Below, in pieces: positions 1 to 64,000 of a DNA stretch of 64,000 nt. Within the stretch, counting starts at the first letter, position 1. Each line of letters starts with the position of its first letter. Under the pieces are notes generated by a model that worked only from the letters and a program-made list of their open reading frames with translations, did no database searches and was not told where the DNA came from. The stretch comes from Ignavibacteriales bacterium (GTDB lineage Bacteria > Bacteroidota > Ignavibacteria > UBA10030): the NCBI GenBank assembly GCA_016193365.1, contig JACPSI010000017.1, positions 1-64,000 of the forward strand, in the 5' to 3' direction. Position numbers and translations under genes: made by a program.

Positions 1-415
1 TCCCTGAAGCCTCTGCGGAAAAATGCGTTTTGAGCCACTCAGCATATTGGACGACGGACCAGTGAATGTCGGCAAAATTCTGGAAGTCGTTTGTTTGCCG
101 GTCGCCTCTCAAATCATAGATAGCATAGACAACCCAGAGGCCAATTTCGGCTCCGACAAACCCGATGCCTTCGAGATAACTTTCGTTATAGACTTGTCCA
201 GCGCCGGGAATTACCGCAGAGTAGAGGGCCGCTGTAAGGGGTGATCTTTTTTCAGAGGCGACATTGATCTGTTGAAGAGAATCCTGGAGATGCGCCGTGC
301 TCCAAATGACGTCACTTCGAAGATTGCCGGACAAACGAAAGCCCTGGACCAATTCTTGAGACAGCGCTTCTGCAGCTAGGAGAAAAGCAAGGCTGAGAAT
401 TTTAGTGAGGCGCAT
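1..415 (-). CDS. DUF5683-like exported protein, 5' part only
   Basis: An open frame of 138 codons starts with ATG at 415 and runs off the left edge of the window, so only the N-terminus is present. Residues 1-19 form a signal peptide (MRLTKILSL, then a hydrophobic stretch ending AEALSQ). Residues 59-80 read SPLTAALYSAVIPGAGQVYN, the proline/glycine-rich motif that opens the DUF5683 domain of Bacteroidota envelope proteins, followed by a membrane-like segment (IGLWVVYAIYDL). It is the last visible member of the minus-strand envelope block. No Shine-Dalgarno sequence is visible. The family's function is unknown; the family assignment rests on the motif alone. Confidence 0.72.
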   Translation of the reverse strand, partial: MRLTKILSLAFLLAAEALSQELVQGFRLSGNLRSDVIWSTAHLQDSLQQINVASEKRSPLTAALYSAVIPGAGQVYNESYLEGIGFVGAEIGLWVVYAIYDLRGDRQTNDFQNFADIHWSVVQYAEWLKTHFSAEASG

Positions 416-459
416 GATGAGGGTTGAGTTTATGATTTTCATTTTCAATTTTTTTCTTA

Positions 460-471
460 GCCACGCGTGGC
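460..471. repeat. 12-bp perfect palindrome GCCACGCGTGGC
   Basis: This perfect palindrome sits in the short gap between two minus-strand envelope genes. Its outer arms (GCCACG/CGTGGC) match the arms of the longer palindrome at 41765-41790 and of the half-sites at 495-556, so it probably belongs to the same repeat family. Confidence 0.5.
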
Positions 472-494
472 AAGGACAAATGTCAGGGACTGGA

Positions 495-556
495 ATTGTG
501 CCACGACTTTTCGGCCAAAGGCTGATGCGCTTCTAGAGCAAAAGTCGTGGTACAAT
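495..556. repeat. 17-bp inverted repeat overlapping a stop codon
   Basis: Left arm 495-511 and right arm 540-556 are inverted copies of ATTGTGCCACGACTTTT with one mismatch, separated by 28 nt. The stop codon of the outer-membrane gene ending at 533 lies in the loop, and its last codons (IVPRLL) come from the right arm. The same core (GCCACGACTTT/AAAGTCGTGGC) recurs as a perfect palindrome at 41765-41790. This could act as a terminator stem or be a REP-like mobile palindrome. Confidence 0.6.
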
Positions 557-3500
557 CTTGAACTCGCTAATTTCAAACCCAAATAACACGCCGAGATAAA
601 ACCGCCATTCTTTGCCATACGTGACGTCAACGGGATTCACATTATTGGAATTAAACGTCCGGCTAAACTGATCCAATCCGTATGCACCGGCAAGGAAAAA
701 CCTTGTGGGATAAGCGTAGAACGAGAACGATTCAAGTCGCAATTCGAGGCCGACATCCCGTTTCCATCTTCCGGCGGAGGACACGGATCCGCTCCATGCA
801 TTCCCGACGTCCGCAAACACGGATGCGTACAGCTTCTTGAAGTAAAACTGGAGAATGCGAAAATCGAGCTCGGTCGAAACGGGAAGTCGATACGTGGCGC
901 TGGCTCTCGCGTATTCGTTCCCGCCTAATGCGTAGAACGGATATCCACGCATACCTGCAAAACCTCCGACGTAGAAGTCGAAGAAATCGTCGACTGCGGG
1001 ACCGAGGATGCTTCCGCCATGTAAGCTGAGTGTTAACGTGTGACCCGGAGCGGGGGCTTCGAAATGTTCGCTCCAGTTCAATTCGATACGATGAAGGTTA
1101 TAATCGCTGTAGATGGGGACGCGGAACCCGTTTCTGTCTTCCGTCGAGTCGGTCGGGTTGAACCGATTCAGCTCATAGGAGTATTTGAACAACAACGACC
1201 GTCCGACCGGGTTGATCTCTCTCTCCTTCGTCGGCATGATGCCGTCATGTCTGTAATTCAGAGAAAGGGAGTTCCCAATCAAGTATACCGACCTCGACGA
1301 CGGAATGACGCCAAACCGCGGATGGAGCCAGGATCCGAAGTCCTGACTGTAGCGGTCGAGCCTATACGTGAGCATGAGGTCGTTGTTTTCGCTGAATATT
1401 TTTTGTCGAAGCGATACGTCGAGCTCGAACAAATTGAACGTCACCGCAGTCGAGAATTGTCTGTCCACATCGATGAACAGGTTAAAGTCGAAATCGATCT
1501 TTCGAGTGATGTTGTAAACCTCAAGGGAAAGGGTGGGTTCCAGCCCGAGTTGATGCAGGAGAGGAAGTCTGTCGCGATACTCAAAAATGAGAAAAAGGTC
1601 CCGCTCGAGGTTCCTGTTGATCGCGCCTCCTCCAAAAAGGCTCATCTTGTCCAGCATATCGAACGACGTGAAATACATTCCCGGTTTGACGTTATCGATC
1701 CCGCTGTTGCGCGGGTTGTAGTTGTCGAAACGAACAAAAGGGATAAGCGACAAACTCGAAAAAACGTTTTTATACGGCCTTGAGGCTTGCCCAGCCGACA
1801 TGTCTTGATTTGCAGGGGGACTACCGCCTTCAGAGTGTGAAAAACTTTGTTGAGTTTGACTGCCTGCCGGTTGAGCAGAAAAACTTGCATGAATGGGGCC
1901 GGCAATGCTGGAGTTTTCACCGATCTTCGTCATGGCGATATTGAAGCCGGTGTGCGCGTAGTTCGCAAATGCGAGATTGCCCTGCCGGTCAACCGTCGGG
2001 AGAAACGCGCCCCCCAACACATTCGTCACCTGGTTCGACTCGTTCGATGACAGGTCAAGCCTATAGATGTTGAAAATCCCTGACATATCACTGGAATAGT
2101 AAAGCGACCGGCCATCCGGGGAAAAATACGGATTGCGGCAATCTCCAGTCGATGCCAGTACTTTGAAATCGCTTCCGTCTTCATTGATGATGGCAACTTT
2201 CTGCCGGTGTCCATTTGAAAAACCGAATGCAATCGTTTTCCCGTCCGGCGAAAACACAGGTGTAAAAACCTGTTCGCCGTTGTTGAATCGAGTCACTTCC
2301 ATGAAATCCTTTCCGTCGGCGTTTGCGACGGCGATGTTCAATGTTCCGTCTTTGCCGACCACAAACACAAGCTCTGAGCCGTCGGCAGAAAGTTTTGGAT
2401 TCAGGGCACGCCAGCCATACGTCAGCCTCGTTTCTTCTTCATTCACAAGGTCATACTTGTAGATGTCGTAAACCTTCGACCAGTGAGGATTATCCCGCGT
2501 CGCTTTGGAATAAGAGAGGAAGCGTCCGTCGGGAGAAAATGAAAGAGTTGACCGCACATTTCCGACGATTCTCCTGGCTTCCTTTGTTTTCGTGTCGTAC
2601 ACGTAGACACTGCTTTGCGAGAAATAATCTCCGCCTTTGTTCGAGACATAGGCAAGCTTTGAACCATCTCCGGAGAACTGCGGATAGAAATTTCCAAAAC
2701 CTTCGGGTTCAATAATATCGGCAGAATCGGCCTGTTTGCCGACAGAGTCGGCAACAGACCTATACGCCTTCTCTTTCTCATCTCTCCATTCCTGATAGAG
2801 TTCCTCGCCCGACTTACCCAAAGCCTGTTTTATCGCTCCATCGATCGTGAGTCTGAGCGGCGCGCCGAGAGCCTCCGAAATTTCCCTGAGCTTGTCGGTT
2901 CCGTATTTCTTCGCGATAAATTCCGTTATGGAAAAACCTGCATTGTACGAAGATTCGTTTCCGAGGCTCGTTTTTCCAAAAACAGCCATCTCTTCCCACG
3001 ACAGGGGATTTCCTTCCAGCATATACATGCGCAGGATCATATCCCTGTGGGAGTCCCAGTAATCGTGGTTCAGGTCAGGATGATTGTATTGCGCAACACC
3101 TTCGGCGAACCAGCTAGGAACGACAAATCCGGACAACGGATACGACACGATGACATTGGGAAATCCGTACAACACATCGGGCCTTCTCTCTGCTTCATAG
3201 CCAAGCCACTGAAAGTACACTCCGGGCAAGCGGCGGCCCATTTTCATCGCTGTTTGAATTTGCACAATGTGGGTAAACTCGTGCGTAACGACGTTCAGCA
3301 GCCAGGGGTGAGTGCCCCGAAGCTCAAAATCAAGAGCCGAGGACCAGATTTCAATTTTGTTGTCGTAGAAGTACGCTGCACCATTGGAATAGTCATCGTG
3401 GTCACGGATCACGATGCTGACTTTCTGGTCGGGGATGTGCTGATACATTTCCGTGATCGGTTTGAAAATCCCTTCAGCGATGCGGGCGACTTCCTGCGCT

Positions 3501-3649
3501 GTCCGTTGTGTACCGTCGTGGTAATGGACGAAGAAATGTTCTGTTTCGAGAGTATACCACTCCAACTCCGAGTGCGGGAATTCATATTCCTGGGCGCTGA
3601 GCACAACCGGGGCCAGGAAGACGATGAAGAAGGCGGGAAACCGTTTCAC
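533..3649 (-). CDS. Peptidase MA-like / TolB-type propeller / outer-membrane barrel fusion
   Basis: A 1038-residue exported protein in three parts. After a signal peptide (1-19) comes a gluzincin metalloprotease domain with HEFTH at 123-127 and a downstream glutamate in WFAEGVAQY (about 183), the peptidase MA pattern. Residues about 310-580 hold repeated SPDG(K/R) motifs of a WD40-like (PD40/TolB) beta-propeller. The C-terminal part from about 650 has aromatic-rich alternating strands and GMRGYPFYALGG, as in Omp85/BamA-type surface-antigen barrels. A periplasmic or surface protease tethered by its own barrel is inferred; the substrate is unknown. It follows the lipoprotein gene by 3 nt, so the two are co-transcribed. 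Its final codons are shared with an inverted repeat. Confidence 0.85.
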   Translation of the reverse strand: MKRFPAFFIVFLAPVVLSAQEYEFPHSELEWYTLETEHFFVHYHDGTQRTAQEVARIAEGIFKPITEMYQHIPDQKVSIVIRDHDDYSNGAAYFYDNKIEIWSSALDFELRGTHPWLLNVVTHEFTHIVQIQTAMKMGRRLPGVYFQWLGYEAERRPDVLYGFPNVIVSYPLSGFVVPSWFAEGVAQYNHPDLNHDYWDSHRDMILRMYMLEGNPLSWEEMAVFGKTSLGNESSYNAGFSITEFIAKKYGTDKLREISEALGAPLRLTIDGAIKQALGKSGEELYQEWRDEKEKAYRSVADSVGKQADSADIIEPEGFGNFYPQFSGDGSKLAYVSNKGGDYFSQSSVYVYDTKTKEARRIVGNVRSTLSFSPDGRFLSYSKATRDNPHWSKVYDIYKYDLVNEEETRLTYGWRALNPKLSADGSELVFVVGKDGTLNIAVANADGKDFMEVTRFNNGEQVFTPVFSPDGKTIAFGFSNGHRQKVAIINEDGSDFKVLASTGDCRNPYFSPDGRSLYYSSDMSGIFNIYRLDLSSNESNQVTNVLGGAFLPTVDRQGNLAFANYAHTGFNIAMTKIGENSSIAGPIHASFSAQPAGSQTQQSFSHSEGGSPPANQDMSAGQASRPYKNVFSSLSLIPFVRFDNYNPRNSGIDNVKPGMYFTSFDMLDKMSLFGGGAINRNLERDLFLIFEYRDRLPLLHQLGLEPTLSLEVYNITRKIDFDFNLFIDVDRQFSTAVTFNLFELDVSLRQKIFSENNDLMLTYRLDRYSQDFGSWLHPRFGVIPSSRSVYLIGNSLSLNYRHDGIMPTKEREINPVGRSLLFKYSYELNRFNPTDSTEDRNGFRVPIYSDYNLHRIELNWSEHFEAPAPGHTLTLSLHGGSILGPAVDDFFDFYVGGFAGMRGYPFYALGGNEYARASATYRLPVSTELDFRILQFYFKKLYASVFADVGNAWSGSVSSAGRWKRDVGLELRLESFSFYAYPTRFFLAGAYGLDQFSRTFNSNNVNPVDVTYGKEWRFYLGVLFGFEISEFKIVPRLLL

Positions 3650-3652
3650 ATG

Positions 3653-4312
3653 CTATCCGAAGACCACATCAAGAACCGTCACACGGTCTTTCACAACAGT
3701 GATATACACTTCACGATAACGGGCGGACGTTGAAAATAAAAGGAGGATGCTCGATGAGATCCGATGATTTCCATAGAACAATGTTTTGTCGGCGTTGTAG
3801 AGCGGCACCGGATAAAACCCGACGGGCAAATTGTCGTTCGGGATGACGTATTTTCCCAGTGAATCCGAGCGGGCGACCAACGTCCCTTCAACGGCAATGT
3901 CATACGATTTCTGGGTTGTGTTGTTGACAAGATAATGCACGGAATAGACTCCGCTCGGGGCATCAACGCTGTCGGCGTCTTTTTTATCCCATTCGACAAG
4001 AAAAGGCCCGGGCGGTGGGTTCCCTGAATAGAGAGTCCTGATATTCTGTCCGTTGCGATTCCGGACGACAACGGTGACGTTCGGGCTTGGATTCGGCACA
4101 TCGTATTCTTTCGACGGGGGCGAGTTGTAATCGACGTATTCGTAATTGTAGAACACTTTCACGTCCACATTCTTGACTGGGTTCCCAATTCTATCGACCA
4201 CCCTGCCGTCGATCCGATATCCGGATATCACTTCTGACGAAACGATGCCGGTATCACGTTCGCACGCCAGTGCCGACAAAACACAGGCAAGGAGTAGCGT
4301 ACTTTTTCTCAT
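3653..4312 (-). CDS. Lipoprotein with a FlgD/CarboxypepD-like Ig region
   Basis: A 219-residue protein with a lipoprotein signal (LLLACVLSALAC, lipidated Cys at about 17). Residues 30-60 (GYRIDGRVVDRIGNPVKNVDVKV) resemble a carboxypeptidase regulatory-like Ig fold. Residues about 75-130 (VVRNRNGQNIRTL ... WDKKDADSVDAPSGVYSVHYLV) resemble the FlgD-type Ig fold found near sorting domains. It starts 1 nt beyond the M6-like gene's stop and ends 3 nt before the next start, so it belongs to that operon. It may be a surface-anchored partner of its neighbours, which is an inference. Confidence 0.75.
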   Translation of the reverse strand: MRKSTLLLACVLSALACERDTGIVSSEVISGYRIDGRVVDRIGNPVKNVDVKVFYNYEYVDYNSPPSKEYDVPNPSPNVTVVVRNRNGQNIRTLYSGNPPPGPFLVEWDKKDADSVDAPSGVYSVHYLVNNTTQKSYDIAVEGTLVARSDSLGKYVIPNDNLPVGFYPVPLYNADKTLFYGNHRISSSILLLFSTSARYREVYITVVKDRVTVLDVVFG

Positions 4313-4313
4313 A

Positions 4314-7300
4314 CTATTTTACGACAGCGATTTTGATCACGGCAACGTCGTTAGCTGAAGCGCCAATAGCTTCGACACGTGCGAGGTAAACACCGCTCTG
4401 GATATTGCTCACATCCCAGCTCAATTCGCTGTCAGTTCCGGCAAAAGATTTTCCCTTGAGTTCTGCAACTTTTGCGCCCGCGAGGTCGAAGATCTTGACG
4501 GAAATTTCCGCGTCCTCGCCGGTGTAATACCGGATCTGCGTGACGGTTCCGTACACTGGGTTCGGCCAATTGTACACGCGATTCCTGGGAAAAAACGAGA
4601 CCGCGAGGGGCTGGGTACTCGGAGTCTGGAGTGCGGCAAAGGACGACTGGGAAACATCAAAGCGGAACATCGGCCAGAGGATTGTCGAGGCGGCGTAGGA
4701 AGTTTGCAGGTCCAACGCCAGGATTTTTCCATTGCGGCTACTCAGCGCAAGACCCGTTTTGGCGCTATTGCTTTGTCCGACAGGGAACAATGTCGGCATG
4801 AGCATCCCGTCGCCAACCTGGAGCCGTGTATTTCTTTTTGATGCGCCATCGAGAATGTTCAGGACCCTGCCGTTTTCATCACAATAAAGGAAATCGGCGA
4901 TTCCATCTCCGTTCACGTCGCCGACCGTTGGCCCGAACCTTTGTTCATACGGAAGCCCTCGGGGGTTCACCGGAAATCCGTCGGCGAGAAATCCATTGCT
5001 GTTGAGTGCGATCAGAATGCCGAAATTGGAAACCATGACGATCTCTTTTTTCCCGTCTTTGTCCAGGTCGACAAGAGATGGCCCCACAGAGAAGAAATCG
5101 GAACCTGGAAGGTATCGTGTGAACTCATTTGATGTCATGATTTCGTTGCCGGCTGCATCCAGAAGGAAAAGTCTTTCGCTCGTGAGGACAACAATTTGAG
5201 TTTGTCCGTTGCCAAGGACGCTGCCCGTCGATATGAAGAATCCATTTTGCAATACGTTTTTCTTTGAGATTGCCTGACCGGACCGAACATTCCACAGCAG
5301 GAGCGTGTCGCCAAGACCTGCGGCCACATTGTCTGTGCTTCCTACGCGAGCAACATCGCCCGCCACAGTTGACGAGTATGACGCAATCTGATTTCCGGAC
5401 AGGTCAAATGATGCCAGCCCGCTTCCGGCTCCCGAGGAAACCACGATGGTATCGACAAACATGACGTTGCTTGCGGAAAGCGGCTTCTTGAACACTCGAT
5501 CAAAACGGAAGTCGCTATTCTGGTCTGAGACTTTCCACAAATACAATCCATCCTGGGCAGCCGCTGCGATGTAGTTTTCTCCGGATTGTGGATGCTTCGC
5601 AAACGCCATTTGAAAGACTTTTGCTGTGTCGATTTCAGCAACAATTGCGGAGCTATCCTGAGGCCTGAAATATTCAGTACCGTCTTGTTTCCACGCAAGG
5701 ATGTCACCGTTGGCCAGCGGAACACCGGCTGAATCAGCCCTGAACCTGCTTGCAGCAAATTCCACCGTGCCATCGTTGTTGAGGTCGACCGGGTAAACGA
5801 CCGAATTGAGTTCACCCTGCACCTGTTTTGGAAATCCCGTCAGCGGCACTGCCAGATTGTCGCCGATCTGCACCGTGAAAAACATCACTGGATCGCGCCG
5901 GGTAAAATCCTTGAACGACACAAGAGTCCTCGCGCCGGAATTGGAGTTGCTGTTGGGGAATGAATTCCGGTCGAAGAGATTTTTGTAAGGAGAAGCGACA
6001 TTTCCCTCAAACCAGCAATCCAGGGGACTTCCTGAAGTCGTCGCCGCACCAGGCTCTAGAAACTCGTACACCTGGCCTATGTCCTGGGATCCGTCCGCTT
6101 CTTCAAGGTCCACTCCTCTTTGCGCGGGGTCTGCGTTCACGCTGTTTGTGGCAAGTCCGGCTCTGATGATGTCATCATCGATATGCCAGATGAGAATTCC
6201 TCCGCCGTCGAATTTCTCTGTTCCGTCGATGGATCCGATGAGCGCCCAGTCAAAATCCTCAACGTCGATCACGGAGCCGCTCACCGCATCAATATTGTCA
6301 AACGCAAAATTCGTTGTGTCGCGGACAAAGGATTGAGTCCGAACTGTTTCGATGCCGTTCAACTTTTCATAAATGGTCAGCCGCTGGCCGTTTTTTTGCG
6401 GATCGCGGTTCCTGTTTTCAACAAGGAAATACTCACTCTCGGAGATCGGCACTTTATAGATCGTGTCTTCTCCGACTGACATCAGACCCACAGCCGGGAC
6501 AACAATGTTCGTCGTGGTTGAATCAATCACAATCGGCCTCACCCAGCCGAGATACACTTTTTCCCAGGCGCTCGGCTCCGGCGGAAAAATCCCGTAGTAA
6601 GCGAAAATAGATGCTCCATCCATCAGGCCGAATTGGCCAATTCCCTGCCTCCCCGTCTTAGTATCGAACAGATCGGGCAATCCAAGATGACTTCCGATGG
6701 ATGCCACGGTCAGGCCGTTGATGCTCAGCTGAAGCGTATCGGTTGTTCCAGACAGCGAGAAAACTCGTGTCTCGGTTTCGGGAAGGATTGCTGTGTTGGT
6801 TATAAGGAATCCACTTTGCGTTTGAATCCCGGGAAAGGCCGGGTTTTGTAAAGCGTTCCTCAAAGACTCGAGACCCAGATAAAGGGACGGAATATCATTG
6901 GGGGTTGGGTCGAATCCCAGGAGTCCCACAACATCAATATCGCGGCCAACTCCTGCATGGAAGAGAACAAAGGCATTATACTGAGAGAACGGAATGCTAG
7001 GAACAAGTGAATCGGCGGCGCGCCATCCTTCAACGGCCATGTTTGCCAGGCCCCTGTTTGTACTGTTGTTGTTCACCGGCGCGTACGATGACATGGCATT
7101 TGGGAGTGTAATGACCCGCCCGAGAACATCTCCTTTCACGACGAGTTTTCCGTTTGAGACCTTGCGAAAGTAATTCTGGACGAACTCAAGCTTCCGGGCA
7201 AAAAATGCTGAATCGTGCGGAGGAGGGTCGATGAGTCCTGTGATGGCGGTGTCAAGCTGGAATTTCCCGTTTCCTGAAGTGAGGTTGTCAGAGTCAGTCC

Positions 7301-7502
7301 GGAAATCCACCATAATGGCAAGAACCCTGAGTGTGTCGGAAATCGAGCTGGCGGCCAGTGGGCGCCGCAGCTGCGGGTTTGGTATTTCAAGGTTTTGGCG
7401 AGGCGAATACTCCTTGCGGAGAATCCTTTCGCCCTGCCGTAGCTGTGTCAAGGAATGAGCGTAGCAAAAAAGCACGCAAACGAGGATAAGCCTCAGTTTC
7501 AT
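4314..7502 (-). CDS. M6-like peptidase-fold protein without zinc site, with FG-GAP repeats and T9SS-type C-terminus
   Basis: A 1062-residue exported protein. The N-terminal part follows the M6 metalloprotease fold (DTLRVLAIMVDF; then LGLPDLFDT and GIGQFGLMD), but where active members have HExxHxxGLPD this protein reads ASIGSHLGLPD (267-277). Both zinc histidines and the catalytic glutamate are replaced by A, S and S. Residues about 560-950 carry aspartate-rich repeats (DLNNDGTVEF, DLDKDGKKEIVMV, DVNGDGIADFLYC) of the FG-GAP/VCBS type. The last 90 residues (WPNPV ... ISVKIFDLAGAKVAEL ... GVYLARVEA) look like a type A sorting domain for PorU-dependent export. It sits directly downstream of porV. 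A binding or structural role is inferred. Confidence 0.85.
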   Translation of the reverse strand: MKLRLILVCVLFCYAHSLTQLRQGERILRKEYSPRQNLEIPNPQLRRPLAASSISDTLRVLAIMVDFRTDSDNLTSGNGKFQLDTAITGLIDPPPHDSAFFARKLEFVQNYFRKVSNGKLVVKGDVLGRVITLPNAMSSYAPVNNNSTNRGLANMAVEGWRAADSLVPSIPFSQYNAFVLFHAGVGRDIDVVGLLGFDPTPNDIPSLYLGLESLRNALQNPAFPGIQTQSGFLITNTAILPETETRVFSLSGTTDTLQLSINGLTVASIGSHLGLPDLFDTKTGRQGIGQFGLMDGASIFAYYGIFPPEPSAWEKVYLGWVRPIVIDSTTTNIVVPAVGLMSVGEDTIYKVPISESEYFLVENRNRDPQKNGQRLTIYEKLNGIETVRTQSFVRDTTNFAFDNIDAVSGSVIDVEDFDWALIGSIDGTEKFDGGGILIWHIDDDIIRAGLATNSVNADPAQRGVDLEEADGSQDIGQVYEFLEPGAATTSGSPLDCWFEGNVASPYKNLFDRNSFPNSNSNSGARTLVSFKDFTRRDPVMFFTVQIGDNLAVPLTGFPKQVQGELNSVVYPVDLNNDGTVEFAASRFRADSAGVPLANGDILAWKQDGTEYFRPQDSSAIVAEIDTAKVFQMAFAKHPQSGENYIAAAAQDGLYLWKVSDQNSDFRFDRVFKKPLSASNVMFVDTIVVSSGAGSGLASFDLSGNQIASYSSTVAGDVARVGSTDNVAAGLGDTLLLWNVRSGQAISKKNVLQNGFFISTGSVLGNGQTQIVVLTSERLFLLDAAGNEIMTSNEFTRYLPGSDFFSVGPSLVDLDKDGKKEIVMVSNFGILIALNSNGFLADGFPVNPRGLPYEQRFGPTVGDVNGDGIADFLYCDENGRVLNILDGASKRNTRLQVGDGMLMPTLFPVGQSNSAKTGLALSSRNGKILALDLQTSYAASTILWPMFRFDVSQSSFAALQTPSTQPLAVSFFPRNRVYNWPNPVYGTVTQIRYYTGEDAEISVKIFDLAGAKVAELKGKSFAGTDSELSWDVSNIQSGVYLARVEAIGASANDVAVIKIAVVK

Positions 7503-7550
7503 ACACGCCGTGGGTGCGAAATCAAGAAATCGGGCCGTGTGCTCGCTTGA

Positions 7551-8660
7551 TTACGGTGTGTTATCTCCCCACATGATACCCAACGTGAATCGTAGAGTTT
7601 CTCCGAGAGGATGTTGGTCTTCGAACGCGCTGATGTAGCTGAAGTCGAACGTATAAATATCGAAGCGGATGCCGCCACCGAACGTCATGAATTTCCTGTT
7701 CCCAGCCCGGGGATCTTCGTAGAAATAACCTGTTCTCAGGGCGACGAGTTTTGGCGAGCCATACCAGTATTCCGCACCCAGTCCGGTCACGACCTGACGA
7801 ATCGTTTCGCTGAAGGAGTGGGCATACCACGATGAGAAGAATGCTTTATAAAACGGATCCGTTGTACCGGACGAGTCGCGCGTGATCAGCAGTTTGCTGA
7901 AATCGCCGACAAGCGTGAAGTTGTTGTATTCGCTTTGGAGCAGCTTAAGAGCGAAGCCCAAACGGAAATTCATCGGGAGCGGGTCGGCCTGGGCTTTGTC
8001 GATATACGCCATGTGTGGCCCGATATTCGAGATATTTAGACCGAGGTTGAGACGGTCGCCTAAATCATAGTCTGTAAAAGGAACAAACATTGAAACGGGC
8101 TTGTACAAAAAGCCGACATCGAAGCTGAATCCGGAGGACACTCCTCTCCCCTTTTCCACGCCGGCGCCGAAGGGAGCAATGTTGCTGTAGATGAACCGCG
8201 TGTTCACGCCGATTCCGAGGTCTGACGAAAGTTTTGTGCCGTATCCTGCTGTGAGAGCAAATTCATATCCTTTAAAAGTTTCGAGGACGGTAGGGTCATT
8301 TTCTGTCCGGTTGAATTCCCCAAGGTTGAGATACGTGATACCTGTAGAAATCGTCCCGTCAATGTCCTGCACTTCCTGTTTATAGATGAAATGAGCAATC
8401 CACAAATCGGAGAGATAAAACTGGGGAAGCCAGTTTGCGTGCGACAGGCTGATCTCCGACCCGCGTTGAAAAGCGTAGCCTGCGGGATTCCAGAACGATG
8501 CCCATCCGTCGTCTGCGAGGGCCACGCCGGCTTCGCCCATGCCGCTGGCCCGGGAGTTGGGCGCGATCAGAAGAAACGGAACGGCGGATGTGATAACCTG
8601 CGTCGAAAGCGTTTGCACAGCCAAAAACCCCGTCAACACGACAGCGGACATCCTCTTCAT
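7551..8660 (-). CDS. porV: Type IX secretion outer-membrane protein PorV
   Basis: A 369-residue outer-membrane beta-barrel of the PorV/PorQ family. In known systems PorV carries T9SS cargo to the PorU sortase. A FadL-like N-terminus reads SRASGMGEAGVALADDGWASFWNPAG after a signal peptide (MKRMSAVVLTGFLAVQTLSTQ). The frame is open up to 8768, but the ATG at 8660 is chosen because GAGGAGG lies 7 nt before it and a signal peptide follows; a hairpin and a good promoter lie upstream. It is adjacent to porU, as in other Bacteroidota, which favours PorV over PorQ. DUF5683, M6-like and lipoprotein genes follow on the same strand. Confidence 0.85.
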   Translation of the reverse strand: MKRMSAVVLTGFLAVQTLSTQVITSAVPFLLIAPNSRASGMGEAGVALADDGWASFWNPAGYAFQRGSEISLSHANWLPQFYLSDLWIAHFIYKQEVQDIDGTISTGITYLNLGEFNRTENDPTVLETFKGYEFALTAGYGTKLSSDLGIGVNTRFIYSNIAPFGAGVEKGRGVSSGFSFDVGFLYKPVSMFVPFTDYDLGDRLNLGLNISNIGPHMAYIDKAQADPLPMNFRLGFALKLLQSEYNNFTLVGDFSKLLITRDSSGTTDPFYKAFFSSWYAHSFSETIRQVVTGLGAEYWYGSPKLVALRTGYFYEDPRAGNRKFMTFGGGIRFDIYTFDFSYISAFEDQHPLGETLRFTLGIMWGDNTP

Positions 8661-8711
8661 AGAACCTCCTCGTAAAAGAATGGCGCCGGAAGCAGTAGCA
8701 TCCGGCTTTTG

Positions 8712-8740
8712 AAAGTAGGTGATTTTCAAATGAGATTCAA
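8712..8740 (-). promoter_or_regulatory. Probable porV promoter
   Basis: On the minus strand TTGAAT (8735-8740) and TACTTT (8712-8717) are separated by exactly 17 nt, a good sigma70-type match. Transcription would start near 8705. The short leader would then open with a GCCGGA/TCCGGC hairpin (about 8703-8688) just before the GAGGAGG site. It lies between the palindrome cluster and the porV start. Confidence 0.5.
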
Positions 8741-8819
8741 ACATCGTTTCCTCAAGGTTAAAGGTCATTCATGACGCTGAGAAAAGCTTCGTTCAGATGT
8801 CGCCATTGGTCGAGAAAAG

Positions 8820-8912
8820 CTTCCGAAGGTTCACCTGGAAGACTCCCGGAGTCTTACCAGGTCAACCTTTGTGAGACTCCGGGAGTCTCATTTATGACCT
8901 TCGGAAGGTCAT
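8820..8912. repeat. Nested palindrome cluster after porU
   Basis: AGACTCCCGGAGTCT (8840-8854) and AGACTCCGGGAGTCT (8874-8888) are inverted copies 19 nt apart. They are flanked by CTTCCGAAGG (8820-8829) and the perfect ATGACCTTC-G-GAAGGTCAT (894-912 of this kilobase), with ACCTGG/CCAGGT (8833-8838, 8856-8861) around the left copy. The porU stop codon (8909-8911) lies inside the last palindrome. The ACCTTCGGAAGGT unit recurs at 23878-23921. It is a REP-like element that may also terminate porU transcription. Confidence 0.65.
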
Positions 8913-11900
8913 CGCAACACGGCCATTTTCCCAAGAACCTCGACGGACTTTTGTTGATCTTGGGTTTTTGCTATGATTTTGTAAAAATACACACCGTTAG
9001 CCAGCTCGTTGCCGTCAGCATCTCTGCCGTCCCATGGGATTTGTGCAAATCTTTCGGCAAGGGCGTATGAGTTGACCGTCTGTATCAGCCTTCCCGCGAT
9101 GGTGTAGATCTTCAACTCTACGTCAATCGGATCGGGCGAGTTCCTCTGGAACGTGAACACGGTGTTTGAAGAAAACGGATTTGGAAAATTGACGACATGG
9201 TAGATGGCAAAATCTGTTTCCGAGCGCACTTCAAAAAAGATTTCTGATTCGGACGAATTGTTGTATGTGTCCCACGCCTTTACGGTGACGGAATGCCTCC
9301 CCTCGGAGAGACTTGTGAGCGGATATCTCACCTGGCCGCTTTGATACGTATCCAGGTTACTACGGTAGTAGTCCATAAGGTCGATTGGCGCCGACTGACT
9401 GCTCAAGACGGCCTGCAGGCGATGCCCGATGCCGGCGATCGAGGTGTTGATACCGTTGTCATCGAAAAGATCCACTAAAAGCGTTGCGTTTGGCTTGATT
9501 AAGTCGCCGGACCTGAATTCCTGGTCTTCAAAATAGATGGAAATTTGCGGCCCAACGGAATCCGGGACCGCGGCAGAATCCGTGCTTGCGATCGTAACAT
9601 TTTCTGTAAACCCGATTGCGTCCGTGGAGTCGCTCCACGCATACAATGAGATTCGGGACCTTGCTCCAAACGAGACGTCCTTTGGGAGCGGAAAAACGTT
9701 CTGGAATGAACCGTTTATTACAGAGACTTCGCCTCTGTACAGCAGGCTTCCATTCACTTCATAGGAAAATCCAAACCATTCGTTCACAACATTCTGTCGT
9801 TTTGCATCCAGTACTTCGATAATGCCCCTGCCGTTGAAATTCGTCCACACGGCCCCGTTTGGTCGTTTGACGTTCCCCCTGACATTCACTTTCGCAAGCG
9901 ATTGCATTGGAACAAGTTGCGCGGTCGTGTTCCCGTTGACAGAGTCTATCGAAGCATTCGCGCGGGGCGTATTGAGCCTGATGGTTGGGTCGGCAAACAA
10001 ATGATATTTCATATCGTTAATGTCCGTGAGCAGCTGTTTTGTTTGCCACATCGCGTCACCGACGCGAGCAGAGCGGCCTAACGAATCACGCTGAAAAAGA
10101 TAACCGTAGAATGTGTTGTTCAGAATCGAGTTCTGTCCGGAATACACGGCTCTCGAAGATGTCAAAAGACCGATCGCTCCTCTTTGATCCATGGCCATGA
10201 GCAATTCTCCCGAGCTTTGATCATGAGGGTCGTCGTATTGAGCGTAATTACACGTTGCCGCGACCACAAAGGCAAGCTTGTTTCCGTTCGCAAGCCGAGG
10301 GATATCGCCTTCTCGAGTGAACACAGCCTCATGGGCCCAGAGATTCGGATTACCGTGCCCCGTGTAGTTTACGATCAATGTCCCCGTGTTGAAAGCCCCA
10401 ACAATATCCGTATTGACATCCGGCTTTCGCCGACCTGTCGCGCTGCTTACCGTTGGATATTCGATCAGGTAGATTTTTTTCTGCTCAAAACTCGACGGTG
10501 TATAGAATTTTGCAAGTTCTTCAGCCTGTGCAGTGTGAAGATTTCCATCATTACCTGATGAAGTCAGCCCATCATCGGCGACAAATGTTATTCTGTTGCG
10601 CCAGGTGTCAAACGGAACAGCCGTCTCGTATGCAATAATCTTATCGACCATCGTTGCGGCTTCGCTCAGAGAACGGGCCGGAAGCCTTCCCGAAGCTAGA
10701 GAAACACGATTGCTCCCGGCGTCAAGAAACAGGTAATGGTCGTCGCTCGCATATGTATTTATCTGAAAGTTCGATTCCAAGGATTCATACGGCGGGATCC
10801 AGTTTCTCGCAGACGTTGATATGTTTTTGTAATCATAATGTCCGCCGCCGAAAAACAAAACGTATCGTGGTCGAAGCGTCCAGTTTGTTTTTGCGTATCT
10901 AAGGAAATCCCGGACTCCTATCGGGTCTGGAGCGCCGCCTGAGAATTCGTTGAAAACGTGCTCAATATTGATGACGGCTGTTTTCAAAGAATCCTGTCGC
11001 TCGCGATGTGCTTTGAGGCGTTCGGCCACGTTCAAAAATTCAGGAGGTGTAATGATGAGGAACTCGGCTCCAGGCACGATGTTGTGAACATTCGAGTTTT
11101 GAACCCGTCGCGGATTTAACGGCGTTTTGAATCCCGAAACCCCTACAACAGCAATCTCGCTTATGCCACCCGACGTGTGAGACAACTGAAATGTTACGAT
11201 TGTAGAAATCGCAGTATTAAAATCAAGTTGTACGATTCGTTTGATTGCATTGTGGGTCGTTACATCAAAAACCATCGTCTTGCGATCCGTCAAGTTACTG
11301 ACGGTATATTTGACTATTGCGGTTGTGTCCGGCGATGAGAACAGCAAAAAGTCGCCTGCCGCTTCGAATAGCCGGCGATAGTGAATTTCCACCCAGTCCA
11401 GCCAGCCCCTTGATTCCTGGTTTCCGGTTTCAAACACGACCTTCAACGTGCTTTTGTTGTTTGTCAATTCACCTGTTCGGACAAAGCTTGTCACAGGTGA
11501 TCGATAAGCGTATTCTCCAATTTGATCGATTGCCCCGACATCGACAGTACCCACGATAATGGGATTCCCTAGCAGCGAGTCGCTTTCTAACAGCCGGAAC
11601 GCATCAACCGTTTTTGACCGGCTAAGAACCACTGTTTTATAAAGTGTGGGCGATGTGAAGACATGCCCCGCGAGGGTGTGAACATAAACCGACGTGTTAT
11701 TGAGGTTATCAAACGACTGGCCAACCCATTGACGCCCGGAACGCACAAGATTAAACCGTTCCTGCTCGATGAATAGCTTTTCCTGGAAATCCGTTGCCTC
11801 CACCCCCCCCGTAAGTGATGCCACAGAGTCCATTTGAATGCCCGCTGTATCTCCGAATGTCAGAAAATAATAACTCGACTCAGTAAAATGGTTGATGTAG

Positions 11901-12292
11901 TGGCTAAAAGTCTTCGATGCCGGATTATAATTCCATCCGCGGGTCGCCCTGCCAAAAAAGATGATATAGTCGTCAGAATCGAAGGACCCGTCAAGGTCAT
12001 TGTCCACAACGTACCGGGCGATTTCTTCCAGCCCGTTTGGTCTGGGCACATTCAAGTTTTCCGGCAATTCCCTCCCTCCGTTTCCGAAAATCCGGACAGT
12101 GTTGATGTTCCCAATCGAACTGACCGCGATACCGGCGTCGATAAAGAATTTCTGGTCCAGTTTGTACAGGCCAGTTTCCCGTACCTCCAACTGATACCAG
12201 CTGCCTTGCGCCAGAGGAGAGTCGGAAACTTGAGCCCGCGTTGTTTGTTGCGCGATGTTTGCCAGAGCAAACACCAGAAGAATTTTTCGCAT
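8909..12292 (-). CDS. porU: Type IX secretion sortase PorU (C25 gingipain family)
   Basis: An 1127-residue exported cysteine protease of family C25. PorU is the outer-membrane sortase that removes cargo sorting domains. The catalytic pair is visible as GHGNP (H646) and ATCNYAQYD (C681) in a long gingipain-like domain (about 400-790). The C-terminus (VVNFPNPFSSNT ... GVYFYKIIAK) is itself sorting-domain-like. The frame is open up to 12607, but the ATG at 12292 is chosen: a signal peptide (MRKILLVFALANIAQQTTRAQ) follows it, and the upstream part covers a terminator hairpin and a palindromic repeat. There is no Shine-Dalgarno site, and the intrinsic terminator ends only 9 nt before the start. 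The porV neighbour supports the call. Confidence 0.88.
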   Translation of the reverse strand: MRKILLVFALANIAQQTTRAQVSDSPLAQGSWYQLEVRETGLYKLDQKFFIDAGIAVSSIGNINTVRIFGNGGRELPENLNVPRPNGLEEIARYVVDNDLDGSFDSDDYIIFFGRATRGWNYNPASKTFSHYINHFTESSYYFLTFGDTAGIQMDSVASLTGGVEATDFQEKLFIEQERFNLVRSGRQWVGQSFDNLNNTSVYVHTLAGHVFTSPTLYKTVVLSRSKTVDAFRLLESDSLLGNPIIVGTVDVGAIDQIGEYAYRSPVTSFVRTGELTNNKSTLKVVFETGNQESRGWLDWVEIHYRRLFEAAGDFLLFSSPDTTAIVKYTVSNLTDRKTMVFDVTTHNAIKRIVQLDFNTAISTIVTFQLSHTSGGISEIAVVGVSGFKTPLNPRRVQNSNVHNIVPGAEFLIITPPEFLNVAERLKAHRERQDSLKTAVINIEHVFNEFSGGAPDPIGVRDFLRYAKTNWTLRPRYVLFFGGGHYDYKNISTSARNWIPPYESLESNFQINTYASDDHYLFLDAGSNRVSLASGRLPARSLSEAATMVDKIIAYETAVPFDTWRNRITFVADDGLTSSGNDGNLHTAQAEELAKFYTPSSFEQKKIYLIEYPTVSSATGRRKPDVNTDIVGAFNTGTLIVNYTGHGNPNLWAHEAVFTREGDIPRLANGNKLAFVVAATCNYAQYDDPHDQSSGELLMAMDQRGAIGLLTSSRAVYSGQNSILNNTFYGYLFQRDSLGRSARVGDAMWQTKQLLTDINDMKYHLFADPTIRLNTPRANASIDSVNGNTTAQLVPMQSLAKVNVRGNVKRPNGAVWTNFNGRGIIEVLDAKRQNVVNEWFGFSYEVNGSLLYRGEVSVINGSFQNVFPLPKDVSFGARSRISLYAWSDSTDAIGFTENVTIASTDSAAVPDSVGPQISIYFEDQEFRSGDLIKPNATLLVDLFDDNGINTSIAGIGHRLQAVLSSQSAPIDLMDYYRSNLDTYQSGQVRYPLTSLSEGRHSVTVKAWDTYNNSSESEIFFEVRSETDFAIYHVVNFPNPFSSNTVFTFQRNSPDPIDVELKIYTIAGRLIQTVNSYALAERFAQIPWDGRDADGNELANGVYFYKIIAKTQDQQKSVEVLGKMAVLR

Positions 12293-12300
12293 AATAGAAA

Positions 12301-12336
12301 TAAAAAAGCCGAACAGGAAAGCCTTCCCGTTCGGCT
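12301..12336 (-). terminator. Intrinsic terminator directly before porU
   Basis: On the minus strand a 13-bp stem (AGCCGAACGGGAA against TTCCTGTTCGGCT, one G-T pair) with a 4-nt loop is followed by six T. The T run ends 9 nt before the porU ATG. A second hairpin (GCTCAAA/TTTGAGC at 12334-12352) overlaps its 5' foot by 3 nt, so the two may compete. Confidence 0.8.
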
Positions 12337-12472
12337 CAAACTTTTTTTGAGCATCGCCGAATTCAGTAAAGGCTTTTACATCAAAGTTCCCGAGCGCGAC
12401 ATGTACTCGACTCAGGAACGAAACCTTTACCAAACTTCGATAGATACTCCGAGTTTCTCGACCAGTGAACTT
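12301..12472 (-). ncRNA. Candidate structured RNA or porU leader (unclassified)
   Basis: A good promoter (12479-12507) and a strong terminator (12301-12336) bracket about 170 nt. Inside, GTTCCTGAG (12411-12419) pairs with CTCGGGAAC (12386-12394), and GTAAAGG (12424-12430) pairs exactly with CCTTTAC (12366-12372), giving a nested rod-like fold. A frame is open through the segment, but it reads like no known protein and would run through the terminator hairpin. Size and rod shape would suit a 6S-like RNA; an attenuating leader of porU is equally possible. No Rfam class is recognised. Confidence 0.5.
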
Positions 12473-12478
12473 GGACAC

Positions 12479-12507
12479 AAGATAATGAATCGCTTCTGAA
12501 GAGTCAA
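12479..12507 (-). promoter_or_regulatory. Promoter of the candidate RNA/porU leader
   Basis: TTGACT (12502-12507) and TATCTT (12479-12484) on the minus strand are separated by exactly 17 nt. The predicted start is near 12472. Confidence 0.6.
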
Positions 12508-12548
12508 GAACGGGCTCTTCAATGTGATTCGCGGCAAATACTGATGTT

Positions 12549-12594
12549 AAACCTGACAGGTCGCAAAAGAATTCCAAAGACACCTGCCAGGTTT
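12549..12594. repeat. Paired ACCTGACAGGT palindrome
   Basis: ACCTGACAGGT (12551-12561) and ACCTGCCAGGT (12582-12592) are two near-perfect palindromes 20 nt apart, flanked by AA and TT so the whole forms a larger inverted repeat. The same unit and spacing occur at 44995-45038. Here it lies between the glgA promoter and the promoter of the candidate RNA, not after a stop codon. Confidence 0.65.
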
Positions 12595-12619
12595 CACTGT
12601 GGTTCATTCCGGTTTCGAA

Positions 12620-12648
12620 TTGCGATTGGAGAAAATTTTGGCTAAATT
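12620..12648 (+). promoter_or_regulatory. Probable glgA operon promoter
   Basis: TTGCGA (12620-12625) and TAAATT (12643-12648) are 17 nt apart, 34 nt upstream of the glgA ATG. It is the only clear promoter seen before the long plus-strand gene run. Confidence 0.5.
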
Positions 12649-12681
12649 GAGTGGGTGACTATGATTTTTGCCTCGTTTTGA

Positions 12682-14175
12682 ATGTCAAGACCCATCAACA
12701 TTCTGTTCGTTTCAAGTGAAGTAGACCCATTTGCGAAGACCGGCGGTCTCGCCGATGTCTCCAGCGCCCTGCCAAAGGCCATCAAAGAGCTTGGACATGA
12801 AATTCGCATCATGATGCCCCGTTATCGCTTCATTGGCGAACGCAAATTCAAGCTTCATGATATTATCCGGCTCAAAGAAATTCCTATTCCCCTCGGGAAC
12901 CAGTCGGAACTTGGCAACGTCAAATCCTCGTTTATCAGCAACATGAAGGAAAAGGTCCAGGTCTATTTTTTGGACAACGAGAAGTTTTTCGGGCGAGACG
13001 GCGTCTACCAGAGTCCACAGAGCAAGAAAGACTATAAAGACAACGATGAACGGTTTATTTTCTTTTGCCGCGGTGTGCTGGAAACGCTCAAACGCCTCGG
13101 CTGGCAACCCGACATTATCCATTGTAACGACTGGCAAACAGGATTGATTCCTGCCTATCTCAAGACGATTTACACGAACGACTCATTCTATAAAAACAGC
13201 AAGACTGTTTTCACGATTCACAACATGGCCTACCAGGGCGCTTTTCCGGCAGAATCATTCGGAAAATCAGGGCTTCCAAAAGCGGCTTTTAAATCAGACG
13301 GCGTCGAGGCTTACGGAAAATTCAACTTCCTGAAGGCCGGCCTTTATTTTGCCGACACGATTACAACGGTCAGCGAAAAATACGCGCATGAAATCTGCAG
13401 TTCGAACGAGTTTGGTGCCGGTTTGAATGGACTCCTGGAAAGCCGGAAAAAGGACCTCAAAGGCATCCTCAATGGAATAGACTATCAAATGTGGAATCCG
13501 CTCTTTGATGACCACATCTACCGAAAATATGATGCGAAGTCGATTGAAGCGAAGGTGGACAACAAAAAGGCTCTTTGCGCCAAGTTCAACCTCACTTTTA
13601 AAGAGTCCACACCTGTCATAGGAGCTATTTGCAGACTCGTGGAGCAAAAAGGGTTTGAGCTTGTCCTGGAGATTCTCGACGATATGCTCAAGCTGGACGT
13701 TCAATATGTCATGGTTGCTTCTGGAGATAAAGATCTCGAGAAGAAATTCGAATCGGCCCAGAAGAAGCACTCACACAAGCTCGGCATTTTCTTTGGGTTC
13801 GATGAAGAGCTCGCCCATCTCGTTGAAGCCGGGAGCGACATGTTCTTTATGCCCTCCAAATACGAACCGTGCGGACTGAACCAGATGTACAGCATGAGGT
13901 ACGGAACAATCCCCGTTGTCCGCGCCACGGGAGGCCTGGACGACACGGTTGAAGACTATTCGGGAAACGGCAAGGGAACCGGGTTCAAATTTGAAAAATA
14001 CGACTCCAAGGAATTGCTCAAAGCCATCCACCGTGCTCTCAAAGTCTTTCAGCAGCCCGAAGAATGGAAAAAGATAATGCGCAACGGCATGCAACGGGAC
14101 TTTTCTTGGGAGCATTCTGCCAAGAAATACATCAACCTCTACAAAGACCTCCTGAAATATCATCGTGAAGTTTGA
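12682..14175 (+). CDS. glgA: Glycogen synthase (ADP-glucose type)
   Basis: A 497-residue GT5 glycosyltransferase that adds glucose from ADP-glucose to alpha-1,4-glucan in the cytoplasm. The N-terminal substrate motif KTGGLADV is at 19-26; IHCNDWQTGLIP and FTIHNMAYQG follow in the N-terminal Rossmann domain. The C-terminal domain has the family's EPCGLNQMYSMRYGTIPVVRATGGL motif region (about 395-420). Length is normal for GlgA. It is the first gene of a plus-strand run and overlaps gmhB by 11 nt. No other glycogen gene is in the window. Confidence 0.93.
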   Translation: MSRPINILFVSSEVDPFAKTGGLADVSSALPKAIKELGHEIRIMMPRYRFIGERKFKLHDIIRLKEIPIPLGNQSELGNVKSSFISNMKEKVQVYFLDNEKFFGRDGVYQSPQSKKDYKDNDERFIFFCRGVLETLKRLGWQPDIIHCNDWQTGLIPAYLKTIYTNDSFYKNSKTVFTIHNMAYQGAFPAESFGKSGLPKAAFKSDGVEAYGKFNFLKAGLYFADTITTVSEKYAHEICSSNEFGAGLNGLLESRKKDLKGILNGIDYQMWNPLFDDHIYRKYDAKSIEAKVDNKKALCAKFNLTFKESTPVIGAICRLVEQKGFELVLEILDDMLKLDVQYVMVASGDKDLEKKFESAQKKHSHKLGIFFGFDEELAHLVEAGSDMFFMPSKYEPCGLNQMYSMRYGTIPVVRATGGLDDTVEDYSGNGKGTGFKFEKYDSKELLKAIHRALKVFQQPEEWKKIMRNGMQRDFSWEHSAKKYINLYKDLLKYHREV

Positions 14176-14794
14176 AGACGTCGGGATTTTTTTCGATAGA
14201 GACGGCACCATCAATGTCGAGGTGGATTTTCTCAGCGACCCGACTGACCTCGAACTTATTCCCGGGGTGGCCGAGGCTCTTCGCGAGGCCAATGGATTCG
14301 GTATCAAGGTGTTCGTTATTACGAATCAATCCGGTATTGCTCGGGGCCTCTTGACGGAAAAGGACCTGGCAAAAGTCCATCGACGGCTGGAGGATCTTCT
14401 TTCCGTTCATGGTGCACGAATTGACGAAATCTACTATTGCCCGCATCATCCCGAACTGGGAAAGCCTCCGTATAACATTTCCTGCGATTGCCGAAAGCCG
14501 AAAACTGGCATGTTGACAGCAGCGGCGCGGAAGTTTGGCATCAATTTGTCGCAATCGTTCGTTGTCGGGGACAGATTTATAGACATCAAAGCCGGCGAAA
14601 ACGCGGGCTGCACGACTGTCCTGGTGTTAACGGGCTACGGCGAGGCGGAAAAACAGGATTGCCTCGACCGTTCACGAGTGGACTATATTGCGAAAGACGC
14701 TTCTCAGGCATGGACATACATCAAGGGCGAGATCATGAAAAAGGGGAAACTCGGCCAGAAAAGACGCCAACGGGTGAAAGGGGTCGCCGGTTGA
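14165..14794 (+). CDS. gmhB: D-glycero-D-manno-heptose 1,7-bisphosphate 7-phosphatase-like HAD phosphatase
   Basis: A 209-residue HAD-IIIA phosphatase that removes the C7 phosphate of heptose bisphosphate on the way to ADP-heptose for LPS core. The nucleophile motif FFDRDGT is at 9-15, the second motif is VFVITNQSG, and the last acidic motif is VVGDRFIDI. The zinc loop CPHHPE ... CDCRKPKTGM is diagnostic of GmhB/HisB-N proteins. A GTG start at 14165 overlaps the end of glgA by 11 nt; no in-frame ATG lies nearby. Beyond about residue 180 the protein has a basic tail (KKGKLGQKRRQRVK) not typical of the family. Confidence 0.87.
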   Translation: MKFEDVGIFFDRDGTINVEVDFLSDPTDLELIPGVAEALREANGFGIKVFVITNQSGIARGLLTEKDLAKVHRRLEDLLSVHGARIDEIYYCPHHPELGKPPYNISCDCRKPKTGMLTAAARKFGINLSQSFVVGDRFIDIKAGENAGCTTVLVLTGYGEAEKQDCLDRSRVDYIAKDASQAWTYIKGEIMKKGKLGQKRRQRVKGVAG

Positions 14795-15951
14795 AATTCA
14801 TCTGCAGCAACTGGGCTTCATTTTTCTTTTTCGTTTTTCTCATTGGCTGTGTGGATGATCCAAGCTCAGTTGGCGGCGCGCTCTTGCCAACAACCGACCA
14901 ACCTGTCATGAAGGTCGACACCGTGTATGCTTCTTCTCACTCCGTTTCACGCGGCCTCATTAATACGTCGGGCTCTTCGAGAATCCTCGTTGGGAAATAT
15001 CAATCGTACGAATCCTGGGGAATGGTAAAGTTTTCGCTACCCGATTCACTCGCCAATGTGTCGGTGACGGATGTGAAGCTTACGCTTCGGGCCGGGTACC
15101 ATTTTGGCGACTCCACGGCCATGCTGTCGTTTGATGTTCTTCAAGCGAGAAGAAATTGGCTAGGGGACTCATTGACACTGGATTCCCTGAAAACAGGAGA
15201 TTACAATTATCCCTCAACTGTCGGCAGCTTGCCACCCATAGTAGTCAATGACAGCGATAATGTTCCGCTTTCACTCGACACGACAATGGTCCGTATTTGG
15301 TTTGCCAACATCCCCGATACAAATCAGGTGAATAACGGCATCATTCTGCGGCCGACGAATACGGATGTGATTAACGGATTAAAATCATTCAGCAGCTCGA
15401 ATTCAGAAGCTCAGAGGCCAAGGCTTACGGTACACTACGTCAAAAACGGAGTGCCGGACACGATCGATATTTCGTCCGGGCTTTCACGATTCGTTGCCAA
15501 CATCTCTCCTTCAGACCTCATCCAGAATCCTGAACGAATCTATGTGCAGGCCGGAATTGCTTATAACGGCTACGTGAGCTTTATTTCCACGGCTCCCGTT
15601 CCCTCCAAGGCTTCCATTCACAAGGCCGAGCTTGAGCTTGTGATGGACCAAAGCGCGTCTCGTTTGAATCCCCACAGCATTGATTCTCTCGTGGCTTACT
15701 ATGTGACACCTAGTGGCGTCAATTTCTTCTCCGGAACTCTCAGCGACACCGCGCTGGTTTCCGGGCAAAAAGTTTATCGCTTTCAAATCCAATCCTATGT
15801 GCAGGAATGGGTACGTGGCGCAACGGCCAGCGTAGCCCTTTTCACGTACTCGCAGGCGGAAGTTCTGGATCTCTTCACATTTTTTGGCGAGAACGCATCA
15901 AAAGAACTTCGGCCAAAAGTCATTGTGACGTACTCGCCAACACATCCATGA
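14791..15951 (+). CDS. DNRLRE-type surface lipoprotein
   Basis: A 386-residue predicted lipoprotein. The signal KFICSNWASFFFFVFLIGC puts the lipidated cysteine at about 20. The rest is beta-rich, with the pattern SRILVGKYQSYESWGMVKFSLP and paired 'VKLTLRAGYHFGDS' strands of DNRLRE/carbohydrate-binding-like lipoproteins. The frame is open from 14488, but a TTG at 14791 overlapping the gmhB TGA is chosen because it directly precedes the signal and follows a GAAAGGGG stretch. It overlaps the next gene by an ATGA. A cell-surface role together with the downstream barrel is inferred from linkage. Confidence 0.72.
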   Translation: MKFICSNWASFFFFVFLIGCVDDPSSVGGALLPTTDQPVMKVDTVYASSHSVSRGLINTSGSSRILVGKYQSYESWGMVKFSLPDSLANVSVTDVKLTLRAGYHFGDSTAMLSFDVLQARRNWLGDSLTLDSLKTGDYNYPSTVGSLPPIVVNDSDNVPLSLDTTMVRIWFANIPDTNQVNNGIILRPTNTDVINGLKSFSSSNSEAQRPRLTVHYVKNGVPDTIDISSGLSRFVANISPSDLIQNPERIYVQAGIAYNGYVSFISTAPVPSKASIHKAELELVMDQSASRLNPHSIDSLVAYYVTPSGVNFFSGTLSDTALVSGQKVYRFQIQSYVQEWVRGATASVALFTYSQAEVLDLFTFFGENASKELRPKVIVTYSPTHP

Positions 15952-17183
15952 GAATCACCAGACTTCTCATTTCCTTCAGCCTGTTTCTGACATCGTTCAG
16001 TTTTTCATCAGGCCCGACGTATTCGAGGTTCGGGCTTGGGGAGATTCTTTTTTTTGGAGGAAGCCGCATCAGCGCCATGGGTGGTGCAGGGATAGGCTTA
16101 ACCGGCGACCGATTCATAAACAGGTACAACCCCGCAGGGTTAGCACGGATATCGTTCACGCGCATTTCTGCCGGGTTCGAATATTCAAGAGTGTCATCAG
16201 AGGACAACACGGGGTCTTCCGACTATGCTCGCGGAGATTTTGCAGGACTGGGATTCGCCATTCCTATTTCACCTGCCGATGGAATCGTTTGGTCTCTTGA
16301 ATCGGCTCCCTACAGCCGTGTGAACTACGCGATTGAGCGCGCAGATAGCCAATTGGGGATTCAGTCGAAACAGGTTTATGCGGGTTCCGGAGGTCTTTCA
16401 ACCGTGAGCACGGCGTTGTCGTGGAAAGTGGTCGAAGATTTCACAGTTGGCACGAAGTTCTCCTACCTGTATGGCCGCACCCGCCAGTCAGCCGAATTCA
16501 ACTTCACAGACCCGACATTCGTCGACAGCGATATCTCCCGCTCAACGTATTACTCCGGATTTTTGTTTACGGGCGGGGTCATGTATGAGGGGATCTCCAG
16601 CGCTCTGAACATTCCCACTTTGAAATCACTCTCTTTGGGGGCAATCATCACCACGCCTGCCACGCTCTACGCGGATGACGAAGATCTTCTTACGACCCGA
16701 ACGTCGTTCGACACGACCCGAACAGCATCATCGAAGTTTGATGTACCTCTTGGGCTCGGCCTCGGGTTTTCGTATACTTTTTCCGAACGATACATTTTTA
16801 CCGGGGACTACGTTACACAGCAGTGGTCCAAGACAAATTTGCCAAGACTGGGTGGAGTGGATTTCCAAAACAGTTCCAGGGTAGCGCTCGGGGTCGAGAT
16901 TTTGCCGGAGCGCGAGGTTGAAACGTATATGCGGCGGATTGCGTATCGGCTCGGGTTCTCCTATCACTCAAGTTATCTCAAAGTAAGCGGAGAGCCCATC
17001 ACTGAGTTTTTTCTGACCGGCGGAGTTGGATTGCCTATTGCCACGGAAGCCCGTATGAACATCGGTTTGCATCTTGGATTCCGCGGAACGATCTCCAACA
17101 ATCTTCAGAAGGATACAGTTTTCAGACTCTCTTTCTCGTTGAGCGCGAGCGAACCGTGGTTCATCAGAATCGAAGAAGAATAA
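15948..17183 (+). CDS. FadL/PorV-like outer-membrane beta-barrel protein
   Basis: A 411-residue exported barrel. The signal peptide is MRITRLLISFSLFLTSFSFS. The FadL/PorV-like opening reads SRISAMGGAGIGLTGDRFINRYNPAGLARI, followed by amphipathic strands and a C-terminal aromatic pattern (FRLSFSLSASEPWFIRIEEE). The frame is open from 15807; the ATG at 15948 overlapping the lipoprotein stop (ATGA) is preferred because the signal peptide starts there. It pairs with the lipoprotein as a likely export or anchoring unit. Substrate unknown. Confidence 0.78.
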   Translation: MRITRLLISFSLFLTSFSFSSGPTYSRFGLGEILFFGGSRISAMGGAGIGLTGDRFINRYNPAGLARISFTRISAGFEYSRVSSEDNTGSSDYARGDFAGLGFAIPISPADGIVWSLESAPYSRVNYAIERADSQLGIQSKQVYAGSGGLSTVSTALSWKVVEDFTVGTKFSYLYGRTRQSAEFNFTDPTFVDSDISRSTYYSGFLFTGGVMYEGISSALNIPTLKSLSLGAIITTPATLYADDEDLLTTRTSFDTTRTASSKFDVPLGLGLGFSYTFSERYIFTGDYVTQQWSKTNLPRLGGVDFQNSSRVALGVEILPEREVETYMRRIAYRLGFSYHSSYLKVSGEPITEFFLTGGVGLPIATEARMNIGLHLGFRGTISNNLQKDTVFRLSFSLSASEPWFIRIEEE

Positions 17184-17185
17184 AC

Positions 17186-17623
17186 ATGATTGCCCTCGGC
17201 AGCGACCACGCAGGATACGAATACAAGGAAAAGATCAAAGCGATGCTTCAGGAGTTGAAATTATCATGCAAGGATTTTGGGACGAATTCAAAGGACTCGA
17301 CGGATTATCCCGATTATGCTCATAACGTTGCGCAGGCGGTTTCCTCGGGCGAATGCGACAGGGGAATTCTTGTATGCGGAACGGGGGTCGGGATGGCAAT
17401 TGTCGCGAACAAGCACAAAGGCATTCGTGCTGCGGTATGCGAGTCATCGACAGCGGCACGTCTCTCCCGGCAGCATAATAACGCAAATATTCTTACGCTC
17501 GGCGAACGCATTACCGGTTGGGAAACGGCGGCAGATATCGTCCGGACGTTCCTTTCGACGCCTTTTGACGGAGGCCGGCATGAGCAACGTGTGGAGAAAA
17601 TCACAAAGCTGACGAATTTGTAA
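17186..17623 (+). CDS. rpiB: Ribose 5-phosphate isomerase B
   Basis: A 145-residue RpiB/LacAB isomerase interconverting ribose 5-phosphate and ribulose 5-phosphate in the pentose phosphate pathway. It opens with MIALGSDHAGYEYKEKI and contains the active-site segment GILVCGTGVGMAIVANKHKGIRAAVC and the HNNANILTLGERI motif. ATG at 17186 lies 3 nt after the preceding stop; the open frame further upstream has no signal for a start. Length is typical. It may support glyA-linked one-carbon and nucleotide supply, an inference from position only. Confidence 0.92.
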   Translation: MIALGSDHAGYEYKEKIKAMLQELKLSCKDFGTNSKDSTDYPDYAHNVAQAVSSGECDRGILVCGTGVGMAIVANKHKGIRAAVCESSTAARLSRQHNNANILTLGERITGWETAADIVRTFLSTPFDGGRHEQRVEKITKLTNL

Positions 17624-17627
17624 TACC

Positions 17628-17852
17628 GTGAATCCAGCAGAGAACTTTAACGAAACCTATCTTCAAGTTCTTCGCACCTTGCCTGGCGAACGCCGGTTGC
17701 TTCTCTCATTCGAACTCTTCGAAATGGCGACCCGGTTAACAACGGCGGGTATACAATCCCAGCATCCAACATTTACCGAAGAAGAAGTTGCGACCGAACT
17801 CCGAAAAAGAATCAGCTCCCAGACAGGAGAAGTTGCTCCTCCTCGTTATTGA
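17628..17852 (+). CDS. Small helical protein, partner of the adjacent nucleotidyltransferase
   Basis: A 74-residue, highly charged and probably helical protein starting with GTG 4 nt after rpiB. Its core RRLLLSFELFEMATRL and HPTFTEEEVATELRKRI resembles the short proteins often found just upstream of stand-alone nucleotidyltransferase genes. It overlaps that gene by about 20 nt, which suggests coupled translation. It could be an antitoxin-like or regulatory partner; this is an inference from gene pairing. Confidence 0.65.
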   Translation: MNPAENFNETYLQVLRTLPGERRLLLSFELFEMATRLTTAGIQSQHPTFTEEEVATELRKRISSQTGEVAPPRY

Positions 17853-18363
17853 GCGTCTCAACTCACTGGCTATCCCGTATATGATAACACGGTCCGTTGC
17901 ATCGAGTTTCTACGGCCTGCCCCGAACCACACATGATTTTGATTTCGTTGTGGAAATCCATGCACGTCTTATTCCGAACATCGTTCAAAGTTTCAGCAAG
18001 GATTTCTACGTCAGTCTGGAAGGGATGACAGATGCACTTGAACATAAGACAATGTTTAATGTCGTTCATCATGAAACGGGGATTAAAGTTGATTTTTGGA
18101 TTCTCGATCGGACCAAAGAGTTTGATGTGCTGTGTTTTCAACGTCGTCAAAAGCAAAATTATTTTGGTACAGAAATCTCTATGACCTCGCCGGAGGACCT
18201 TGTTCTCATGAAGTTGTTTTGGATGAAGGAATCTCCTTCTGATAGACATATCAATGATATTAAAGGGATTATAGCTGTCCAGCATAATCTTGAAAAGGAC
18301 TATATGAGACATTGGGCAGAACGCCTTTCGCTTCTCCAATCTTTAAATTCATTCCTGAACTGA
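17833..18363 (+). CDS. Stand-alone nucleotidyltransferase-fold protein
   Basis: About 176 residues with a minimal nucleotidyltransferase core: [22 protein letters not shown] carries the two metal aspartates (DFDFVV) and a third acidic strand (IKVDFWIL). The usual GS before the first helix is RS here (TRSVAS), which may weaken nucleotide binding. The start is uncertain: TTG at 17833 after CAGGAG is used, and TTG at 17788 is an alternative. AT-rich and codon-shifted compared with rpiB and glyA on either side, so the pair may have been inserted into this operon. A toxin-antitoxin-like role is possible but unproven. Confidence 0.7.
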
Positions 18364-18380
18364 CGACATGGAATGAAGAT

Positions 18381-19676
18381 ATGAATAATTTAAAACATGG
18401 TGATATCGAGATTTACGGTGCCATTCGAAAAGAAATCAATCGCCAGAACACCAAGTTGGAGCTCATTGCCTCAGAAAACTTCGTGAGCCTTTCAGTTCTC
18501 GAAGCGATGGGGACGGCGTTGACGAACAAGTATGCGGAAGGCTATCCGGGAAAGCGCTATTACGGCGGCTGCGAGTTTGTTGATGTCGTTGAAAACCTTG
18601 CGCGGGACCGTGTCAAAAAACTCTTCGGGGCGGAATATGCAAACGTTCAGCCTCATTCCGGGTCACAGGCGAACATGGCCGTGTATTTCACGTTTTTGAA
18701 ACCCGACGCTACGGTGTTAGGAATGAACCTCTCGCACGGCGGCCACCTGACACATGGATCACCCGTAAATTTTTCCGGTCAGCTGTATAAATTTTCTGCC
18801 TACGGGGTCTCAAAAGATACCGGGATGATAGATTACAACGAGGTTGAAGACATTGCGAAAAAAGAAAAGCCGAAGATGATCACGGTCGGCGCGAGCGCGT
18901 ATTCACGCAACATCGATTATAAAACCTTTCGGACGATTGCCGACCAGGTGGGTGCTTTTTTGTTTGCGGACATCGCTCATCCGGCCGGGCTCATCGCCAC
19001 CGGTTTTCTCAACAACCCTCTTCCCCACTGCCATGTTGTGACATCCACAACGCACAAAACACTCCGTGGCCCACGCGGCGGACTGATCCTCATGGGAAAG
19101 GACTTCGAAAATCCTTTTGGAGCCGTTGCACCTAAATCGGGAAGGAAGAAGATGATGTCGGAATTGATCGATTCCATGGTCATCCCCGGTATCCAGGGCG
19201 GCCCGCTTATGCATGTCATTGCCGCAAAAGCAGTAGGATTTTTCGAAAACCTTCAGCCCGACTTCAAGAAATACTCCGGACAGGTTATTAAGAATGCCCA
19301 AGCTCTCGCCGCCGCTCTGTCAAAAAAAGGTTACAATATTATTTCCGGGGGCACAGACAACCATCTCATGCTCATTGACCTGCGAAGTAAGGACATCACC
19401 GGCAAGGAAGCTCAGGAAACTCTTGATTTGTCCGGAATTACGGTGAACAAGAATGCCGTGCCGTTCGATGACAAATCTCCGCTCATCACGAGTGGAATCA
19501 GGGTCGGTACTCCGGCTCTTACGACAAGAGGGATGAAAGAGCCGGAAATGGAAGCTGTTGGCGAATTCATCGACACCGTGATCACCAACCGAAAACCTGA
19601 TACTTTTGTATCCGTAAGTAACAAAGTAAAAGAGTTGTGTTTAAAGTTCCCATTGTATCCCGAGCTGAGGAATTAG
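18381..19676 (+). CDS. glyA: Serine hydroxymethyltransferase
   Basis: A 431-residue PLP enzyme converting serine and tetrahydrofolate to glycine and methylene-tetrahydrofolate. The PLP lysine is K226 in [23 protein letters not shown] and the folate/substrate segment [11 protein letters not shown] are at 27-68. The ATG at 18381 is chosen over the upstream in-frame start because GGAATGAAG lies before it and the protein then begins as family members do ([15 protein letters not shown]). tatC starts 4 nt downstream. Confidence 0.95.
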
Positions 19677-19680
19677 AAGC

Positions 19681-20478
19681 ATGCAATCGGTCCTCTCGAA
19701 ATTCTTGAAAACCTCGTCGGCGGATAACGGTGAGTCAAGTCAAAAGGAAATGTCCTTTCTTGAACATCTCGAAGAGTTGCGATGGACGATCCTCAAGGCG
19801 GTCCTTGGAGTTCTCGTTGCCGCGATTGTTTGCGGAATTTATGCCGACTTCATCGTCCAGGATATTCTCCTCCATCCGCTAAGGACTGCGGGGCTCAAGG
19901 CGCAAGTGTTGAGTCCTTACGGAATCGTGTTGCTCTACATGGAAACAGTTTTGATTTGCGGGCTGATCCTGAGCATGCCGAACACGACTTTCTGGCTCTG
20001 GAAGTTTGTGGCCCCGGGTCTGTTGCCGAGTGAGCGGCGGTATATTTCCGGCATCGCGATTTTCACTTCTCTCTGCTTTTTTGCCGGTGTTGCTTTCGGC
20101 TACTTTATTGTGCTGCCCACGTCGCTGAAATTCTTTGCGCAGTTTGGGACGGCCAATATCGACCTCAACATCGCCATCGACCGCTACGTCAGCTTTGTGC
20201 TTGCTCTACTTCTCGGTGCGGGCCTTATTTTTGAGCTCCCCATGGTTTCGTATTTTCTTTCAAAAATGGGGCTGCTCACACCGGCATTTATGCGGCATTA
20301 CCGCCGGCACGCAATCGTTGGCATCTTGATTATTTCAGCTGTCGTCACGCCGACACCGGATATCGTTACACAGGTGCTGTTGGCCATGCCGATGCTCCTG
20401 CTCTATGAACTCAGCATCTTTATCTCGAAGGTCTCGCAGAAAAAAGAGCCAGAGATCCTGAAAGAAGAACAATCGTGA
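19681..20478 (+). CDS. tatC: Sec-independent protein translocase TatC
   Basis: A 265-residue six-helix membrane protein, the receptor of the twin-arginine translocase. The cytoplasmic start FLEHLEELRWTILKAV carries the conserved E/LRxR region, and the helices that follow include LLYMETVLICGLILSMPNTTFWLWKFVAPGL and ISAVVTPTPDIVTQ. A 22-residue polar extension precedes the usual start. tatA is not in the window. A probable Tat substrate (the aminotransferase at 21489-22607) lies nearby on the other strand. It overlaps the next gene by GTGA. Confidence 0.93.
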   Translation: MQSVLSKFLKTSSADNGESSQKEMSFLEHLEELRWTILKAVLGVLVAAIVCGIYADFIVQDILLHPLRTAGLKAQVLSPYGIVLLYMETVLICGLILSMPNTTFWLWKFVAPGLLPSERRYISGIAIFTSLCFFAGVAFGYFIVLPTSLKFFAQFGTANIDLNIAIDRYVSFVLALLLGAGLIFELPMVSYFLSKMGLLTPAFMRHYRRHAIVGILIISAVVTPTPDIVTQVLLAMPMLLLYELSIFISKVSQKKEPEILKEEQS

Positions 20479-21470
20479 ACCTTCTCAGTACGACATCCGC
20501 AACGCTGGATTCCATCAAGGAACCGGTCAGCGCGGAGTTGAAGACGTTTGACCGTTTTTTCCGGGAGGCCATGCGGTCGAAGGTCGGCCTGGTGGATGTC
20601 ATTGCCCGCTACATCATTCGGCAAAAAGGGAAGCGTGTGCGCCCTCTGCTTGTCCTCTTGAGCGCCAAGGTGTGCGGTGATATCGGCGAGAGCACGTATC
20701 GTGCAGCAACCCTCGTAGAGATTCTCCATACAGCCACACTCGTGCACGACGATGTTGTGGACGACGCCGACACGCGCCGCGGCCTGGCGTCGATTAACGC
20801 TGTCTGGAAAAACAAGGTATCGGTGTTGATGGGCGATTACTTGCTCTCACGAGGACTCCTCATCTCTCTCGAACACAACGACTACTATTTTCTTCATTCC
20901 ACGTCCAACGCCGTCAAACGAATGAGCGAAGGCGAGCTGCTCCAGATTCAAAAGAGCCGTCAGCTGAACATCGACGAAGAGACCTATTTGAAAATTATCG
21001 GAGACAAAACGGCTTCTCTGTTCTCAACATGCACGGATATCGGCGCTGCGAGTTCGACGGAAGATTCCGGCAAACGTGAATTGATGCGGAATTTCGGCGA
21101 ATCTATCGGGATGGCGTTCCAGATCCGAGATGATTTGCTTGATTATGAAGGAAGGAAAAGCATCATCGGAAAACCCACGGGGATCGACATCAAAGAGAAG
21201 AAGCTCACTCTCCCCCTGATCCATGCCCTTCACTCAGGCCCCCGCAGGGAAGCTCGTCAAGCATTGCGGCTCATCAAGAATGGTGCGAAACGGAAGGACC
21301 TTGATTGGGTTATCGACTTCGTCAAAGCAGCTGGTGGGATCGACTACGCGTTCGCCAAAGCCGAGCACTTTGCATCACTCGCCCGACACAACCTCACATC
21401 TTTTGCCGATTCTCCTGCGAAACATTCCCTCCTGCAGTTTGTTCATTTCGTCATGGAGCGGACGAGCTAA
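20475..21470 (+). CDS. Trans-polyprenyl diphosphate synthase
   Basis: A 331-residue isoprenyl synthase that extends allylic diphosphates with IPP, giving the side chain of menaquinone or a related quinone. The first aspartate-rich motif is LVHDDVVDDADTRRG, the second FQIRDDLLDYEG; GKRVRPLLVLLSA is the IPP-binding lead. A GTG start overlaps the tatC TGA. No small residue pattern clearly fixes the chain length, so octaprenyl or heptaprenyl synthase (ispB/hepT type) cannot be separated. It ends the plus-strand run, 18 nt from a convergent gene. Confidence 0.9.
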   Translation: MNLLSTTSATLDSIKEPVSAELKTFDRFFREAMRSKVGLVDVIARYIIRQKGKRVRPLLVLLSAKVCGDIGESTYRAATLVEILHTATLVHDDVVDDADTRRGLASINAVWKNKVSVLMGDYLLSRGLLISLEHNDYYFLHSTSNAVKRMSEGELLQIQKSRQLNIDEETYLKIIGDKTASLFSTCTDIGAASSTEDSGKRELMRNFGESIGMAFQIRDDLLDYEGRKSIIGKPTGIDIKEKKLTLPLIHALHSGPRREARQALRLIKNGAKRKDLDWVIDFVKAAGGIDYAFAKAEHFASLARHNLTSFADSPAKHSLLQFVHFVMERTS

Positions 21471-21488
21471 GGCATTCAGGTTGCGTTC

Positions 21489-22607
21489 TTAATGAAGCTT
21501 TCCCTGTTTGGCGGAAGCTCCCAGGACTATTGGTAAAGCCGCTTCAAGTTTCTTCATTTCTTCATCAGTTCCCATGCTCACACGGCACCAGTCTCCATAA
21601 GGTGGGAACGGTCTGGCAACAAGAACCCCATGTTCTTTCATTGCCGGACGAAAGTTTTCGATCTGTTGACCGGAGCGGAAAAAAACAAAATTTCCTTCAG
21701 AGCGCATGTACCTGAGCTCATGTTCATCGAAAAGGCGATACAGCAGCTCCTTCCCTTCCCGGCACTTTTTCTTTGTGAAATCCTGAAAGTCCTTATCCTT
21801 GTAACTTGCGATGGCCCCGCGCAAACCGACGACATTCACGCTCCCCGTCATCAAGCGCTGAAGTTTCCTCATCGTATCAGGCTGGCCAATCCCGAAGCCA
21901 ACTCTCATGCCTGCAAGTCCATGAATCTTCGATGCCGTGCGTGAAACAATAACGTTGTATCCTTTTTGCACGAGAGGCACCATGGAATGGTAATCCGGAT
22001 CCTCGACATATTCGTGGTAGGCTTCGTCGACAAAGACGAGAGCCTGCTTCGACACATCTTCGCAAAAAGACTGCAAGGCTCCGCTCTTTACCAGGGTTCC
22101 GGTAGGGTTATTGGGGTTGCAAACGTAAACGAGCGTCGTTTTGCCCGTAACGCGACGATGCATTTCCGAAAGGTCATGTCTCATGGATTCATCCAACGGA
22201 ACCTGCTGAACCGCCGCACCGATGTTGCGAGCATAATCCACGAGCGACTCAAACGTCGGGTGGGCGGCAACGATTTCCGCTTTTTCCCTGCCCGCGAGCA
22301 ACGGCGCAACTTTGAGAATTTCCGCCGAGCCCGCGCCGACAACGATGTGTTCTTGAGTGACTCCGATAACCTCCGCCATGAGCGCCCGAAATTCCTCCGT
22401 CGGAAGCCCCGTATAAAGATTCCCCTCGTTGAATGCCTCAGCCATTGCTTTCCGTGCCGCGGCAGACGGGCCGTAGGGATTCTCGTTTGATTGCAGTCGT
22501 GCTTCTCCCCCGAGCCGAAGCGCCCTGGCTGGGAATACATTTGCCGGCCCCACAACCTGGGCGGCTACGAGCGCTCCGGTATTCCAAAGCCAACGTCGTC
22601 TATTCAC
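21489..22607 (-). CDS. HisC-like PLP aminotransferase with a Tat signal
   Basis: A 372-residue fold-type I aminotransferase related to histidinol-phosphate aminotransferase: SNENPYGPS, CNPNNPTGTL, VDEAYHEYVED and the PLP lysine in SRTASKIHGLAGMRVGFG are all present. Unlike HisC it starts MNRRRWLWNTGALVAAQVVGPA, a twin-arginine-type export signal. A GTG start at 22607 is chosen because AAAGGAG lies 6 nt upstream; a TTG 6 nt earlier would abut that site. This predicts a folded, PLP-loaded periplasmic enzyme exported by Tat. The substrate is unknown; a role in biosynthesis of histidine is unlikely if it is exported. Confidence 0.8.
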   Translation of the reverse strand: MNRRRWLWNTGALVAAQVVGPANVFPARALRLGGEARLQSNENPYGPSAAARKAMAEAFNEGNLYTGLPTEEFRALMAEVIGVTQEHIVVGAGSAEILKVAPLLAGREKAEIVAAHPTFESLVDYARNIGAAVQQVPLDESMRHDLSEMHRRVTGKTTLVYVCNPNNPTGTLVKSGALQSFCEDVSKQALVFVDEAYHEYVEDPDYHSMVPLVQKGYNVIVSRTASKIHGLAGMRVGFGIGQPDTMRKLQRLMTGSVNVVGLRGAIASYKDKDFQDFTKKKCREGKELLYRLFDEHELRYMRSEGNFVFFRSGQQIENFRPAMKEHGVLVARPFPPYGDWCRVSMGTDEEMKKLEAALPIVLGASAKQGKLH

Positions 22608-22692
22608 AGACAACTCCTTTCATGACCTCCACATTGTTTCCTTTTGGTGGGAACAGATCTAAGGTTGAAGGCGCGGAGAACAATACGAAAAA

Positions 22693-23286
22693 CTAAACGA
22701 ACTCCTTTTCACCGCTCCTTACAACGAGCACTGGACACGGCGCTTTCCGGACGACTTTTTCAGCGGTGCTGCCAAATAAGATGTGTTCCATCCCGCTATG
22801 GCCGTGCGTGGCGATAATAATCAGGTCGATGTCCTCTTCTGTTGCGTACTGGTTGATTTCGTAGAAAGGCTTTCCCGTCCTGACGGAAAAACGTGCGGGG
22901 AGCCTCCGCCCGATTTCTTTTTTCATGAGGGTTTCGAGCTCTTCAGTGCCTCTTTTACGAAGCTCTTCCTCGACATTGGGAAACCCTACCTGGCCAAAGC
23001 TGAAATCGGCAGGATAGATGGCAGGCTCCACAACGTACAACAAATCGACCGACGCCTCGAATTGCCGGGCGAAGGGAATTGCGTATTTGAGCGCGTTCTT
23101 GGAAAACTCGGAGAAATCGATTGGAACGAGAATCCTACTGAGGCGAATTGGGGAGGAGGCTCTGCGAGACTTTCCGCGGGCAGGCCCTTTTGTTGCCTTG
23201 GATTGGGATGGACGGGCGGGTCCGCGTGCCATATTGCGTCTAGATAGTCGGGCAGGCCGTTCAGGTGATTTTTTCTTCTTTGCCAT
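22693..23286 (-). CDS. Universal stress protein (UspA family) with basic N-terminal tail
   Basis: A 197-residue protein with one Usp domain from about residue 48 (SRILVPIDFSEFSKNAL) to the end, including the ATP-binding signature THGHSGMEHILFGSTAEKVV. The first 46 residues are rich in K, R, P and S and are not part of the Usp fold; they could bind nucleic acid or be a flexible tail. The start overlaps the cyclic-nucleotide-binding gene by 26 nt, so the two are translated together; M19 is an alternative start. A stress-signalling role is inferred from the family. Confidence 0.85.
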   Translation of the reverse strand: MAKKKKSPERPARLSRRNMARGPARPSQSKATKGPARGKSRRASSPIRLSRILVPIDFSEFSKNALKYAIPFARQFEASVDLLYVVEPAIYPADFSFGQVGFPNVEEELRKRGTEELETLMKKEIGRRLPARFSVRTGKPFYEINQYATEEDIDLIIIATHGHSGMEHILFGSTAEKVVRKAPCPVLVVRSGEKEFV

Positions 23287-23845
23287 TGGGCTCTTTCTCC
23301 TGTGCCTGAAGTCGATCGAGCTGATTTCTTATTTTGGAAAGTTCCTTGTCCGTTTTTCGCAGTCGCTGCGCGACAATTTCAGCCAATTTGAGGACGATTT
23401 TCGTTCCCAGCCGTGGTTTCTTTTCGATAAGTTCGAACAAATCCGGTCTGAAAAAACCGATCAGCGTGCAGTCCACTTTGCAAATGGCGTTTGCCGAACG
23501 CGGAGATTCGTCGAGTAAAGCAATCTCGCCAAAAAAATCTCCGTCCGTCAGCACAGCAAGCTCTTCTTCCACGCTGTCTTTGCCGGCTAAAGAAATCGAA
23601 ACCTCGCCTTCTTGAATTATATACATCCCGAGCCCCGGATCGCCCATATAGAACACCGGCTCGCCCGCGCGATATTGGCGTTTATGAACAATAGAGGCGA
23701 CTTCCTTCAGCTCGCGTGTGGTGAGGCTTGCAAAAGCAGGAACCTTGCTCAGAACCTCTTCGGTCGAACCTTCCCGGACCATGCGTTCCGAGAAGATGTT
23801 CTTCCAGATCGCGCTTTTACCGACAAATTTTGGAACGACTGCCAT
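23261..23845 (-). CDS. Cyclic-nucleotide-binding (Crp-like sensor) protein without DNA-binding domain
   Basis: A 194-residue protein with a cNMP-binding beta-barrel (about 30-145): VHKRQYRAGEPVFYMGDPGLGMYIIQEGEVSI and the phosphate-binding cassette GDFFGEIALLDESPRSANAIC. The C-terminus is a charged helix (RLRKTDKELSKIRNQLDRLQAQEKE) rather than the winged helix of Crp/Fnr, so it is probably a sensor or adaptor. Translation is coupled to the Usp gene, suggesting they act in one stress response. The ligand cannot be read from the sequence. Confidence 0.86.
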   Translation of the reverse strand: MAVVPKFVGKSAIWKNIFSERMVREGSTEEVLSKVPAFASLTTRELKEVASIVHKRQYRAGEPVFYMGDPGLGMYIIQEGEVSISLAGKDSVEEELAVLTDGDFFGEIALLDESPRSANAICKVDCTLIGFFRPDLFELIEKKPRLGTKIVLKLAEIVAQRLRKTDKELSKIRNQLDRLQAQEKEPNGKEEKIT

Positions 23846-23876
23846 AGTTGTGTTCTTTTGCCATGAGTGCTGGTAA

Positions 23877-23922
23877 AACCTTCCGAAGGTCGTTGAAAAG
23901 CATAGTAAACCTTCGGAAGGTC
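23877..23922. repeat. Paired ACCTTCCGAAGGT palindrome after ilvE
   Basis: ACCTTCCGAAGGT (23878-23890) and its inverted copy ACCTTCGGAAGGT (23909-23921) are separated by 18 nt. The right copy ends 2 nt before the ilvE stop codon (23924-23926) on the minus-strand side. The unit recurs in the porU 3' cluster at 8820-8912. Confidence 0.65.
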
Positions 23923-23923
23923 C

Positions 23924-24844
23924 TTATTGAACGAAATTCAGCCAATCGTGTTTGTCATTTCCGTTTTGCACGACGTCAAAGAAAGCCTTTTGAAGCTCTT
24001 TCGTCACCGGGCCGGGCTTTCCTTCGCCGATCGGGATTCTATCCACGGAACGAATTGGCGTAATCTCCGCCGCCGTGCCGGTGAAAAAGACTTCCTCCGC
24101 GGTGAACAACATCTCGCGCGGGAGCGTCAATTCAACAACAGAATACCCAAGGTCCTTCGCCAGCGTCACGATGGAAGACCTTGTGACTCCCGGAAGAAGT
24201 GCAGCGGCAATGGGTGGCGTAAGCACTGTCTTGTCCCGCACAAGGAAAATATTCTCTCCGCTGCCCTCACTGATGTTTCCCGTCGTATCCAGCGCGATGC
24301 CTTCAACATAGCCGCCGGCGATTGCTTCGAGCTTGATGAGCTGCGAATTCAAATAATTTCCGCCAGACTTTGCGATTGTCGGGAACGTGTTGGGGGCTGC
24401 CCTCTGCCAGGATGATACACAGACATCAATTCCTTTTTCCAGAGCTTCTTTTCCAAGGTACGCTCCCCATTCCCACACGGCAATTGAGACGTCCACGGGG
24501 CAACCTGTAGGGTTGACTCCGACCTCGCCGTATCCCCGGTAAACGATGGGTCTAATGTAACAAGCTTTGAGATTATTTGCACGTATGGTTTCTTTGATTG
24601 CCTGCTCAATCTGCTGTTTTGTATAGGGAATTTCAGCCCGATAAATTTTGCAGGAATCATACAAGCGGCGCAGGTGGGCATCAAGGCGGAAAATCGCCGA
24701 GCCTTTCTTCGTGTCGTAACACCTGATGCCCTCAAACCAGCTGGAGCCGTAATGAATCACGTGGGAAAGGATATGAACCTTTGCGTCATCCCAGTTCGTT
24801 AACGTTCCGTTCATCCATATTTTTTCTACCTTTTTTACAGGCAT
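23924..24844 (-). CDS. ilvE: Branched-chain amino acid aminotransferase
   Basis: A 306-residue fold-type IV PLP enzyme making valine, leucine and isoleucine from their keto acids with glutamate. The PLP lysine K159 lies in [38 protein letters not shown] and [15 protein letters not shown] are the family's substrate and phosphate motifs. The ATG at 24844 has AGAGAGG upstream. It stands 33 nt after the GNAT gene and ends beside a palindromic element. Confidence 0.93.
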
Positions 24845-24877
24845 GAGAAGCCTCTCTGTTAGTTTATTCGCGTCTGT

Positions 24878-25996
24878 TTAGATAGCTATGTCGTACAATC
24901 GGTACTTCTTGTATAACTCTCCGTTCATCGCCTCCGCCGCCCGGTTCATCATCACATTATTTTCCAGAACCCAGCTTGCTTCTCCGTAATCGTAGCCCAG
25001 AGGCTTCGCCCGCGCCGCCGTCTCGTAGAAGAGCGCCCCCGCGGCCCCCGTGTTCAGATACTCCGGCAACACACCCAACACGATTACCCTCGCCAGGTCG
25101 ATTTGTTTCTTTTTTGTCATGAGATGAAACAATCCTGGCAGCAGCCTCCCCTTCTTGTTATGCTTTAATGCGATATTGATATCGGGCAGTGATAACGCAA
25201 ACCCGATGGTTTTCCCTTTGGACTCCGCAAAAATAACAAGGTCCGGAACAACCACGGGTTTCAAATCAGCTGCAAGCGCTTCGATTTCTTCCCCCGTCAT
25301 CGGTACGGCTCCCCAGTTTTTTTGCCAGGCGCGGTTGAAAATATCCTTGATGCGCACGACTTCTTCTTCGAACCGTTTCATGTCGAGCGACCGAAACGTC
25401 AGACCCTGGCGGCGTTTGACAATGTCGTTGGCACGAACGATTTTCTCCGAATACACTGTTTGCTGGCTGAGTTTGTATGAAAACAAATCCATCACCTTGT
25501 GAAACCCATAAGCCTCTACGAGATGTGCGTAATACGGAGGATTGTACGGCATGAGGACGGCAGGGCTGTATTGAAATCCCTCGATCAACAACCCAATCTC
25601 GTCATTGACCGAAGGTGATGCCGGCCCTCGCATAGTGTCCATCCCATGAGACTTCAAAAAGTTTTTTGCAGTATCGAAAAGCGTTGTGGCAACAGACTGG
25701 TCATCGATGCTCTCAAAAAATCCAAAAAAACCGACCTTGTCGTTGTGTTCCTTGTTATGATTATGATTGACAATCGCTCCGATCCTTCCCACCATTTCGC
25801 CATTCCGCTCGGCAATGTAAAACTCTGCATCCGCGTGTTGATAAAAGGGGTTCTTCTTCCTGTCCATGAGTTTCTTGCGGTCCATCAGCAAGGGCGGGAC
25901 CCAATGCGGATCGTTCTTGTAAATTTTCCAGAGGAACTTGATGAAAGCGTTTGTATCGGAGCTTGTTTTGACGGGGCGGACAGTGACTGTGCTCAT
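24878..25996 (-). CDS. GNAT-fold acyltransferase, candidate ceramide synthase (bCerS-like)
   Basis: A 372-residue protein of the long GNAT type found with bacterial sphingolipid genes. It has an N-terminal segment FIKFLWKIYKNDPHWVPPLLMDR, a central acyl-CoA fold (FYIAERNGEMVGRIGAIVNHNHN) and a C-terminal RVIVLGVLPEYLNTGAAGALFYE, where the acyl-donor loop of GNATs lies. The ATG at 25996 is preferred to the upstream in-frame start, which would run back into a terminator region. It is next to the serine palmitoyltransferase gene; in Caulobacter a GNAT protein N-acylates the long-chain base. That function is inferred here. Alternative: a generic N-acetyltransferase. Confidence 0.75.
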   Translation of the reverse strand: MSTVTVRPVKTSSDTNAFIKFLWKIYKNDPHWVPPLLMDRKKLMDRKKNPFYQHADAEFYIAERNGEMVGRIGAIVNHNHNKEHNDKVGFFGFFESIDDQSVATTLFDTAKNFLKSHGMDTMRGPASPSVNDEIGLLIEGFQYSPAVLMPYNPPYYAHLVEAYGFHKVMDLFSYKLSQQTVYSEKIVRANDIVKRRQGLTFRSLDMKRFEEEVVRIKDIFNRAWQKNWGAVPMTGEEIEALAADLKPVVVPDLVIFAESKGKTIGFALSLPDINIALKHNKKGRLLPGLFHLMTKKKQIDLARVIVLGVLPEYLNTGAAGALFYETAARAKPLGYDYGEASWVLENNVMMNRAAEAMNGELYKKYRLYDIAI

Positions 25997-26022
25997 AGGG
26001 CAGAGCTGCGAGTGACAAAAGC

Positions 26023-26055
26023 AAAAAAGCCGCGGCACCCGTCGGCACTGCGGCT
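26023..26055 (-). terminator. Intrinsic terminator between the SPT and GNAT genes
   Basis: On the minus strand AGCCGCAGTGCC pairs with GGTGCCGCGGCT (one mismatch, two G-T pairs) around a GACG loop, followed by six T (26023-26028). It lies 41 nt after the serine palmitoyltransferase stop and 27 nt before the GNAT start, so it should reduce read-through between the two. Confidence 0.7.
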
Positions 26056-26096
26056 TCCATCATGAAAGCGCCTGAAGAGAAAAATGAGGCCCATCG

Positions 26097-27311
26097 TTAA
26101 TGAATAACCCCGAGCTTCTTACCAACGGCCCCGAACACGTCGAGGATCCTGTTCAAATGCTCATCCTCGTGCGTTGCCATATAGCTCGTCCGGAGCATTT
26201 CCATTCCCGGCGGAACTCCCGGCCGGATGAAGGCATTCACGAAAACGCCGGCTTCAAACAGATGCTTCCACATCACCAGGACTTTTTCTGTATCGCCGAT
26301 GATGACGGGGACCACCGCAGAGTCGTGTTCCCCGACGCGGAAACCCATGGCGTTAAAACCTTCGCGCATTTTGCGGGCGTTTTTCATCAGCCGGTCGATG
26401 CGTTCGGGTTCCTTCTCCAGAATATCTAGGGCGGCCAAAGCCGCAGCAACGGAGGCAGGCGTGGGGCTCGCGCTGAAAATCAGTGCGGGTGCGTGGTGCT
26501 TGAGATAGTTGATCACCGGCCGGTCTCCGACCACAAATCCGCCAAGTGATGCAAACGTCTTGCTAAAGGTCCCCATGGTAAGGTCTGTTTCTTTTTCGAG
26601 GCCATAATGACTTGCAGTTCCCCTCCCGCCTTTGCCTATGACTCCGACTGCGTGCGCGTCGTCGACGAGGATTTTTGCATTGTATTTCCTGGCGACGCGG
26701 ACCATGTTGGGCAAATCGACGATCTCTCCTGAGGTACTGAAGACACCGTCAGAAACAATGAGTTTCGGAGCCCCGGCGGGTAGCTTGGACATAACAAGTT
26801 CGAGGTGTTTCATGTCGTTGTGCTTGTAACGAACGACTCCTTGCTGGTCATCATCGATGTACGATGCCGCGCCCGCAGCCATGAGATTGCCAGCAACTAT
26901 ACACGCGTGGTTGTCTTTGTCTGAAACCACAAATTCGCCCCTTTGAACAAGCGTCGGGATAATTCCTTGGGCTGTCTGGTACCCTGTGCTGTAGAGAAGG
27001 CAATCCTCCTTGCCGAAGAATTTTGAAAGCCTTTGTTCAAGTTCAACGTGGAGATCAAGAGTTCCTGTGAGATACCGTGAGCCGGAACAACCGGTGCCGT
27101 ATTTCTGCACAGCCCGGGTGGCAGCTTCTTTGACCTTCGGGTGTGCGGTTAAACCGAGGTAATTGTTGGAGCCGGCCATGATGACCTTCCTGCCTTCAAT
27201 CATAACCACCGGCCCTTCGTTTTCCGAGATCGCATGGAAGTACGGATACAAACCCATCGCTTTTGTTTCATCAGCACGCGTAAAACTTCGACATTTATCG
27301 AACAAATCCAA
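26097..27311 (-). CDS. spt: Serine palmitoyltransferase (alpha-oxoamine synthase)
   Basis: A 404-residue alpha-oxoamine synthase. SPT condenses serine with a fatty acyl thioester to 3-ketosphinganine, the first step of sphingolipid synthesis. The PLP lysine is K251 in [23 protein letters not shown] (217-226) and the PLP-stacking histidine in DKDNHACIV (135) are present. The N-terminus ([22 protein letters not shown]) matches bacterial SPT better than Kbl or BioF. A TTG start at 27311 is used because TTGAGGAG lies 8-9 nt upstream. An acyltransferase and an SDR gene lie on either side. Glycine C-acetyltransferase remains a less likely alternative. Confidence 0.86.
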
Positions 27312-27354
27312 CCGGGGAACTCCTCAAGAGCGAGAGAAAGGAAAGTTGTGCGCT

Positions 27355-27383
27355 TTGCTTGCGAAAAGTTTTTTGAATATACT
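27355..27383 (+). promoter_or_regulatory. Rightward promoter of the SDR gene
   Basis: TTGCTT (27355-27360) and TATACT (27378-27383) are separated by exactly 17 nt. The start is predicted near 27390, 46 nt before the coding start. Its -10 overlaps that of the opposed promoter at 27376-27404. Confidence 0.6.
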
Positions 27384-27404
27384 TTAATAAGCCACGAAAG
27401 TCAA
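27376..27404 (-). promoter_or_regulatory. Leftward promoter of the serine palmitoyltransferase gene
   Basis: On the minus strand TTGACT (27399-27404) and TATATT (27376-27381) are separated by exactly 17 nt, a near-consensus promoter. The start would be near 27369. It shares its -10 region with the rightward promoter, so the two polymerases cannot bind at once. Confidence 0.65.
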
Positions 27405-27435
27405 CGAAACTCACAATTATTCCTAAGGTGTTGAG

Positions 27436-28449
27436 ATTGCCACCGCGCTCGTAACAGGCGGAACCGGATTCATCGGAAGTCATACCGTTGAACATTTGCT
27501 GCAACTCGGTTTCAACGTTCGTTGCCTGATTCGTCCCGGAAGACGCAACCTTGGCTGGCTTGAAAGGCTGCCCACCGAAAACGTTTTTGCCAATCTGCAC
27601 GAGCCTTCATCCTTACCTTCAGTAGTGGACGGAGTGGATTTTCTCTTCCACATTGCAGGCGTCACGAAAGCAAAACGCATTGAGGAGTATTTTGAAGGAA
27701 ACGTCACGGCAACAAGAAATCTTCTCGAAGCAGCTTCCACAAATCGATCTCTAAAGAAATTCTGCCTCGTGAGCAGTCTCACCGCCGTCGGACCCAGCAG
27801 TGACGGGACGCCTTTGGATGAATCCGCAACGTGCAAGCCAATTACTGAATACGGCCGCTCCAAGCTTCAGGCGGAAGAAACAGCGCTGGCTTTTGCAGAC
27901 CGGGTCCCGCTGACAATCATTCGTCCTCCTGCCGTCTACGGACCGCGCGACAGGGATATTCTCGAGCTCTTCCGGACAGCAAAATGGGGCTTTCGGCCCG
28001 TCCTGGGACCCAGGGACAAAACACTGAGCCTCATTCATGTTTCCGACCTTGCACGAGCGCTTGTTTCTGCAACGGTTTCGGACAAAACAGCGGGGCAAAC
28101 CTACTTTGCAGCAAATGAAAGCGTTTACTCTTATTCCGAGCTTTATCATGAGCTTTCATCCATCATTGGCCACTCGACTTTTCCGCTGCCGATTCCCGAC
28201 GCCATACTCTATACGATCGCCGGCGGAGCTGAGTTCGTTTCCCGCCTGGGGCCTCGGCCCGCCATACTGAGCATAGACAAAGCACGCGACCTCATTCAAC
28301 GTCATTGGGTTTGCAGCGTGGAAAAATTGCGAAAGGAAGTGGATTTTTTCACCAACATTGAAATCAAAGCAGGGCTCCGCGCTACCTACGACTGGTATGA
28401 ATCCCGCAGTTGGCTGAGCTTGAAAACGATGTTCGGCGTTCACGATTGA
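27436..28449 (+). CDS. Atypical SDR, candidate ceramide-pathway reductase (CerR-like)
   Basis: A 337-residue extended SDR. The NAD(P) motif VTGGTGFIGSH comes right after the proposed start, so the frame must begin at about 27436, where the codon is ATT with AAGGTG 5 nt upstream; an in-frame TAA lies at 27424. The next usable start (TTG 27496) would remove the nucleotide-binding loop. LVSSLTAVGP and the catalytic YGRSK (Y and K) are present, and PAVYGPRD is typical of epimerase/reductase members. It diverges from the SPT gene with a shared promoter region. In Caulobacter an NAD-epimerase-like protein, CerR, acts after Spt. The same role here is an inference. Confidence 0.78.
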   Translation: MATALVTGGTGFIGSHTVEHLLQLGFNVRCLIRPGRRNLGWLERLPTENVFANLHEPSSLPSVVDGVDFLFHIAGVTKAKRIEEYFEGNVTATRNLLEAASTNRSLKKFCLVSSLTAVGPSSDGTPLDESATCKPITEYGRSKLQAEETALAFADRVPLTIIRPPAVYGPRDRDILELFRTAKWGFRPVLGPRDKTLSLIHVSDLARALVSATVSDKTAGQTYFAANESVYSYSELYHELSSIIGHSTFPLPIPDAILYTIAGGAEFVSRLGPRPAILSIDKARDLIQRHWVCSVEKLRKEVDFFTNIEIKAGLRATYDWYESRSWLSLKTMFGVHD

Positions 28450-28474
28450 ATTTCGCGGGCGATCTTCTTATATT
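28446..28474 (+). promoter_or_regulatory. Probable promoter before the aspartic protease gene
   Basis: TTGAAT (28446-28451) and TATATT (28469-28474) are separated by exactly 17 nt. It overlaps the stop codon of the SDR gene and could drive the protease gene and the fluoride-controlled genes beyond it. Confidence 0.6.
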
Positions 28475-28545
28475 GTAAGGGGCGGATGTTCCGTCAATGT
28501 AATCATGGCAAACATTAAACCTCTCCCTTGAAAAAAAGCGATGGC

Positions 28546-28935
28546 ATGTTCAAAGCAAAAGTCAAGATTTCAAACCCCACGGATCCCAACCGATTCTTTG
28601 AAGAAGATTTCTGCGTCGACACCGGAGCACTTTACAGCCTCGCTCCAGAAGACCGTCTCCAGGAGATTGGAGTTAAGCCACTCCACAGCAGGGACCTCCT
28701 CTTGGCTGATGGACGACGTGATCGGCGACTGCTGGGAGAAGCCTTGTTTACTCTGCGAGAATTCAATGAAACCTTCACATGCCCAATAGTGTTTGGGCCA
28801 AAGGATTCGCTGTTCCTGCTCGGTGCTACAGCGCTTGAAAACTTTGGAGTCGAGGCCGACCCGGCCAATCAAAAGCTGAAGCCAGTTTTGGCTATCATTG
28901 GCGGTTTTCGTGCCTCAAGGAGGGGGATGAAGTAA
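28546..28935 (+). CDS. Retropepsin-like aspartic protease
   Basis: A 129-residue single-domain clan AA protease. The catalytic motif is CVDTGALYSLAP (DTG at about 24-26) and the second half has the hydrophobic-hydrophobic-glycine motif FLLGATALENFGVEAD. Such proteins work as homodimers; their substrates are mostly unknown. The ATG at 28546 is chosen; an in-frame TTG at 28528 is possible. There is no signal peptide. A good promoter lies 70 nt upstream and the fluoride riboswitch begins 15 nt after the stop, but a link with fluoride is not implied. Confidence 0.8.
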   Translation: MFKAKVKISNPTDPNRFFEEDFCVDTGALYSLAPEDRLQEIGVKPLHSRDLLLADGRRDRRLLGEALFTLREFNETFTCPIVFGPKDSLFLLGATALENFGVEADPANQKLKPVLAIIGGFRASRRGMK

Positions 28936-28950
28936 CCGAACTTGGTACTC

Positions 28951-29025
28951 GCGGCGATGGAGTTCGCCAAAACCGAGGCCTATCAATTCGTCAAGTGGAT
29001 TGAGACGTCTTCTAATGACTCCTAC
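28951..29025 (+). promoter_or_regulatory. Fluoride riboswitch (crcB motif)
   Basis: The aptamer's conserved ends are visible: GGCGATGG-AGTTCGCC (28953-28968), then AAAACCG, a variable stem-loop, and CTAATGACTCCTAC (29012-29025). It precedes crcB and a DUF190 gene, the classical fluoride-resistance cargo. The 3' strand ACTCCTAC is reused as the 5' arm of a terminator, so fluoride binding should prevent termination and switch the genes on, as shown for this class. Confidence 0.9.
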
Positions 29026-29057
29026 ACTGAAACATCGGTGGTAGGAGTTTTTTCTTT
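29018..29057 (+). terminator. Expression-platform terminator of the fluoride riboswitch
   Basis: ACTCCTAC (29018-29025) pairs exactly with GTAGGAGT (29041-29048) and is followed by a T-rich run (TTTTTTCTTTTT). The 5' arm overlaps the 3' end of the aptamer, giving mutually exclusive folds. Confidence 0.85.
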
Positions 29058-29121
29058 TTATGGCAAAACTGACGGGCCTCACGCTGTCCCATTGACCCCG
29101 GCGAGGTCGAAAGGATAAATT

Positions 29122-29496
29122 GTGAAGAACTATTTTCTTGTCTTTTTCGGCGGAGGCCTAGGGGCTTCCGCAAGATACTGGCTTTCTGGTGCCGTTTACC
29201 GGTGGCTGCCAGCGGACTTTCCCTATGGAAACCTCGTCGTAAACACGGTCGGATGTTTTCTCATCGGAATTCTCATTGCCTCGGTGGAAGAACGCTTCCT
29301 GATGCAACCGTCTATAAGAATTTTTCTCGCCATTGGAATACTTGGCGGATTCACAACTTTTTCTTCGTTTTCATACGAAACCATAGCTCTTTTCAGAGAC
29401 GGAGAGTCTTTTCGCGCGTTTCTGAACATTTTTTCCACGGTGATTGGATGTCTGGGGGCTACGTGGTTTGGTATGCAACTCGGAAGATTTGTTTAA
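29122..29496 (+). CDS. crcB: Fluoride ion exporter CrcB/Fluc
   Basis: A 124-residue protein with four membrane helices that exports fluoride as a dual-topology dimer. GGGLGASARYWLSG, the conserved NTVGCFLIG pore helix asparagine and GGFTTFSSFSYE are all present. A GTG start at 29122 follows AAAGGATAAATT. It is controlled by the upstream riboswitch and followed by a DUF190 gene 11 nt on. Confidence 0.95.
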   Translation: MKNYFLVFFGGGLGASARYWLSGAVYRWLPADFPYGNLVVNTVGCFLIGILIASVEERFLMQPSIRIFLAIGILGGFTTFSSFSYETIALFRDGESFRAFLNIFSTVIGCLGATWFGMQLGRFV

Positions 29497-29507
29497 GGAG
29501 ATCACTC

Positions 29508-29867
29508 ATGAAACTTAACAGGAACGGAAAGCTTCTGCGTATCTTCATCGGAGAGTCGGACAGAGTTGACGGAAAGCCGCTGTACGAGTTGATCGTTCAG
29601 CGCGCCAAAAAGGAAGGGTTGGCGGGCGCCACTGTTTTAAGGGGAGTTGAAGGGTTTGGGGCGGACAGCCGGATGATCCACACGGCAAAAATCCTGCGAC
29701 TGTCGGAGGATCTGCCCCTGGTGATCGAAATCGTCGACCAGGAGAAAAAGTTGAAGAGTTTTCTTGGGATTATTGACCTGCTGTTCGAAAAAGCTGGTTG
29801 CGGCGGCTTGATAACTCTGGAAAAAGCGGAAATTATTCGTTATTCGGCAGGCGAGAATGGGGCTTAG
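29508..29867 (+). CDS. DUF190 protein, CrcB partner
   Basis: A 119-residue DUF190 protein with a ferredoxin-like/PII-like pattern: LLRIFIGESDRVDGKPLYELIV, GLAGATVLRGVEGFG and a central PLVIEIVDQEKKLKSFL. Genes of this family often travel with crcB. The ATG at 29508 has AAGGAG 7 nt upstream. It may sense fluoride or modulate CrcB, which is not established. The gene ends 45 nt from a convergent transporter gene. Confidence 0.85.
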   Translation: MKLNRNGKLLRIFIGESDRVDGKPLYELIVQRAKKEGLAGATVLRGVEGFGADSRMIHTAKILRLSEDLPLVIEIVDQEKKLKSFLGIIDLLFEKAGCGGLITLEKAEIIRYSAGENGA

Positions 29868-29912
29868 TGCAACAGAACCTCCTTCTCCAAAAGATTGCAT
29901 GACATCGGCTTT

Positions 29913-31007
29913 TCAATCGCGCACCCTTTGAGCCAGTGCATCTGGATCTGCCACTTCGATAGACTGGCCGGCAAAATATTTTTTCTCAAACCACAGCGAG
30001 ACATTCACAAGGCCGATCAGTACCGGTACTTCCACGAGAGGGCCGACGACGGTTGCGAACGCGACAGCTGAGTTGATGCCAAAAACGGCGACGGCCACCG
30101 CAATCGCCAGCTCGAAATCATTGCTTCCCGCAGTGAACGCCACAGTCGTTGTCTTCGGATACGAGGTCCCCATCTTCTTCGCCAGGAAAAACGTTGCAAA
30201 GAACATGAGTGCAAAATAGATGGAATACGGGATGGCCGCGCGGAGGACATCGAGCGGAAGTTGAACGATGAATTCACCCTTCAGGGAAAACATCACAAAG
30301 ATGGTGAACAGGAGTGCGGCGGGAGTCAAGGGAGAGAGTTTTGGAATGAACACCTCGTGATACCAATTCCGGCCCTTCAGTTTCACAAATATCAGCCTTG
30401 TTATCATCCCCGCAGCGAAGGGAATGCCTAGATAAATAAAGACCGTCACTGCTATTTCGCCAATCGAGATTTCGACAATCGCACCGCTCAAACCGAACAG
30501 CGGCGGAAGCACTGTGATAAAAAAATACGCGTAGACCGAGTACAGAAACACCAGGAAAATTGCATTGAGCGAGACCAATCCGGCGGCTAACTCGGCATCT
30601 CCTTTTGCCAAATCATTCCAGACGAGAACCATGGCAATGCAGCGCGCCAGTCCAACCAGAATAACACCCACCATCATTTCAGGCTTGTCCGGGAGAAGAA
30701 CAATGGCAAGCAGAAACATGAGCATCGGGCCAACAACCCAGTTTTGAACCAACGAGAGCAACAAAAGGCGAAGGTTTCTGAAGACCACCGGGAGTTCCTC
30801 GTAACGTACCTTAGCAAGAGGCGGATACATCATGAGAATCAACCCGATTGCGATGGGGATGTTGGTTGTTCCCGACTTGAACGTGTCCCAGAAACCGGCT
30901 ATTGAAGGAAGGAAGTAACCCGCGACCACGCCAATCGCCATGGTGAGAAAAATCCACAGCGTGAGATATCTGTCTATGAAAGAAAGCTTTCGTGTTGCAG
31001 TTTGCAA
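29913..31007 (-). CDS. acr3: Arsenite efflux permease, ACR3 type
   Basis: A 364-residue, ten-helix ACR3 carrier that expels arsenite across the inner membrane. The essential cysteine lies in [20 protein letters not shown] (about 120), and [15 protein letters not shown] is the second family motif. It is the last gene of a run with a PiT phosphate transporter (15 nt gap) and its DUF47 regulator. Arsenate enters through phosphate carriers, so the linkage makes sense. No arsR or arsC gene is seen. Confidence 0.92.
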
Positions 31008-31022
31008 GGAGGAACGAATCCG

Positions 31023-32042
31023 TTAACGAACGAAGAACAAGTTCAGTATCCAGTAGGAAACCGCGGCAAGGAGGGCAGATCCCGGGATAGTGAGAATCCA
31101 GGCAGCGACTATTCTCTTTGCCACACCCCATCGCACCGCTGAGAGGCGTTTCGTTGCTCCAACACCCATGATAGCGCCGGTGATGGTATGCGTTGTGCTG
31201 ACGGCGATACCGAACAATGCTGTCCCTCCGAGAACGAGCGAGGCACCGAACTCCGCACAAAAGCCGTGGATTGGTTTCAGGCTCGTAATCTTCACTCCCA
31301 TTGTGCGAACAACCTTCCATCCTCCCAAAAGTGTCCCAAGCGAAATCGCCGTGTGTGCAGCAAGAATGACCCACATCGGTACATAGAATCCTTCCGATTT
31401 ATCGTAAAGCCACGCGGGCAATTCGGCTTGCGATGCAAACAGCAAGGCTGCAATAATGCCCATCGTTTTTTGGGCATCGTTTGACCCATGGCCAAGACTG
31501 TAAGCCGCCGAAGAAATGAGCTGACCAACACGGAACACCTTGTCTACTTTGCGAAGAGGAGAGTCCTTCACAATCCATGTCACGGCAACCATGAAAATGA
31601 AGCTGAAAATCATTCCGATGATGGGAGAAAGCACGATGAAAATTCCGATTTTGATGATCCCCGTGGAGATGAGAGCACCAAATCCCGCACTTGCCACACC
31701 CGCTCCTGCAAATCCACCCATCAATGCATGAGAGACGCTGATCGGCAAACCATAGTGTGTGCACACATACGTCCAGATAATCGAACCGATGAGTCCGCCA
31801 AGGATGAGCTGTTCCGTGACGAGGCTCGGATCGACAATGTCCTTTCCAATGGTCTTTGCGACAGCAACCCCAAACCCAAACGCAGCCACAAAGTTAAAGA
31901 ATGCTGCCCACAGCACGGCAAGCCGGGCGGGGAGCACCCGTGTCGATACGACGGTAGCAATGGAATTGGCCGCGTCGTTCATCCCGTTGAGAAAATCAAA
32001 CACCAACGCAACAAAAACGATAAAAAGGGTCAGAAGAATCAT
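31023..32042 (-). CDS. pit: Inorganic phosphate transporter, PiT family
   Basis: A 339-residue PiT carrier for cation-coupled phosphate (metal-phosphate) uptake. The duplicated PiT signature is visible as FDFLNGMNDAANSIATVVSTRVL near the N-terminus and SLGHGSNDAQKTMGIIAALL near residue 200. It follows the DUF47 gene by 14 nt, the usual PiT-PitA/DUF47 arrangement. The helices cover most of the length. Length is at the short end of the family. Confidence 0.93.
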   Translation of the reverse strand: MILLTLFIVFVALVFDFLNGMNDAANSIATVVSTRVLPARLAVLWAAFFNFVAAFGFGVAVAKTIGKDIVDPSLVTEQLILGGLIGSIIWTYVCTHYGLPISVSHALMGGFAGAGVASAGFGALISTGIIKIGIFIVLSPIIGMIFSFIFMVAVTWIVKDSPLRKVDKVFRVGQLISSAAYSLGHGSNDAQKTMGIIAALLFASQAELPAWLYDKSEGFYVPMWVILAAHTAISLGTLLGGWKVVRTMGVKITSLKPIHGFCAEFGASLVLGGTALFGIAVSTTHTITGAIMGVGATKRLSAVRWGVAKRIVAAWILTIPGSALLAAVSYWILNLFFVR

Positions 32043-32056
32043 AACGGATTGCGAGC

Positions 32057-32704
32057 TTAAGCGTGCTTTATGAGAATGCCTTCGAGAACATTTGCCGCGT
32101 CTTCACATTTATCCGTGGCAGTTTCCAACCCGACATAAATCTCTTTGAGCTTGATCACCTCGATAGGGTTTTTCACTTTGTCGAAGAGGTCGGCAACGGC
32201 TTGCTCAAAGACCGAATCCGCATCGTTCTCAAATTGATGAACGCGCTGAAACACAGTTTGCAATCCATCCGTTTTTTCGGGATTCCTGAGCAATCTGATC
32301 CCTCCCTGCAGTTCGACGATGGATTGAGATAAAATTTCAATGAGTTTGACCATCTGCGGCGGGCACTTTTTTATTTTGTACAACGTAAACCGGCCGGCGC
32401 TCCCGTCGATGTGGTCGAGAATGTCGTCAAGGGCGGATGTCAGCTTGTAAATATCCTCCCTGTCGAATTCCGTGACAAACGTACTGTTTAACTGCGAAAA
32501 TATCTCGTGCGTCACATCGTCCCCCTTGTGTTCGATTTCCTTGATCTGGCTGACAAGGCGCTCGCGTTCCCGACTGTTCTTGGTCAACGATAGTTTTTTC
32601 AACGTTTCGGACGCACGAACAATATTCTGAGCCGACTCCTCCAGTAAGGGGAAGAATTTGTCTTCATGGGGTAAGAGTTTGCGAATCCATTGGTCGAGTT
32701 TCAT
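32057..32704 (-). CDS. DUF47 (PhoU-like) regulator of the phosphate transporter
   Basis: A 215-residue all-helical DUF47 protein resembling PhoU, with two acidic metal-binding clusters (IKEIEHKGDDVTHEIF and VHQFENDADSVFEQAV). ATG at 32704 is chosen: GGGAGG lies 7 nt upstream and the protein then starts in the family manner (MKLDQWIRKLLPHEDKF). The gene is followed immediately by pit. It probably tunes phosphate uptake, as in other PiT operons. Confidence 0.92.
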   Translation of the reverse strand: MKLDQWIRKLLPHEDKFFPLLEESAQNIVRASETLKKLSLTKNSRERERLVSQIKEIEHKGDDVTHEIFSQLNSTFVTEFDREDIYKLTSALDDILDHIDGSAGRFTLYKIKKCPPQMVKLIEILSQSIVELQGGIRLLRNPEKTDGLQTVFQRVHQFENDADSVFEQAVADLFDKVKNPIEVIKLKEIYVGLETATDKCEDAANVLEGILIKHA

Positions 32705-32747
32705 TGTAGACCTCCCTTTTCGTTTTGAATGTTCAATGTTCGTTCGC

Positions 32748-34502
32748 TCATTGCGACCTTTCCAAACGCCGCCGCATATCTTTGTGTTCCTCCCATAATT
32801 CATCCGGCAATCTTTTACCAAACTTGCCGAAGGAATCTTCGATATTGTCAGTACCTTGCAACCAGCCATCCTTGTCGATGGACAAAAGCTCATTCATCGC
32901 TTCCGTGGTGATATCCAAGCCGTGGGTATCAATTGACTGCGGAGTGGGAACATAGCCGATGGGCGTTTCAACAGCCTTGCCGCCGTCGCGCACGCGTTCA
33001 AGAATCCATTTGAGCACACGGATATTCTCGCCATATCCCGGCCACAGGAACTTGCCGTCGCTGTTTTTTCTGAACCAATTCACGCGAAAAATCTTGGGCT
33101 GTTTCTTGATCTGTTTTCCCATCTCCAGCCAATGTCGAAAATAATCCGCCATGTTGTATCCGCAAAATGGGAGCATCGCCATGGGATCCCGCCGCACTAC
33201 TCCGACCGCACCAGTTGCAGCAGCAGTTGTCTCTGCCCCCATTCCCGCTCCCATGAACACTCCGTGCTGCCAATTGTATGCCTGGAAGACAAGCGGAACA
33301 ACAGTAGACCGGCGACTGCCAAAAATAATCGCCGAAATCGGAACGCCTGTGGGGGCTTCCCAGTGAGGCGATATGATCGGACATTGTTTTGCTGGAGCCG
33401 TGAACCGGGAATTTGGATGAGCTGCCTTTTCGACGCTGTCCGCATAGCGCCTCCCCTGCCAATCAATCAGTCCCTGTGGGGTAGAATTCCCCATCCCTTC
33501 CCACCACGGCTGAAGGTCCGGCGTGATGGCCACGTTCGTAAAAATTGTGTTGTGATTGATCGTCCGCATGGCGATCGGATTCGTTTTGACGCTTGTACCT
33601 GGAGCAACACCGAAGAATCCTGCTTCGGGATTGATTGCTCTGAGCTGGCCTTCCTCATCGATGTGAAGCCATGCAATGTCGTCGCCCACGGTCCATACTT
33701 TGTATCCTTCGTGTTCGAGCGTGGAGACCATCATGGCAAGGTTTGTTTTTCCCGACGCACTCGGGAACGCAGCCGCCATGTACGTCACCTTTCCCGACGG
33801 GTCTTCCAAACCAAGGATGAGCATATGTTCCGCCATCCAACCCTGCCGGCGCGCCATGTAGCTGGCGATGCGCAGTGCGAAGCACTTCTTGCCAAGCAAT
33901 GCATTTCCACCGTAGCCCGAGCCGATACTCCAGATGAGCTTCTCTTCGGGAAAGTGCATGATAAAGCGCCGGTCGGGCGAAAGATCTCCAAGGGAGTGCA
34001 GCCCGGGAACAAATTCACGGCTTTTTTCAAGATGATTCATTGCAACATCCCCGACGCGCGCCATGATATGCATGTTCACTGCAACGTAAAGGCTATCAGT
34101 GACCTCTACTCCCACCTTGCTGTATTCGGATCCAACAGGTCCCATCAGGTATGGGATAACATACATCGTCCTGCCCTTCATGCTACCGTTGAAAAGCTTC
34201 GAGACTTTTTCTTTTGCTTCTTTGGGGGCCATCCAGTTGTTGCTTGGCCCGGCATCATCCCGCTTTTCGGTGCAAATGAAGGTCAGGTTTTCGGTCCTCG
34301 CAACATCGCCCGGATGACTGCGATGAAGGTAACAGTTAGGATAGGTTCTTGAATTCAATTCGAGCAATGTTCCATCCGCCAGCATTACACGGATGAATCC
34401 GTTGTATTCTTCGGTCGAACCGTTGCACCAATGAACCCGGTCCGGTTTTGTCAGCTGCGCGGATTGGTCAACCCACTTTTCCACTTCGGACCGCATGGAC
34501 AT
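32748..34502 (-). CDS. pckG: Phosphoenolpyruvate carboxykinase (GTP)
   Basis: A 584-residue GTP-dependent PEPCK converting oxaloacetate and GTP to PEP, the gateway to gluconeogenesis. SSTEEYNGF-like and RTMYVIPYLMGP motifs, the lysine/histidine metal sites and the kinase loops (VGDDIAWLHID) are present. The P-loop reads AFPSASGKTNLAMM: the reactive cysteine seen in most GTP-type enzymes (PSACGKTN) is serine. Length is near normal. It is upstream of the DUF47-pit-acr3 genes on the same strand, with no terminator in the 44-nt gap. Confidence 0.94.
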   Translation of the reverse strand: MSMRSEVEKWVDQSAQLTKPDRVHWCNGSTEEYNGFIRVMLADGTLLELNSRTYPNCYLHRSHPGDVARTENLTFICTEKRDDAGPSNNWMAPKEAKEKVSKLFNGSMKGRTMYVIPYLMGPVGSEYSKVGVEVTDSLYVAVNMHIMARVGDVAMNHLEKSREFVPGLHSLGDLSPDRRFIMHFPEEKLIWSIGSGYGGNALLGKKCFALRIASYMARRQGWMAEHMLILGLEDPSGKVTYMAAAFPSASGKTNLAMMVSTLEHEGYKVWTVGDDIAWLHIDEEGQLRAINPEAGFFGVAPGTSVKTNPIAMRTINHNTIFTNVAITPDLQPWWEGMGNSTPQGLIDWQGRRYADSVEKAAHPNSRFTAPAKQCPIISPHWEAPTGVPISAIIFGSRRSTVVPLVFQAYNWQHGVFMGAGMGAETTAAATGAVGVVRRDPMAMLPFCGYNMADYFRHWLEMGKQIKKQPKIFRVNWFRKNSDGKFLWPGYGENIRVLKWILERVRDGGKAVETPIGYVPTPQSIDTHGLDITTEAMNELLSIDKDGWLQGTDNIEDSFGKFGKRLPDELWEEHKDMRRRLERSQ

Positions 34503-34544
34503 AGCTAGATTCTCTTGTTGTAAGGAGTTTTTAACATGAGAGTT

Positions 34545-35192
34545 CTATGAGCGGGTTTTCCAATTCCGGATTGTTTGCACTTCTATCCTGATTTCGTCGC
34601 CAAGGACAGTACTCGGAATTGGGTCGGGATAAAACTTTTGACAGCAGGCATAGGCCTCGAGGCTCGTCATGTTCCAGTAGGACGGGCAGGAAGCGCAATG
34701 AATGTTCTCGCCCTCCAGGTAAAAATCCGTCGAGCGGCAGTTTTCGCTGATACTCATCGCCGTCACCAGCTTTCCACCGGGCGTGAGGTAGGCGATGATC
34801 GGAACATTCTGGTTTCCCTGTGGGTCAAAAAAACGGATCAGCCTGTGCTCGGTGACATCCTTTAACGAGACGACGAGAAACGGGCCTTCAATTTTTGCTT
34901 CGACGTTCCTGCTGGGAATTTTGTCCGATGTGCCAACAACATATTGCATCAGGGCGGGCTGCTTTTCAATCACCGGATGATACATCCGAAAGGCATCTCG
35001 CACATAAACCATGAGACCGGCAGCAAGAACCGTCAGCAACAAGACCCTCATCAGCCATTTGCTCTTTGCGAGAGTTTTCGCGGACGAATCCCCGGCCGCG
35101 GCGACGACTCCAACGATTTTCGAGCCGCAGTGAGGGCAGAACTTAATCGATTCCTCAATTGCCGAGCCGCATTGTGGGCATTGTTTTTGCAT
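34545..35192 (-). CDS. Membrane protein with zinc ribbon and DUF2318 domain
   Basis: A 215-residue protein. The N-terminus is a double CxxC zinc ribbon (CPQCGSAIEESIKFCPHCG), followed by one membrane helix (about 48-68, LMRVLLLTVLAAGLMVYV). The C-terminal 110 residues carry CRSTDFYLEGENIHCASCPSYWNMTSLEAYACC, the cysteine pattern of DUF2318, a putative Fe-S or metal-binding extracytoplasmic domain. ATG at 35192 is preferred to a TTG 12 nt upstream. It lies 42 nt after pckG's start on the same strand. A metal or redox role is inferred from the cysteines. Confidence 0.78.
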   Translation of the reverse strand: MQKQCPQCGSAIEESIKFCPHCGSKIVGVVAAAGDSSAKTLAKSKWLMRVLLLTVLAAGLMVYVRDAFRMYHPVIEKQPALMQYVVGTSDKIPSRNVEAKIEGPFLVVSLKDVTEHRLIRFFDPQGNQNVPIIAYLTPGGKLVTAMSISENCRSTDFYLEGENIHCASCPSYWNMTSLEAYACCQKFYPDPIPSTVLGDEIRIEVQTIRNWKTRS

Positions 35193-35236
35193 TTGCTCAA
35201 TCAACCTTCATTTCAAAACGTGGACTCAAATCACAT

Positions 35237-35731
35237 TCACACTTTTGCGCTCAGGACTTTATTCTGGAGATCCAGTTTGTATTTTCGCAGTTTCTCGCGT
35301 ATTTCCGGGTATTTGAGAGAAAGAATTTGACAAGCCAGCAACGCCGCGTTTGCGGCTCCGTCAATGGCGACGGTGGCGACGGGAACCCCTGCGGGCATCT
35401 GAACAATCGAGAGCAGGGAATCGAGCCCGTTGAGTGCTTTTGATTTGATTGGCAAACCGATGACGGGCAAAGTTGTCTTCGAGGCGACAACGCCGGCAAG
35501 ATGAGCTGCTCCGCCCGCCGCTGCGATAATAACCAGAATGCCCCGCCCTTCGGCCTCTTCGGCATACTGAAGAGTTTGATCTGGCGTTCGGTGAGCGGAG
35601 AGAACCTTGAACTCGAAAGAGACGCCAAACTCCCTCAATATTGTTCGGGCCGGCTCGAGGCTTTCGGCATCCGATGCGCTCCCCATGAGTATTCCAATGA
35701 GCGGTGATGTAGAGGAGTCTGTCGTTTTCAA
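35237..35731 (-). CDS. purE: N5-carboxyaminoimidazole ribonucleotide mutase
   Basis: A 164-residue PurE that moves the carboxylate of N5-CAIR to make CAIR in purine synthesis. The motifs [22 protein letters not shown] and the GLPI-like loop [12 protein letters not shown] are present. It overlaps or abuts larB (1 nt gap), a related protein of the same fold. purK is not in the window. Length is typical of class I PurE. Confidence 0.92.
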
Positions 35732-35732
35732 G

Positions 35733-36455
35733 CTATTTCACTTTTGAAGCTGCAACATAATTGGCAATTAAGGCAGCCGTAGCCCCGGCACCAAAACCGT
35801 TATCGATGTTGACCACGGTCAACCCCGGCGAGCATGATTGCAGCATCGACATGAGAGCTGCCTCGCCCTTGCCGCCATAACCGTAGCCAATGCTGGTTGG
35901 CACTCCGATAACGGGGACAGGCACGAGCCCACGCACGACCGAAGGCAAAGCCCCTTCCATTCCTGCCGCAACGACGACTGCAGCAATTTCCTTTTGCACA
36001 ATTGTTTCCACGGGACCGAGGAGCCTGTGGATCCCTGCAACTCCGACGTCATAGAATGCAAAAACTTCGCAGCCCATCACTTCTGCCGTCACCTTCGCTT
36101 CCTCGGCAACAGGCAAGTCCGAGGTCCCTGCCGCCAGAACGGCGACCTTTCCACCTGTGGACTTAGGCTCATATTCGTGCCGCCGCACATGGAGAGTTCT
36201 TCCAGTCCTGTTGTGTTGAACGACAACCTTCGAGCTCAAGTGATCCAACGCATATTGCGCGCACACTTCGGAAACTCTGGTCGCCAGAGCATACCCGGAC
36301 TTTTCAGCAAGAGCGTCCAGCATGCGTGCGACCTGCTCCGGCGTCTTCCCCTCGGCGAAAATGGCCTCAGGAATACCTGTCCGGTCCCGCCGTTGGATAT
36401 CGAGGCGGGCAAATTGTTCGAGAATCTCCATGCGCTCGTGGTTGGGGTCAGACAT
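35733..36455 (-). CDS. larB: LarB, nickel-pincer cofactor biosynthesis (PurE-fold)
   Basis: A 240-residue protein with an N-terminal helical part (about 1-110) and a PurE-like core from [16 protein letters not shown] to the end, including [14 protein letters not shown] and [23 protein letters not shown]. LarB carboxylates and hydrolyses nicotinate adenine dinucleotide to start the nickel-pincer cofactor of lactate racemase. larC and larE are not in the window. It directly precedes purE, whose product is a distant paralogue, so the two are co-transcribed. Confidence 0.9.
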
Positions 36456-36516
36456 GGTTCAAAGATTGGGTTTTTAATATACAAGAAAATCGGAAAAAGA
36501 ACACACACGAATGGAT

Positions 36517-37500
36517 TTATTCCTCGCCCTTCCTCAAGCGCTGCATCACGGCAACTCCGATTCCGCGTTCCTTAACTTGTTCCACGAGGATAACGTCAAC
36601 CCCTTTTTCGTCAAGCTCTCGTATCGCATCAAAAATATCATGAGCAAATTTCTTGACATCAGCGCCCAGTTTGCGTGCGTTCTTAGCCTCAAAAGAAGAC
36701 GGTTCGAAAGAGTGGAAAATGACGCCAATCTTCTTTCCGCTCTTCGCAATGGACTCGATTTCCATTGTCGACCCCACGATCATCAATTTTGCACGAGGTG
36801 CGTAATGTCTATGCCTCGTTCCCGGAGAACGTTTGAGCAATTCCATCGAATCCGTTGAGCGGACCGGGCCAATCATCTGTTCAATCTGCTCCCTGGTCAA
36901 CCCGCCTTCCCGAAGAATGACCGGAGGGTCAACCGTGACATCCAGGACGGTTGATTCAATACCGATTTCCGTTGAACCTGCGTCGAGAATGAGGTCGACC
37001 TTGCCTCGAAGATCGTCGAGGACATGTGCCGCCGTTGTGGGACTGGGGCGGCCCGACAGGTTTGCGCTCGGAGCAACAACGCCACTCCCAAATTCTCGAA
37101 TGAGTGCCAGAGCAACGGCGTGGTTCGGCACGCGAAGAGCGACAGTTCTTAATGCAGCCCGAACGATGTCAGGTACTGTTTCTTTTCCTTGAAGCACAAG
37201 CGTCAAGGGTCCCGGCCAAAACTGACCGGCAAGAGTTTTTGCTTTCGGCGGGATGTCTCCTGCAAACAAGCTTACTTCTCTAAAGTCGCCAACGTGAACA
37301 ATCAGAGGATTATCAGAAGGCCTTTGCTTAGCCTCAAAAAGCCTTTGAATGGCCGGAACGTTGAAACTGTCCGCTCCCAAACCATACACTGTCTCAGTCG
37401 GAAAGCAAACCAGTCCTCCGCTTTTGAGAACATCAACTGCATTCGCAATGGCTTTCGGGTCAGGATTCTTCGGGGATAACTTGATGACTTTCGTAGTCAT
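36517..37500 (-). CDS. tsaC: L-threonylcarbamoyladenylate synthase (Sua5/YrdC)
   Basis: A 327-residue Sua5-type enzyme making threonylcarbamoyl-AMP for the t6A37 modification of tRNAs. The YrdC domain (1-200) has KSGGLVCFPTETVYGLGAD, KQRPSDNPLIVHV and SGVVAPSANLSGRPSPT; the C-terminal Sua5 domain (about 215-327) includes SPGTRHRHYAPRAKL. ATG at 37500 is chosen over a TTG 6 nt upstream. It follows paaD by 38 nt. Function is well supported. Confidence 0.92.
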   Translation of the reverse strand: MTTKVIKLSPKNPDPKAIANAVDVLKSGGLVCFPTETVYGLGADSFNVPAIQRLFEAKQRPSDNPLIVHVGDFREVSLFAGDIPPKAKTLAGQFWPGPLTLVLQGKETVPDIVRAALRTVALRVPNHAVALALIREFGSGVVAPSANLSGRPSPTTAAHVLDDLRGKVDLILDAGSTEIGIESTVLDVTVDPPVILREGGLTREQIEQMIGPVRSTDSMELLKRSPGTRHRHYAPRAKLMIVGSTMEIESIAKSGKKIGVIFHSFEPSSFEAKNARKLGADVKKFAHDIFDAIRELDEKGVDVILVEQVKERGIGVAVMQRLRKGEE

Positions 37501-37538
37501 TGTCAACGACTCAGGCCGGTTTGTTCGAAAAGTGAAAC

Positions 37539-38045
37539 TTACAGCGGTTTGAAACGCTCAAACGACTGGCGGCAGGAATCGCAGTAATACAACTGCTTGC
37601 AGAGGGTCGAGCCAAAAGGACTCTCGAGGTTTGTTTTTGTCGAACCGCAGAATGGACAGGAAACCGGAAGGAGGAGAGTAACGGGAAGAGTCTCGTTCAT
37701 TTTGGGTGGAGGTGCGATTCCGAAAACCCGCAGCTTTTCTTTTGTTGGTTCGGTCAAAAGATCTGTCGACCATGATGAAGTACGGTCGACGTTGACGGTG
37801 ATTTCGTCGAAACCTGCCTCTCGCAATCGCACTTGTATATCTTCTTTCATACGGTCAAGGGCCGGGCATCCCATGAACGTCGGCGTCATTTCCACTTCCA
37901 CATCGTTGCCCTTTGTCCTGACCGAACGGATGATCTGAAGGTCAACAAGAGAAAGCACAGGAATCTCGGGGTCCTGAACGGAATTGAGGGCCTTCCAGGC
38001 TTTTTCTTCGACTGAAATATCTATCTGTTTTTGTTCAGATGACAT
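37539..38045 (-). CDS. paaD: Phenylacetyl-CoA epoxidase subunit PaaD
   Basis: A 168-residue MIP18/DUF59 protein with a C-terminal zinc ribbon. KALNSVQDPEIPVLSLVDLQIIRSV and TFMGCPALDRMKEDI are the DUF59 core; CPFCGSTKTNLES ... CKQLYYCDSC is the ribbon. PaaD helps assemble or supply metal to the PaaABC epoxidase that opens aerobic phenylacetate degradation. It is the fourth gene of paaABCD, 34 nt after paaC. paaE (the reductase) is not in the window. Confidence 0.9.
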   Translation of the reverse strand: MSSEQKQIDISVEEKAWKALNSVQDPEIPVLSLVDLQIIRSVRTKGNDVEVEMTPTFMGCPALDRMKEDIQVRLREAGFDEITVNVDRTSSWSTDLLTEPTKEKLRVFGIAPPPKMNETLPVTLLLPVSCPFCGSTKTNLESPFGSTLCKQLYYCDSCRQSFERFKPL

Positions 38046-38079
38046 GAACGATTACCTTGCTTTCATCCTCATACGGTAT

Positions 38080-38909
38080 TCACCATTTCCCGCTTGGCAC
38101 GAGCTTGTAGACTGATTGCATGTCCTCTATCAGCGCAGATAAAAAGTCGGTATGCTTTCCCCGTCTCCCTCCGTCGTCCGCGGGAACACATTCGGCACAA
38201 GTGAACCATCCTTGTTGCCAACGGGGACAGAAAGTGTCGCATTTTTCAAAACCGGCACAACCTGATTCATCCATGTCGATTTGAGTTCGTCATGGCCGGG
38301 GAACAGGCCATTTTTTACGAGTTCTTTTTCTGAGCTGAGAGTTTCGAACATCCCAAGAGCCTGAGGAAATGCCTCGTTCAGGGCCGCTTGCATTCGCCTG
38401 TGGCTTTCTTCCGTCGCATCACCGAGTCGTTCAACCAATCCCTGACTGTGCATCACGTGGTAGTTCTCTTCACGGATGATCCGCTGAGAAACATCGCGCA
38501 ATGCCGGCACCGAACTTTCCGAAAGCGCTTTCAACCTCGCCTGCTCGGTCGCGTCGAAAAGATACTGTCGCACCACGGCGTAAGCAAAATCGCCTTTCGG
38601 GTATGAAACAAACCTGCAACAGCGAAAATCCTGCCACGAACGATCAAATGCCATTTCATCTGGGCTTCTTCCCGTGAGCTGCTCATACATCGTAAACCAG
38701 ACAAGCGAGTGGCCAAGCTCGTCCTGAGCAATGTTGGAGAACGCAATGTCTTCTTCGAGTATTGGGGCGTATGCCGTCCACTCAGAATCGCGATGGCCAA
38801 GGACGAGCTCGTCGTCCGCAAGGGCAAGAAGGAATTCGGAAACCGCTTCGCGAGAAATTCCCGCCGGGAGGCTTGCCCCGAAATTTTTCGTTTCGGGGTT
38901 AATGCCCAT
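38080..38909 (-). CDS. paaC: Phenylacetyl-CoA epoxidase structural subunit PaaC, frameshifted near its 3' end
   Basis: A ferritin-like subunit of the PaaABCE epoxidase. The frame from 38909 reads well as PaaC (LALADDELVLGHRDSEWTAYAP, DIAFSNIAQDELGHSLVW) but diverges after LVPNVFP and stops at 38130. The expected end (ADDGGRRGKHTDFL ... MQSVYKLVPSGKW) lies one frame over and stops at 38080. Adding one base in the CCC run at 38182-38184 restores one frame of 276 residues. This is a single-base deletion in a homopolymer: either a sequencing error or a recent mutation truncating the last 30 or so residues. It overlaps paaB by 11 nt. Confidence 0.85.
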
Positions 38910-39177
38910 CTTTCTCCGGGGCGTCGAAGGCTTTGGGATCTCTGTAACTCTTGTCCGTTACTTGCGCGAAAAAATTCTCGTCCTGGTAATCGGTCTTCGT
39001 CACGTCTTTCGATTTTACCACCCACAGACTCACGCACCGCAGCCTTCGCGCAAACTGATCACGCGCCATCTGAAGCGCCATTTGTGGGTCGGGTGCGTGC
39101 ACAGCGCCGACGTACTCATGCGGATCTCCACGCCGAGACTGATGAAACACTTCGTATGTCTCCCACTGAGTGTCCAT
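38899..39177 (-). CDS. paaB: Phenylacetyl-CoA epoxidase subunit PaaB
   Basis: A 92-residue PaaB subunit, the small protein that bridges PaaAC heterodimers. It reads [31 protein letters not shown] and then QMARDQFARRLRCVSLWVV. ATG at 39177 overlaps the paaA stop (ATGA); the longer in-frame start would add a basic stretch unlike the family. It overlaps paaC by 11 nt. Confidence 0.92.
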   Translation of the reverse strand: MDTQWETYEVFHQSRRGDPHEYVGAVHAPDPQMALQMARDQFARRLRCVSLWVVKSKDVTKTDYQDENFFAQVTDKSYRDPKAFDAPEKDGH

Positions 39178-40115
39178 CACGAGGCCGCAGTTGATTTTCG
39201 TCCTTTGGCGGCCAGGGCCTCGCGAACCCATCGGCCGTCTTCGTGAGTTTTGCGGCGTGCATCGAGGCGCTCTTTGTTGCAAGGTCCGTTGCCGTTGATC
39301 ACCCGCTTCAGTTCTTCCCAGTCCGGCTGCGAGTAATGATAATGTCCTGTTGCTTTGTCAAAACGGCATTCTTTGTCCGGGACCTCAAAACTGAGGGCGA
39401 GGATCTGAGGAACGATGTGATCAACAAACTCCTGCCGCACTTGTTCGTTGGACTTTGTTTTGATTCGCCATTTCAGAGCTTGCTGAGAGTGAACAGAGAG
39501 AGAATCGGGCGGGCCGGACATCATGAGCGTCGGATACCACCAGCGGTCGATGGATTCTTGGGCCATTTTTCGTTGTTGGGGGGTCCCCTTCGCGAGTGTA
39601 GCAATGACATCATAGCCTTGTTTGATGTGGAATGACTCTTCGTAGCAGATTCTCTTCATTGCGCGCCCATAAGGGCCGTATGAACTTTGTACTAACATTG
39701 TTTGATTAATGACAGCCGCTGTGTCTACCAACCAACCAATAACGCCCACATCGGCCCACGTGGGAGTTGGATAGTTGAACACATTCGCATATTTGGCTTT
39801 GCCGGACAGCAACTCGTCCATCATGTCCTCGCGGGACTTGCCAAGTGTCTCGGCGGCACGATAGAGAAGCTGGCCGTGTCCGGCCTCGTCTTGCACCTTT
39901 GCGACAAGAGTGAGTTTTCGTCGAAATCCGGGGGCGTAGGGAATCCATTTGCCCTCAGGCAGCTGTCCGACAATTTCGCTGTGCGCATGCTGGCTCATCA
40001 TTCGGATGAGATTCTTGCGGTAGTCGTCCGGCATCCAATCTCCGGGCTCGATCTTCTCTCCGCGGCCGACCCGTGTCTCAAAATCTGCTAATTTCTCTTC
40101 GTATGATTTTTCCAT
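39177..40115 (-). CDS. paaA: Phenylacetyl-CoA epoxidase catalytic subunit PaaA
   Basis: A 312-residue ferritin-like diiron subunit that epoxidises phenylacetyl-CoA with O2. The diiron ligands lie in [33 protein letters not shown] and [15 protein letters not shown] (E/ExxH pattern). ATG at 40115 is used, with AGAAGACA before it, rather than the in-frame start 30 nt upstream. First gene of paaABCD. Its presence implies aerobic use of aromatic compounds. Confidence 0.94.
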
Positions 40116-40135
40116 TGTCTTCTCTTCTCTGACAA

Positions 40136-40165
40136 AATATAGCAATTTTTACACTGCAAGTAAAA
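40136..40165 (-). promoter_or_regulatory. Possible promoter of paaABCD
   Basis: On the minus strand TTTTAC (40160-40165) and TATATT (40136-40141) are 18 nt apart, just upstream of paaA. The -10 is good but the -35 is weak, so this is tentative. Confidence 0.3.
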
Positions 40166-40172
40166 CTCAGCC

Positions 40173-40931
40173 TCACGCCTGGATTGCCGTGATAATGAGC
40201 TTAAATGCTGCCACGAGAAGAACCAGGGCAAGAATCCTTCGGAGGAGCAATCCCGAAAACTTTCTCGCCCCGTAGTATGACCCAATCAATCCTCCGCCAA
40301 AAGCAGCGAGGATTAGCGGGAAGCTTGTGTCAAGTTCCAACCCTCCACGCAAACCCCTGCCCGCCAGCCCTGCGAGCGAATTCACAACAATAAACAACGC
40401 TGATACAGCCGCCGTTTGTTTCGTTGTTGCCCACTTCATGATGACCATAAGCGGACTGAGAAAAATCCCTCCCCCAACTCCGACAATACCTGACAGAAGC
40501 CCAATACCCGCACCAACAGGAAGCGAAATTGGCAACTTTACGGCATGAAGCTCATCATTCGCCGGAATGACCGCGGAATTTGCAAGCCGAAAAGCGGCAA
40601 ACAGCAGGACAATTGCCAGAAGGATAAAGTAGACTATTTCAGTAACCGGTATCGACCCTCCGATAAACGCGGCTGGAATCGAGGCGAGGATAAAAGGCCA
40701 AGCCAAAGTCAGAGAAAGGTGTTTTGCGCGGTAATAAGAAATCAAAGAAAGCCCGGCGACGAGCACATTCAAGAGAAGAGCCGTTGAGGCCATGAGAGAT
40801 GGAGCGACCGCGAAAAAAGAGAGGATGGCGAGATACCCCGATGCCCCGCCGTGGCCGACAGATGAGTACAAAGCTGCGACGACAAAGATCAAAAAAACAA
40901 CGATGACAAATGATAAGAGATTGATTTCCAT
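40173..40931 (-). CDS. TauE/SafE-family sulfite/anion exporter
   Basis: A 252-residue protein with eight predicted helices. The tandem TauE halves are visible in VAALYSSVGHGGASGYLAIL and LLSGIVGVGGGIFLSPLMVIMKWATTKQTAAVSALFIVVNS. Family members export sulfite, sulfoacetate or other small anions; the substrate here is unknown. It is separated from the broken EamA gene by a 32-bp perfect palindrome. No signal of an operon with paa genes is seen beyond their shared strand. Confidence 0.85.
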   Translation of the reverse strand: MEINLLSFVIVVFLIFVVAALYSSVGHGGASGYLAILSFFAVAPSLMASTALLLNVLVAGLSLISYYRAKHLSLTLAWPFILASIPAAFIGGSIPVTEIVYFILLAIVLLFAAFRLANSAVIPANDELHAVKLPISLPVGAGIGLLSGIVGVGGGIFLSPLMVIMKWATTKQTAAVSALFIVVNSLAGLAGRGLRGGLELDTSFPLILAAFGGGLIGSYYGARKFSGLLLRRILALVLLVAAFKLIITAIQA

Positions 40932-40953
40932 AATTGCCTAAAGGTAATTCAAC

Positions 40954-40985
40954 CTGTAGGGACACGACATGTCGTGTCCCTACAG
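40954..40985. repeat. 32-bp perfect palindrome (GGGACACGACATGTCGTGTCCC core)
   Basis: A perfect palindrome spans 40954-40985, centred on GACATGTC, with the outer arms CTGTAGGGACACGA and TCGTGTCCCTACAG. It lies 8 nt beyond the restored EamA stop codon and 22 nt upstream of the TauE start. It could act as a bidirectional terminator or be a REP-like element. Confidence 0.75.
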
Positions 40986-40992
40986 CAATTTT

Positions 40993-41756
40993 TCATCGCA
41001 AAAACAGGATTGCCACGCCGGCCACGGCCACGAAAGCTCCAGCGATGGCCTTCCACGTGAGAATCTCCTTTTGCAAATACCTGACCATGGGAAGCATCAT
41101 GATGGGCGACGTGGCCATAAGCGTCGCTGCAATTCCAACAAACGTTTTGTCATCACAGCAATCGGATAGAGAACGAAAATGGCGGGGACAACGCGTACAA
41201 AAGTTGCAACAAGTCCATGAATTTCACCTTCGTCGAACGCCAAACGCGCAAAAATCAAACCGGCTCCCTGCCCCAGCGCTCCAAAGAAGCCATAGAGCAA
41301 ACCGATTCTTGTGAGCGAGTGTTTGGCGTCCTCGCGCCTGTCGGAAGCGACGACGGCTATCCCGCCGATCGTTACGAGCATTCCGAGAATACCCCAGAGC
41401 GAAAGGATTTCACCAATGAGAAAATACGCAAGAAGTGCAGAAATCGCCGGCGCGACGGACATGATGAGCATGCTGACACGCGCGCCATTGTAAATGTACG
41501 ATTGAAATAAAAACGTGTCGCCAAAGACGAGGCCGATAAGTCCGCTGACCGCGAGATTTCCAATTTGAGACCACGAAAGTCGAACATTCAGCCCCATCAG
41601 GACAATCGTTGCCAGAAGCAGGAACGCAGCGATAATGAGCCTCGCCACATTGACATGAACGGAGCCAATGCGTTGAATCGCTGCTGCAAACACAATGGAA
41701 CTTCCGGACCACAGAAGAGCCGTCAACAATGCGGAGAGTTCACCGAGGAGGGGCAT
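40993..41756 (-). pseudogene. EamA/DMT transporter, broken by a frame change and probable internal deletion
   Basis: The ATG at 41756 opens an EamA drug/metabolite carrier (LSALLTALLWSGSSIVFAAAI ... SYIYNGARVSMLIMSVAPAISALLAYFLIGEIL), which runs out of frame after YPIAVMTK and stops at 41097. The family's end (GIAATLMATSPIMMLPMVRYLQKEILTWKAIAGAFVAVAGVAILFLR region) continues in another frame to the stop at 40993. One extra A at the run 41145-41148 joins them, but the joined protein is only 254 residues, short by about 40 for this family. An out-of-frame deletion removing one helix is therefore likelier than a base-call error. A GTG start at 41771 would lie inside a palindrome. The gene is bracketed by two palindromes. 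Confidence 0.8.
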
Positions 41757-41764
41757 TCTTGTTT

Positions 41765-41790
41765 TTGCCACGACTTTAAAGTCGTGGCAA
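41765..41790. repeat. 26-bp perfect palindrome after the ABC exporter gene
   Basis: A perfect palindrome with arms TTGCCACGACTTT and AAAGTCGTGGCAA lies 3 nt beyond the ABC exporter stop (41794-41796). It uses the same core as the inverted repeat at 495-556. Confidence 0.75.
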
Positions 41791-41793
41791 ATT

Positions 41794-43587
41794 CTAGTTC
41801 CGTTTCATCTCTTGCACACCCCGCACCGCGGCTCTGAGCGTTCCATCCTGACGCTCCCCAATCTGTTGCCGCCACATTGCGTAATACAGGCCCATCTGGT
41901 CGAGCAGGTCTTTGTGTTTTCCAGATTCCACAATCCGGCCTTTTTCCAGCACATAAATCCTGTCAGCGTGCATGATGGTGGAGAGACGATGGGCAATGAG
42001 AAATGATGTGATGTCTTTTTGTTTCGAGACTTCGCGAATCGTCCCGCTGATTTCCTCCTCGGTCAACGAATCGAGCGATGACGTTGCTTCATCAAACACC
42101 AAAATATTTGGCCTTCGGAGTAACGCGCGTGCAATAGAGAGGCGCTGTTTTTCTCCTCCTGAAACCTTGACGCCCCCCTCTCCGATAATGGTGTCAAGTC
42201 CCCTGTCCGCTCGCGCGAGAAGACTTTGACACGCGGATTTTCTCAGTACCTCCAGGCATTCTGCATCAGATGCTTTGGGGTTCACAAACAGAAGATTCTC
42301 ACGGATAGAACCAGAAAACAATTGTGTATCCTGCGTGACAAAACCAATCTGCTCACGAAGTTCTTCAAGGTCAATGTCCGAGTGAGGAATTCCGTTGTAC
42401 AGAATCCTTCCCGCGTGCGGCCGATAAAGGCCAACCAGCAATTTCACGAGAGTCGTTTTTCCCGACCCCGACGGTCCGACAAACGCTATGGTGTCGCCAA
42501 GTTGGGCACCAAAAGAAATATCGCTAAGAGCGTGCGTTGTAGACGACAGATGCTGGAAGGTGACTTTATCAAACTCGAGTCTCACAGCCTTTCCAAGCCG
42601 AGCCGGCGCCGGCGGTTTCGGCTCTTTTGGAGCATTGATGATATCCTCGAAATTTTTCAGCGAAACTTCAGTCTCCCGGTATGTACTAATAACTCCGCCC
42701 AATTCCTGTAGCGGGCCAAAAATAAAGAACGAATAAATCCAGAGCGAAAAGAACTGGCCGAACGTTATCTCCTGTGAATAGATTAGATAAAGCATCAGGA
42801 AGAGAATACTGGTTCGCAGCGCGTTGACGGATGTCCCCTGGATAAAACTGAGGCTGCGAATGTATTTCACCTTTTTTAGTTCCAGCTTCAGAATCTTGCC
42901 TGTCGTGCTGTTCAGCCGCGTGATTTCCTGCTGGGCGAGCCCGAGGCTTTTCACGAGCTCAATGTTGCGGAGCGATTCCGTGGTGGACCCGGCCAGAGCC
43001 GTGGTCTGTGCAACGATTTCCTTTTGAACCTTCTTGATTTTCTTGCTCAACACGTTGCTTAAGCTGCCCAGGATTGGCACGGTCAAGAAGTACACAGGAG
43101 CTATGATCCAGTGAACGCTCAACGCGTACACCATGACAAACACAACGCCGACGAGTGTCGTAAAGAGAACGTTGATAAAGACAGAAATGAGTCGTTCAAC
43201 ATCAGTGCGTACTTTTTGGAGCTTCCCAAGAGTTTCTCCACTTCGCTGATCCTCGAAAACCTGGTAAGGCAATTCAAGCGAATGCTTTAACCCGTCGGAA
43301 TAAATCTGCGCGCCCAGTCGCTGCGTAATATTGTTGATGAAATAATCCTGAAAATTCTTTGCAACACGGGAAACGAATGCAACTCCAACGGCGGCAGCCA
43401 GCAACACACTAACACCTTTGAAAAACTCGGACTGAGTGTACTTCGTGTATTGCAGCGCGTATTCATCGATCACATACCGGAAAATGAGGGGATCCAGAAG
43501 CGAAAACACTTGATTGATCGCCGCCAGCACCAGGGCAAAAACCACCAACTTCCAGTACTGTTTTAAGTAGGAATACAAAATTTTCAT
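41794..43587 (-). CDS. ABC-type exporter (MsbA-like, fused TMD-NBD)
   Basis: A 597-residue homodimeric-type ABC exporter. Six helices fill residues 1-320; the nucleotide-binding domain has Walker A VGPSGSGKTTLVKLL, Q-loop IGFVTQDTQLFSG, signature KVSGGEKQRLSIARALL and Walker B NILVFDEATSSLDS. Substrates of this class include lipid A, peptides and drugs; none can be named here. ATG at 43587 overlaps the previous stop (ATGA); the longer in-frame start adds a charged stretch. It ends next to a 26-bp palindrome. Confidence 0.9.
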   Translation of the reverse strand: MKILYSYLKQYWKLVVFALVLAAINQVFSLLDPLIFRYVIDEYALQYTKYTQSEFFKGVSVLLAAAVGVAFVSRVAKNFQDYFINNITQRLGAQIYSDGLKHSLELPYQVFEDQRSGETLGKLQKVRTDVERLISVFINVLFTTLVGVVFVMVYALSVHWIIAPVYFLTVPILGSLSNVLSKKIKKVQKEIVAQTTALAGSTTESLRNIELVKSLGLAQQEITRLNSTTGKILKLELKKVKYIRSLSFIQGTSVNALRTSILFLMLYLIYSQEITFGQFFSLWIYSFFIFGPLQELGGVISTYRETEVSLKNFEDIINAPKEPKPPAPARLGKAVRLEFDKVTFQHLSSTTHALSDISFGAQLGDTIAFVGPSGSGKTTLVKLLVGLYRPHAGRILYNGIPHSDIDLEELREQIGFVTQDTQLFSGSIRENLLFVNPKASDAECLEVLRKSACQSLLARADRGLDTIIGEGGVKVSGGEKQRLSIARALLRRPNILVFDEATSSLDSLTEEEISGTIREVSKQKDITSFLIAHRLSTIMHADRIYVLEKGRIVESGKHKDLLDQMGLYYAMWRQQIGERQDGTLRAAVRGVQEMKRN

Positions 43588-43799
43588 TCGACGCTCCGCT
43601 TTGACTTGACCTTTTGTCTGAACTTTTGAATCAACTTCTTTGCCCATTGAAACTCCGTCGCGAGGATTGCAATTCCCGCGGGGATGAGAATGAATGCCGG
43701 GCCAGGCAGGACGATGAGAGCAATTCCAATAAGGAGTACGGTAGTACCCACAATGGCAATGATGATTCGTTTAATCGATTTGAGGCGTTCTGAGATCAT
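43584..43799 (-). CDS. Small membrane protein with PGPGW-like motif
   Basis: A 71-residue protein with two membrane helices around VLPGPAFILIPAGIAIL, the pattern of PGPGW-type putative transmembrane proteins. A basic cytoplasmic tail (KKLIQKFRQKVKSKRSVE) follows. The ATG at 43799 overlaps the methyltransferase stop and its own stop overlaps the ABC exporter start, so it is translationally coupled on both sides. Function unknown. Confidence 0.78.
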   Translation of the reverse strand: MISERLKSIKRIIIAIVGTTVLLIGIALIVLPGPAFILIPAGIAILATEFQWAKKLIQKFRQKVKSKRSVE

Positions 43800-44491
43800 T
43801 TTTTGAGCCCGCCGTAGATTGCCATCGGGCCGTTCTTCCAAAAACATTCAGGTTCCTGAAATCCAGCCGCATGCAGAGCGGAGAATTCTTCGGAAAGTGA
43901 AAAATAGGTGTCTTCCTCATCCCACTCTGCAAAATGTTTCTTCACTTCCTCATCTGACATTCCTTGACTTTTCATAAAATCCGACCACACACGAAGCTCG
44001 CTTTCCTGGACGGTTTTCTGTTGACTCATGGTGCAATCTCCGTTGAGAAAGATCCCGGGCGAACCGAGGGCTTGAAAGATGTTTCGGTAGATGCGGGTTT
44101 TTTTCGCCATGTCATCGACATGATGAAGCGCAAGCGTCGCAACCACAGCGTCACATTGAGGAAGCGGCTCATAAAACGATGTCGCAGAAAGCTGGACACG
44201 GCTTCCGAATTCCGAAAGGCGCTGTCGGGCAACATCCAGCATTTTACCGTCCGTGTCTCGTATCTCCAGTTTGGCGCCGGGAAAACCTTTGACGATCGCT
44301 TCCGCGAGCGAACCCGTGCCTCCGCCCAGGTCAATCACAAATCCGCCTGAACGTAAGGTGGAACCCAACCATTTGACGATTTCCCGGAGAATCTCATCGT
44401 ATCCCGGTATGAACGTTCTGATAATCCGGTCGTATTCAACCGCCTGTAGACGGAGATGTTCTTCAACCGAGTGCGGCATTGCCATTCTCAT
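43796..44491 (-). CDS. Class I SAM-dependent methyltransferase
   Basis: A 231-residue methyltransferase. The SAM site VIDLGGGTGSLAEAI, the acidic residue after strand 2 (LEIRDTDGKMLDVARQRL) and motif post I (CDAVVATLALHHVDDM) are present. The substrate cannot be read. ATG at 44491 is used; ATGs at 44485 and 44479 are equally possible. It is coupled to the downstream small membrane protein and ABC exporter, which suggests a role in making or modifying the exported molecule. Confidence 0.82.
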   Translation of the reverse strand: MRMAMPHSVEEHLRLQAVEYDRIIRTFIPGYDEILREIVKWLGSTLRSGGFVIDLGGGTGSLAEAIVKGFPGAKLEIRDTDGKMLDVARQRLSEFGSRVQLSATSFYEPLPQCDAVVATLALHHVDDMAKKTRIYRNIFQALGSPGIFLNGDCTMSQQKTVQESELRVWSDFMKSQGMSDEEVKKHFAEWDEEDTYFSLSEEFSALHAAGFQEPECFWKNGPMAIYGGLKK

Positions 44492-44542
44492 GAAGACGAA
44501 AAAAAAACTCAACGCAGTCGAGGGCAACCGGAACGCTTGAAC

Positions 44543-44962
44543 TCATTCCTTGCCTTTCCATGTGCCATCTTCGACCCCTGTTCCCCAGCCGTCATACTGT
44601 CCCTGAAAAGGTGCAACCAATGACATGAAATACCTCCTCAGTGTAGCAAGATTTTTAGATGTTGGCGCGATTTTCTTCACTGCGAAACAAAGCCAATCCC
44701 TTCTGCTGCCTTTGTCGACCTGGACGTCGAAACCTGCCTTTTGCAGTTCTGCCCCGACCTTGTAAGCTTCTTCTTCTGACGACAGGTAGAGAAAAAACTC
44801 GACTTCCCTCGTTTTCCTCGTATCTCCGCCCATCTGAGCAATAAGCTCGAGAACTCTTCTGTCCGCGCGATCTGCGACAACCAGATGATCCAATTTGCCC
44901 GCGGAGGGTTTCTGTGCACGTTTGCGCGCTAAGTTAACCCCTGTCAGCTTCTTTCGCTTCAT
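44543..44962 (-). CDS. RraB-like (RNase E inhibitor family) protein
   Basis: A 139-residue protein with a basic N-terminal extension (about 1-30) and an RraB-type domain: DRRVLELIAQMGGDTRKTREVEFFLYLSSEEEAYKVGAELQKAGFDVQV, ending in QYDGWGTGVED. In enterobacteria RraB binds RNase E and changes its RNA preference. Whether the target is the same here is unknown. The region after its start holds a paired palindrome. Confidence 0.8.
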   Translation of the reverse strand: MKRKKLTGVNLARKRAQKPSAGKLDHLVVADRADRRVLELIAQMGGDTRKTREVEFFLYLSSEEEAYKVGAELQKAGFDVQVDKGSRRDWLCFAVKKIAPTSKNLATLRRYFMSLVAPFQGQYDGWGTGVEDGTWKGKE

Positions 44963-44994
44963 CGTAGAGAAGACGTGAGGCGTTTCACCACAAA

Positions 44995-45038
44995 AACCTG
45001 ACAGGTCCCCAGAGAGTACAAAAGAGACCTGTCAGGTT
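44995..45038. repeat. Paired ACCTGACAGGT palindrome after a hydrolase gene
   Basis: AACCTGACAGGTC (44995-45007) and GACCTGTCAGGTT (45026-45038) are exact inverted copies, with the palindromic units ACCTG-A/T-CAGGT 20 nt apart. The right copy ends 4 nt before the stop codon of the exported amidohydrolase (45043-45045). Same unit and spacing as at 12549-12594. Confidence 0.7.
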
Positions 45039-45042
45039 CAAA

Positions 45043-46725
45043 TTATTTTTGTTTCCAGCCCGGTCCCCGAACAACCTGGCCCGGTTTCGCCCCGGAGTGT
45101 TCTCCGTTCTTCAACACCTGGACGCCATTCACGAACACATGGACCATTCCGATTGAGTATTGGTGTGGTTTTTCGAACGTTGCATGGTCTGCAATCTTGT
45201 TTGGGTCAAACACCACGACGTCCGCGTAATACCCGGGGATGAGTGCACCCCTGTTCTTGATTTTCAAGTTTGCTGCGGGCAGCGTCGTGAGCTTTCGGAT
45301 TGCTTCTTCAAGCGGTATAATCTTTTCATCGCGAACGTATTTGCCCAGCAATCGCGCAAAATTCCCGAACGCCCTGGGGTGAGGGTTCGATTTCAAAAAC
45401 ACTCCCTCCGGAGCCGATGACTCGGCATCCGAGCCAAAACTTACCCACGGCAGCTTGATTTGCTTCTTCACGTTTTCCTCGGACATCAGAAAATACACAG
45501 TTTCGACCCGGCTATTGTCATCAATGACAAGGTCCATGGCCGTCTCTTCGGGAGATTTCCCGCGCATTACGGCGACTTCCGCCAGGGTTTTCCCGGTGAG
45601 ATACTTCAAGCTGTCCGATTTAAACCCGGCCAATAAGACATTTTTTGGCGACCCTGCTCCAAGATAAAGATTCTCCCATGCGTCTGTCGGCATTGTCATT
45701 TCTTTGTGCACTCGTTTTCGGATTTGAGAGTCCTGAAGTCTTTTTCTCCGTTCTTTGATACCGCCTTCCTGCACCCACGGCGGCATCGATGCGTCGAGGC
45801 CTGTTGCGCCCGCTGTGTAGGTATACATGTCGGCTGTAATCTTCAATCCTTCCGACCGAGCCTTTTCCACTTTTCTTATGACGTCATCGATCTTTTTCCA
45901 ATTCGACTGCCCTGCCGCTTTCAGATGGTAAATCTCTGCGTTGATCTTTGCCTCGCGCGATATGGCGATCAACTCATCGACAGCCTCCAATAAACGATTT
46001 CCCTCGCTCCTCATATGTGAAATGTATAATCCGCCGGATTCCGACGCGACTTTGCAGAGTTCAATGAGTTCCGGCGTCTTCGCGTAGAATGCGGGCGCAT
46101 AGATCAAAGAAGATCCGACTCCGAGAGCTCCTTCCTCCATCGCCTGCCGTACCAACTCCTCCATTCTCGTTAACTCTTGAGCAGTTGGAACGCGATCTTC
46201 ATAGCCCAACACATGAATCCGCACCGTGGTGGTTCCGACGAACGAAGCCACATTGGTAGAGATACCGCGCTTCACAAGGTATTCCAAATACTCGCCCAGC
46301 GTTGTCCACTCGATCTTATATTTGATATCCCCCTGCTGCTCTTCGGACTCCTTTTTCATCGCTTCGCTGAGTGGCCCCATAGACCATCCTTCCCCAAACA
46401 CTTCGAGCGTCACACCCTGACGGATATCACTCTGGGATCGCCCATCGTGAATCAGAGACTCAGTTGCCCAGCTCAGCATGTTGATAAACCCCGGCGCAAT
46501 TGCCAAACCCGTTGCATCGATTTCGGTTTTTCCGCGAATGTTGTCCCATTTGCCCGTGGCTACAATCTTGTCTCCGTTGAGAGCAACATCGCCGACGATA
46601 CCCGGCTTTCCACTTCCGTCGAAAATGGTTCCGTTGCGTAGAATGACATCGTACACAGTTTCCTGACCGTATCCTGCAACGAGCGGGAACCCGAACATGG
46701 TGATATATGCAAAGAGCTTCTTCAT
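45043..46725 (-). CDS. Exported D-aminoacylase-like amidohydrolase lacking the HxH metal motif
   Basis: A 560-residue protein with a signal peptide (MKKLFAYITMFGFPLVAGYG). It follows the D-aminoacylase/N-acyl-D-amino acid deacylase fold: YDVILRNGTIFDGSG, ISHMRSEGNRLLEAV, EIYHLKAAG and FGSDAESSAPEG. The usual PGFIDxHxH after strand 1 is PGFINMLSWATESL, so the alpha metal site lacks both histidines. It probably acts as a variant hydrolase or with a single metal. ATG at 46725 is chosen because the signal peptide starts there. Next gene upstream is a serine hydrolase, 23 nt away. Confidence 0.82.
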   Translation of the reverse strand: MKKLFAYITMFGFPLVAGYGQETVYDVILRNGTIFDGSGKPGIVGDVALNGDKIVATGKWDNIRGKTEIDATGLAIAPGFINMLSWATESLIHDGRSQSDIRQGVTLEVFGEGWSMGPLSEAMKKESEEQQGDIKYKIEWTTLGEYLEYLVKRGISTNVASFVGTTTVRIHVLGYEDRVPTAQELTRMEELVRQAMEEGALGVGSSLIYAPAFYAKTPELIELCKVASESGGLYISHMRSEGNRLLEAVDELIAISREAKINAEIYHLKAAGQSNWKKIDDVIRKVEKARSEGLKITADMYTYTAGATGLDASMPPWVQEGGIKERRKRLQDSQIRKRVHKEMTMPTDAWENLYLGAGSPKNVLLAGFKSDSLKYLTGKTLAEVAVMRGKSPEETAMDLVIDDNSRVETVYFLMSEENVKKQIKLPWVSFGSDAESSAPEGVFLKSNPHPRAFGNFARLLGKYVRDEKIIPLEEAIRKLTTLPAANLKIKNRGALIPGYYADVVVFDPNKIADHATFEKPHQYSIGMVHVFVNGVQVLKNGEHSGAKPGQVVRGPGWKQK

Positions 46726-46748
46726 AAATTGCCTTGTGATTCTCTGTT

Positions 46749-48263
46749 CTATTTTTTCTCGGCTTTTTTGAAGTCTCCAACGCCTTCCCACTTCATGAGT
46801 TCTACCTTCCCGTCGCTGTTCAGCGTAAACGTGATGAAGTCTTTATCCATTTTTTTGTCACGCCAGACAACTTGAAAAGCATCATAGTTCCAATGATCTA
46901 CGTTGCCGACATAGGTTGGATAGAAACTGAAAACGAGCTTACCGCCTTCCATCGACACTTTTGTCTCCCCATACATCTCATGCTCATATGTTCCTGTGTA
47001 GGAATCCAGTGCGAGCGAAGGCTTCGTTCCCTGGACCCTCGCGTCGAGCTTCTTTTTCTCCTCAGCTTTGCCTTTTTCTTCCTGATCACGGAAGTTCTTC
47101 AGGAGAATCGCATTCCAATCCTTTTCCGGGGCTCCAAAATAATGATCTAAAATCCGATAACCGATGGCTCCGTGCAATGGGCTTCGGGATGAGTTCAGTA
47201 GAATCACAAAACCGAGTTTTTCTTCCGGAACAAAAGCAACCCGGGCGCGCATGCCGTCGAGTGCACCGTCATGCTGGATCAATTTGCGGCCAAGATAGTC
47301 TCGCAACGTCCAACCCAATCCGTAGGATGCAAAGTGCATCGACGGCCAGAGTGCTTTCGTCGTGGAATCAAGCGGAATGATCGCCTGCGGTGATTGCATT
47401 TCCTCAACAACCTTTTCACTCAATATTTCTTTCCCGTTGAGCATTCCGTCGTTGAGATTCAGTCGGATCCAATGTGCATAATCCACCACATTTGAGTTGA
47501 CAGTGCCTGCAGCACCGACATTATCGTAGTTCGGCCACTCGATAGGCTGGAACCTATCGTCGATTTTCACGTGATGCGTTGCGACGTCAGTGAATTTTCG
47601 AAGGTCCTTGACACTTGTCGTTGTGGAAGTCATTCCCAGAGGCGTGAAGAGTCTTTCCTTCATAAATTCATCCCAGCTTTTGCCGCTCACCGCTTCAACC
47701 ACTTCTCCCGCAGCGATATACATGATATTCTGATAGCCGTACCTGCTTCGGAGGCTCCATGCCGGTTTCAAATGCCGGACTCTGCGAATCACTTCTTCCC
47801 TGCTGTGAGGGGATTGATACCAGAGCAGATCTCCACGAGCAAGGCCCGAGCGGTGACACAGGAGGTCTCGAACTGTCAATTCACGTGTGACATAGGGGTC
47901 ATAGAGTTGAAACCACGGAAGATGTTTCGTGACCGGGTCGTCCCATTTTACTTTTCCCTCGTCCACGAGCATACCGAGACACGCCGCAGCCATCGCTTTC
48001 GTTGTCGATGCGCACGCGAAAATTGTTTTTTCTGTTACCGGCGCAGATTCTCCCATCTTGCGGACACCGTATCCCTTTGCGAAAACGACCTTGTCGTCTT
48101 TTACGATTGCGATGGCCAGCCCCGGCGTTTCCCAGTCTCTCATCGCTTTGAGAATGTATTCGTCGAGTCCTTTGATGGGAGCTTGCTGGCTCCGAACTGC
48201 CTGCGCGAGTACAAGCCACACAATGAATCCAAAGGTTACACGTCTCCTCAAGAAATTTCTCAT
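46749..48263 (-). CDS. Exported beta-lactamase-fold serine hydrolase
   Basis: A 504-residue class C-type serine hydrolase with a signal peptide (MRNFLRRRVTFGFIVWLVLAQAVRSQ). The SxxK motif is S86 in FACASTTKAM, and the YxN motif is YGYQN (about 165); the third motif is HDGALDGM. A C-terminal DUF3471-like domain (about 395-504) follows. It may act as an esterase, D-amino peptidase or carboxypeptidase rather than a lactamase. ATG at 48263 is chosen for the GAAGGAGGTTGTC site. It is upstream of the D-aminoacylase-like gene, consistent with D-amino acid or peptidoglycan product processing. Confidence 0.86.
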   Translation of the reverse strand: MRNFLRRRVTFGFIVWLVLAQAVRSQQAPIKGLDEYILKAMRDWETPGLAIAIVKDDKVVFAKGYGVRKMGESAPVTEKTIFACASTTKAMAAACLGMLVDEGKVKWDDPVTKHLPWFQLYDPYVTRELTVRDLLCHRSGLARGDLLWYQSPHSREEVIRRVRHLKPAWSLRSRYGYQNIMYIAAGEVVEAVSGKSWDEFMKERLFTPLGMTSTTTSVKDLRKFTDVATHHVKIDDRFQPIEWPNYDNVGAAGTVNSNVVDYAHWIRLNLNDGMLNGKEILSEKVVEEMQSPQAIIPLDSTTKALWPSMHFASYGLGWTLRDYLGRKLIQHDGALDGMRARVAFVPEEKLGFVILLNSSRSPLHGAIGYRILDHYFGAPEKDWNAILLKNFRDQEEKGKAEEKKKLDARVQGTKPSLALDSYTGTYEHEMYGETKVSMEGGKLVFSFYPTYVGNVDHWNYDAFQVVWRDKKMDKDFITFTLNSDGKVELMKWEGVGDFKKAEKK

Positions 48264-48285
48264 GACAACCTCCTTCATAAATTCA

Positions 48286-49548
48286 TCAGCTTAGATTTTC
48301 TTCAACTCTTACCAAACGTTTTGAGAGAAACACACATATTACTGTTGCGGAAACGGCGAACGCGCCTACCCATCCAAAATTGTGCAGAGCGCGATCAGAC
48401 CCGCTTACAATCACTAATCCTGCAACAAAAGACCCCAGCCCGGCGGACCAATGCTGAACCGAGGTGTTGAAACTCATGAAACTCCCGCGATTCTTCGACT
48501 CGACGCTTGCCGTAATCATTGCGAATGCGGGGACACCACGGCCTGAAGCCAGAACGAAAAAGAACGCCGAGAACACGAGTACGAGTATCAACGGAAGCGG
48601 TGGAAGCACCGTCATTAAAAAAATCGGAACAGTGGACATGAACGCGAGGTAAACAAAAACGCGTTGTTTACCGTACCGGTCGGCGAGCCTTCCAATATAC
48701 CGGGAGCTAAAAAAAGTGCAAAATCCGCCCAATGCATACACGTACGTGAGCTCACCCTCTTCCAGTCCAACATTATAAACCAGGTACGGGCTGATGAACG
48801 GAAACACGGTAAAACCTGCCAGCATCAGCATGATCATGAATGCATACACTTTAAGGTAGTTCTTGTTCTCGAGCATGAATTTTAGCGTCTCGAGCGGGTT
48901 TCGGACGATTGCCTGCGCAAGGTGGCCATGAATGGGAGGAACAACCTGGGATGCAATAAGAAGAATAAGTGCACTAATGCCGGCGAGAGACGTAAATGTC
49001 CAATGCCAGCCAAACTCTGTTGCAATATATAAGCCAATCGGCACGCCGATGACCGTGGCAAGCGAGAACGACGACATGATAACACCCATTGCTGCCCCGC
49101 GCCTTTCGTAGGGTATGACATCCCCCACGATGGACAGAATGACGGACGCAAGAACGCCTCCAAACGCTCCTGCCAATACCCTTGCCGCGATCAAAAGAAT
49201 GTAATTCGGTGCAAGGGCACACATCCCGGTTCCGATCGCGAAGCCTGTATACAGAAAAAGAAGAGCTGTCCGGCGGTCAAACCGATCGACAAAGAAAGCT
49301 CCGAGCAATCCAAAAAACCCCGAGCTGAACGTATAGGAAGAGACGATAAGTCCGAATTCTTGTGAGCCAACTCCGAACACTCTCATGAACTGCGGGCCTA
49401 GGGGCATGATGATCACAAAGTCCAGAATGTTGGTAAACTGGATTGCCGCAAGAACTGCTAACAGAAGGCGCTCTTTCCGGATGTTTGTTGCCGCCGGTGG
49501 CTGTGTCCGGGAGTCCGCTGCGTGCTGTGACTCGGCCATCGTTGACAT
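48286..49548 (-). CDS. MFS transporter
   Basis: A 420-residue, 12-helix major facilitator. The loop 2-3 motif GAFFVDRFDRRTALLFLYTGF and helices such as RVLAGAFGGVLASVILSIVGDV fit the drug:H+ or sugar-efflux branches; the substrate is unknown. The start at 49548 abuts the stop of the REC-HATPase gene. It lies between the regulator and two secreted hydrolases, so it may export or import a product of theirs. Confidence 0.88.
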   Translation of the reverse strand: MSTMAESQHAADSRTQPPAATNIRKERLLLAVLAAIQFTNILDFVIIMPLGPQFMRVFGVGSQEFGLIVSSYTFSSGFFGLLGAFFVDRFDRRTALLFLYTGFAIGTGMCALAPNYILLIAARVLAGAFGGVLASVILSIVGDVIPYERRGAAMGVIMSSFSLATVIGVPIGLYIATEFGWHWTFTSLAGISALILLIASQVVPPIHGHLAQAIVRNPLETLKFMLENKNYLKVYAFMIMLMLAGFTVFPFISPYLVYNVGLEEGELTYVYALGGFCTFFSSRYIGRLADRYGKQRVFVYLAFMSTVPIFLMTVLPPLPLILVLVFSAFFFVLASGRGVPAFAMITASVESKNRGSFMSFNTSVQHWSAGLGSFVAGLVIVSGSDRALHNFGWVGAFAVSATVICVFLSKRLVRVEENLS

Positions 49549-50427
49549 TTATTGAAGCGGTATGGTGATGAGCACTTTGTTGCCGGGTGGAAAGAACTGA
49601 AGTTCAAGATACTCTCTGCTAATGGCAATACCACGGCCGTGATTATCAAAAACTCTGATTTCATCCAGATTCAAGTACTTTTGCCAGTCGAAACCGGACC
49701 CCTGGTCCTCAATCAAAAGTGTGAGCTTTGTAGTATTTCGGTTCAACGTGACGCGCACGTACTTGCTCACGTTTTCAGGCAACTTGAGCCTCCGGTCAAC
49801 ATCAGCGCGCCATGTGCCGTTTGTCACGAGGGCAGTTTTATCGGCATAGGAAATGCCAAGGTTACCGTGCTCAATGGCGTTAATCAACATCTCCGAAATG
49901 CCGAGCACGTTGTTTGGTGAGGGCGTGGCATTTGCCAGCCTTGATGCAAGATACTCCGCCTCGCCGAGTGTTCGGACACGGAACTCGGCGTCATACAAGA
50001 AGCCAAACGGATTGTCTCCTTCTTTGATTTTCTGAATCAGAGATTTCTTGTACTGCAAGTCGGAGACTGCCGCCTTCAGAATCGAAAGCATGATGTCTTT
50101 TTGAATGGGCTTTGTCAGATAGTAAAAGGCGCCGGCGTCAATCCCCTCCTTAATGTCCTCCGGGCTCATCTTGGCAGTCTGCATGATGACAGGGATATTC
50201 TCGTAGCGGTCGTTTTGCTTCATCCATTTCAACAGATCAATGCCCGACATGCGCGGCATCGTCCAATCAAGAATAATGGCTGAGAATTCGTCGGGACGTA
50301 CCTCGATGACCGCCTGCGCTTCAACTCCGTCAGAAGCGCCTTCGGCTTCATAGCCTTCACTCTGAAGAAAAAGTGAAGTCACTTGCACTATTCCCGGTTC
50401 GTCGTCGACTACAAGAATTTTATCCAT
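49549..50427 (-). CDS. Response regulator fused to an anti-sigma-type HATPase
   Basis: A 292-residue protein. A receiver domain occupies 1-120, with phospho-acceptor D54 in AIILDWTMPRM and the conserved lysine in YYLTKPIQ. Residues about 145-290 form a RsbW/SpoIIAB-type HATPase (N box ISEMLINAIEHGNLGI, then LLIEDQGSGFDW and FDNHGRGIAIS). This type can phosphorylate anti-sigma antagonists in partner-switching pathways. No partner is seen in the window. It probably heads the operon with the MFS transporter and hydrolases. Confidence 0.85.
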   Translation of the reverse strand: MDKILVVDDEPGIVQVTSLFLQSEGYEAEGASDGVEAQAVIEVRPDEFSAIILDWTMPRMSGIDLLKWMKQNDRYENIPVIMQTAKMSPEDIKEGIDAGAFYYLTKPIQKDIMLSILKAAVSDLQYKKSLIQKIKEGDNPFGFLYDAEFRVRTLGEAEYLASRLANATPSPNNVLGISEMLINAIEHGNLGISYADKTALVTNGTWRADVDRRLKLPENVSKYVRVTLNRNTTKLTLLIEDQGSGFDWQKYLNLDEIRVFDNHGRGIAISREYLELQFFPPGNKVLITIPLQ

Positions 50428-50566
50428 GGTCAGATTCTGAAAACTGAGGCGAGGTGAAATGTAGGAAAATGAATTGTGAAAAACAGGAGAATTATTCGCT
50501 TCCCCTGACCGCGACCGAATTCTGATTTCGCAATTTTGTCTGCGTCGAGGAGAATTCTCAGGGACT

Positions 50567-52876
50567 TCAAAAGAGATTTGCGACGGAGAGGGTTACAAAC
50601 CAGTTTGAGGGTGCAGCAAAACGGCGGGTGCAATCCAATCGCAAGAGTCCGAAGATCCTGCTGATTCCTATTCCCGCCTCAGTATACCAACCGTTTGTGG
50701 TATTCACAGCAGGTTGAGAAAATGATCCTCGGCTCCATGAACGCGCGATCGTCCCCTGAACAATCAGCTCGATCCCATTCTTGTACAAGAAAGGGACGTC
50801 AAGGAGGAGGAATGGTGTGCTGCGGAAGTTGTGTTCGGCCGTGAGGAGCACAAACCGGTCTCCGCTGAATTCTTTTAATCCTGCACCTCGTAGGACTCCA
50901 GGTGGCGCGTAGCTCAGAAGGGGGGAATCGAGAATGAACATACGTTGCGGCGGAAGGGCACCGGTGGATGTTCCGGCGGTAAGTTTGACATGAAACGAAG
51001 GAGGAAATAGGACTCGGGATAAGAATGTCGTAAAGCGATACTCGGATCGAACCAGGAGACGGGTAAAGTCATAATCGCCTGAGAACGAGGATGGAGAAAA
51101 CTCCGCTTCACACTCAACGAAATCCCTCGAGATGATATTCAACAGGATGGGATCCTGTCCATACCGCGCTTGGAAAGAAATGCTTCTCAAGGTTCCCTCC
51201 ATCGCCGACGGATTGGTCCTGTAAAAATCCCCTTTGTAAAAGAGGCTGTAATTTGTCGTTTGAGTGGCGATTCTGTGTTCCTCAGCCCGGAATGCAGCGT
51301 CGATGCGCAGGAGACGAAGCGGCTTGAATGAGGCGAATACCTTCCACCCTCTTAGATAGTAATAATCCCTATAATCAACCTTCGACAGCAAAGTTGATAA
51401 TGCGTTTGAGAAATCTGAATGGAAGTTCTCGTCAGGGAAATGGCCGATTCCATGGAATCCCTCGAGGCCGAAGCTTACTGAACGTATGGAATCAAGGAAA
51501 ACTTCAGTCCCGACATTCCATTTCCCCTTCCTGTCGGAGAATCCATATCCGAGCGAAGCAAACGTCCGGAGAAAGGAAGTTGTGCTGTCGAAATCAAGGT
51601 TGCCGCCAAGAAAGAGGCCTTCTACGCGGTTGAAGCGAAGGCTCGCGTATTTTAGGGTCGAAGCAGCTTCTCCAAGGGCAGTCAACGGCCCGCTTGGTTG
51701 AAACTGTCTCTGAAAGGTCTGCGTGCTGTCCAGTTTTTGGTAGGCCACTTGTTCTTCCTTTGTGAGCGGGAGGACTTCATGCCGTACCCAGAAGGAAGAA
51801 TCGAATGATGATGCCTCAGCGCTGGTGGTTCGCCGCGGCTTTTTGAAGATGCTGTCGGGCAATTCGATGTTGATTTCGTAATCATAAATGGATGAGAGCG
51901 ACTCAAACCCAATGCGCGGGAAGGTGACACCGGTAATTCCGATCTCTGCCGAACCATTCAGCCGTATATCCACAGGCATCCAGAAGCGATTCTCGTACAA
52001 CGAAAAATGTTGACTGTAGCGAAGCTGAATGTCGGTCACAAACGGCATAGCAAAAGACTCATTAGGACTCACTTCTACCCCGGCCAGCACAAACCGGTCG
52101 TCCACAACATCGAGAGACCCTCGAAAGAGAGGCATCATACGGCTTTTAGGGTTGAGTTGAATAGTAATCACTTTTGTGCCTGCCAACTCCCTGGTTTTCT
52201 CCAGTTTGAAATCATAGTAATCAAAAGCGTCGGGCGCCGTCGGGCCGACGAAATTGAAACCGGCAAAGCGAATTTCGTCAAGATAGAAATTTACAATATT
52301 TCCGACACTTGCGATATTTGACGCTGCGGGGATATTGGCGGTTTGTCTTTTCTGCTTGATCACTTCTCTCAGAGTATCACCCTGCTGCCAGTAGCCAGTC
52401 GAATACGTTTCGGCAATACTTGCAATGGACGTGTCGCGCAAGATGGTCTGGCGCGTGAAAGCCTGGAACTGATATGTCTTCAATGATTTCATCCATCGGC
52501 TTTTGCTTTCAATCACGCGTCGCATGATTTGAATCGCAGGGTCTTCTCCCGAGATGATGACCTCTGCCATCTGAATCGGCGCGGGCTGAAGTACAACATT
52601 GTATGCCGTGTTCCCTGCCGCCCTGATCCTGGCAGAGTCTGGCCGATATCCTACGTAACTAAATGTGACAAGGTGTGAACCCGGCTCGAGCGAGATGCGG
52701 TACTCACCCTGGGCGTTCGAAATCGTTCCTTTTGACGTTCCGACAATCCTGATCGCTGCGGCAACGAGCGGTTGTTTTGTTTCCGCATCACGAACAAAGC
52801 CGGAGAGCGTAAAAGTCTGTGCGACAACAGATTGGAAGGTTTGGAGGAAAAATAAACATGAAGCGGAGAATCGCAT
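50567..52876 (-). CDS. DUF5686 outer-membrane protein with CarboxypepD-like N-terminal domain
   Basis: A 769-residue exported protein with a signal peptide (MRFSASCLFFLQTFQSVVAQ). Residues 22-105 form a carboxypeptidase regulatory-like Ig domain (LSGFVRDAETKQPLVAAAIRIVGTSKGTISNAQGEY). The rest matches DUF5686, with a DUF4369-like middle (YQFQAFTRQTILRDTSIA) and a C-terminal beta-barrel ending in WFVTLSVANLF, the terminal phenylalanine of outer-membrane proteins. These are TonB-dependent-like or assembly-related proteins of unknown job. No Shine-Dalgarno sequence is visible before the ATG. Confidence 0.84.
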   Translation of the reverse strand: MRFSASCLFFLQTFQSVVAQTFTLSGFVRDAETKQPLVAAAIRIVGTSKGTISNAQGEYRISLEPGSHLVTFSYVGYRPDSARIRAAGNTAYNVVLQPAPIQMAEVIISGEDPAIQIMRRVIESKSRWMKSLKTYQFQAFTRQTILRDTSIASIAETYSTGYWQQGDTLREVIKQKRQTANIPAASNIASVGNIVNFYLDEIRFAGFNFVGPTAPDAFDYYDFKLEKTRELAGTKVITIQLNPKSRMMPLFRGSLDVVDDRFVLAGVEVSPNESFAMPFVTDIQLRYSQHFSLYENRFWMPVDIRLNGSAEIGITGVTFPRIGFESLSSIYDYEINIELPDSIFKKPRRTTSAEASSFDSSFWVRHEVLPLTKEEQVAYQKLDSTQTFQRQFQPSGPLTALGEAASTLKYASLRFNRVEGLFLGGNLDFDSTTSFLRTFASLGYGFSDRKGKWNVGTEVFLDSIRSVSFGLEGFHGIGHFPDENFHSDFSNALSTLLSKVDYRDYYYLRGWKVFASFKPLRLLRIDAAFRAEEHRIATQTTNYSLFYKGDFYRTNPSAMEGTLRSISFQARYGQDPILLNIISRDFVECEAEFSPSSFSGDYDFTRLLVRSEYRFTTFLSRVLFPPSFHVKLTAGTSTGALPPQRMFILDSPLLSYAPPGVLRGAGLKEFSGDRFVLLTAEHNFRSTPFLLLDVPFLYKNGIELIVQGTIARSWSRGSFSQPAVNTTNGWYTEAGIGISRIFGLLRLDCTRRFAAPSNWFVTLSVANLF

Positions 52877-52921
52877 TACACGAGATACCAGACTACATAA
52901 AGGACCTGCAAGGAACGGTGA

Positions 52922-52938
52922 CCGCCACCAAGTGGCGG
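52922..52938. repeat. Short GC-rich hairpin CCGCCAC-CAA-GTGGCGG
   Basis: A perfect 7-bp stem with a 3-nt loop lies between the DUF5686 gene and the 67-residue gene. No T run follows on either strand, so it is not a good intrinsic terminator. It may be a short member of the palindrome family. Confidence 0.4.
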
Positions 52939-52970
52939 CGTTATCCGCGTTTCATCACTCATTGGCGCAA

Positions 52971-53174
52971 CTAGCCTGCTTTTCGAACTTTCTCAAAAGT
53001 ATGAACGACCTTTTGGTTTCCGCCTATGAGTTTAGCAACGATTGCAACGTCTCCATCCAATTGAGCAAGCCTGTCTTTCGCTTCCTTTACTGCTTCGCTT
53101 TCCGAATCATAAACCGCAGTAAAAAGGTTTTTAGGGACATCGAGGGTTTTCGTGACGAGAATTCGGTATTTCAT
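52971..53174 (-). CDS. Small conserved-looking hypothetical protein
   Basis: A 67-residue, mixed alpha/beta protein (MKYRILVTKTLDVPKNL ... VAIVAKLIGGNQKVVHTFEKVRKA). Regular codon use and a clean ATG support it as a gene. It looks like a small ferredoxin-like or ACT-like fold, but no family is recognised. It lies 26 nt after the amidohydrolase gene's stop on the same strand. Function unknown. Confidence 0.6.
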   Translation of the reverse strand: MKYRILVTKTLDVPKNLFTAVYDSESEAVKEAKDRLAQLDGDVAIVAKLIGGNQKVVHTFEKVRKAG

Positions 53175-53199
53175 TGCGCTCCTGTTTTGGTTGTTGATT

Positions 53200-54915
53200 C
53201 TACTTTTGAAACATAATCTTCCCCCCGACGATGGTATACTCTATGTGCGCAGAGGGAATTTCATCTTCTGGAATTGTCATAATGTCTTTTGAAAGAACTG
53301 TCATGTCTGCAAGTTTGCCCGGAGTTAATGACCCCTTGATATTCTCTTCAAATGCTCCATACGCCGCATTCAGCGTATACGATTTCAGCGCCTCCTCCCG
53401 GCTCATTTTTTGACCGCCGTAGAAAACGGAACCGTCTTTGAGTTTTCTTGTCACCGAGGCGTAAAAGCTCGCAAGAGGGTCAACATCTTCCACGGGGGCA
53501 TCTGTGCCGTTCAGAATGACAGCGCCCGTCTTCATCAGCTTTTGCCAGACGTATGCTCCTTCCTCAGCGCGCTGAGCACCCAGTCGAGCAATGACATAAG
53601 GCGCATCCGACGTGCAATGAATACCCTGCATCGAAGCGACAACGGCAAGTTTTCCAAACCTCGGAATGTCTTGGGTGCTGAGGTGCTGGGCATGCTCAAC
53701 TCTCCACCGGAGCTCCTTTTTATTTGGATATTGCCCAAAAACCTGCTCAAAGATGTTCAGTGTCTCTCTGTTTGCTCTGTCGCCGATTGCGTGCACGCAA
53801 AACTGGTAGTCATGTTCGATTGCGAGTTTTGCTGTCATCATCATTTCCGGGACGGGGATGGTGTTGAGTCCTGTACTTGACGGCGAGTCCGTGTATGGTT
53901 CCAACAGCCAGGCACCCCTCGAGCCTAATGCCCCGTCAATAGACTTCTTGATTGCTCGAACGGTTAATCGGTTGTCGCCATAGCCAATCATCTTGTATTG
54001 TGCCAAATTCTTGGCGAGCAGGTCATTACTTTCTCGAATCATGACCCACAGCCGGAGGCGCAGATTTCCTTCGTCAACGAATTTTTTGAGAAGGTCAATT
54101 ATGCCAAACGAAGAGCCTGCGTCCTGGAAACTTGTGATACCTTTCGAGAGACACTCCTGCATCGCAAGCTCGATTTCCCTGCGGTCCATCGTTTCCTTTT
54201 CCTCGGGCGACCTTTTTGACCGTGCCTCTGCAAGCGCTCGCCGCACCAGGCCCTGTGCAGTTTCTCTCAGAACACCGGCCGGATTCCCTTCTTTGTCTTT
54301 GAGAATCTCGCCTCCAACAGGATTCTTCGTGGACTTTGTAATCCCCGAAATCTCGAGAGCTTTCCCGTTTACAAACGATGCGTGTCCACTCGCATGTGTG
54401 AGTATTATTGGATTATTCGGCGAAACTTTGCTCAGAGATTCATGAAGGGGAAATCCTTCCACATGTGGCCCCGGACGCTTGTCCCATTTTTCCTGATGCC
54501 ACCCTCTTCCAAGAATCCAGTCACCGGGTTTGGCCTGTTTGACAGCAGCGGCAACCATTTCAACGACCTCGTCCCAATTCTTCACCTTCATCAGGTCGAG
54601 GTTCATTTTCGAAGCACCAATCCCGGTAAAATGTCCATGCCCTTCAATGAATCCGGGCACAACGAGCTTGCCGCCGAGGTCAATGACGTGTGTTCGATCG
54701 CCTACATACTGTTCTATCTCTTTGTTCGAGCCAACGGCAACAATCGCATCTCCTCGAACTGCAATCGCCTGTGCAACCGGGTTCTTTTCATCGACGGTGA
54801 CAACTTTTCCGTTGCGGAGAACAAGGTCGGCGGGATCGACCTGCGGTGCGGCTCCAAACAACAGGACTCCCAGCACACTCAAAGACCTTAATGCAAGGCT
54901 CTGACGAATGCCCAT
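53200..54915 (-). CDS. YtcJ-type amidohydrolase
   Basis: A 571-residue metal-dependent hydrolase of the YtcJ/LAF group with an N-terminal signal-like helix (SLSVLGVLLFGAAP). The metal motif HxH is in PGFIEGHGHFTGIG; other ligands appear in VHAIGDRANRETL and RVEHAQHLS, and the final aspartate in LNGTDAPVEDV. Substrate unknown; relatives act on N-substituted formamides and other amides. ATG at 54915 with GAGGCAAA upstream is chosen over earlier in-frame starts. It ends 26 nt from the small gene. Confidence 0.84.
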   Translation of the reverse strand: MGIRQSLALRSLSVLGVLLFGAAPQVDPADLVLRNGKVVTVDEKNPVAQAIAVRGDAIVAVGSNKEIEQYVGDRTHVIDLGGKLVVPGFIEGHGHFTGIGASKMNLDLMKVKNWDEVVEMVAAAVKQAKPGDWILGRGWHQEKWDKRPGPHVEGFPLHESLSKVSPNNPIILTHASGHASFVNGKALEISGITKSTKNPVGGEILKDKEGNPAGVLRETAQGLVRRALAEARSKRSPEEKETMDRREIELAMQECLSKGITSFQDAGSSFGIIDLLKKFVDEGNLRLRLWVMIRESNDLLAKNLAQYKMIGYGDNRLTVRAIKKSIDGALGSRGAWLLEPYTDSPSSTGLNTIPVPEMMMTAKLAIEHDYQFCVHAIGDRANRETLNIFEQVFGQYPNKKELRWRVEHAQHLSTQDIPRFGKLAVVASMQGIHCTSDAPYVIARLGAQRAEEGAYVWQKLMKTGAVILNGTDAPVEDVDPLASFYASVTRKLKDGSVFYGGQKMSREEALKSYTLNAAYGAFEENIKGSLTPGKLADMTVLSKDIMTIPEDEIPSAHIEYTIVGGKIMFQK

Positions 54916-54937
54916 TTTGCCTCTTGTATCGTTTTGA

Positions 54938-56959
54938 CTAACCATTTTTTGTCGTTGCCTCGAAAAGAATTTCTGCAACATCCTTCACTTGAACTTTCTC
55001 CGCCGCGTCTTTTGCCTTGACTCCATCTGTCATCATCGTCATACAGAACGGGCACGCCGTGCCGATGACATCCGGCTTGAGGCTCAGTGCTTCTTCCGTT
55101 CGCTCAATATTCACCCGCTTCCCCTCCCGTTCTTCCATCCACATCCTACCGCCGCCAGCTCCGCAACAGAATCCCTTGCTTCGAGACCGCTGCATTTCAA
55201 CAAGGTCAGTCCCGGGAACGGACTCGAGGACCTTTCTTGGCTGGTCATAGACATCGTTGTAGCGCCCGAGATAGCACGAGTCATGGAACGTGATCGTTCT
55301 TGCTTCTTCTTTCGACACTTTGATTCGGCCTTCATTCAGAAGTTTCACCAGAAAATCAGTGTGGTGGACAACGTTGTAGGTTCCGCCGAACTGCGGGTAT
55401 TCATTTCTAAGAGTGTTAAAGCAATGCGGACAGGAGGTCACGATCGTCTTCACGCTGTAACGATTCATCGTTTGCACGTTTTCCTTCATGAGAATCTGCG
55501 CAAGATACTCGTTACCGATTCTCCGGGCCGGATCTCCCGTGCATTTTTCCTCTGTTCCGAGAATTGCGAATTTGATTCCTGCCTGCTGCATCAGGCTCGC
55601 AAACGCCTGGGTTACTTTCTTGTATCGGTTGTCATACGATCCCGCACATCCAACCCAAAAGAGCACCTCTGCATCCTGGGCGTTCGCCATTGTTGGAATA
55701 TTCATTCCGTCTGCCCAGTCAGCCCTCGCTGAAGCCGGAAAAGCCCACGGCGTAAAATTGTTTTCGAGGTTCTTGAACACCACTTGTACTTCAGGCGGAA
55801 AGTTTGATTCCATGAGCACGAGGCTGCGTCGCATTTCGACAATGGAATCGACATGCTCGATGTTGACCGGGCATTCCTGGACACACGCCATGCATGTCGT
55901 GCATGCAAAGAGCTCGTCGGCGGTGATATAATCATGGAGCAACGTCTTGTCCCCGGGCGATTTTTCCTCTTGCCGGCTTTTTTCCGATTCTCGTCCGCCA
56001 TCCAATATCATTGTTCCTTTTTCCTCAAGCCTTCTGCGAATGTCAACAATGATCTTTTTTGGCGAAAGGATTTTACCTGTCGCGTTTGCGGGACACGCCG
56101 CAGTGCACCTGCCGCATTCGGTGCACGTGTAGCCATCCAGCAGTTGCTTCCACGTGAGATCCTCGATATCGCTAGCGCCGAATCTTTCCACGCCCTCGGC
56201 TTCGAGGTTGATTGGCTTTAACGCACCCCTCGGTTGGAGAGAGGTAAAATACACGTTAGGTACTGATGTCAAAACGTGAAGATGCTTTGAATACGGCAGA
56301 TAATTCAGAAAGCCTAGCACGAGCAGAATGTGAATCCACCAAAAAACGTCGCCAAGAACCTCAACCGTTGTGCCGTCAAAGGACAAAAACAGGGGCATGA
56401 GTTCACCCGAGAGAAAGCGCGCCTGAGCAAGATCCGGATCCCCAAGAAGCATTCGTGTCGCGTTTTGTCCAAGCATGCTGAGGCAAATGAGCATGATAGC
56501 GACAAGGATTGCCGTCGCGTCTATTTGGCCGTGACGGTCAACCTGAAGCCGCTTCGGTTTTGTAACATATCTGCGATAGAGCGCAACTAGGACGGAAAGA
56601 ACCACGAGCCCTGCAAAAAGATCCTGGAAAAACGCAATGAGCTCATACGTGCTCACACCGATGAAGAGCAAGGAGAAACCGGGAATAAGACCTTCGCCGA
56701 TGGATTCAATCACAGCTGTCAGGAGAATGATAAAGCCCCAATAAATAAAGAAGTGCAACATTCCGGCGAGGGGCTCTCTCATTAATTTTGACTGGGCAAA
56801 CGCAACGACCAAAACATTTTTCAGCCGTTCGCCAATGTTGTCAAAACGATTTTCAGGCTTCCCGAGTTGGAGATGAAGAATGAGGCGGCGAACGCCGTAG
56901 AAGAAAAATCCGAGAGAGGCTGCGAAAATGAAAAGAAAGACGATATTCCTGGTTGTCAT
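54938..56959 (-). CDS. Membrane-bound Fe-S oxidoreductase (EtfD/HdrD-like)
   Basis: A 673-residue fusion. Residues 1-270 form a NarI/DUF-type membrane part with about six helices and haem-type histidines. Two 4Fe-4S motifs follow (CTECGRCTAACP and CTTCMACVQECP), then two CCG domains (CPHCFNTLRNEYP; FCCGAGGGRMWMEE) as in HdrD and GlpC. Related proteins pass electrons from ETF to the quinone pool in fatty acid oxidation (EtfD). etfAB are not in the window. ATG at 56959 overlaps the phzF stop (ATGA). Confidence 0.87.
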   Translation of the reverse strand: MTTRNIVFLFIFAASLGFFFYGVRRLILHLQLGKPENRFDNIGERLKNVLVVAFAQSKLMREPLAGMLHFFIYWGFIILLTAVIESIGEGLIPGFSLLFIGVSTYELIAFFQDLFAGLVVLSVLVALYRRYVTKPKRLQVDRHGQIDATAILVAIMLICLSMLGQNATRMLLGDPDLAQARFLSGELMPLFLSFDGTTVEVLGDVFWWIHILLVLGFLNYLPYSKHLHVLTSVPNVYFTSLQPRGALKPINLEAEGVERFGASDIEDLTWKQLLDGYTCTECGRCTAACPANATGKILSPKKIIVDIRRRLEEKGTMILDGGRESEKSRQEEKSPGDKTLLHDYITADELFACTTCMACVQECPVNIEHVDSIVEMRRSLVLMESNFPPEVQVVFKNLENNFTPWAFPASARADWADGMNIPTMANAQDAEVLFWVGCAGSYDNRYKKVTQAFASLMQQAGIKFAILGTEEKCTGDPARRIGNEYLAQILMKENVQTMNRYSVKTIVTSCPHCFNTLRNEYPQFGGTYNVVHHTDFLVKLLNEGRIKVSKEEARTITFHDSCYLGRYNDVYDQPRKVLESVPGTDLVEMQRSRSKGFCCGAGGGRMWMEEREGKRVNIERTEEALSLKPDVIGTACPFCMTMMTDGVKAKDAAEKVQVKDVAEILFEATTKNG

Positions 56960-57882
56960 GACGGCAGGCACAGAGTCGAATCCAGAATTGTGACCGCCTC
57001 GCCAACAATGGATACATTTTCGACGAAGGAATCCCCGGCTTTCACGCGAATCTTCACGCGCCCAGGACGCCCAATTTCGTCACCCTGTTCACCGACGAAT
57101 TCAACGCGACCGTCAGCGAGTGATCTAGAAAAAACACTTCTCCCGGCAGGCAGCACATACTGCTGCAGATATACTCCAAGCGGACCGTTTGCAGAACCTG
57201 TGACAGGGTCTTCGTCAATCCCGACAGGGGATGCAAAAAACCGCGAATGCACTGAGGATTCCCTGTCTACGGTTTCGAGACAGAACACACAGACGGCAAT
57301 GACCTTCAACTTCCTCAGGTTCTTATCGAGCTCACGAAAATCTGGTTTGATGGCCTTTATGGTCGAGAGCCGTCGTACAGGGACGTATAAAAAAGAGTCG
57401 CTGACAATGGGAAGTTTTCTTTCAATGTCTGTCTGCCTGAGCCCAATTGACTTGAGGACTTGCGGGGAGATTTTCTTCGTTTTGAATTTGGGCACGGGAA
57501 GTTCAAACTCAACGCTCGTGCCGAGAAAATTCTTCTCAACTTTGACATTCAACACGCCGCTCTTCGTTTGAAGCCTGAAATAATGCTGGCCTTCCGGTTT
57601 CAATCCAGCGAGGCCTTCTTCTGCGAGAGCATGAAAACTTGCAATGGTCGCATGGCCGCACAACGGAACCTCAGCTGCCGGGGTGAACCATCTGATTTGA
57701 ATATCCGCGTCCTTCATTGTCGGACGCAGCACGAATGCAGTCTCCGACAGGTTCTTCTCCCGTGCGATGGACTGCATTTCTTTGTCAGTGAGTCCGTCGG
57801 CTTCCATGACGACTCCGGCGGGATTGCCGGCGAACGCTCTGGAGGTAAAAGCATCTATGTGTTTGATGCGAATCGTCTTCAT
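56956..57882 (-). CDS. PhzF-family isomerase/epimerase
   Basis: A 308-residue PhzF-fold protein: two similar halves with HIDAFTSRAFAGNPAGVV at the start, the catalytic glutamate in NLSETAFVLRP (about 47) and FTPAAEVPLCGHATIASFHAL. The second half has DEDPVTGSANGPLGVYL. Members act as isomerases in phenazine and other pathways or on unknown substrates; no phenazine genes are present. It overlaps yjbQ (57879-57882) and the Fe-S gene by ATGA-type junctions. Confidence 0.9.
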   Translation of the reverse strand: MKTIRIKHIDAFTSRAFAGNPAGVVMEADGLTDKEMQSIAREKNLSETAFVLRPTMKDADIQIRWFTPAAEVPLCGHATIASFHALAEEGLAGLKPEGQHYFRLQTKSGVLNVKVEKNFLGTSVEFELPVPKFKTKKISPQVLKSIGLRQTDIERKLPIVSDSFLYVPVRRLSTIKAIKPDFRELDKNLRKLKVIAVCVFCLETVDRESSVHSRFFASPVGIDEDPVTGSANGPLGVYLQQYVLPAGRSVFSRSLADGRVEFVGEQGDEIGRPGRVKIRVKAGDSFVENVSIVGEAVTILDSTLCLPS

Positions 57883-58301
57883 GTGTTTCCCATGAGCTGG
57901 ACCACGATTTCACGTTTTCGGGCCCTTGTGTCGAAGTCAATCAGCACGATTTGTTGCCATGTTCCGAGCAGTAATTCACCTTTTGAAAATGGGACGGTGA
58001 GCGACGGGCCCATCATCGACGCCCTGACGTGCGAGTGGCCATTCCCGTCGTGCCATGTTTCGTTGTGGTGGTACGTGATACTTTGAGGCGCGAGGCGTTC
58101 CATGGCTGCCGGAATATCTTTGATCAAACCAGGCTCGTATTCCGTTGTGGTGACGGAGGCCGTCGACCCGCTGACGAACACCGTAACGTTTCCTTCCTTC
58201 AGTTTGCTCTTTGCCACGAAAGATGAAATCTGAGGAGTAATATCAATGATATCTGAGTTTCCTCGCGTAGCGACGGATAGATGTTCCGTTATTATTTCCA
58301 C
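57879..58301 (-). CDS. yjbQ: YjbQ/UPF0047 protein, possible thiamine-phosphate synthase
   Basis: A 140-residue UPF0047 protein. VFVSGSTASVTTTEYEPGLIKD and the conserved histidines in YHHNETWHDGNGHSHVRASMMGPS are the family signature; LGTWQQIVLIDFDTRARKREIVVQ closes the fold. E. coli YjbQ has weak thiamine phosphate synthase activity. It overlaps the DUF4905 gene by 10 nt upstream and phzF by 4 nt downstream, so it is in a tightly coupled operon. Confidence 0.9.
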   Translation of the reverse strand: MEIITEHLSVATRGNSDIIDITPQISSFVAKSKLKEGNVTVFVSGSTASVTTTEYEPGLIKDIPAAMERLAPQSITYHHNETWHDGNGHSHVRASMMGPSLTVPFSKGELLLGTWQQIVLIDFDTRARKREIVVQLMGNT

Positions 58302-59158
58302 AGGCGCAATGCCGAGAGAATGTGCTGATCTTTGATGAAATACACGCGGTGGCCTTTGATGAAAAACGAGTCCGGTGCCGGCGCCTTTGCACCGCGTACG
58401 AGGAGGTCGGAATACACCTTGTGGTTCTTCTCAATGTCGACAATCTCCAGGTGATTCTCCAACAATATCGAATCGGCCGTCGAACTCATTGTCTCCGCGT
58501 GGTAATTAAAAAGCAGGAATTCTTTTTCCCGGACAAACTCGATATTTCCGTGGATTTGCGTATTCCTGGTCGCTTTTTTGACCGTTTCCACTATCCGAGG
58601 TTCGACCTTATTGAGATCCAGAATTTCCGGAAACCTGTATTCATCCTGGCGCTGTTCTTTTGTGGAGAGCTCGCGTACCGCATGAAGTTCCTCAAGGCTT
58701 TCGGCATACTCTTGCAGTACTTCTCCTGAGTTTAAGTCCAACGAATAACCTATCCGCCGCTCAAACATCGTTTTGTATGCATACACAGAATTCTGATAGC
58801 CGAACCAGAACGTCATGTCCTTCTTGTGCCACAGGAGTCGGGCAGTTTCAAGGTCATATGCGCGAATCCCCCTGTGTTCAGGGAGATCCGGTTTGGCAAA
58901 CTCGTGCAGAAGCAGGATATCCTTTTGGACGGCTTCCATGCCGACCCACCACGGCTCATCAAGCTTCAGCTCAGCCCAGATATGATTTCCCGTCGCTTCA
59001 TCGAGACAAAAAAACGAAGCTTGTTTTGTTTGTTCATTGCGGTTTTCTCCGACAATGCGGCCGTTTTCAGCGAAAAGCAGGCGCCAAATCGTGGAACCCG
59101 AATCGTAGGACCAATCGAGGGTCTGCTTGTGAGTCGAAAAGAAGGAAAGGATTTTCAT
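58292..59158 (-). CDS. DUF4905 protein (beta-propeller-like)
   Basis: A 288-residue protein resembling the DUF4905 family of Bacteroidota. Repeated aromatic and acidic strands (SGSTIWRLLFAENGRIVGENRN, FFCLDEATGNHIWAEL, IRAYDLETARLLWHKKDM) suggest a PQQ/WD-like propeller. There is no signal peptide, so it is probably cytoplasmic. ATG at 59158 opens the operon with yjbQ and phzF. Function unknown. Confidence 0.7.
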   Translation of the reverse strand: MKILSFFSTHKQTLDWSYDSGSTIWRLLFAENGRIVGENRNEQTKQASFFCLDEATGNHIWAELKLDEPWWVGMEAVQKDILLLHEFAKPDLPEHRGIRAYDLETARLLWHKKDMTFWFGYQNSVYAYKTMFERRIGYSLDLNSGEVLQEYAESLEELHAVRELSTKEQRQDEYRFPEILDLNKVEPRIVETVKKATRNTQIHGNIEFVREKEFLLFNYHAETMSSTADSILLENHLEIVDIEKNHKVYSDLLVRGAKAPAPDSFFIKGHRVYFIKDQHILSALRLWK

Positions 59159-59453
59159 AGCGGCTTGATTTCGGCGTCAACGTACCGAAATTTTGAGGAA
59201 GATTCAAGAATCAAAAAGACATCTTGGACGGCGACAAGGTCCACAACCGCTTTGGGCTAAGAAGAAGGAAGGAGCAAAAGGAGAACTCTATGTGCTAGCT
59301 ATGCTGTCGTGCGCGATCCTTTCAGGCTTCATCAGAAAATTTTTGACTTCTGACAAAAACAGGAAACGAGCGAAACTCGACTATGCTTCACATTTGGGAA
59401 TCCCCATCGATTCATCCAACAATCTCTTTATCCATCCACCGCCGATTTTCCGT
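59159..59453. other. Gene-poor stretch, nothing recognised
   Basis: About 295 nt between the DUF4905 start and the EVE gene stop. Open frames here are short and do not resemble proteins. No tRNA, palindrome or strong terminator was recognised. It must carry the promoter of the DUF4905 operon, but no clear match was found. Confidence 0.4.
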
Positions 59454-59858
59454 CTACTCCATCGCCATCTGGTTAATCGCATCCCACCAGATTTTTGTCA
59501 CGGGAACAACAGAAAGCCGGCTGATGCGGACGAGCAGGAAATCCTTGAACATCTTTTCTGCTTTGATTTCGGCAAGCGTGACCGGCCGCGGTAGTTTTAC
59601 CTTTGGCTTGATGTCTATCACCGTCAACGTCTTATCTTTGGGGTCCGGATATGGCTCGCTCACAATCTGTGCCAGGCCAACGACGGCTTTTTCATCCCCC
59701 GTGTGATAAATAAAAGCGAGATCCCCCTTGTTCATCAAGCCGATATTGCGAAGCGCAACGGGATTCATGACGCCATTCCAGGTGGTCTTCTTTTCTTTTA
59801 CAAGATCGGCGTATGAGTATGTGGAGGGCTCAGTTTTCAACAGCCAGTAATTGGGCAT
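59454..59858 (-). CDS. EVE domain protein
   Basis: A 134-residue EVE-fold protein related to thymocyte nuclear protein 1. MPNYWLLKTEPSTYSYADL, WNGVMNPVALRNI and FIYHTGDEKAVVGLAQIVSEPYPD are diagnostic. EVE domains bind modified nucleotides and sit in restriction or tRNA-modification contexts; here it stands alone. ATG at 59858 is preferred over the upstream in-frame start. It overlaps the PabB-PabC gene by 29 nt. Confidence 0.9.
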   Translation of the reverse strand: MPNYWLLKTEPSTYSYADLVKEKKTTWNGVMNPVALRNIGLMNKGDLAFIYHTGDEKAVVGLAQIVSEPYPDPKDKTLTVIDIKPKVKLPRPVTLAEIKAEKMFKDFLLVRISRLSVVPVTKIWWDAINQMAME

Positions 59859-61764
59859 AGCTATGCTTCCTTGAGGAATTATGAATTTCAACCAGTTCTA
59901 CCTTGATCAAGCCTCTGAGCGCATTGCACAAGAAAAGTTCATCCGCTGCGAACAGGTCACGCACAAGTAACACTTTCTCTTCAGGACTGATTCCCTTACG
60001 CCCGAGCAGGTGTTCACGGTAAATTCCGGCTAAAACCCCGCAGCTTAGCGGTGGAGTGTAGAATCTGCCGTCTTTCCGAATAATGACGTTCGACCTGGCA
60101 CCTTCTGTTACCTCATCCCGCTCGTTCAGAAAGATGAAGTCGAAAACGCCTGAAGTCTCTGCCCGACGCACGTAGTCATCATAGATATCCCTGTTGGTCG
60201 TCTTGTGGAAGAAGAATCGATTCCCGGAATTCGTGCCCGTTTGAGAGATTGCGACGCGTTGCACACCCGTCAGGGGCCGGAGTTTAGAATACTCGACGTC
60301 AACAGCTCCATTTCTTGAAAGTGTTAACTTCACGCGGTATGGTCCCGCGTTCGACTGTCTTCGAATACCTTTTTCACACCGGCCAAGTGCCTCTTTGATT
60401 TCCGGAAGCCGGAACCTAAAATCAAAATATTCCGCTGAGCGTCTCATCCTCCGCAGATGGAGGCGCAAAAACTGCAGCCCGTCGCGGCGATCCCACCTGA
60501 TTGTTTCAAAAAGTTTGAATTCCAAGGAGGGCTCTGTGACAAACTTTGCCTTCAGGATGCATTCACGGTATTCTTCCTCCGGGATGGAATCGTGCACAAT
60601 GCCGCTCCCAACACCCATTTCGCCTGTTTTCTTCAGGTTGTCCAAGACAAGTGTCCTTATCGCAACATTAAAAACAGCCTTCCCGTGTGGCGAGAAAAAA
60701 CCGATCGCTCCGGTGTAGACGCCGCGCGGTTCCCGTTCAAGCTCCTGGATAATTTGCATTGTCCTTATTTTGGGGGCTCCGGTTACGGAACCGCTGGGGA
60801 AAAGTGCTAACAGGATATCTTGTGCCAGCCAGTCTTTGCGAAGCTTTGCGCGAATCATTGAGGTTGCCTGGAAAACGGTGTCGTATTTTTCGACCTCAAA
60901 CAATTTAGAGACCTTCACACTTCCAGTTTCAGCCACTTTTCCAACATCGTTTCTTAACAGGTCCACAATCATCAGGTTTTCCGCTCGATTTTTTTCTGAG
61001 CGTCTCAAATCGGAAATTCTTTGAACATCCTCCTCCGGATTCCTCCCGCGTGCCGAAGTCCCCTTCATGGGCTTCAGCCAAATCTGGCTCCCTTCAACGC
61101 GAAAGAACAACTCGGGTGAAAAAGAAAGTACGCTGGTATTTTCCAGTCCCAGAAAAGCGCTATAAGGAACATGTTGTTCATTGCGAATCCGGCAGTAAAG
61201 GGCGCCGGGGTCTCCAGAGAAATCGAATCTGAGCTTAAAGGTGTAATTGACCTGATACGTGTCTCCTTCCCGGATGTAATGCCCGATCTTCCCGACAGCC
61301 GAAATGTAGTCAGACTTAGAGATTGAAGCACGTAAATCGGAAATGCCTGACGACTGTGCATAGGCGCCCGGCGGTTCAGGGACAAGATTCTCTTTCCCGC
61401 CAAACTGCTTCTTTCTGTGGTCGTAAACGATTGGGCTGTCGTATACGCCGAACCAGAGATAGGGGCCATCCGAACGACGAGAAGAGGGCAACGATTGTAC
61501 AAAAGCAAAACCCGCCTCATAGGAGATGAATCCCGCCGCATGGTGGCCGCTGCTCAGTGCCTCATCGATACGCCGCAAGCCTGACTCCACCATTTCCAGA
61601 GAATCTGCGCGGATGATGTCCACCGGATTCAGGAAAATGTAACTATGTTTGTCATCCGCTCCGGGCCGTGTGTTTTCGAGAATGACGGAATTCGGCACCG
61701 ACCCCGCAAAACGCATCAGGTCAATTGAAAAAAATCCGTTCTTGTCTGTGCGCGCGGAAAACAA
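59830..61764 (-). CDS. Aminodeoxychorismate synthase component I fused to aminodeoxychorismate lyase
   Basis: A 644-residue bifunctional protein for p-aminobenzoate and folate. Residues 1-400 are PabB: YIREGDTYQVNYTFKL, the chorismate segment LKPMKGTSARGR, NLMIVDLLRNDVG, FPSGSVTGAPK and FEVEKYDTVFQATSM. Residues about 410-640 are a PabC-type PLP lyase: FKLFETIRWDRRDG, FHKTTNRDIYDDY (PLP lysine region) and FIFLNERDEVTEGARSNVII. PabB-PabC fusions are common in bacteria. The start at 61764 and a normal length support intactness. The 3' end overlaps the EVE gene. Confidence 0.9.
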   Translation of the reverse strand: MFSARTDKNGFFSIDLMRFAGSVPNSVILENTRPGADDKHSYIFLNPVDIIRADSLEMVESGLRRIDEALSSGHHAAGFISYEAGFAFVQSLPSSRRSDGPYLWFGVYDSPIVYDHRKKQFGGKENLVPEPPGAYAQSSGISDLRASISKSDYISAVGKIGHYIREGDTYQVNYTFKLRFDFSGDPGALYCRIRNEQHVPYSAFLGLENTSVLSFSPELFFRVEGSQIWLKPMKGTSARGRNPEEDVQRISDLRRSEKNRAENLMIVDLLRNDVGKVAETGSVKVSKLFEVEKYDTVFQATSMIRAKLRKDWLAQDILLALFPSGSVTGAPKIRTMQIIQELEREPRGVYTGAIGFFSPHGKAVFNVAIRTLVLDNLKKTGEMGVGSGIVHDSIPEEEYRECILKAKFVTEPSLEFKLFETIRWDRRDGLQFLRLHLRRMRRSAEYFDFRFRLPEIKEALGRCEKGIRRQSNAGPYRVKLTLSRNGAVDVEYSKLRPLTGVQRVAISQTGTNSGNRFFFHKTTNRDIYDDYVRRAETSGVFDFIFLNERDEVTEGARSNVIIRKDGRFYTPPLSCGVLAGIYREHLLGRKGISPEEKVLLVRDLFAADELFLCNALRGLIKVELVEIHNSSRKHSYAQLLAVEN

Positions 61765-61825
61765 TGGAAGTAACTCTCAGTTGAGTAAGAAGTTTTGGAT
61801 TCCGTTAGAATCACGGAGGTCTTTA

Positions 61826-62023
61826 CTAACTCACATCCGACCGTTCGGGAATAATGAACCAACCAATGATGTAGCCGATGAGAAACGGGAAAATACCCGT
61901 CCCCAGACCAAAGACGATGACCATGAGCCTGATGATTGTCGGGTCGACATCCAGGTATTCCCCGAGGCCGCCGCAGATTCCCGCGATCTTCCTATCTTTT
62001 TGCGAACGATAGAGTTTTTTCAT
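61826..62023 (-). CDS. PspC-domain membrane protein
   Basis: A 65-residue PspC domain: LYRSQKDRKIAGICGGLGEYLDVDPTIIRL is the family signature, followed by two helices (LMVIVFGLGTGIFPFLIGYIIGWFII). PspC regulates the phage-shock response in enterobacteria; single-domain copies in other phyla are of unknown role. It overlaps the DUF4198 gene by 4 nt (62020-62023). Confidence 0.88.
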   Translation of the reverse strand: MKKLYRSQKDRKIAGICGGLGEYLDVDPTIIRLMVIVFGLGTGIFPFLIGYIIGWFIIPERSDVS

Positions 62024-62832
62024 TTTTGTTGGACCTCAAATGTCACGGAAGCCCACCAGCTTTCCCAATCCGCATCCTTATCGTTTGCGACGGGAAGCAT
62101 ATGAACGGTTCTGACAAGCCACGGGCCTCCGTGCGTAAGCCTTATGTAAACGATTCCCTGTTCGTTCGTCCTGGCGGATTGTGCGTATGTGTCTGCTTTC
62201 TTCGTCGCCCCTGCATACGTCGAAGAAATCAGGGCATTCGACTGCGGTTTGCCTTGAAACAAAAGCTGCACTCTGAGGGAATCTCCAACTTGTTTGACGT
62301 AGGGATTTTCCAACGGCACCAATTCAATGTGTTGGCCTACAACTTTGGAGAGGGCCTCTGAGTTCCCCAATCCATTGTGAACGAGCGTCTTCACAAAGCG
62401 AGAATAGCGCTCCCTGCCGTTCTTGTTTTCTTCACCCCGTTCTTTTCGCATTTTCAGAATATGGTCGAGCCCTTCCGACTCGAGATAATGACTGAATTGA
62501 TCCGGCTTGAGTTCGATCAATCTTGCAGCCCAGTCTAATGCAAACATGTTCAATCCCAATCCTTCGATTGACACGATAACGCCGGATGAATCTTTTTCAG
62601 GTTCTTTCTTCCTCAAATCGGCCATGCTGGAGCCAAAGCGATGTTCGAATCTCAAGACACGAGACGCGCTCCATTTCACGGCGTTTCCAGGAAACACGTC
62701 ATCAACATGAATCGCGATCTTGACTTTCCCTTTTTCGTTAATAGAAAACGGGGATGGGAAGAGAAAAAAATCATGCCCCAGCAGGGAAGAAGTCATAAAT
62801 ATGGTGAGGACACTCATTTGCAGGAGTTTCAT
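62020..62832 (-). CDS. DUF4198-like periplasmic protein
   Basis: A 270-residue exported protein: a signal peptide (MKLLQMSVLTIFMTSSLLG) and then HDFFLFPSPFSINEKGKVKIAIHVDDVFPG, the opening of DUF4198 proteins, which are often linked to metal or cobalt uptake. The C-terminus (ALISSTYAGATKKADTYAQSARTNEQGIVYIRLTHGGPWLVRTVHM) is an Ig-like domain of the same family. ATG at 62832 is chosen since the signal peptide begins there; the in-frame sequence upstream to 62967 is unlike protein. Function unknown. Confidence 0.78.
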   Translation of the reverse strand: MKLLQMSVLTIFMTSSLLGHDFFLFPSPFSINEKGKVKIAIHVDDVFPGNAVKWSASRVLRFEHRFGSSMADLRKKEPEKDSSGVIVSIEGLGLNMFALDWAARLIELKPDQFSHYLESEGLDHILKMRKERGEENKNGRERYSRFVKTLVHNGLGNSEALSKVVGQHIELVPLENPYVKQVGDSLRVQLLFQGKPQSNALISSTYAGATKKADTYAQSARTNEQGIVYIRLTHGGPWLVRTVHMLPVANDKDADWESWWASVTFEVQQK

Positions 62833-62848
62833 AAGATGCCTTTCTCTT

Positions 62849-63124
62849 TTATTTGGCCCCGAGTTTAGGACTTTCGATTGACCTGTGAGGTTGGATTTCA
62901 TTTCCATTGTTGAAACGGACATCTCCCACGAGGGAGGGATCAGGAACCTTTGCCTGTACGGTGGCAATCTTCCAAAAGTTTTGAGCGCTCATGTTCGTAC
63001 TGAAAATTGGAAAAGGGACGTCCATACCTTTCTCATTCTCGCGGAATGCATAGATTTCTAGAACGATCGTATGAAAGAATTTTCTCAAATTCGCAAGATA
63101 CAGGTCGGCGGATATGACATTCAA
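62849..63124 (-). CDS. Small hypothetical protein
   Basis: A possible 91-residue gene with a TTG start at 63124, just after the stop of the next membrane protein gene. It reads DLYLANLRKFFHTIVLEIYAFRENEKGMDVPFPIF and ARVPDPS-like segments with polar, non-signal-like composition. No family is recognised. It is on the same strand as its neighbours and could be part of the operon; the evidence is weak. Confidence 0.4.
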   Translation of the reverse strand: MNVISADLYLANLRKFFHTIVLEIYAFRENEKGMDVPFPIFSTNMSAQNFWKIATVQAKVPDPSLVGDVRFNNGNEIQPHRSIESPKLGAK

Positions 63125-63129
63125 AAATT

Positions 63130-63399
63130 CTACAACATTTGTCTCTTTTGGACAATGGATTCATCCGCATAATAATGGTCGGACAGTGTTCGTTTGTAAA
63201 GCCAGATGATCACCGGCAACATGAAAAGCCAGAAGACGATCATGATCTGGGCCGCGATGTCACCGCGATACGATATCCAGTAGATTCCCAGGGCGCCGGT
63301 TCCCAGGTATACGACGCCCACAAACCAGAAAAACCCTGGCTCCATCCACCACACAAGACGTTTTTTGATAGGATTAAGCTGCCAGTTGCTTAAGCGCAT
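63130..63399 (-). CDS. Small two-helix membrane protein
   Basis: An 89-residue protein with two membrane helices (about 23-41 and 51-67: GFFWFVGVVYLGTGALGIYWI and AAQIMIVFWLFMLPVIIWLY). Basic residues lie on the N-terminal and cytoplasmic side. ATG at 63399 is chosen for the AAGGA 8 nt upstream. No family recognised. It follows the DinB gene by 11 nt, so it is in the same transcription unit. Confidence 0.65.
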   Translation of the reverse strand: MRLSNWQLNPIKKRLVWWMEPGFFWFVGVVYLGTGALGIYWISYRGDIAAQIMIVFWLFMLPVIIWLYKRTLSDHYYADESIVQKRQML

Positions 63400-63410
63400 A
63401 GTCACAATCC

Positions 63411-63899
63411 TTAGAGGTTGTAAAACTTCAGGTCGACGCCCTTCCGTAATTTTGTAATATAAATAATCTGCCCCACATGACCCGAAAAATGTTCGACGAC
63501 ATGCAGGATCGCTTCAAGGCAAGTCACGTCATATTTCTGGATGTGCCGTTTCTCCAACAACCTGGAAGTATCAAAATGTTGTAGCGTTTTATCCACCTCC
63601 TGGAGAGTTGCCTCGAGTTTTTGCAGGAGCTCAGCCTTCGGCAGAGTTTTTCGTTCGTCGAACTCCTCCTGACGTTTTCTCGTATCCATTGCCCCGCCGA
63701 CCCCCGAAACGATCCATTGCCTGACATTGCCGGAAAGATGAAGCAGCAGGTTGCCAATGCTGTTATCCGTTTCATGTGCGCGCCACCAGATGTCATCGTC
63801 GCTCAACTCTTCCACGCAGCGCCGGATTCTCGGAAAATATTCCTGCAACAACTTCCTTCTGCTGAAATCGATCAGTTCTTTTTCGAGGCTAGTATTCAT
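63411..63899 (-). CDS. DinB-like (DUF1572) protein
   Basis: A 162-residue four-helix protein of the DinB/YfiT superfamily. The metal-binding histidines fit NSIGNLLLHLSGNVRQWIVSGVGG, EEL...WWRAHETDN and VVEHFSGHVGQIIYITKL. Family members act as metal-dependent transferases or unknown enzymes. ATG at 63899 is used; an earlier in-frame start would add a basic stretch. It follows another open frame at the window edge. Confidence 0.8.
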   Translation of the reverse strand: MNTSLEKELIDFSRRKLLQEYFPRIRRCVEELSDDDIWWRAHETDNSIGNLLLHLSGNVRQWIVSGVGGAMDTRKRQEEFDERKTLPKAELLQKLEATLQEVDKTLQHFDTSRLLEKRHIQKYDVTCLEAILHVVEHFSGHVGQIIYITKLRKGVDLKFYNL

Positions 63900-64000
63900 G
63901 TGCGTTGACTTTTCTGAGTTTTTTCTTTTCACCAACCTTTTTCTTGCGTTGTATCCGTGTCTCCTTCGATTGACGCGTCGCCTTCGTTTTCACTCTTTTC
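63889..64000 (-). CDS. Possible basic C-terminal tail, cut by the window edge
   Basis: One frame is open from the right edge to a TAG at 63889-63891 and reads as a lysine/arginine-rich tail (KRVKTKATRQSKETRIQRKKK). It overlaps the start of the DinB-like gene. A second frame (ending GW at 63932) is also open, so the assignment is uncertain. Confidence 0.25.
   Translation of the reverse strand, partial: KRVKTKATRQSKETRIQRKKKVGEKKKLRKVNAHEY

What the first reader, a model, noticed from the sequence alone, without database searches (positions are those of the whole stretch)
12301..12507. Candidate structured RNA or attenuating leader immediately before porU
A TTGACT-17-TATCTT promoter and a 13-bp terminator bracket about 170 nt with two nested perfect or near-perfect helices. 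The terminator T run ends 9 nt before the porU start, which has no Shine-Dalgarno site. Either this is a small RNA gene (6S-like in size and shape) or the main type IX sortase is controlled by termination.
Basis: partly seen in the sequence, partly recalled or inferred. Interest (0 to 1): 0.7.

Follow-up and report, generated by a model that had tools for sequence, protein, structure and literature searches.

The report
RNA attenuator before type IX sortase
In front of the gene for a bacterial protein-secretion enzyme (the type IX sortase PorU) lies a conserved RNA leader whose hairpins exclude one another, predicted to switch transcription of the gene on or off; the same kind of leader precedes a second secretion-family gene in related bacteria, so one unknown factor may control both.

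Summary
The minus strand carries a sigma-70-like promoter (12507-12479), a rod (12449-12349) and a 14-bp terminator-like hairpin (12337-12306) with six T's, ending 9 nt before the porU start codon at 12292. Folding z-score -6.3.

It is not 6S RNA: the 6S match lies on another contig, and no Rfam family reaches threshold here.

A covariance model of the leader finds one strong copy in 56 of 61 genomes (43 of the 56 had served to build it): 52 directly upstream of porU, 4 at contig ends. Variants occur in other families of the class.

The 3' arm of the rod can pair with its 5' arm or with the 5' arm of the terminator. These pairings and the terminator fit better within a genome than between genomes; control pairings do not or hardly do. 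This is the anti-antiterminator / antiterminator / terminator plan of known attenuators.

A second leader of this plan precedes a PorV/PorQ-family gene in relatives, but was not found in the window's genome.

Termination, antitermination and the signal are untested; at equilibrium the terminator state always wins in silico.

The parts
12502..12507 (-). -35 element TTGACT
   Evidence: TTGAC in 42 of 43 aligned leaders (partly by selection)
12479..12484 (-). -10 element TATCTT, 17-nt spacer; transcript would start near 12472
   Evidence: start site is inferred
12421..12449 (-). P1 5' arm (anti-antiterminator), with the conserved core TTGGTAAAGG (TTGTTAAAGG in many relatives)
   Evidence: fold; covariation; swap tests
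12386..12419 (-). apical hairpin P2, variable in relatives; two of its pairs changed on both sides and kept, one broken, in the genome of the same genus
12349..12375 (-). P1 3' arm; pairs with the P1 5' arm or, alternatively, with the terminator 5' arm
12356..12373 (-). antiterminator, upstream strand (15 pairs with 12335-12321)
   Evidence: energy of the nascent 3' half -18.5 kcal/mol
12321..12335 (-). antiterminator, downstream strand = 5' arm and loop side of the terminator
12306..12337 (-). intrinsic-terminator-like hairpin, 14 pairs, -22.5 kcal/mol
12302..12307 (-). T run of six; 9 nt to the porU start codon
8909..12292 (-). porU, type IX secretion sortase, 1127 aa (NF033707, 987.6 bits, cut-off 420)
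7551..8768 (-). porV, downstream of porU on the same strand (NF033710, 265 bits, cut-off 250)

Best explanation
The segment is a conserved leader of porU that likely works as a cis-acting transcription attenuator: a promoter-like site, a rod, an alternative antiterminator pairing and a terminator-like hairpin lie in this order directly before the porU start codon. In the predicted default state the rod P1 (12449-12421 with 12375-12349) forms first, leaves the 5' arm of the terminator free, and RNA polymerase would stop at 12307-12302, releasing an RNA of about 170 nt. If something keeps the P1 5' arm from pairing, the P1 3' arm would pair instead with 12335-12321, the terminator would not form in time, and porU (probably with porV behind it) would be transcribed. 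The mutual exclusion of the pairings, their conservation and the single strong copy per genome are shown by calls; termination, read-through, timing and the trigger are inferred. Because the P1 core (TTGTTARAG) is shared by a second leader in front of a PorV/PorQ-family gene in relatives, I expect one trans-acting RNA-binding factor, unknown, that acts on P1 of both.
For: Covariance model R1: 56 of 61 genomes (own plus 60 relatives) have exactly one match at E <= 0.0013; 43 of the 56 had served to build the model, 13 had not; comparing the listings, 52 lie on the porU contig, same strand, just upstream, and 4 lie at contig ends. Swap tests (mean duplex energy, native against partners from other genomes): 43 leaders, antiterminator -16.0 against -11.8, 0 of 2000 as low; P1 and terminator likewise 0 of 2000; controls P5:T5 and P3:T3 z +0.8 and -1.0. 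Same-family set of 27: antiterminator z -7.6, terminator -8.2, P1 -4.3, controls -0.8 and -2.0. One per genus, 28: antiterminator z -7.1, controls +1.0 and -1.4. Terminator loop letters alone, unpaired in the terminator, fit the P1 3' arm: z -4.5, control -1.3, 26 leaders. Against shuffled terminator 5' arms: -16.0 against -8.0, 0 of 200. Pair counts on 27 leaders: terminator 92.5% of cells paired, P1 88.6%, antiterminator 76.2% with 16 double-change cells (0 of 500 shuffles as many). At least 6 T in the 9 nt at the stem end in 42 of 43, and 7-28 nt to the start codon in 43. The antiterminator forms at least 6 pairs in 40 of 43 nascent 3' halves from which the P1 5' arm and the terminator 3' arm are absent. 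The neighbour upstream is often glgA but not always (M61 peptidase, CofH/MqnC-like, tRNA genes), while the leader stays with porU; in G289 it heads a flippase-like gene followed at once by porU. Second leader with the same plan.
Against: Full-length minimum-energy folds show P1 plus terminator in 43 of 43 and the antiterminator in none; with the P1 5' arm blocked the antiterminator still beats the terminator in only 8 (minimum energy) or 10 (ensemble) of 43, and not in the window; in nascent RNA before the terminator 3' arm it displaces P1 fully in only 4 of 43. So the switch needs kinetics or a bound factor. Three leaders (L059, L066, L071) have 0-5 antiterminator pairs. Antiterminator pairs with a change on both sides (5 of 11) are not more than shuffles give (115 of 500 reach it), and for P1 4 of 13 (33 of 500). 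The swap tests use no tree, and one control in one set is not quite flat (P3:T3 z -2.0, 133 of 5000). No trigger, ligand or protein is known. In the second leader the antiterminator exceeds foreign partners only weakly (z -2.3, 60 of 5000; 13 leaders), though clearly shuffled ones (0 of 500).
Confidence: 0.72

Rival explanations
1. A free-standing small RNA gene that happens to sit before porU: promoter to terminator is the whole gene, the RNA of about 170 nt acts in trans, and porU is read from elsewhere.
For: Own promoter-like site, strong terminator-like hairpin and stable rod; one copy per genome, as expected of an RNA gene.
Against: In 52 of 56 genomes it lies directly before porU and the other 4 are at contig ends; the terminator abuts the start codon (7-28 nt), leaving no room for a promoter behind it, though one inside the leader is not excluded; the antiterminator pairing has no role in a plain sRNA.
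Confidence: 0.12
2. A translational switch: the last hairpin ends about 15 nt before the start codon and would hide or free the start region of a full-length mRNA; the T run would only be an A/U-rich start region.
For: Hairpin within 7-28 nt of the start codon in all 43; in the diverged copy of G013 the T run is weak (CTTGCCGTTT) while, by eye, the P1 3' side and the terminator loop stay complementary.
Against: At least 6 T in the 9 nt at the stem end in 42 of 43, as expected of an intrinsic terminator. Both levels could act together.
Confidence: 0.1
3. Ribosome-mediated attenuation by a leader peptide.
For: The reading frame is open from 12607 into porU in the window; in family f47 the porU start codon appears to lie inside the rod (by eye).
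Against: ATG or GTG occurs upstream of the P1 5' arm in only 14 of 43 leaders, with no common position or length; reading from the TTG of the core gives 4 to 36 codons, or an open frame in two of the 39 leaders in which the core was found by the script, in all three frames; the frame is broken in the genome of the same genus.
Confidence: 0.04
4. Chance structure or an ordinary terminator of an upstream gene.
For: Promoter- and terminator-like sites in the region are no more frequent than in shuffles.
Against: The upstream gene glgA is divergent in the window, so nothing there needs terminating; conservation and covariation.
Confidence: 0.02

Closest known systems
rplJL (L10) leader of Bacillus subtilis, anti-antiterminator / antiterminator / terminator attenuator (PMC4538822; start of abstract and passages seen)
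   Same: Three consecutive structures, each sharing letters with the next, the last one followed by a U run; promoter upstream, genes downstream
   Different: Here the gene is a secretion sortase; no conserved leader peptide; the factor is unknown; in several leaders (such as L068, L072) the terminator repeats the sequence of the P1 5' arm
6S RNA (RF00013)
   Same: Length of about 170 nt and rod shape
   Different: No match here; the 6S match is on another contig
trpB ncRNA motif (RF04312)
   Same: Hairpin followed by terminator; best Rfam match of the region, 31.3 bits
   Different: Far below its gathering score of 59; not matched in 12 related leaders searched at E <= 1
PorXY-SigP control of type IX secretion in Porphyromonas gingivalis (PMC7712824; passages seen)
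   Same: Regulates porU and porV expression
   Different: Acts through a two-component system and an ECF sigma factor; the passages seen speak of no leader RNA
Flavobacterium psychrophilum transcriptome (PMC9723704; passages seen)
   Same: porU listed with a mapped promoter in the section on promoters and alternative sigma factors; 64 structured 5' regions reported as likely regulatory
   Different: Whether porU is among those 64 was not in the passages seen; R1 found no strong match outside the class in 198 genomes of the phylum

Membership tests
6S RNA (RF00013) | match to the covariance model | tested here: not met
   No 6S match at E <= 10 in 12200-12700; 6S-like match at G000:C77:6038-6298, 40 bits, below the cut-off of 46.4
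transcription attenuator of the anti-antiterminator type | promoter and U-tailed terminator before the gene | tested here: met
   sequence only:
transcription attenuator of the anti-antiterminator type | antiterminator that shares letters with both the first structure and the terminator | tested here: met
   weak or missing in L059, L066, L071
transcription attenuator of the anti-antiterminator type | condition-dependent termination and read-through | not testable with these tools
   no RNA data
riboswitch | conserved ligand-binding domain | tested here: inconclusive
   The apical part varies in length and sequence across the order; P1 itself is conserved; ligand binding cannot be tested
ribosome-mediated attenuator | conserved leader peptide | tested here: not met
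trpB ncRNA motif (RF04312) | score over the gathering threshold | tested here: not met
   31.3 against 59 bits

The most novel reading that the evidence does not exclude
A family of attenuator leaders spread over a bacterial class forms an RNA-level regulon for type IX secretion: porU and a PorV/PorQ-family gene carry leaders with the same P1 core and a terminator-borne copy of it, read by one unknown RNA-binding factor that reports on the secretion system.
Probability: 0.35. Interest if true: 0.82.

Novelty: new member of a known kind. Interest (0 to 1): 0.66.

Why it matters
How type IX secretion is regulated outside Porphyromonas is little known (my recollection; PMC7712824, of which I saw passages, describes PorXY-SigP in Porphyromonas). 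A leader found in several families of the class, with one strong copy per genome at the sortase gene and a sibling leader at a PorV/PorQ-family gene, gives a concrete RNA target to test and a handle (the shared P1 core) to fish for the regulator. It would also be a structured-RNA family without a match in Rfam 15.

Tried and rejected
6S RNA: rejected. Leader peptide: rejected for the 43 aligned leaders. N-terminal coding extension of PorU: the frame open from 12607 is broken in the genome of the same genus. trpB motif: below threshold, no match in 12 relatives. Equilibrium folding as proof of a switch: it does not show the antiterminator. First antiterminator test on the second leader gave no signal (z +1.2), because the copied motif there straddles the loop and the 3' arm of the terminator; I then took the centre of the terminator as partner and got z -2.3, so that partner was chosen after seeing the sequences. 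Literature: searches listed nothing on an attenuator or leader RNA at porU; the lists were capped (20 of 23, 20 of 454, 12 of 778, 15 of 61, 10 of 10, 8 of 80 papers); only listings and starts of abstracts seen, except passages of PMC7712824, PMC9723704 and PMC4538822. Many subscription papers and all bioRxiv preprints are missing from the library, so this is no proof of absence.

Rows dropped before counts: L043 (G013, diverged, no recognised promoter) and contig-cut or unread loci L048, L052, L054, L063 were left out of alignment A1. In some searches, of 30 loci fetched, one had no recognised frame (L260), 12 had no full leader by the script (one of them, L259, has one by eye, and its genome G023 has an R2 match), 2 had no hairpin by the script (L253, L275), one had no motif (L274); L276 was left out. 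Of 15 weaker R1 matches besides G057 (E 0.0125-0.84) five were read. R2 matches in G037:C4 and G047:C51 and a reverse-strand one in G035 were not looked into.

Full report
The place. In the window porU (1127 aa, minus strand, 12292-8909; NCBIfam NF033707 987.6 bits, cut-off 420) is followed by porV (NF033710 265 bits, cut-off 250) on the same strand, and glgA starts divergently at 12682. Between them lie a promoter-like pair TTGACT-17-TATCTT (12507-12479), a long rod and a 14-bp terminator-like hairpin with six T's that end 9 nt before the porU start codon. The segment folds far better than shuffles (z -6.3, 0 of 200). Promoter- and terminator-like sites as such are not in excess in this region; the case rests on conservation.

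Not 6S. Rfam has no match at threshold here; the best of seven matches at E <= 10 in 12200-12700 is the trpB motif (31.3 bits, gathering 59). The 6S model matches other places: in the own genome G000:C77:6038-6298 (40 bits, under the cut-off of 46.4) and in 8 of 40 relatives, 3 of these over the cut-off. Twelve related leaders with flanks gave no Rfam match to the leader itself at E <= 1; the two matches listed are a tRNA and a chance-level match beside one leader.

Conservation. The DNA matches one genome of the same genus at 80% over letters 3-211 of 211; in a pairwise alignment the leader is 82% identical and 12512-12690 is 51%. Of 57 pairs in the predicted fold 44 are unchanged there, 6 changed on one side and kept, 2 changed on both sides and kept, 5 broken; 17 of 60 unpaired letters differ. 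I read the DNA before porU in genomes and aligned 43 leaders from behind the -10 element to the start codon, 27 from the window's family and 16 from other families of the order. A covariance model built from this (R1) was run on 61 genomes: 57 have a match at E <= 1 and 56 at E <= 0.0013, one strong match each. Of the 56, 43 had served to build the model and 13 had not. Comparing the listings, 52 of the 56 lie on the porU contig, same strand, just upstream; the other 4 (G011, G027, G044, G051) lie at contig ends. Of the five without a strong match, G057 (E 0.27) and G050 have a recognisable leader, G013 a diverged one, and in G022 and G053 porU is cut by a contig end.

Beyond the order. Of 80 genomes of the class 19 have a match at E <= 0.01; of 198 of the phylum 12 at E <= 0.1, and the 9 at E <= 2.4e-5 are all in the same class. 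Reading porU upstream regions of other families showed, partly by eye, the same order of parts in f12, f43 and f45 and a variant in f47; f46 has matches in two genomes. No forward match at E <= 5 was found before porU in four f7 genomes (L236, L237, L238, L245) nor in one genome each of f9, f11, f13, f14 and f17, so the leader is far from universal in the class. Named records gave 28 of 79 loci with a forward match at E <= 0.5; several of these are the same genomes as before under their names, and the 79 include porU of other Bacteroidota. In G289 (f44) the leader heads a gene with the Pfam domain Polysacc_synt (flippase-like), which is followed at once by porU. In f47 I see no separate terminator: the rod itself ends in a T run and the porU start codon appears to lie within it (by eye).

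Neighbours. In 12 loci of the order the nearest long frame upstream of the promoter reads as divergent glgA in 8 by eye (two of these confirmed as starch synthase by Pfam), as M61 peptidase in L070 and CofH/MqnC-like in L056, and is unassigned in L068 and L033. tRNA genes lie upstream in G013 and G136. So glgA often accompanies the leader, but is not needed, and points the other way.

The switch. The 3' arm of the rod (P3) is complementary both to the 5' arm (P5) and to the 5' arm and loop of the terminator (T5). In the window P3 12373-12356 pairs with 12335-12321 (15 pairs, -18.5 kcal/mol for the nascent 3' half), against -22.5 for the terminator and -44.0 for the rod region. To test whether this is chance I exchanged partners between genomes. 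Over 43 leaders the native antiterminator energy is -16.0 on average, exchanged -11.8 (0 of 2000 as low); P5:T5 and P3:T3, which share the same ancestry but should not pair, show nothing (z +0.8, -1.0). A repeat with slightly different pieces gave antiterminator z -10.2 and controls +0.1 (P5:T3), +1.2 (P5:T5) and -1.7 (P3:T3). In the family alone (27 leaders) z is -7.6 with controls -0.8 and -2.0; with one leader per genus (28) -7.1 with controls +1.0 and -1.4. Using only loop letters that are unpaired in the terminator still gives z -4.5 (26 leaders; control -1.3). Shuffled T5 gives -8.0 (0 of 200 as low). Column counts on the 27: terminator 92.5% paired with 9 of 12 pairs changed on both sides; P1 88.6% with 4 of 13; antiterminator 76.2% with 5 of 11. 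In double-change cells (25, 11, 16) none of 500 shuffles reaches any of the three; in number of double-change pairs this holds only for the terminator (0 of 500), while 33 of 500 reach P1 and 115 of 500 the antiterminator. RNAalifold on all 43 gives 19 pairs, 11 with double changes.

Against it. Full-length folds never show the antiterminator (0 of 43); with the 5' arm blocked it beats the terminator in 8 (minimum energy) or 10 (ensemble) of 43 and not in the window; in nascent RNA with the 5' arm free it displaces P1 fully in 4 of 43. So the pairing can only matter during transcription or with a bound factor. In 40 of 43 it forms at least 6 pairs when the P1 5' arm and the terminator 3' arm are left out. 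These steps are inference.

What could be sensed. There is no shared leader peptide: ATG or GTG precedes the 5' arm in 14 of 43, at no fixed place. The apical part varies in length and sequence across the order, so a conserved ligand pocket is not evident; the conserved letters include those of P1 (invariant or at least 90%: TTG.TAA.GGTT and CCTTT). I therefore favour a factor that acts on P1.

A second leader. Of 15 weaker R1 matches (E 0.0125-0.84) I read five; three of the five (G029, G040, G059) are leaders of the same plan before a PorV/PorQ-family gene. By comparison, five more of the 15 (G009, G016, G023, G027, G031:C142) lie before that gene, 8 of 15 in all. The proteins pass the PorV/PorQ family cut-off (NF033709, 111-124 bits against 90) and score best with PorV2 (NF052325, 199-221 bits) below its cut-off of 325. 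The gene is found in 55 of 61 genomes at E <= 1e-60; of 30 loci fetched, 15 gave a leader by script, 13 of which were aligned. Typical ones read TTGTTAGAG...CTCTAACAA, then CCGAATT...AATTCGG and a T run. The copy of the 5' arm here straddles loop and 3' arm of the terminator; P3 pairs with the terminator centre at -12.3 against -7.9 for shuffled centres (0 of 500) and -10.9 for foreign ones (z -2.3, 60 of 5000; controls +1.7 and -1.0). A model from these 13 (R2) finds matches in 22 of 41 genomes at E <= 1. By comparison, 15 of the 16 at E <= 0.0115 lie before the PorV/PorQ-family gene (8 of these had served to build R2, 7 had not); the sixteenth (G032) and four weaker ones (G014, G033, G042, G036; E 0.015-0.17) are porU leaders, which R2 had not been built from; three matches were not looked into. 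The window's genome and the one of the same genus have the gene but no R2 match.

Verdict. A family of attenuator-like leaders on type IX secretion genes that Rfam 15 does not match. The kind of mechanism is known; family and targets are new to the searches made here.

Noticed in passing
window 8909-12292 (-): PorU of the window and of the genome of the same genus lacks an N-terminal stretch of about 200 aa that PorU of most relatives read has; in G029's PorU it matches Propeptide_C25 (PF08126, 27.1 bits, cut-off 22). G006 and, from coordinates, G019 seem to lack it too.
   Followed up: partly
window 28944-29031 (+): Fluoride riboswitch (RF01734, 41.3 bits, gathering 34).
   Followed up: no
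window 12549-12592: Inverted repeat (ACCTGTCAGGT / ACCTGGCAGGT arms) between the porU and glgA promoters; similar copies at 44994-45038 in the window and on contig C23, weaker ones (E 0.4) on three other contigs.
   Followed up: partly
G000:C77:6038-6298 (L086): Probable 6S RNA of this genome, 40 bits, below Rfam's cut-off of 46.4; matches in 8 of 40 relatives, 5 of them below the cut-off too, so the model may under-score this group.
   Followed up: no
L115, L116, L117 (family f47): By eye, the porU start codon lies inside the rod, whose own end is U-tailed within the signal-peptide codons.
   Followed up: no
L230:711-892 and L228: Two further weak R1 matches with a U-tailed hairpin, before a frame of unknown identity (L230) or no clear gene (L228).
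   Followed up: no
G037:C4:58752-58863 and G047:C51:6914-7034: Weak R2 matches (E 0.05, 0.5) in two genomes of one genus, not at porU; possibly a third kind of target.
   Followed up: no
G320:C140 and G314:C104: Two tandem porU-like genes in two genomes of family f43.
   Followed up: no
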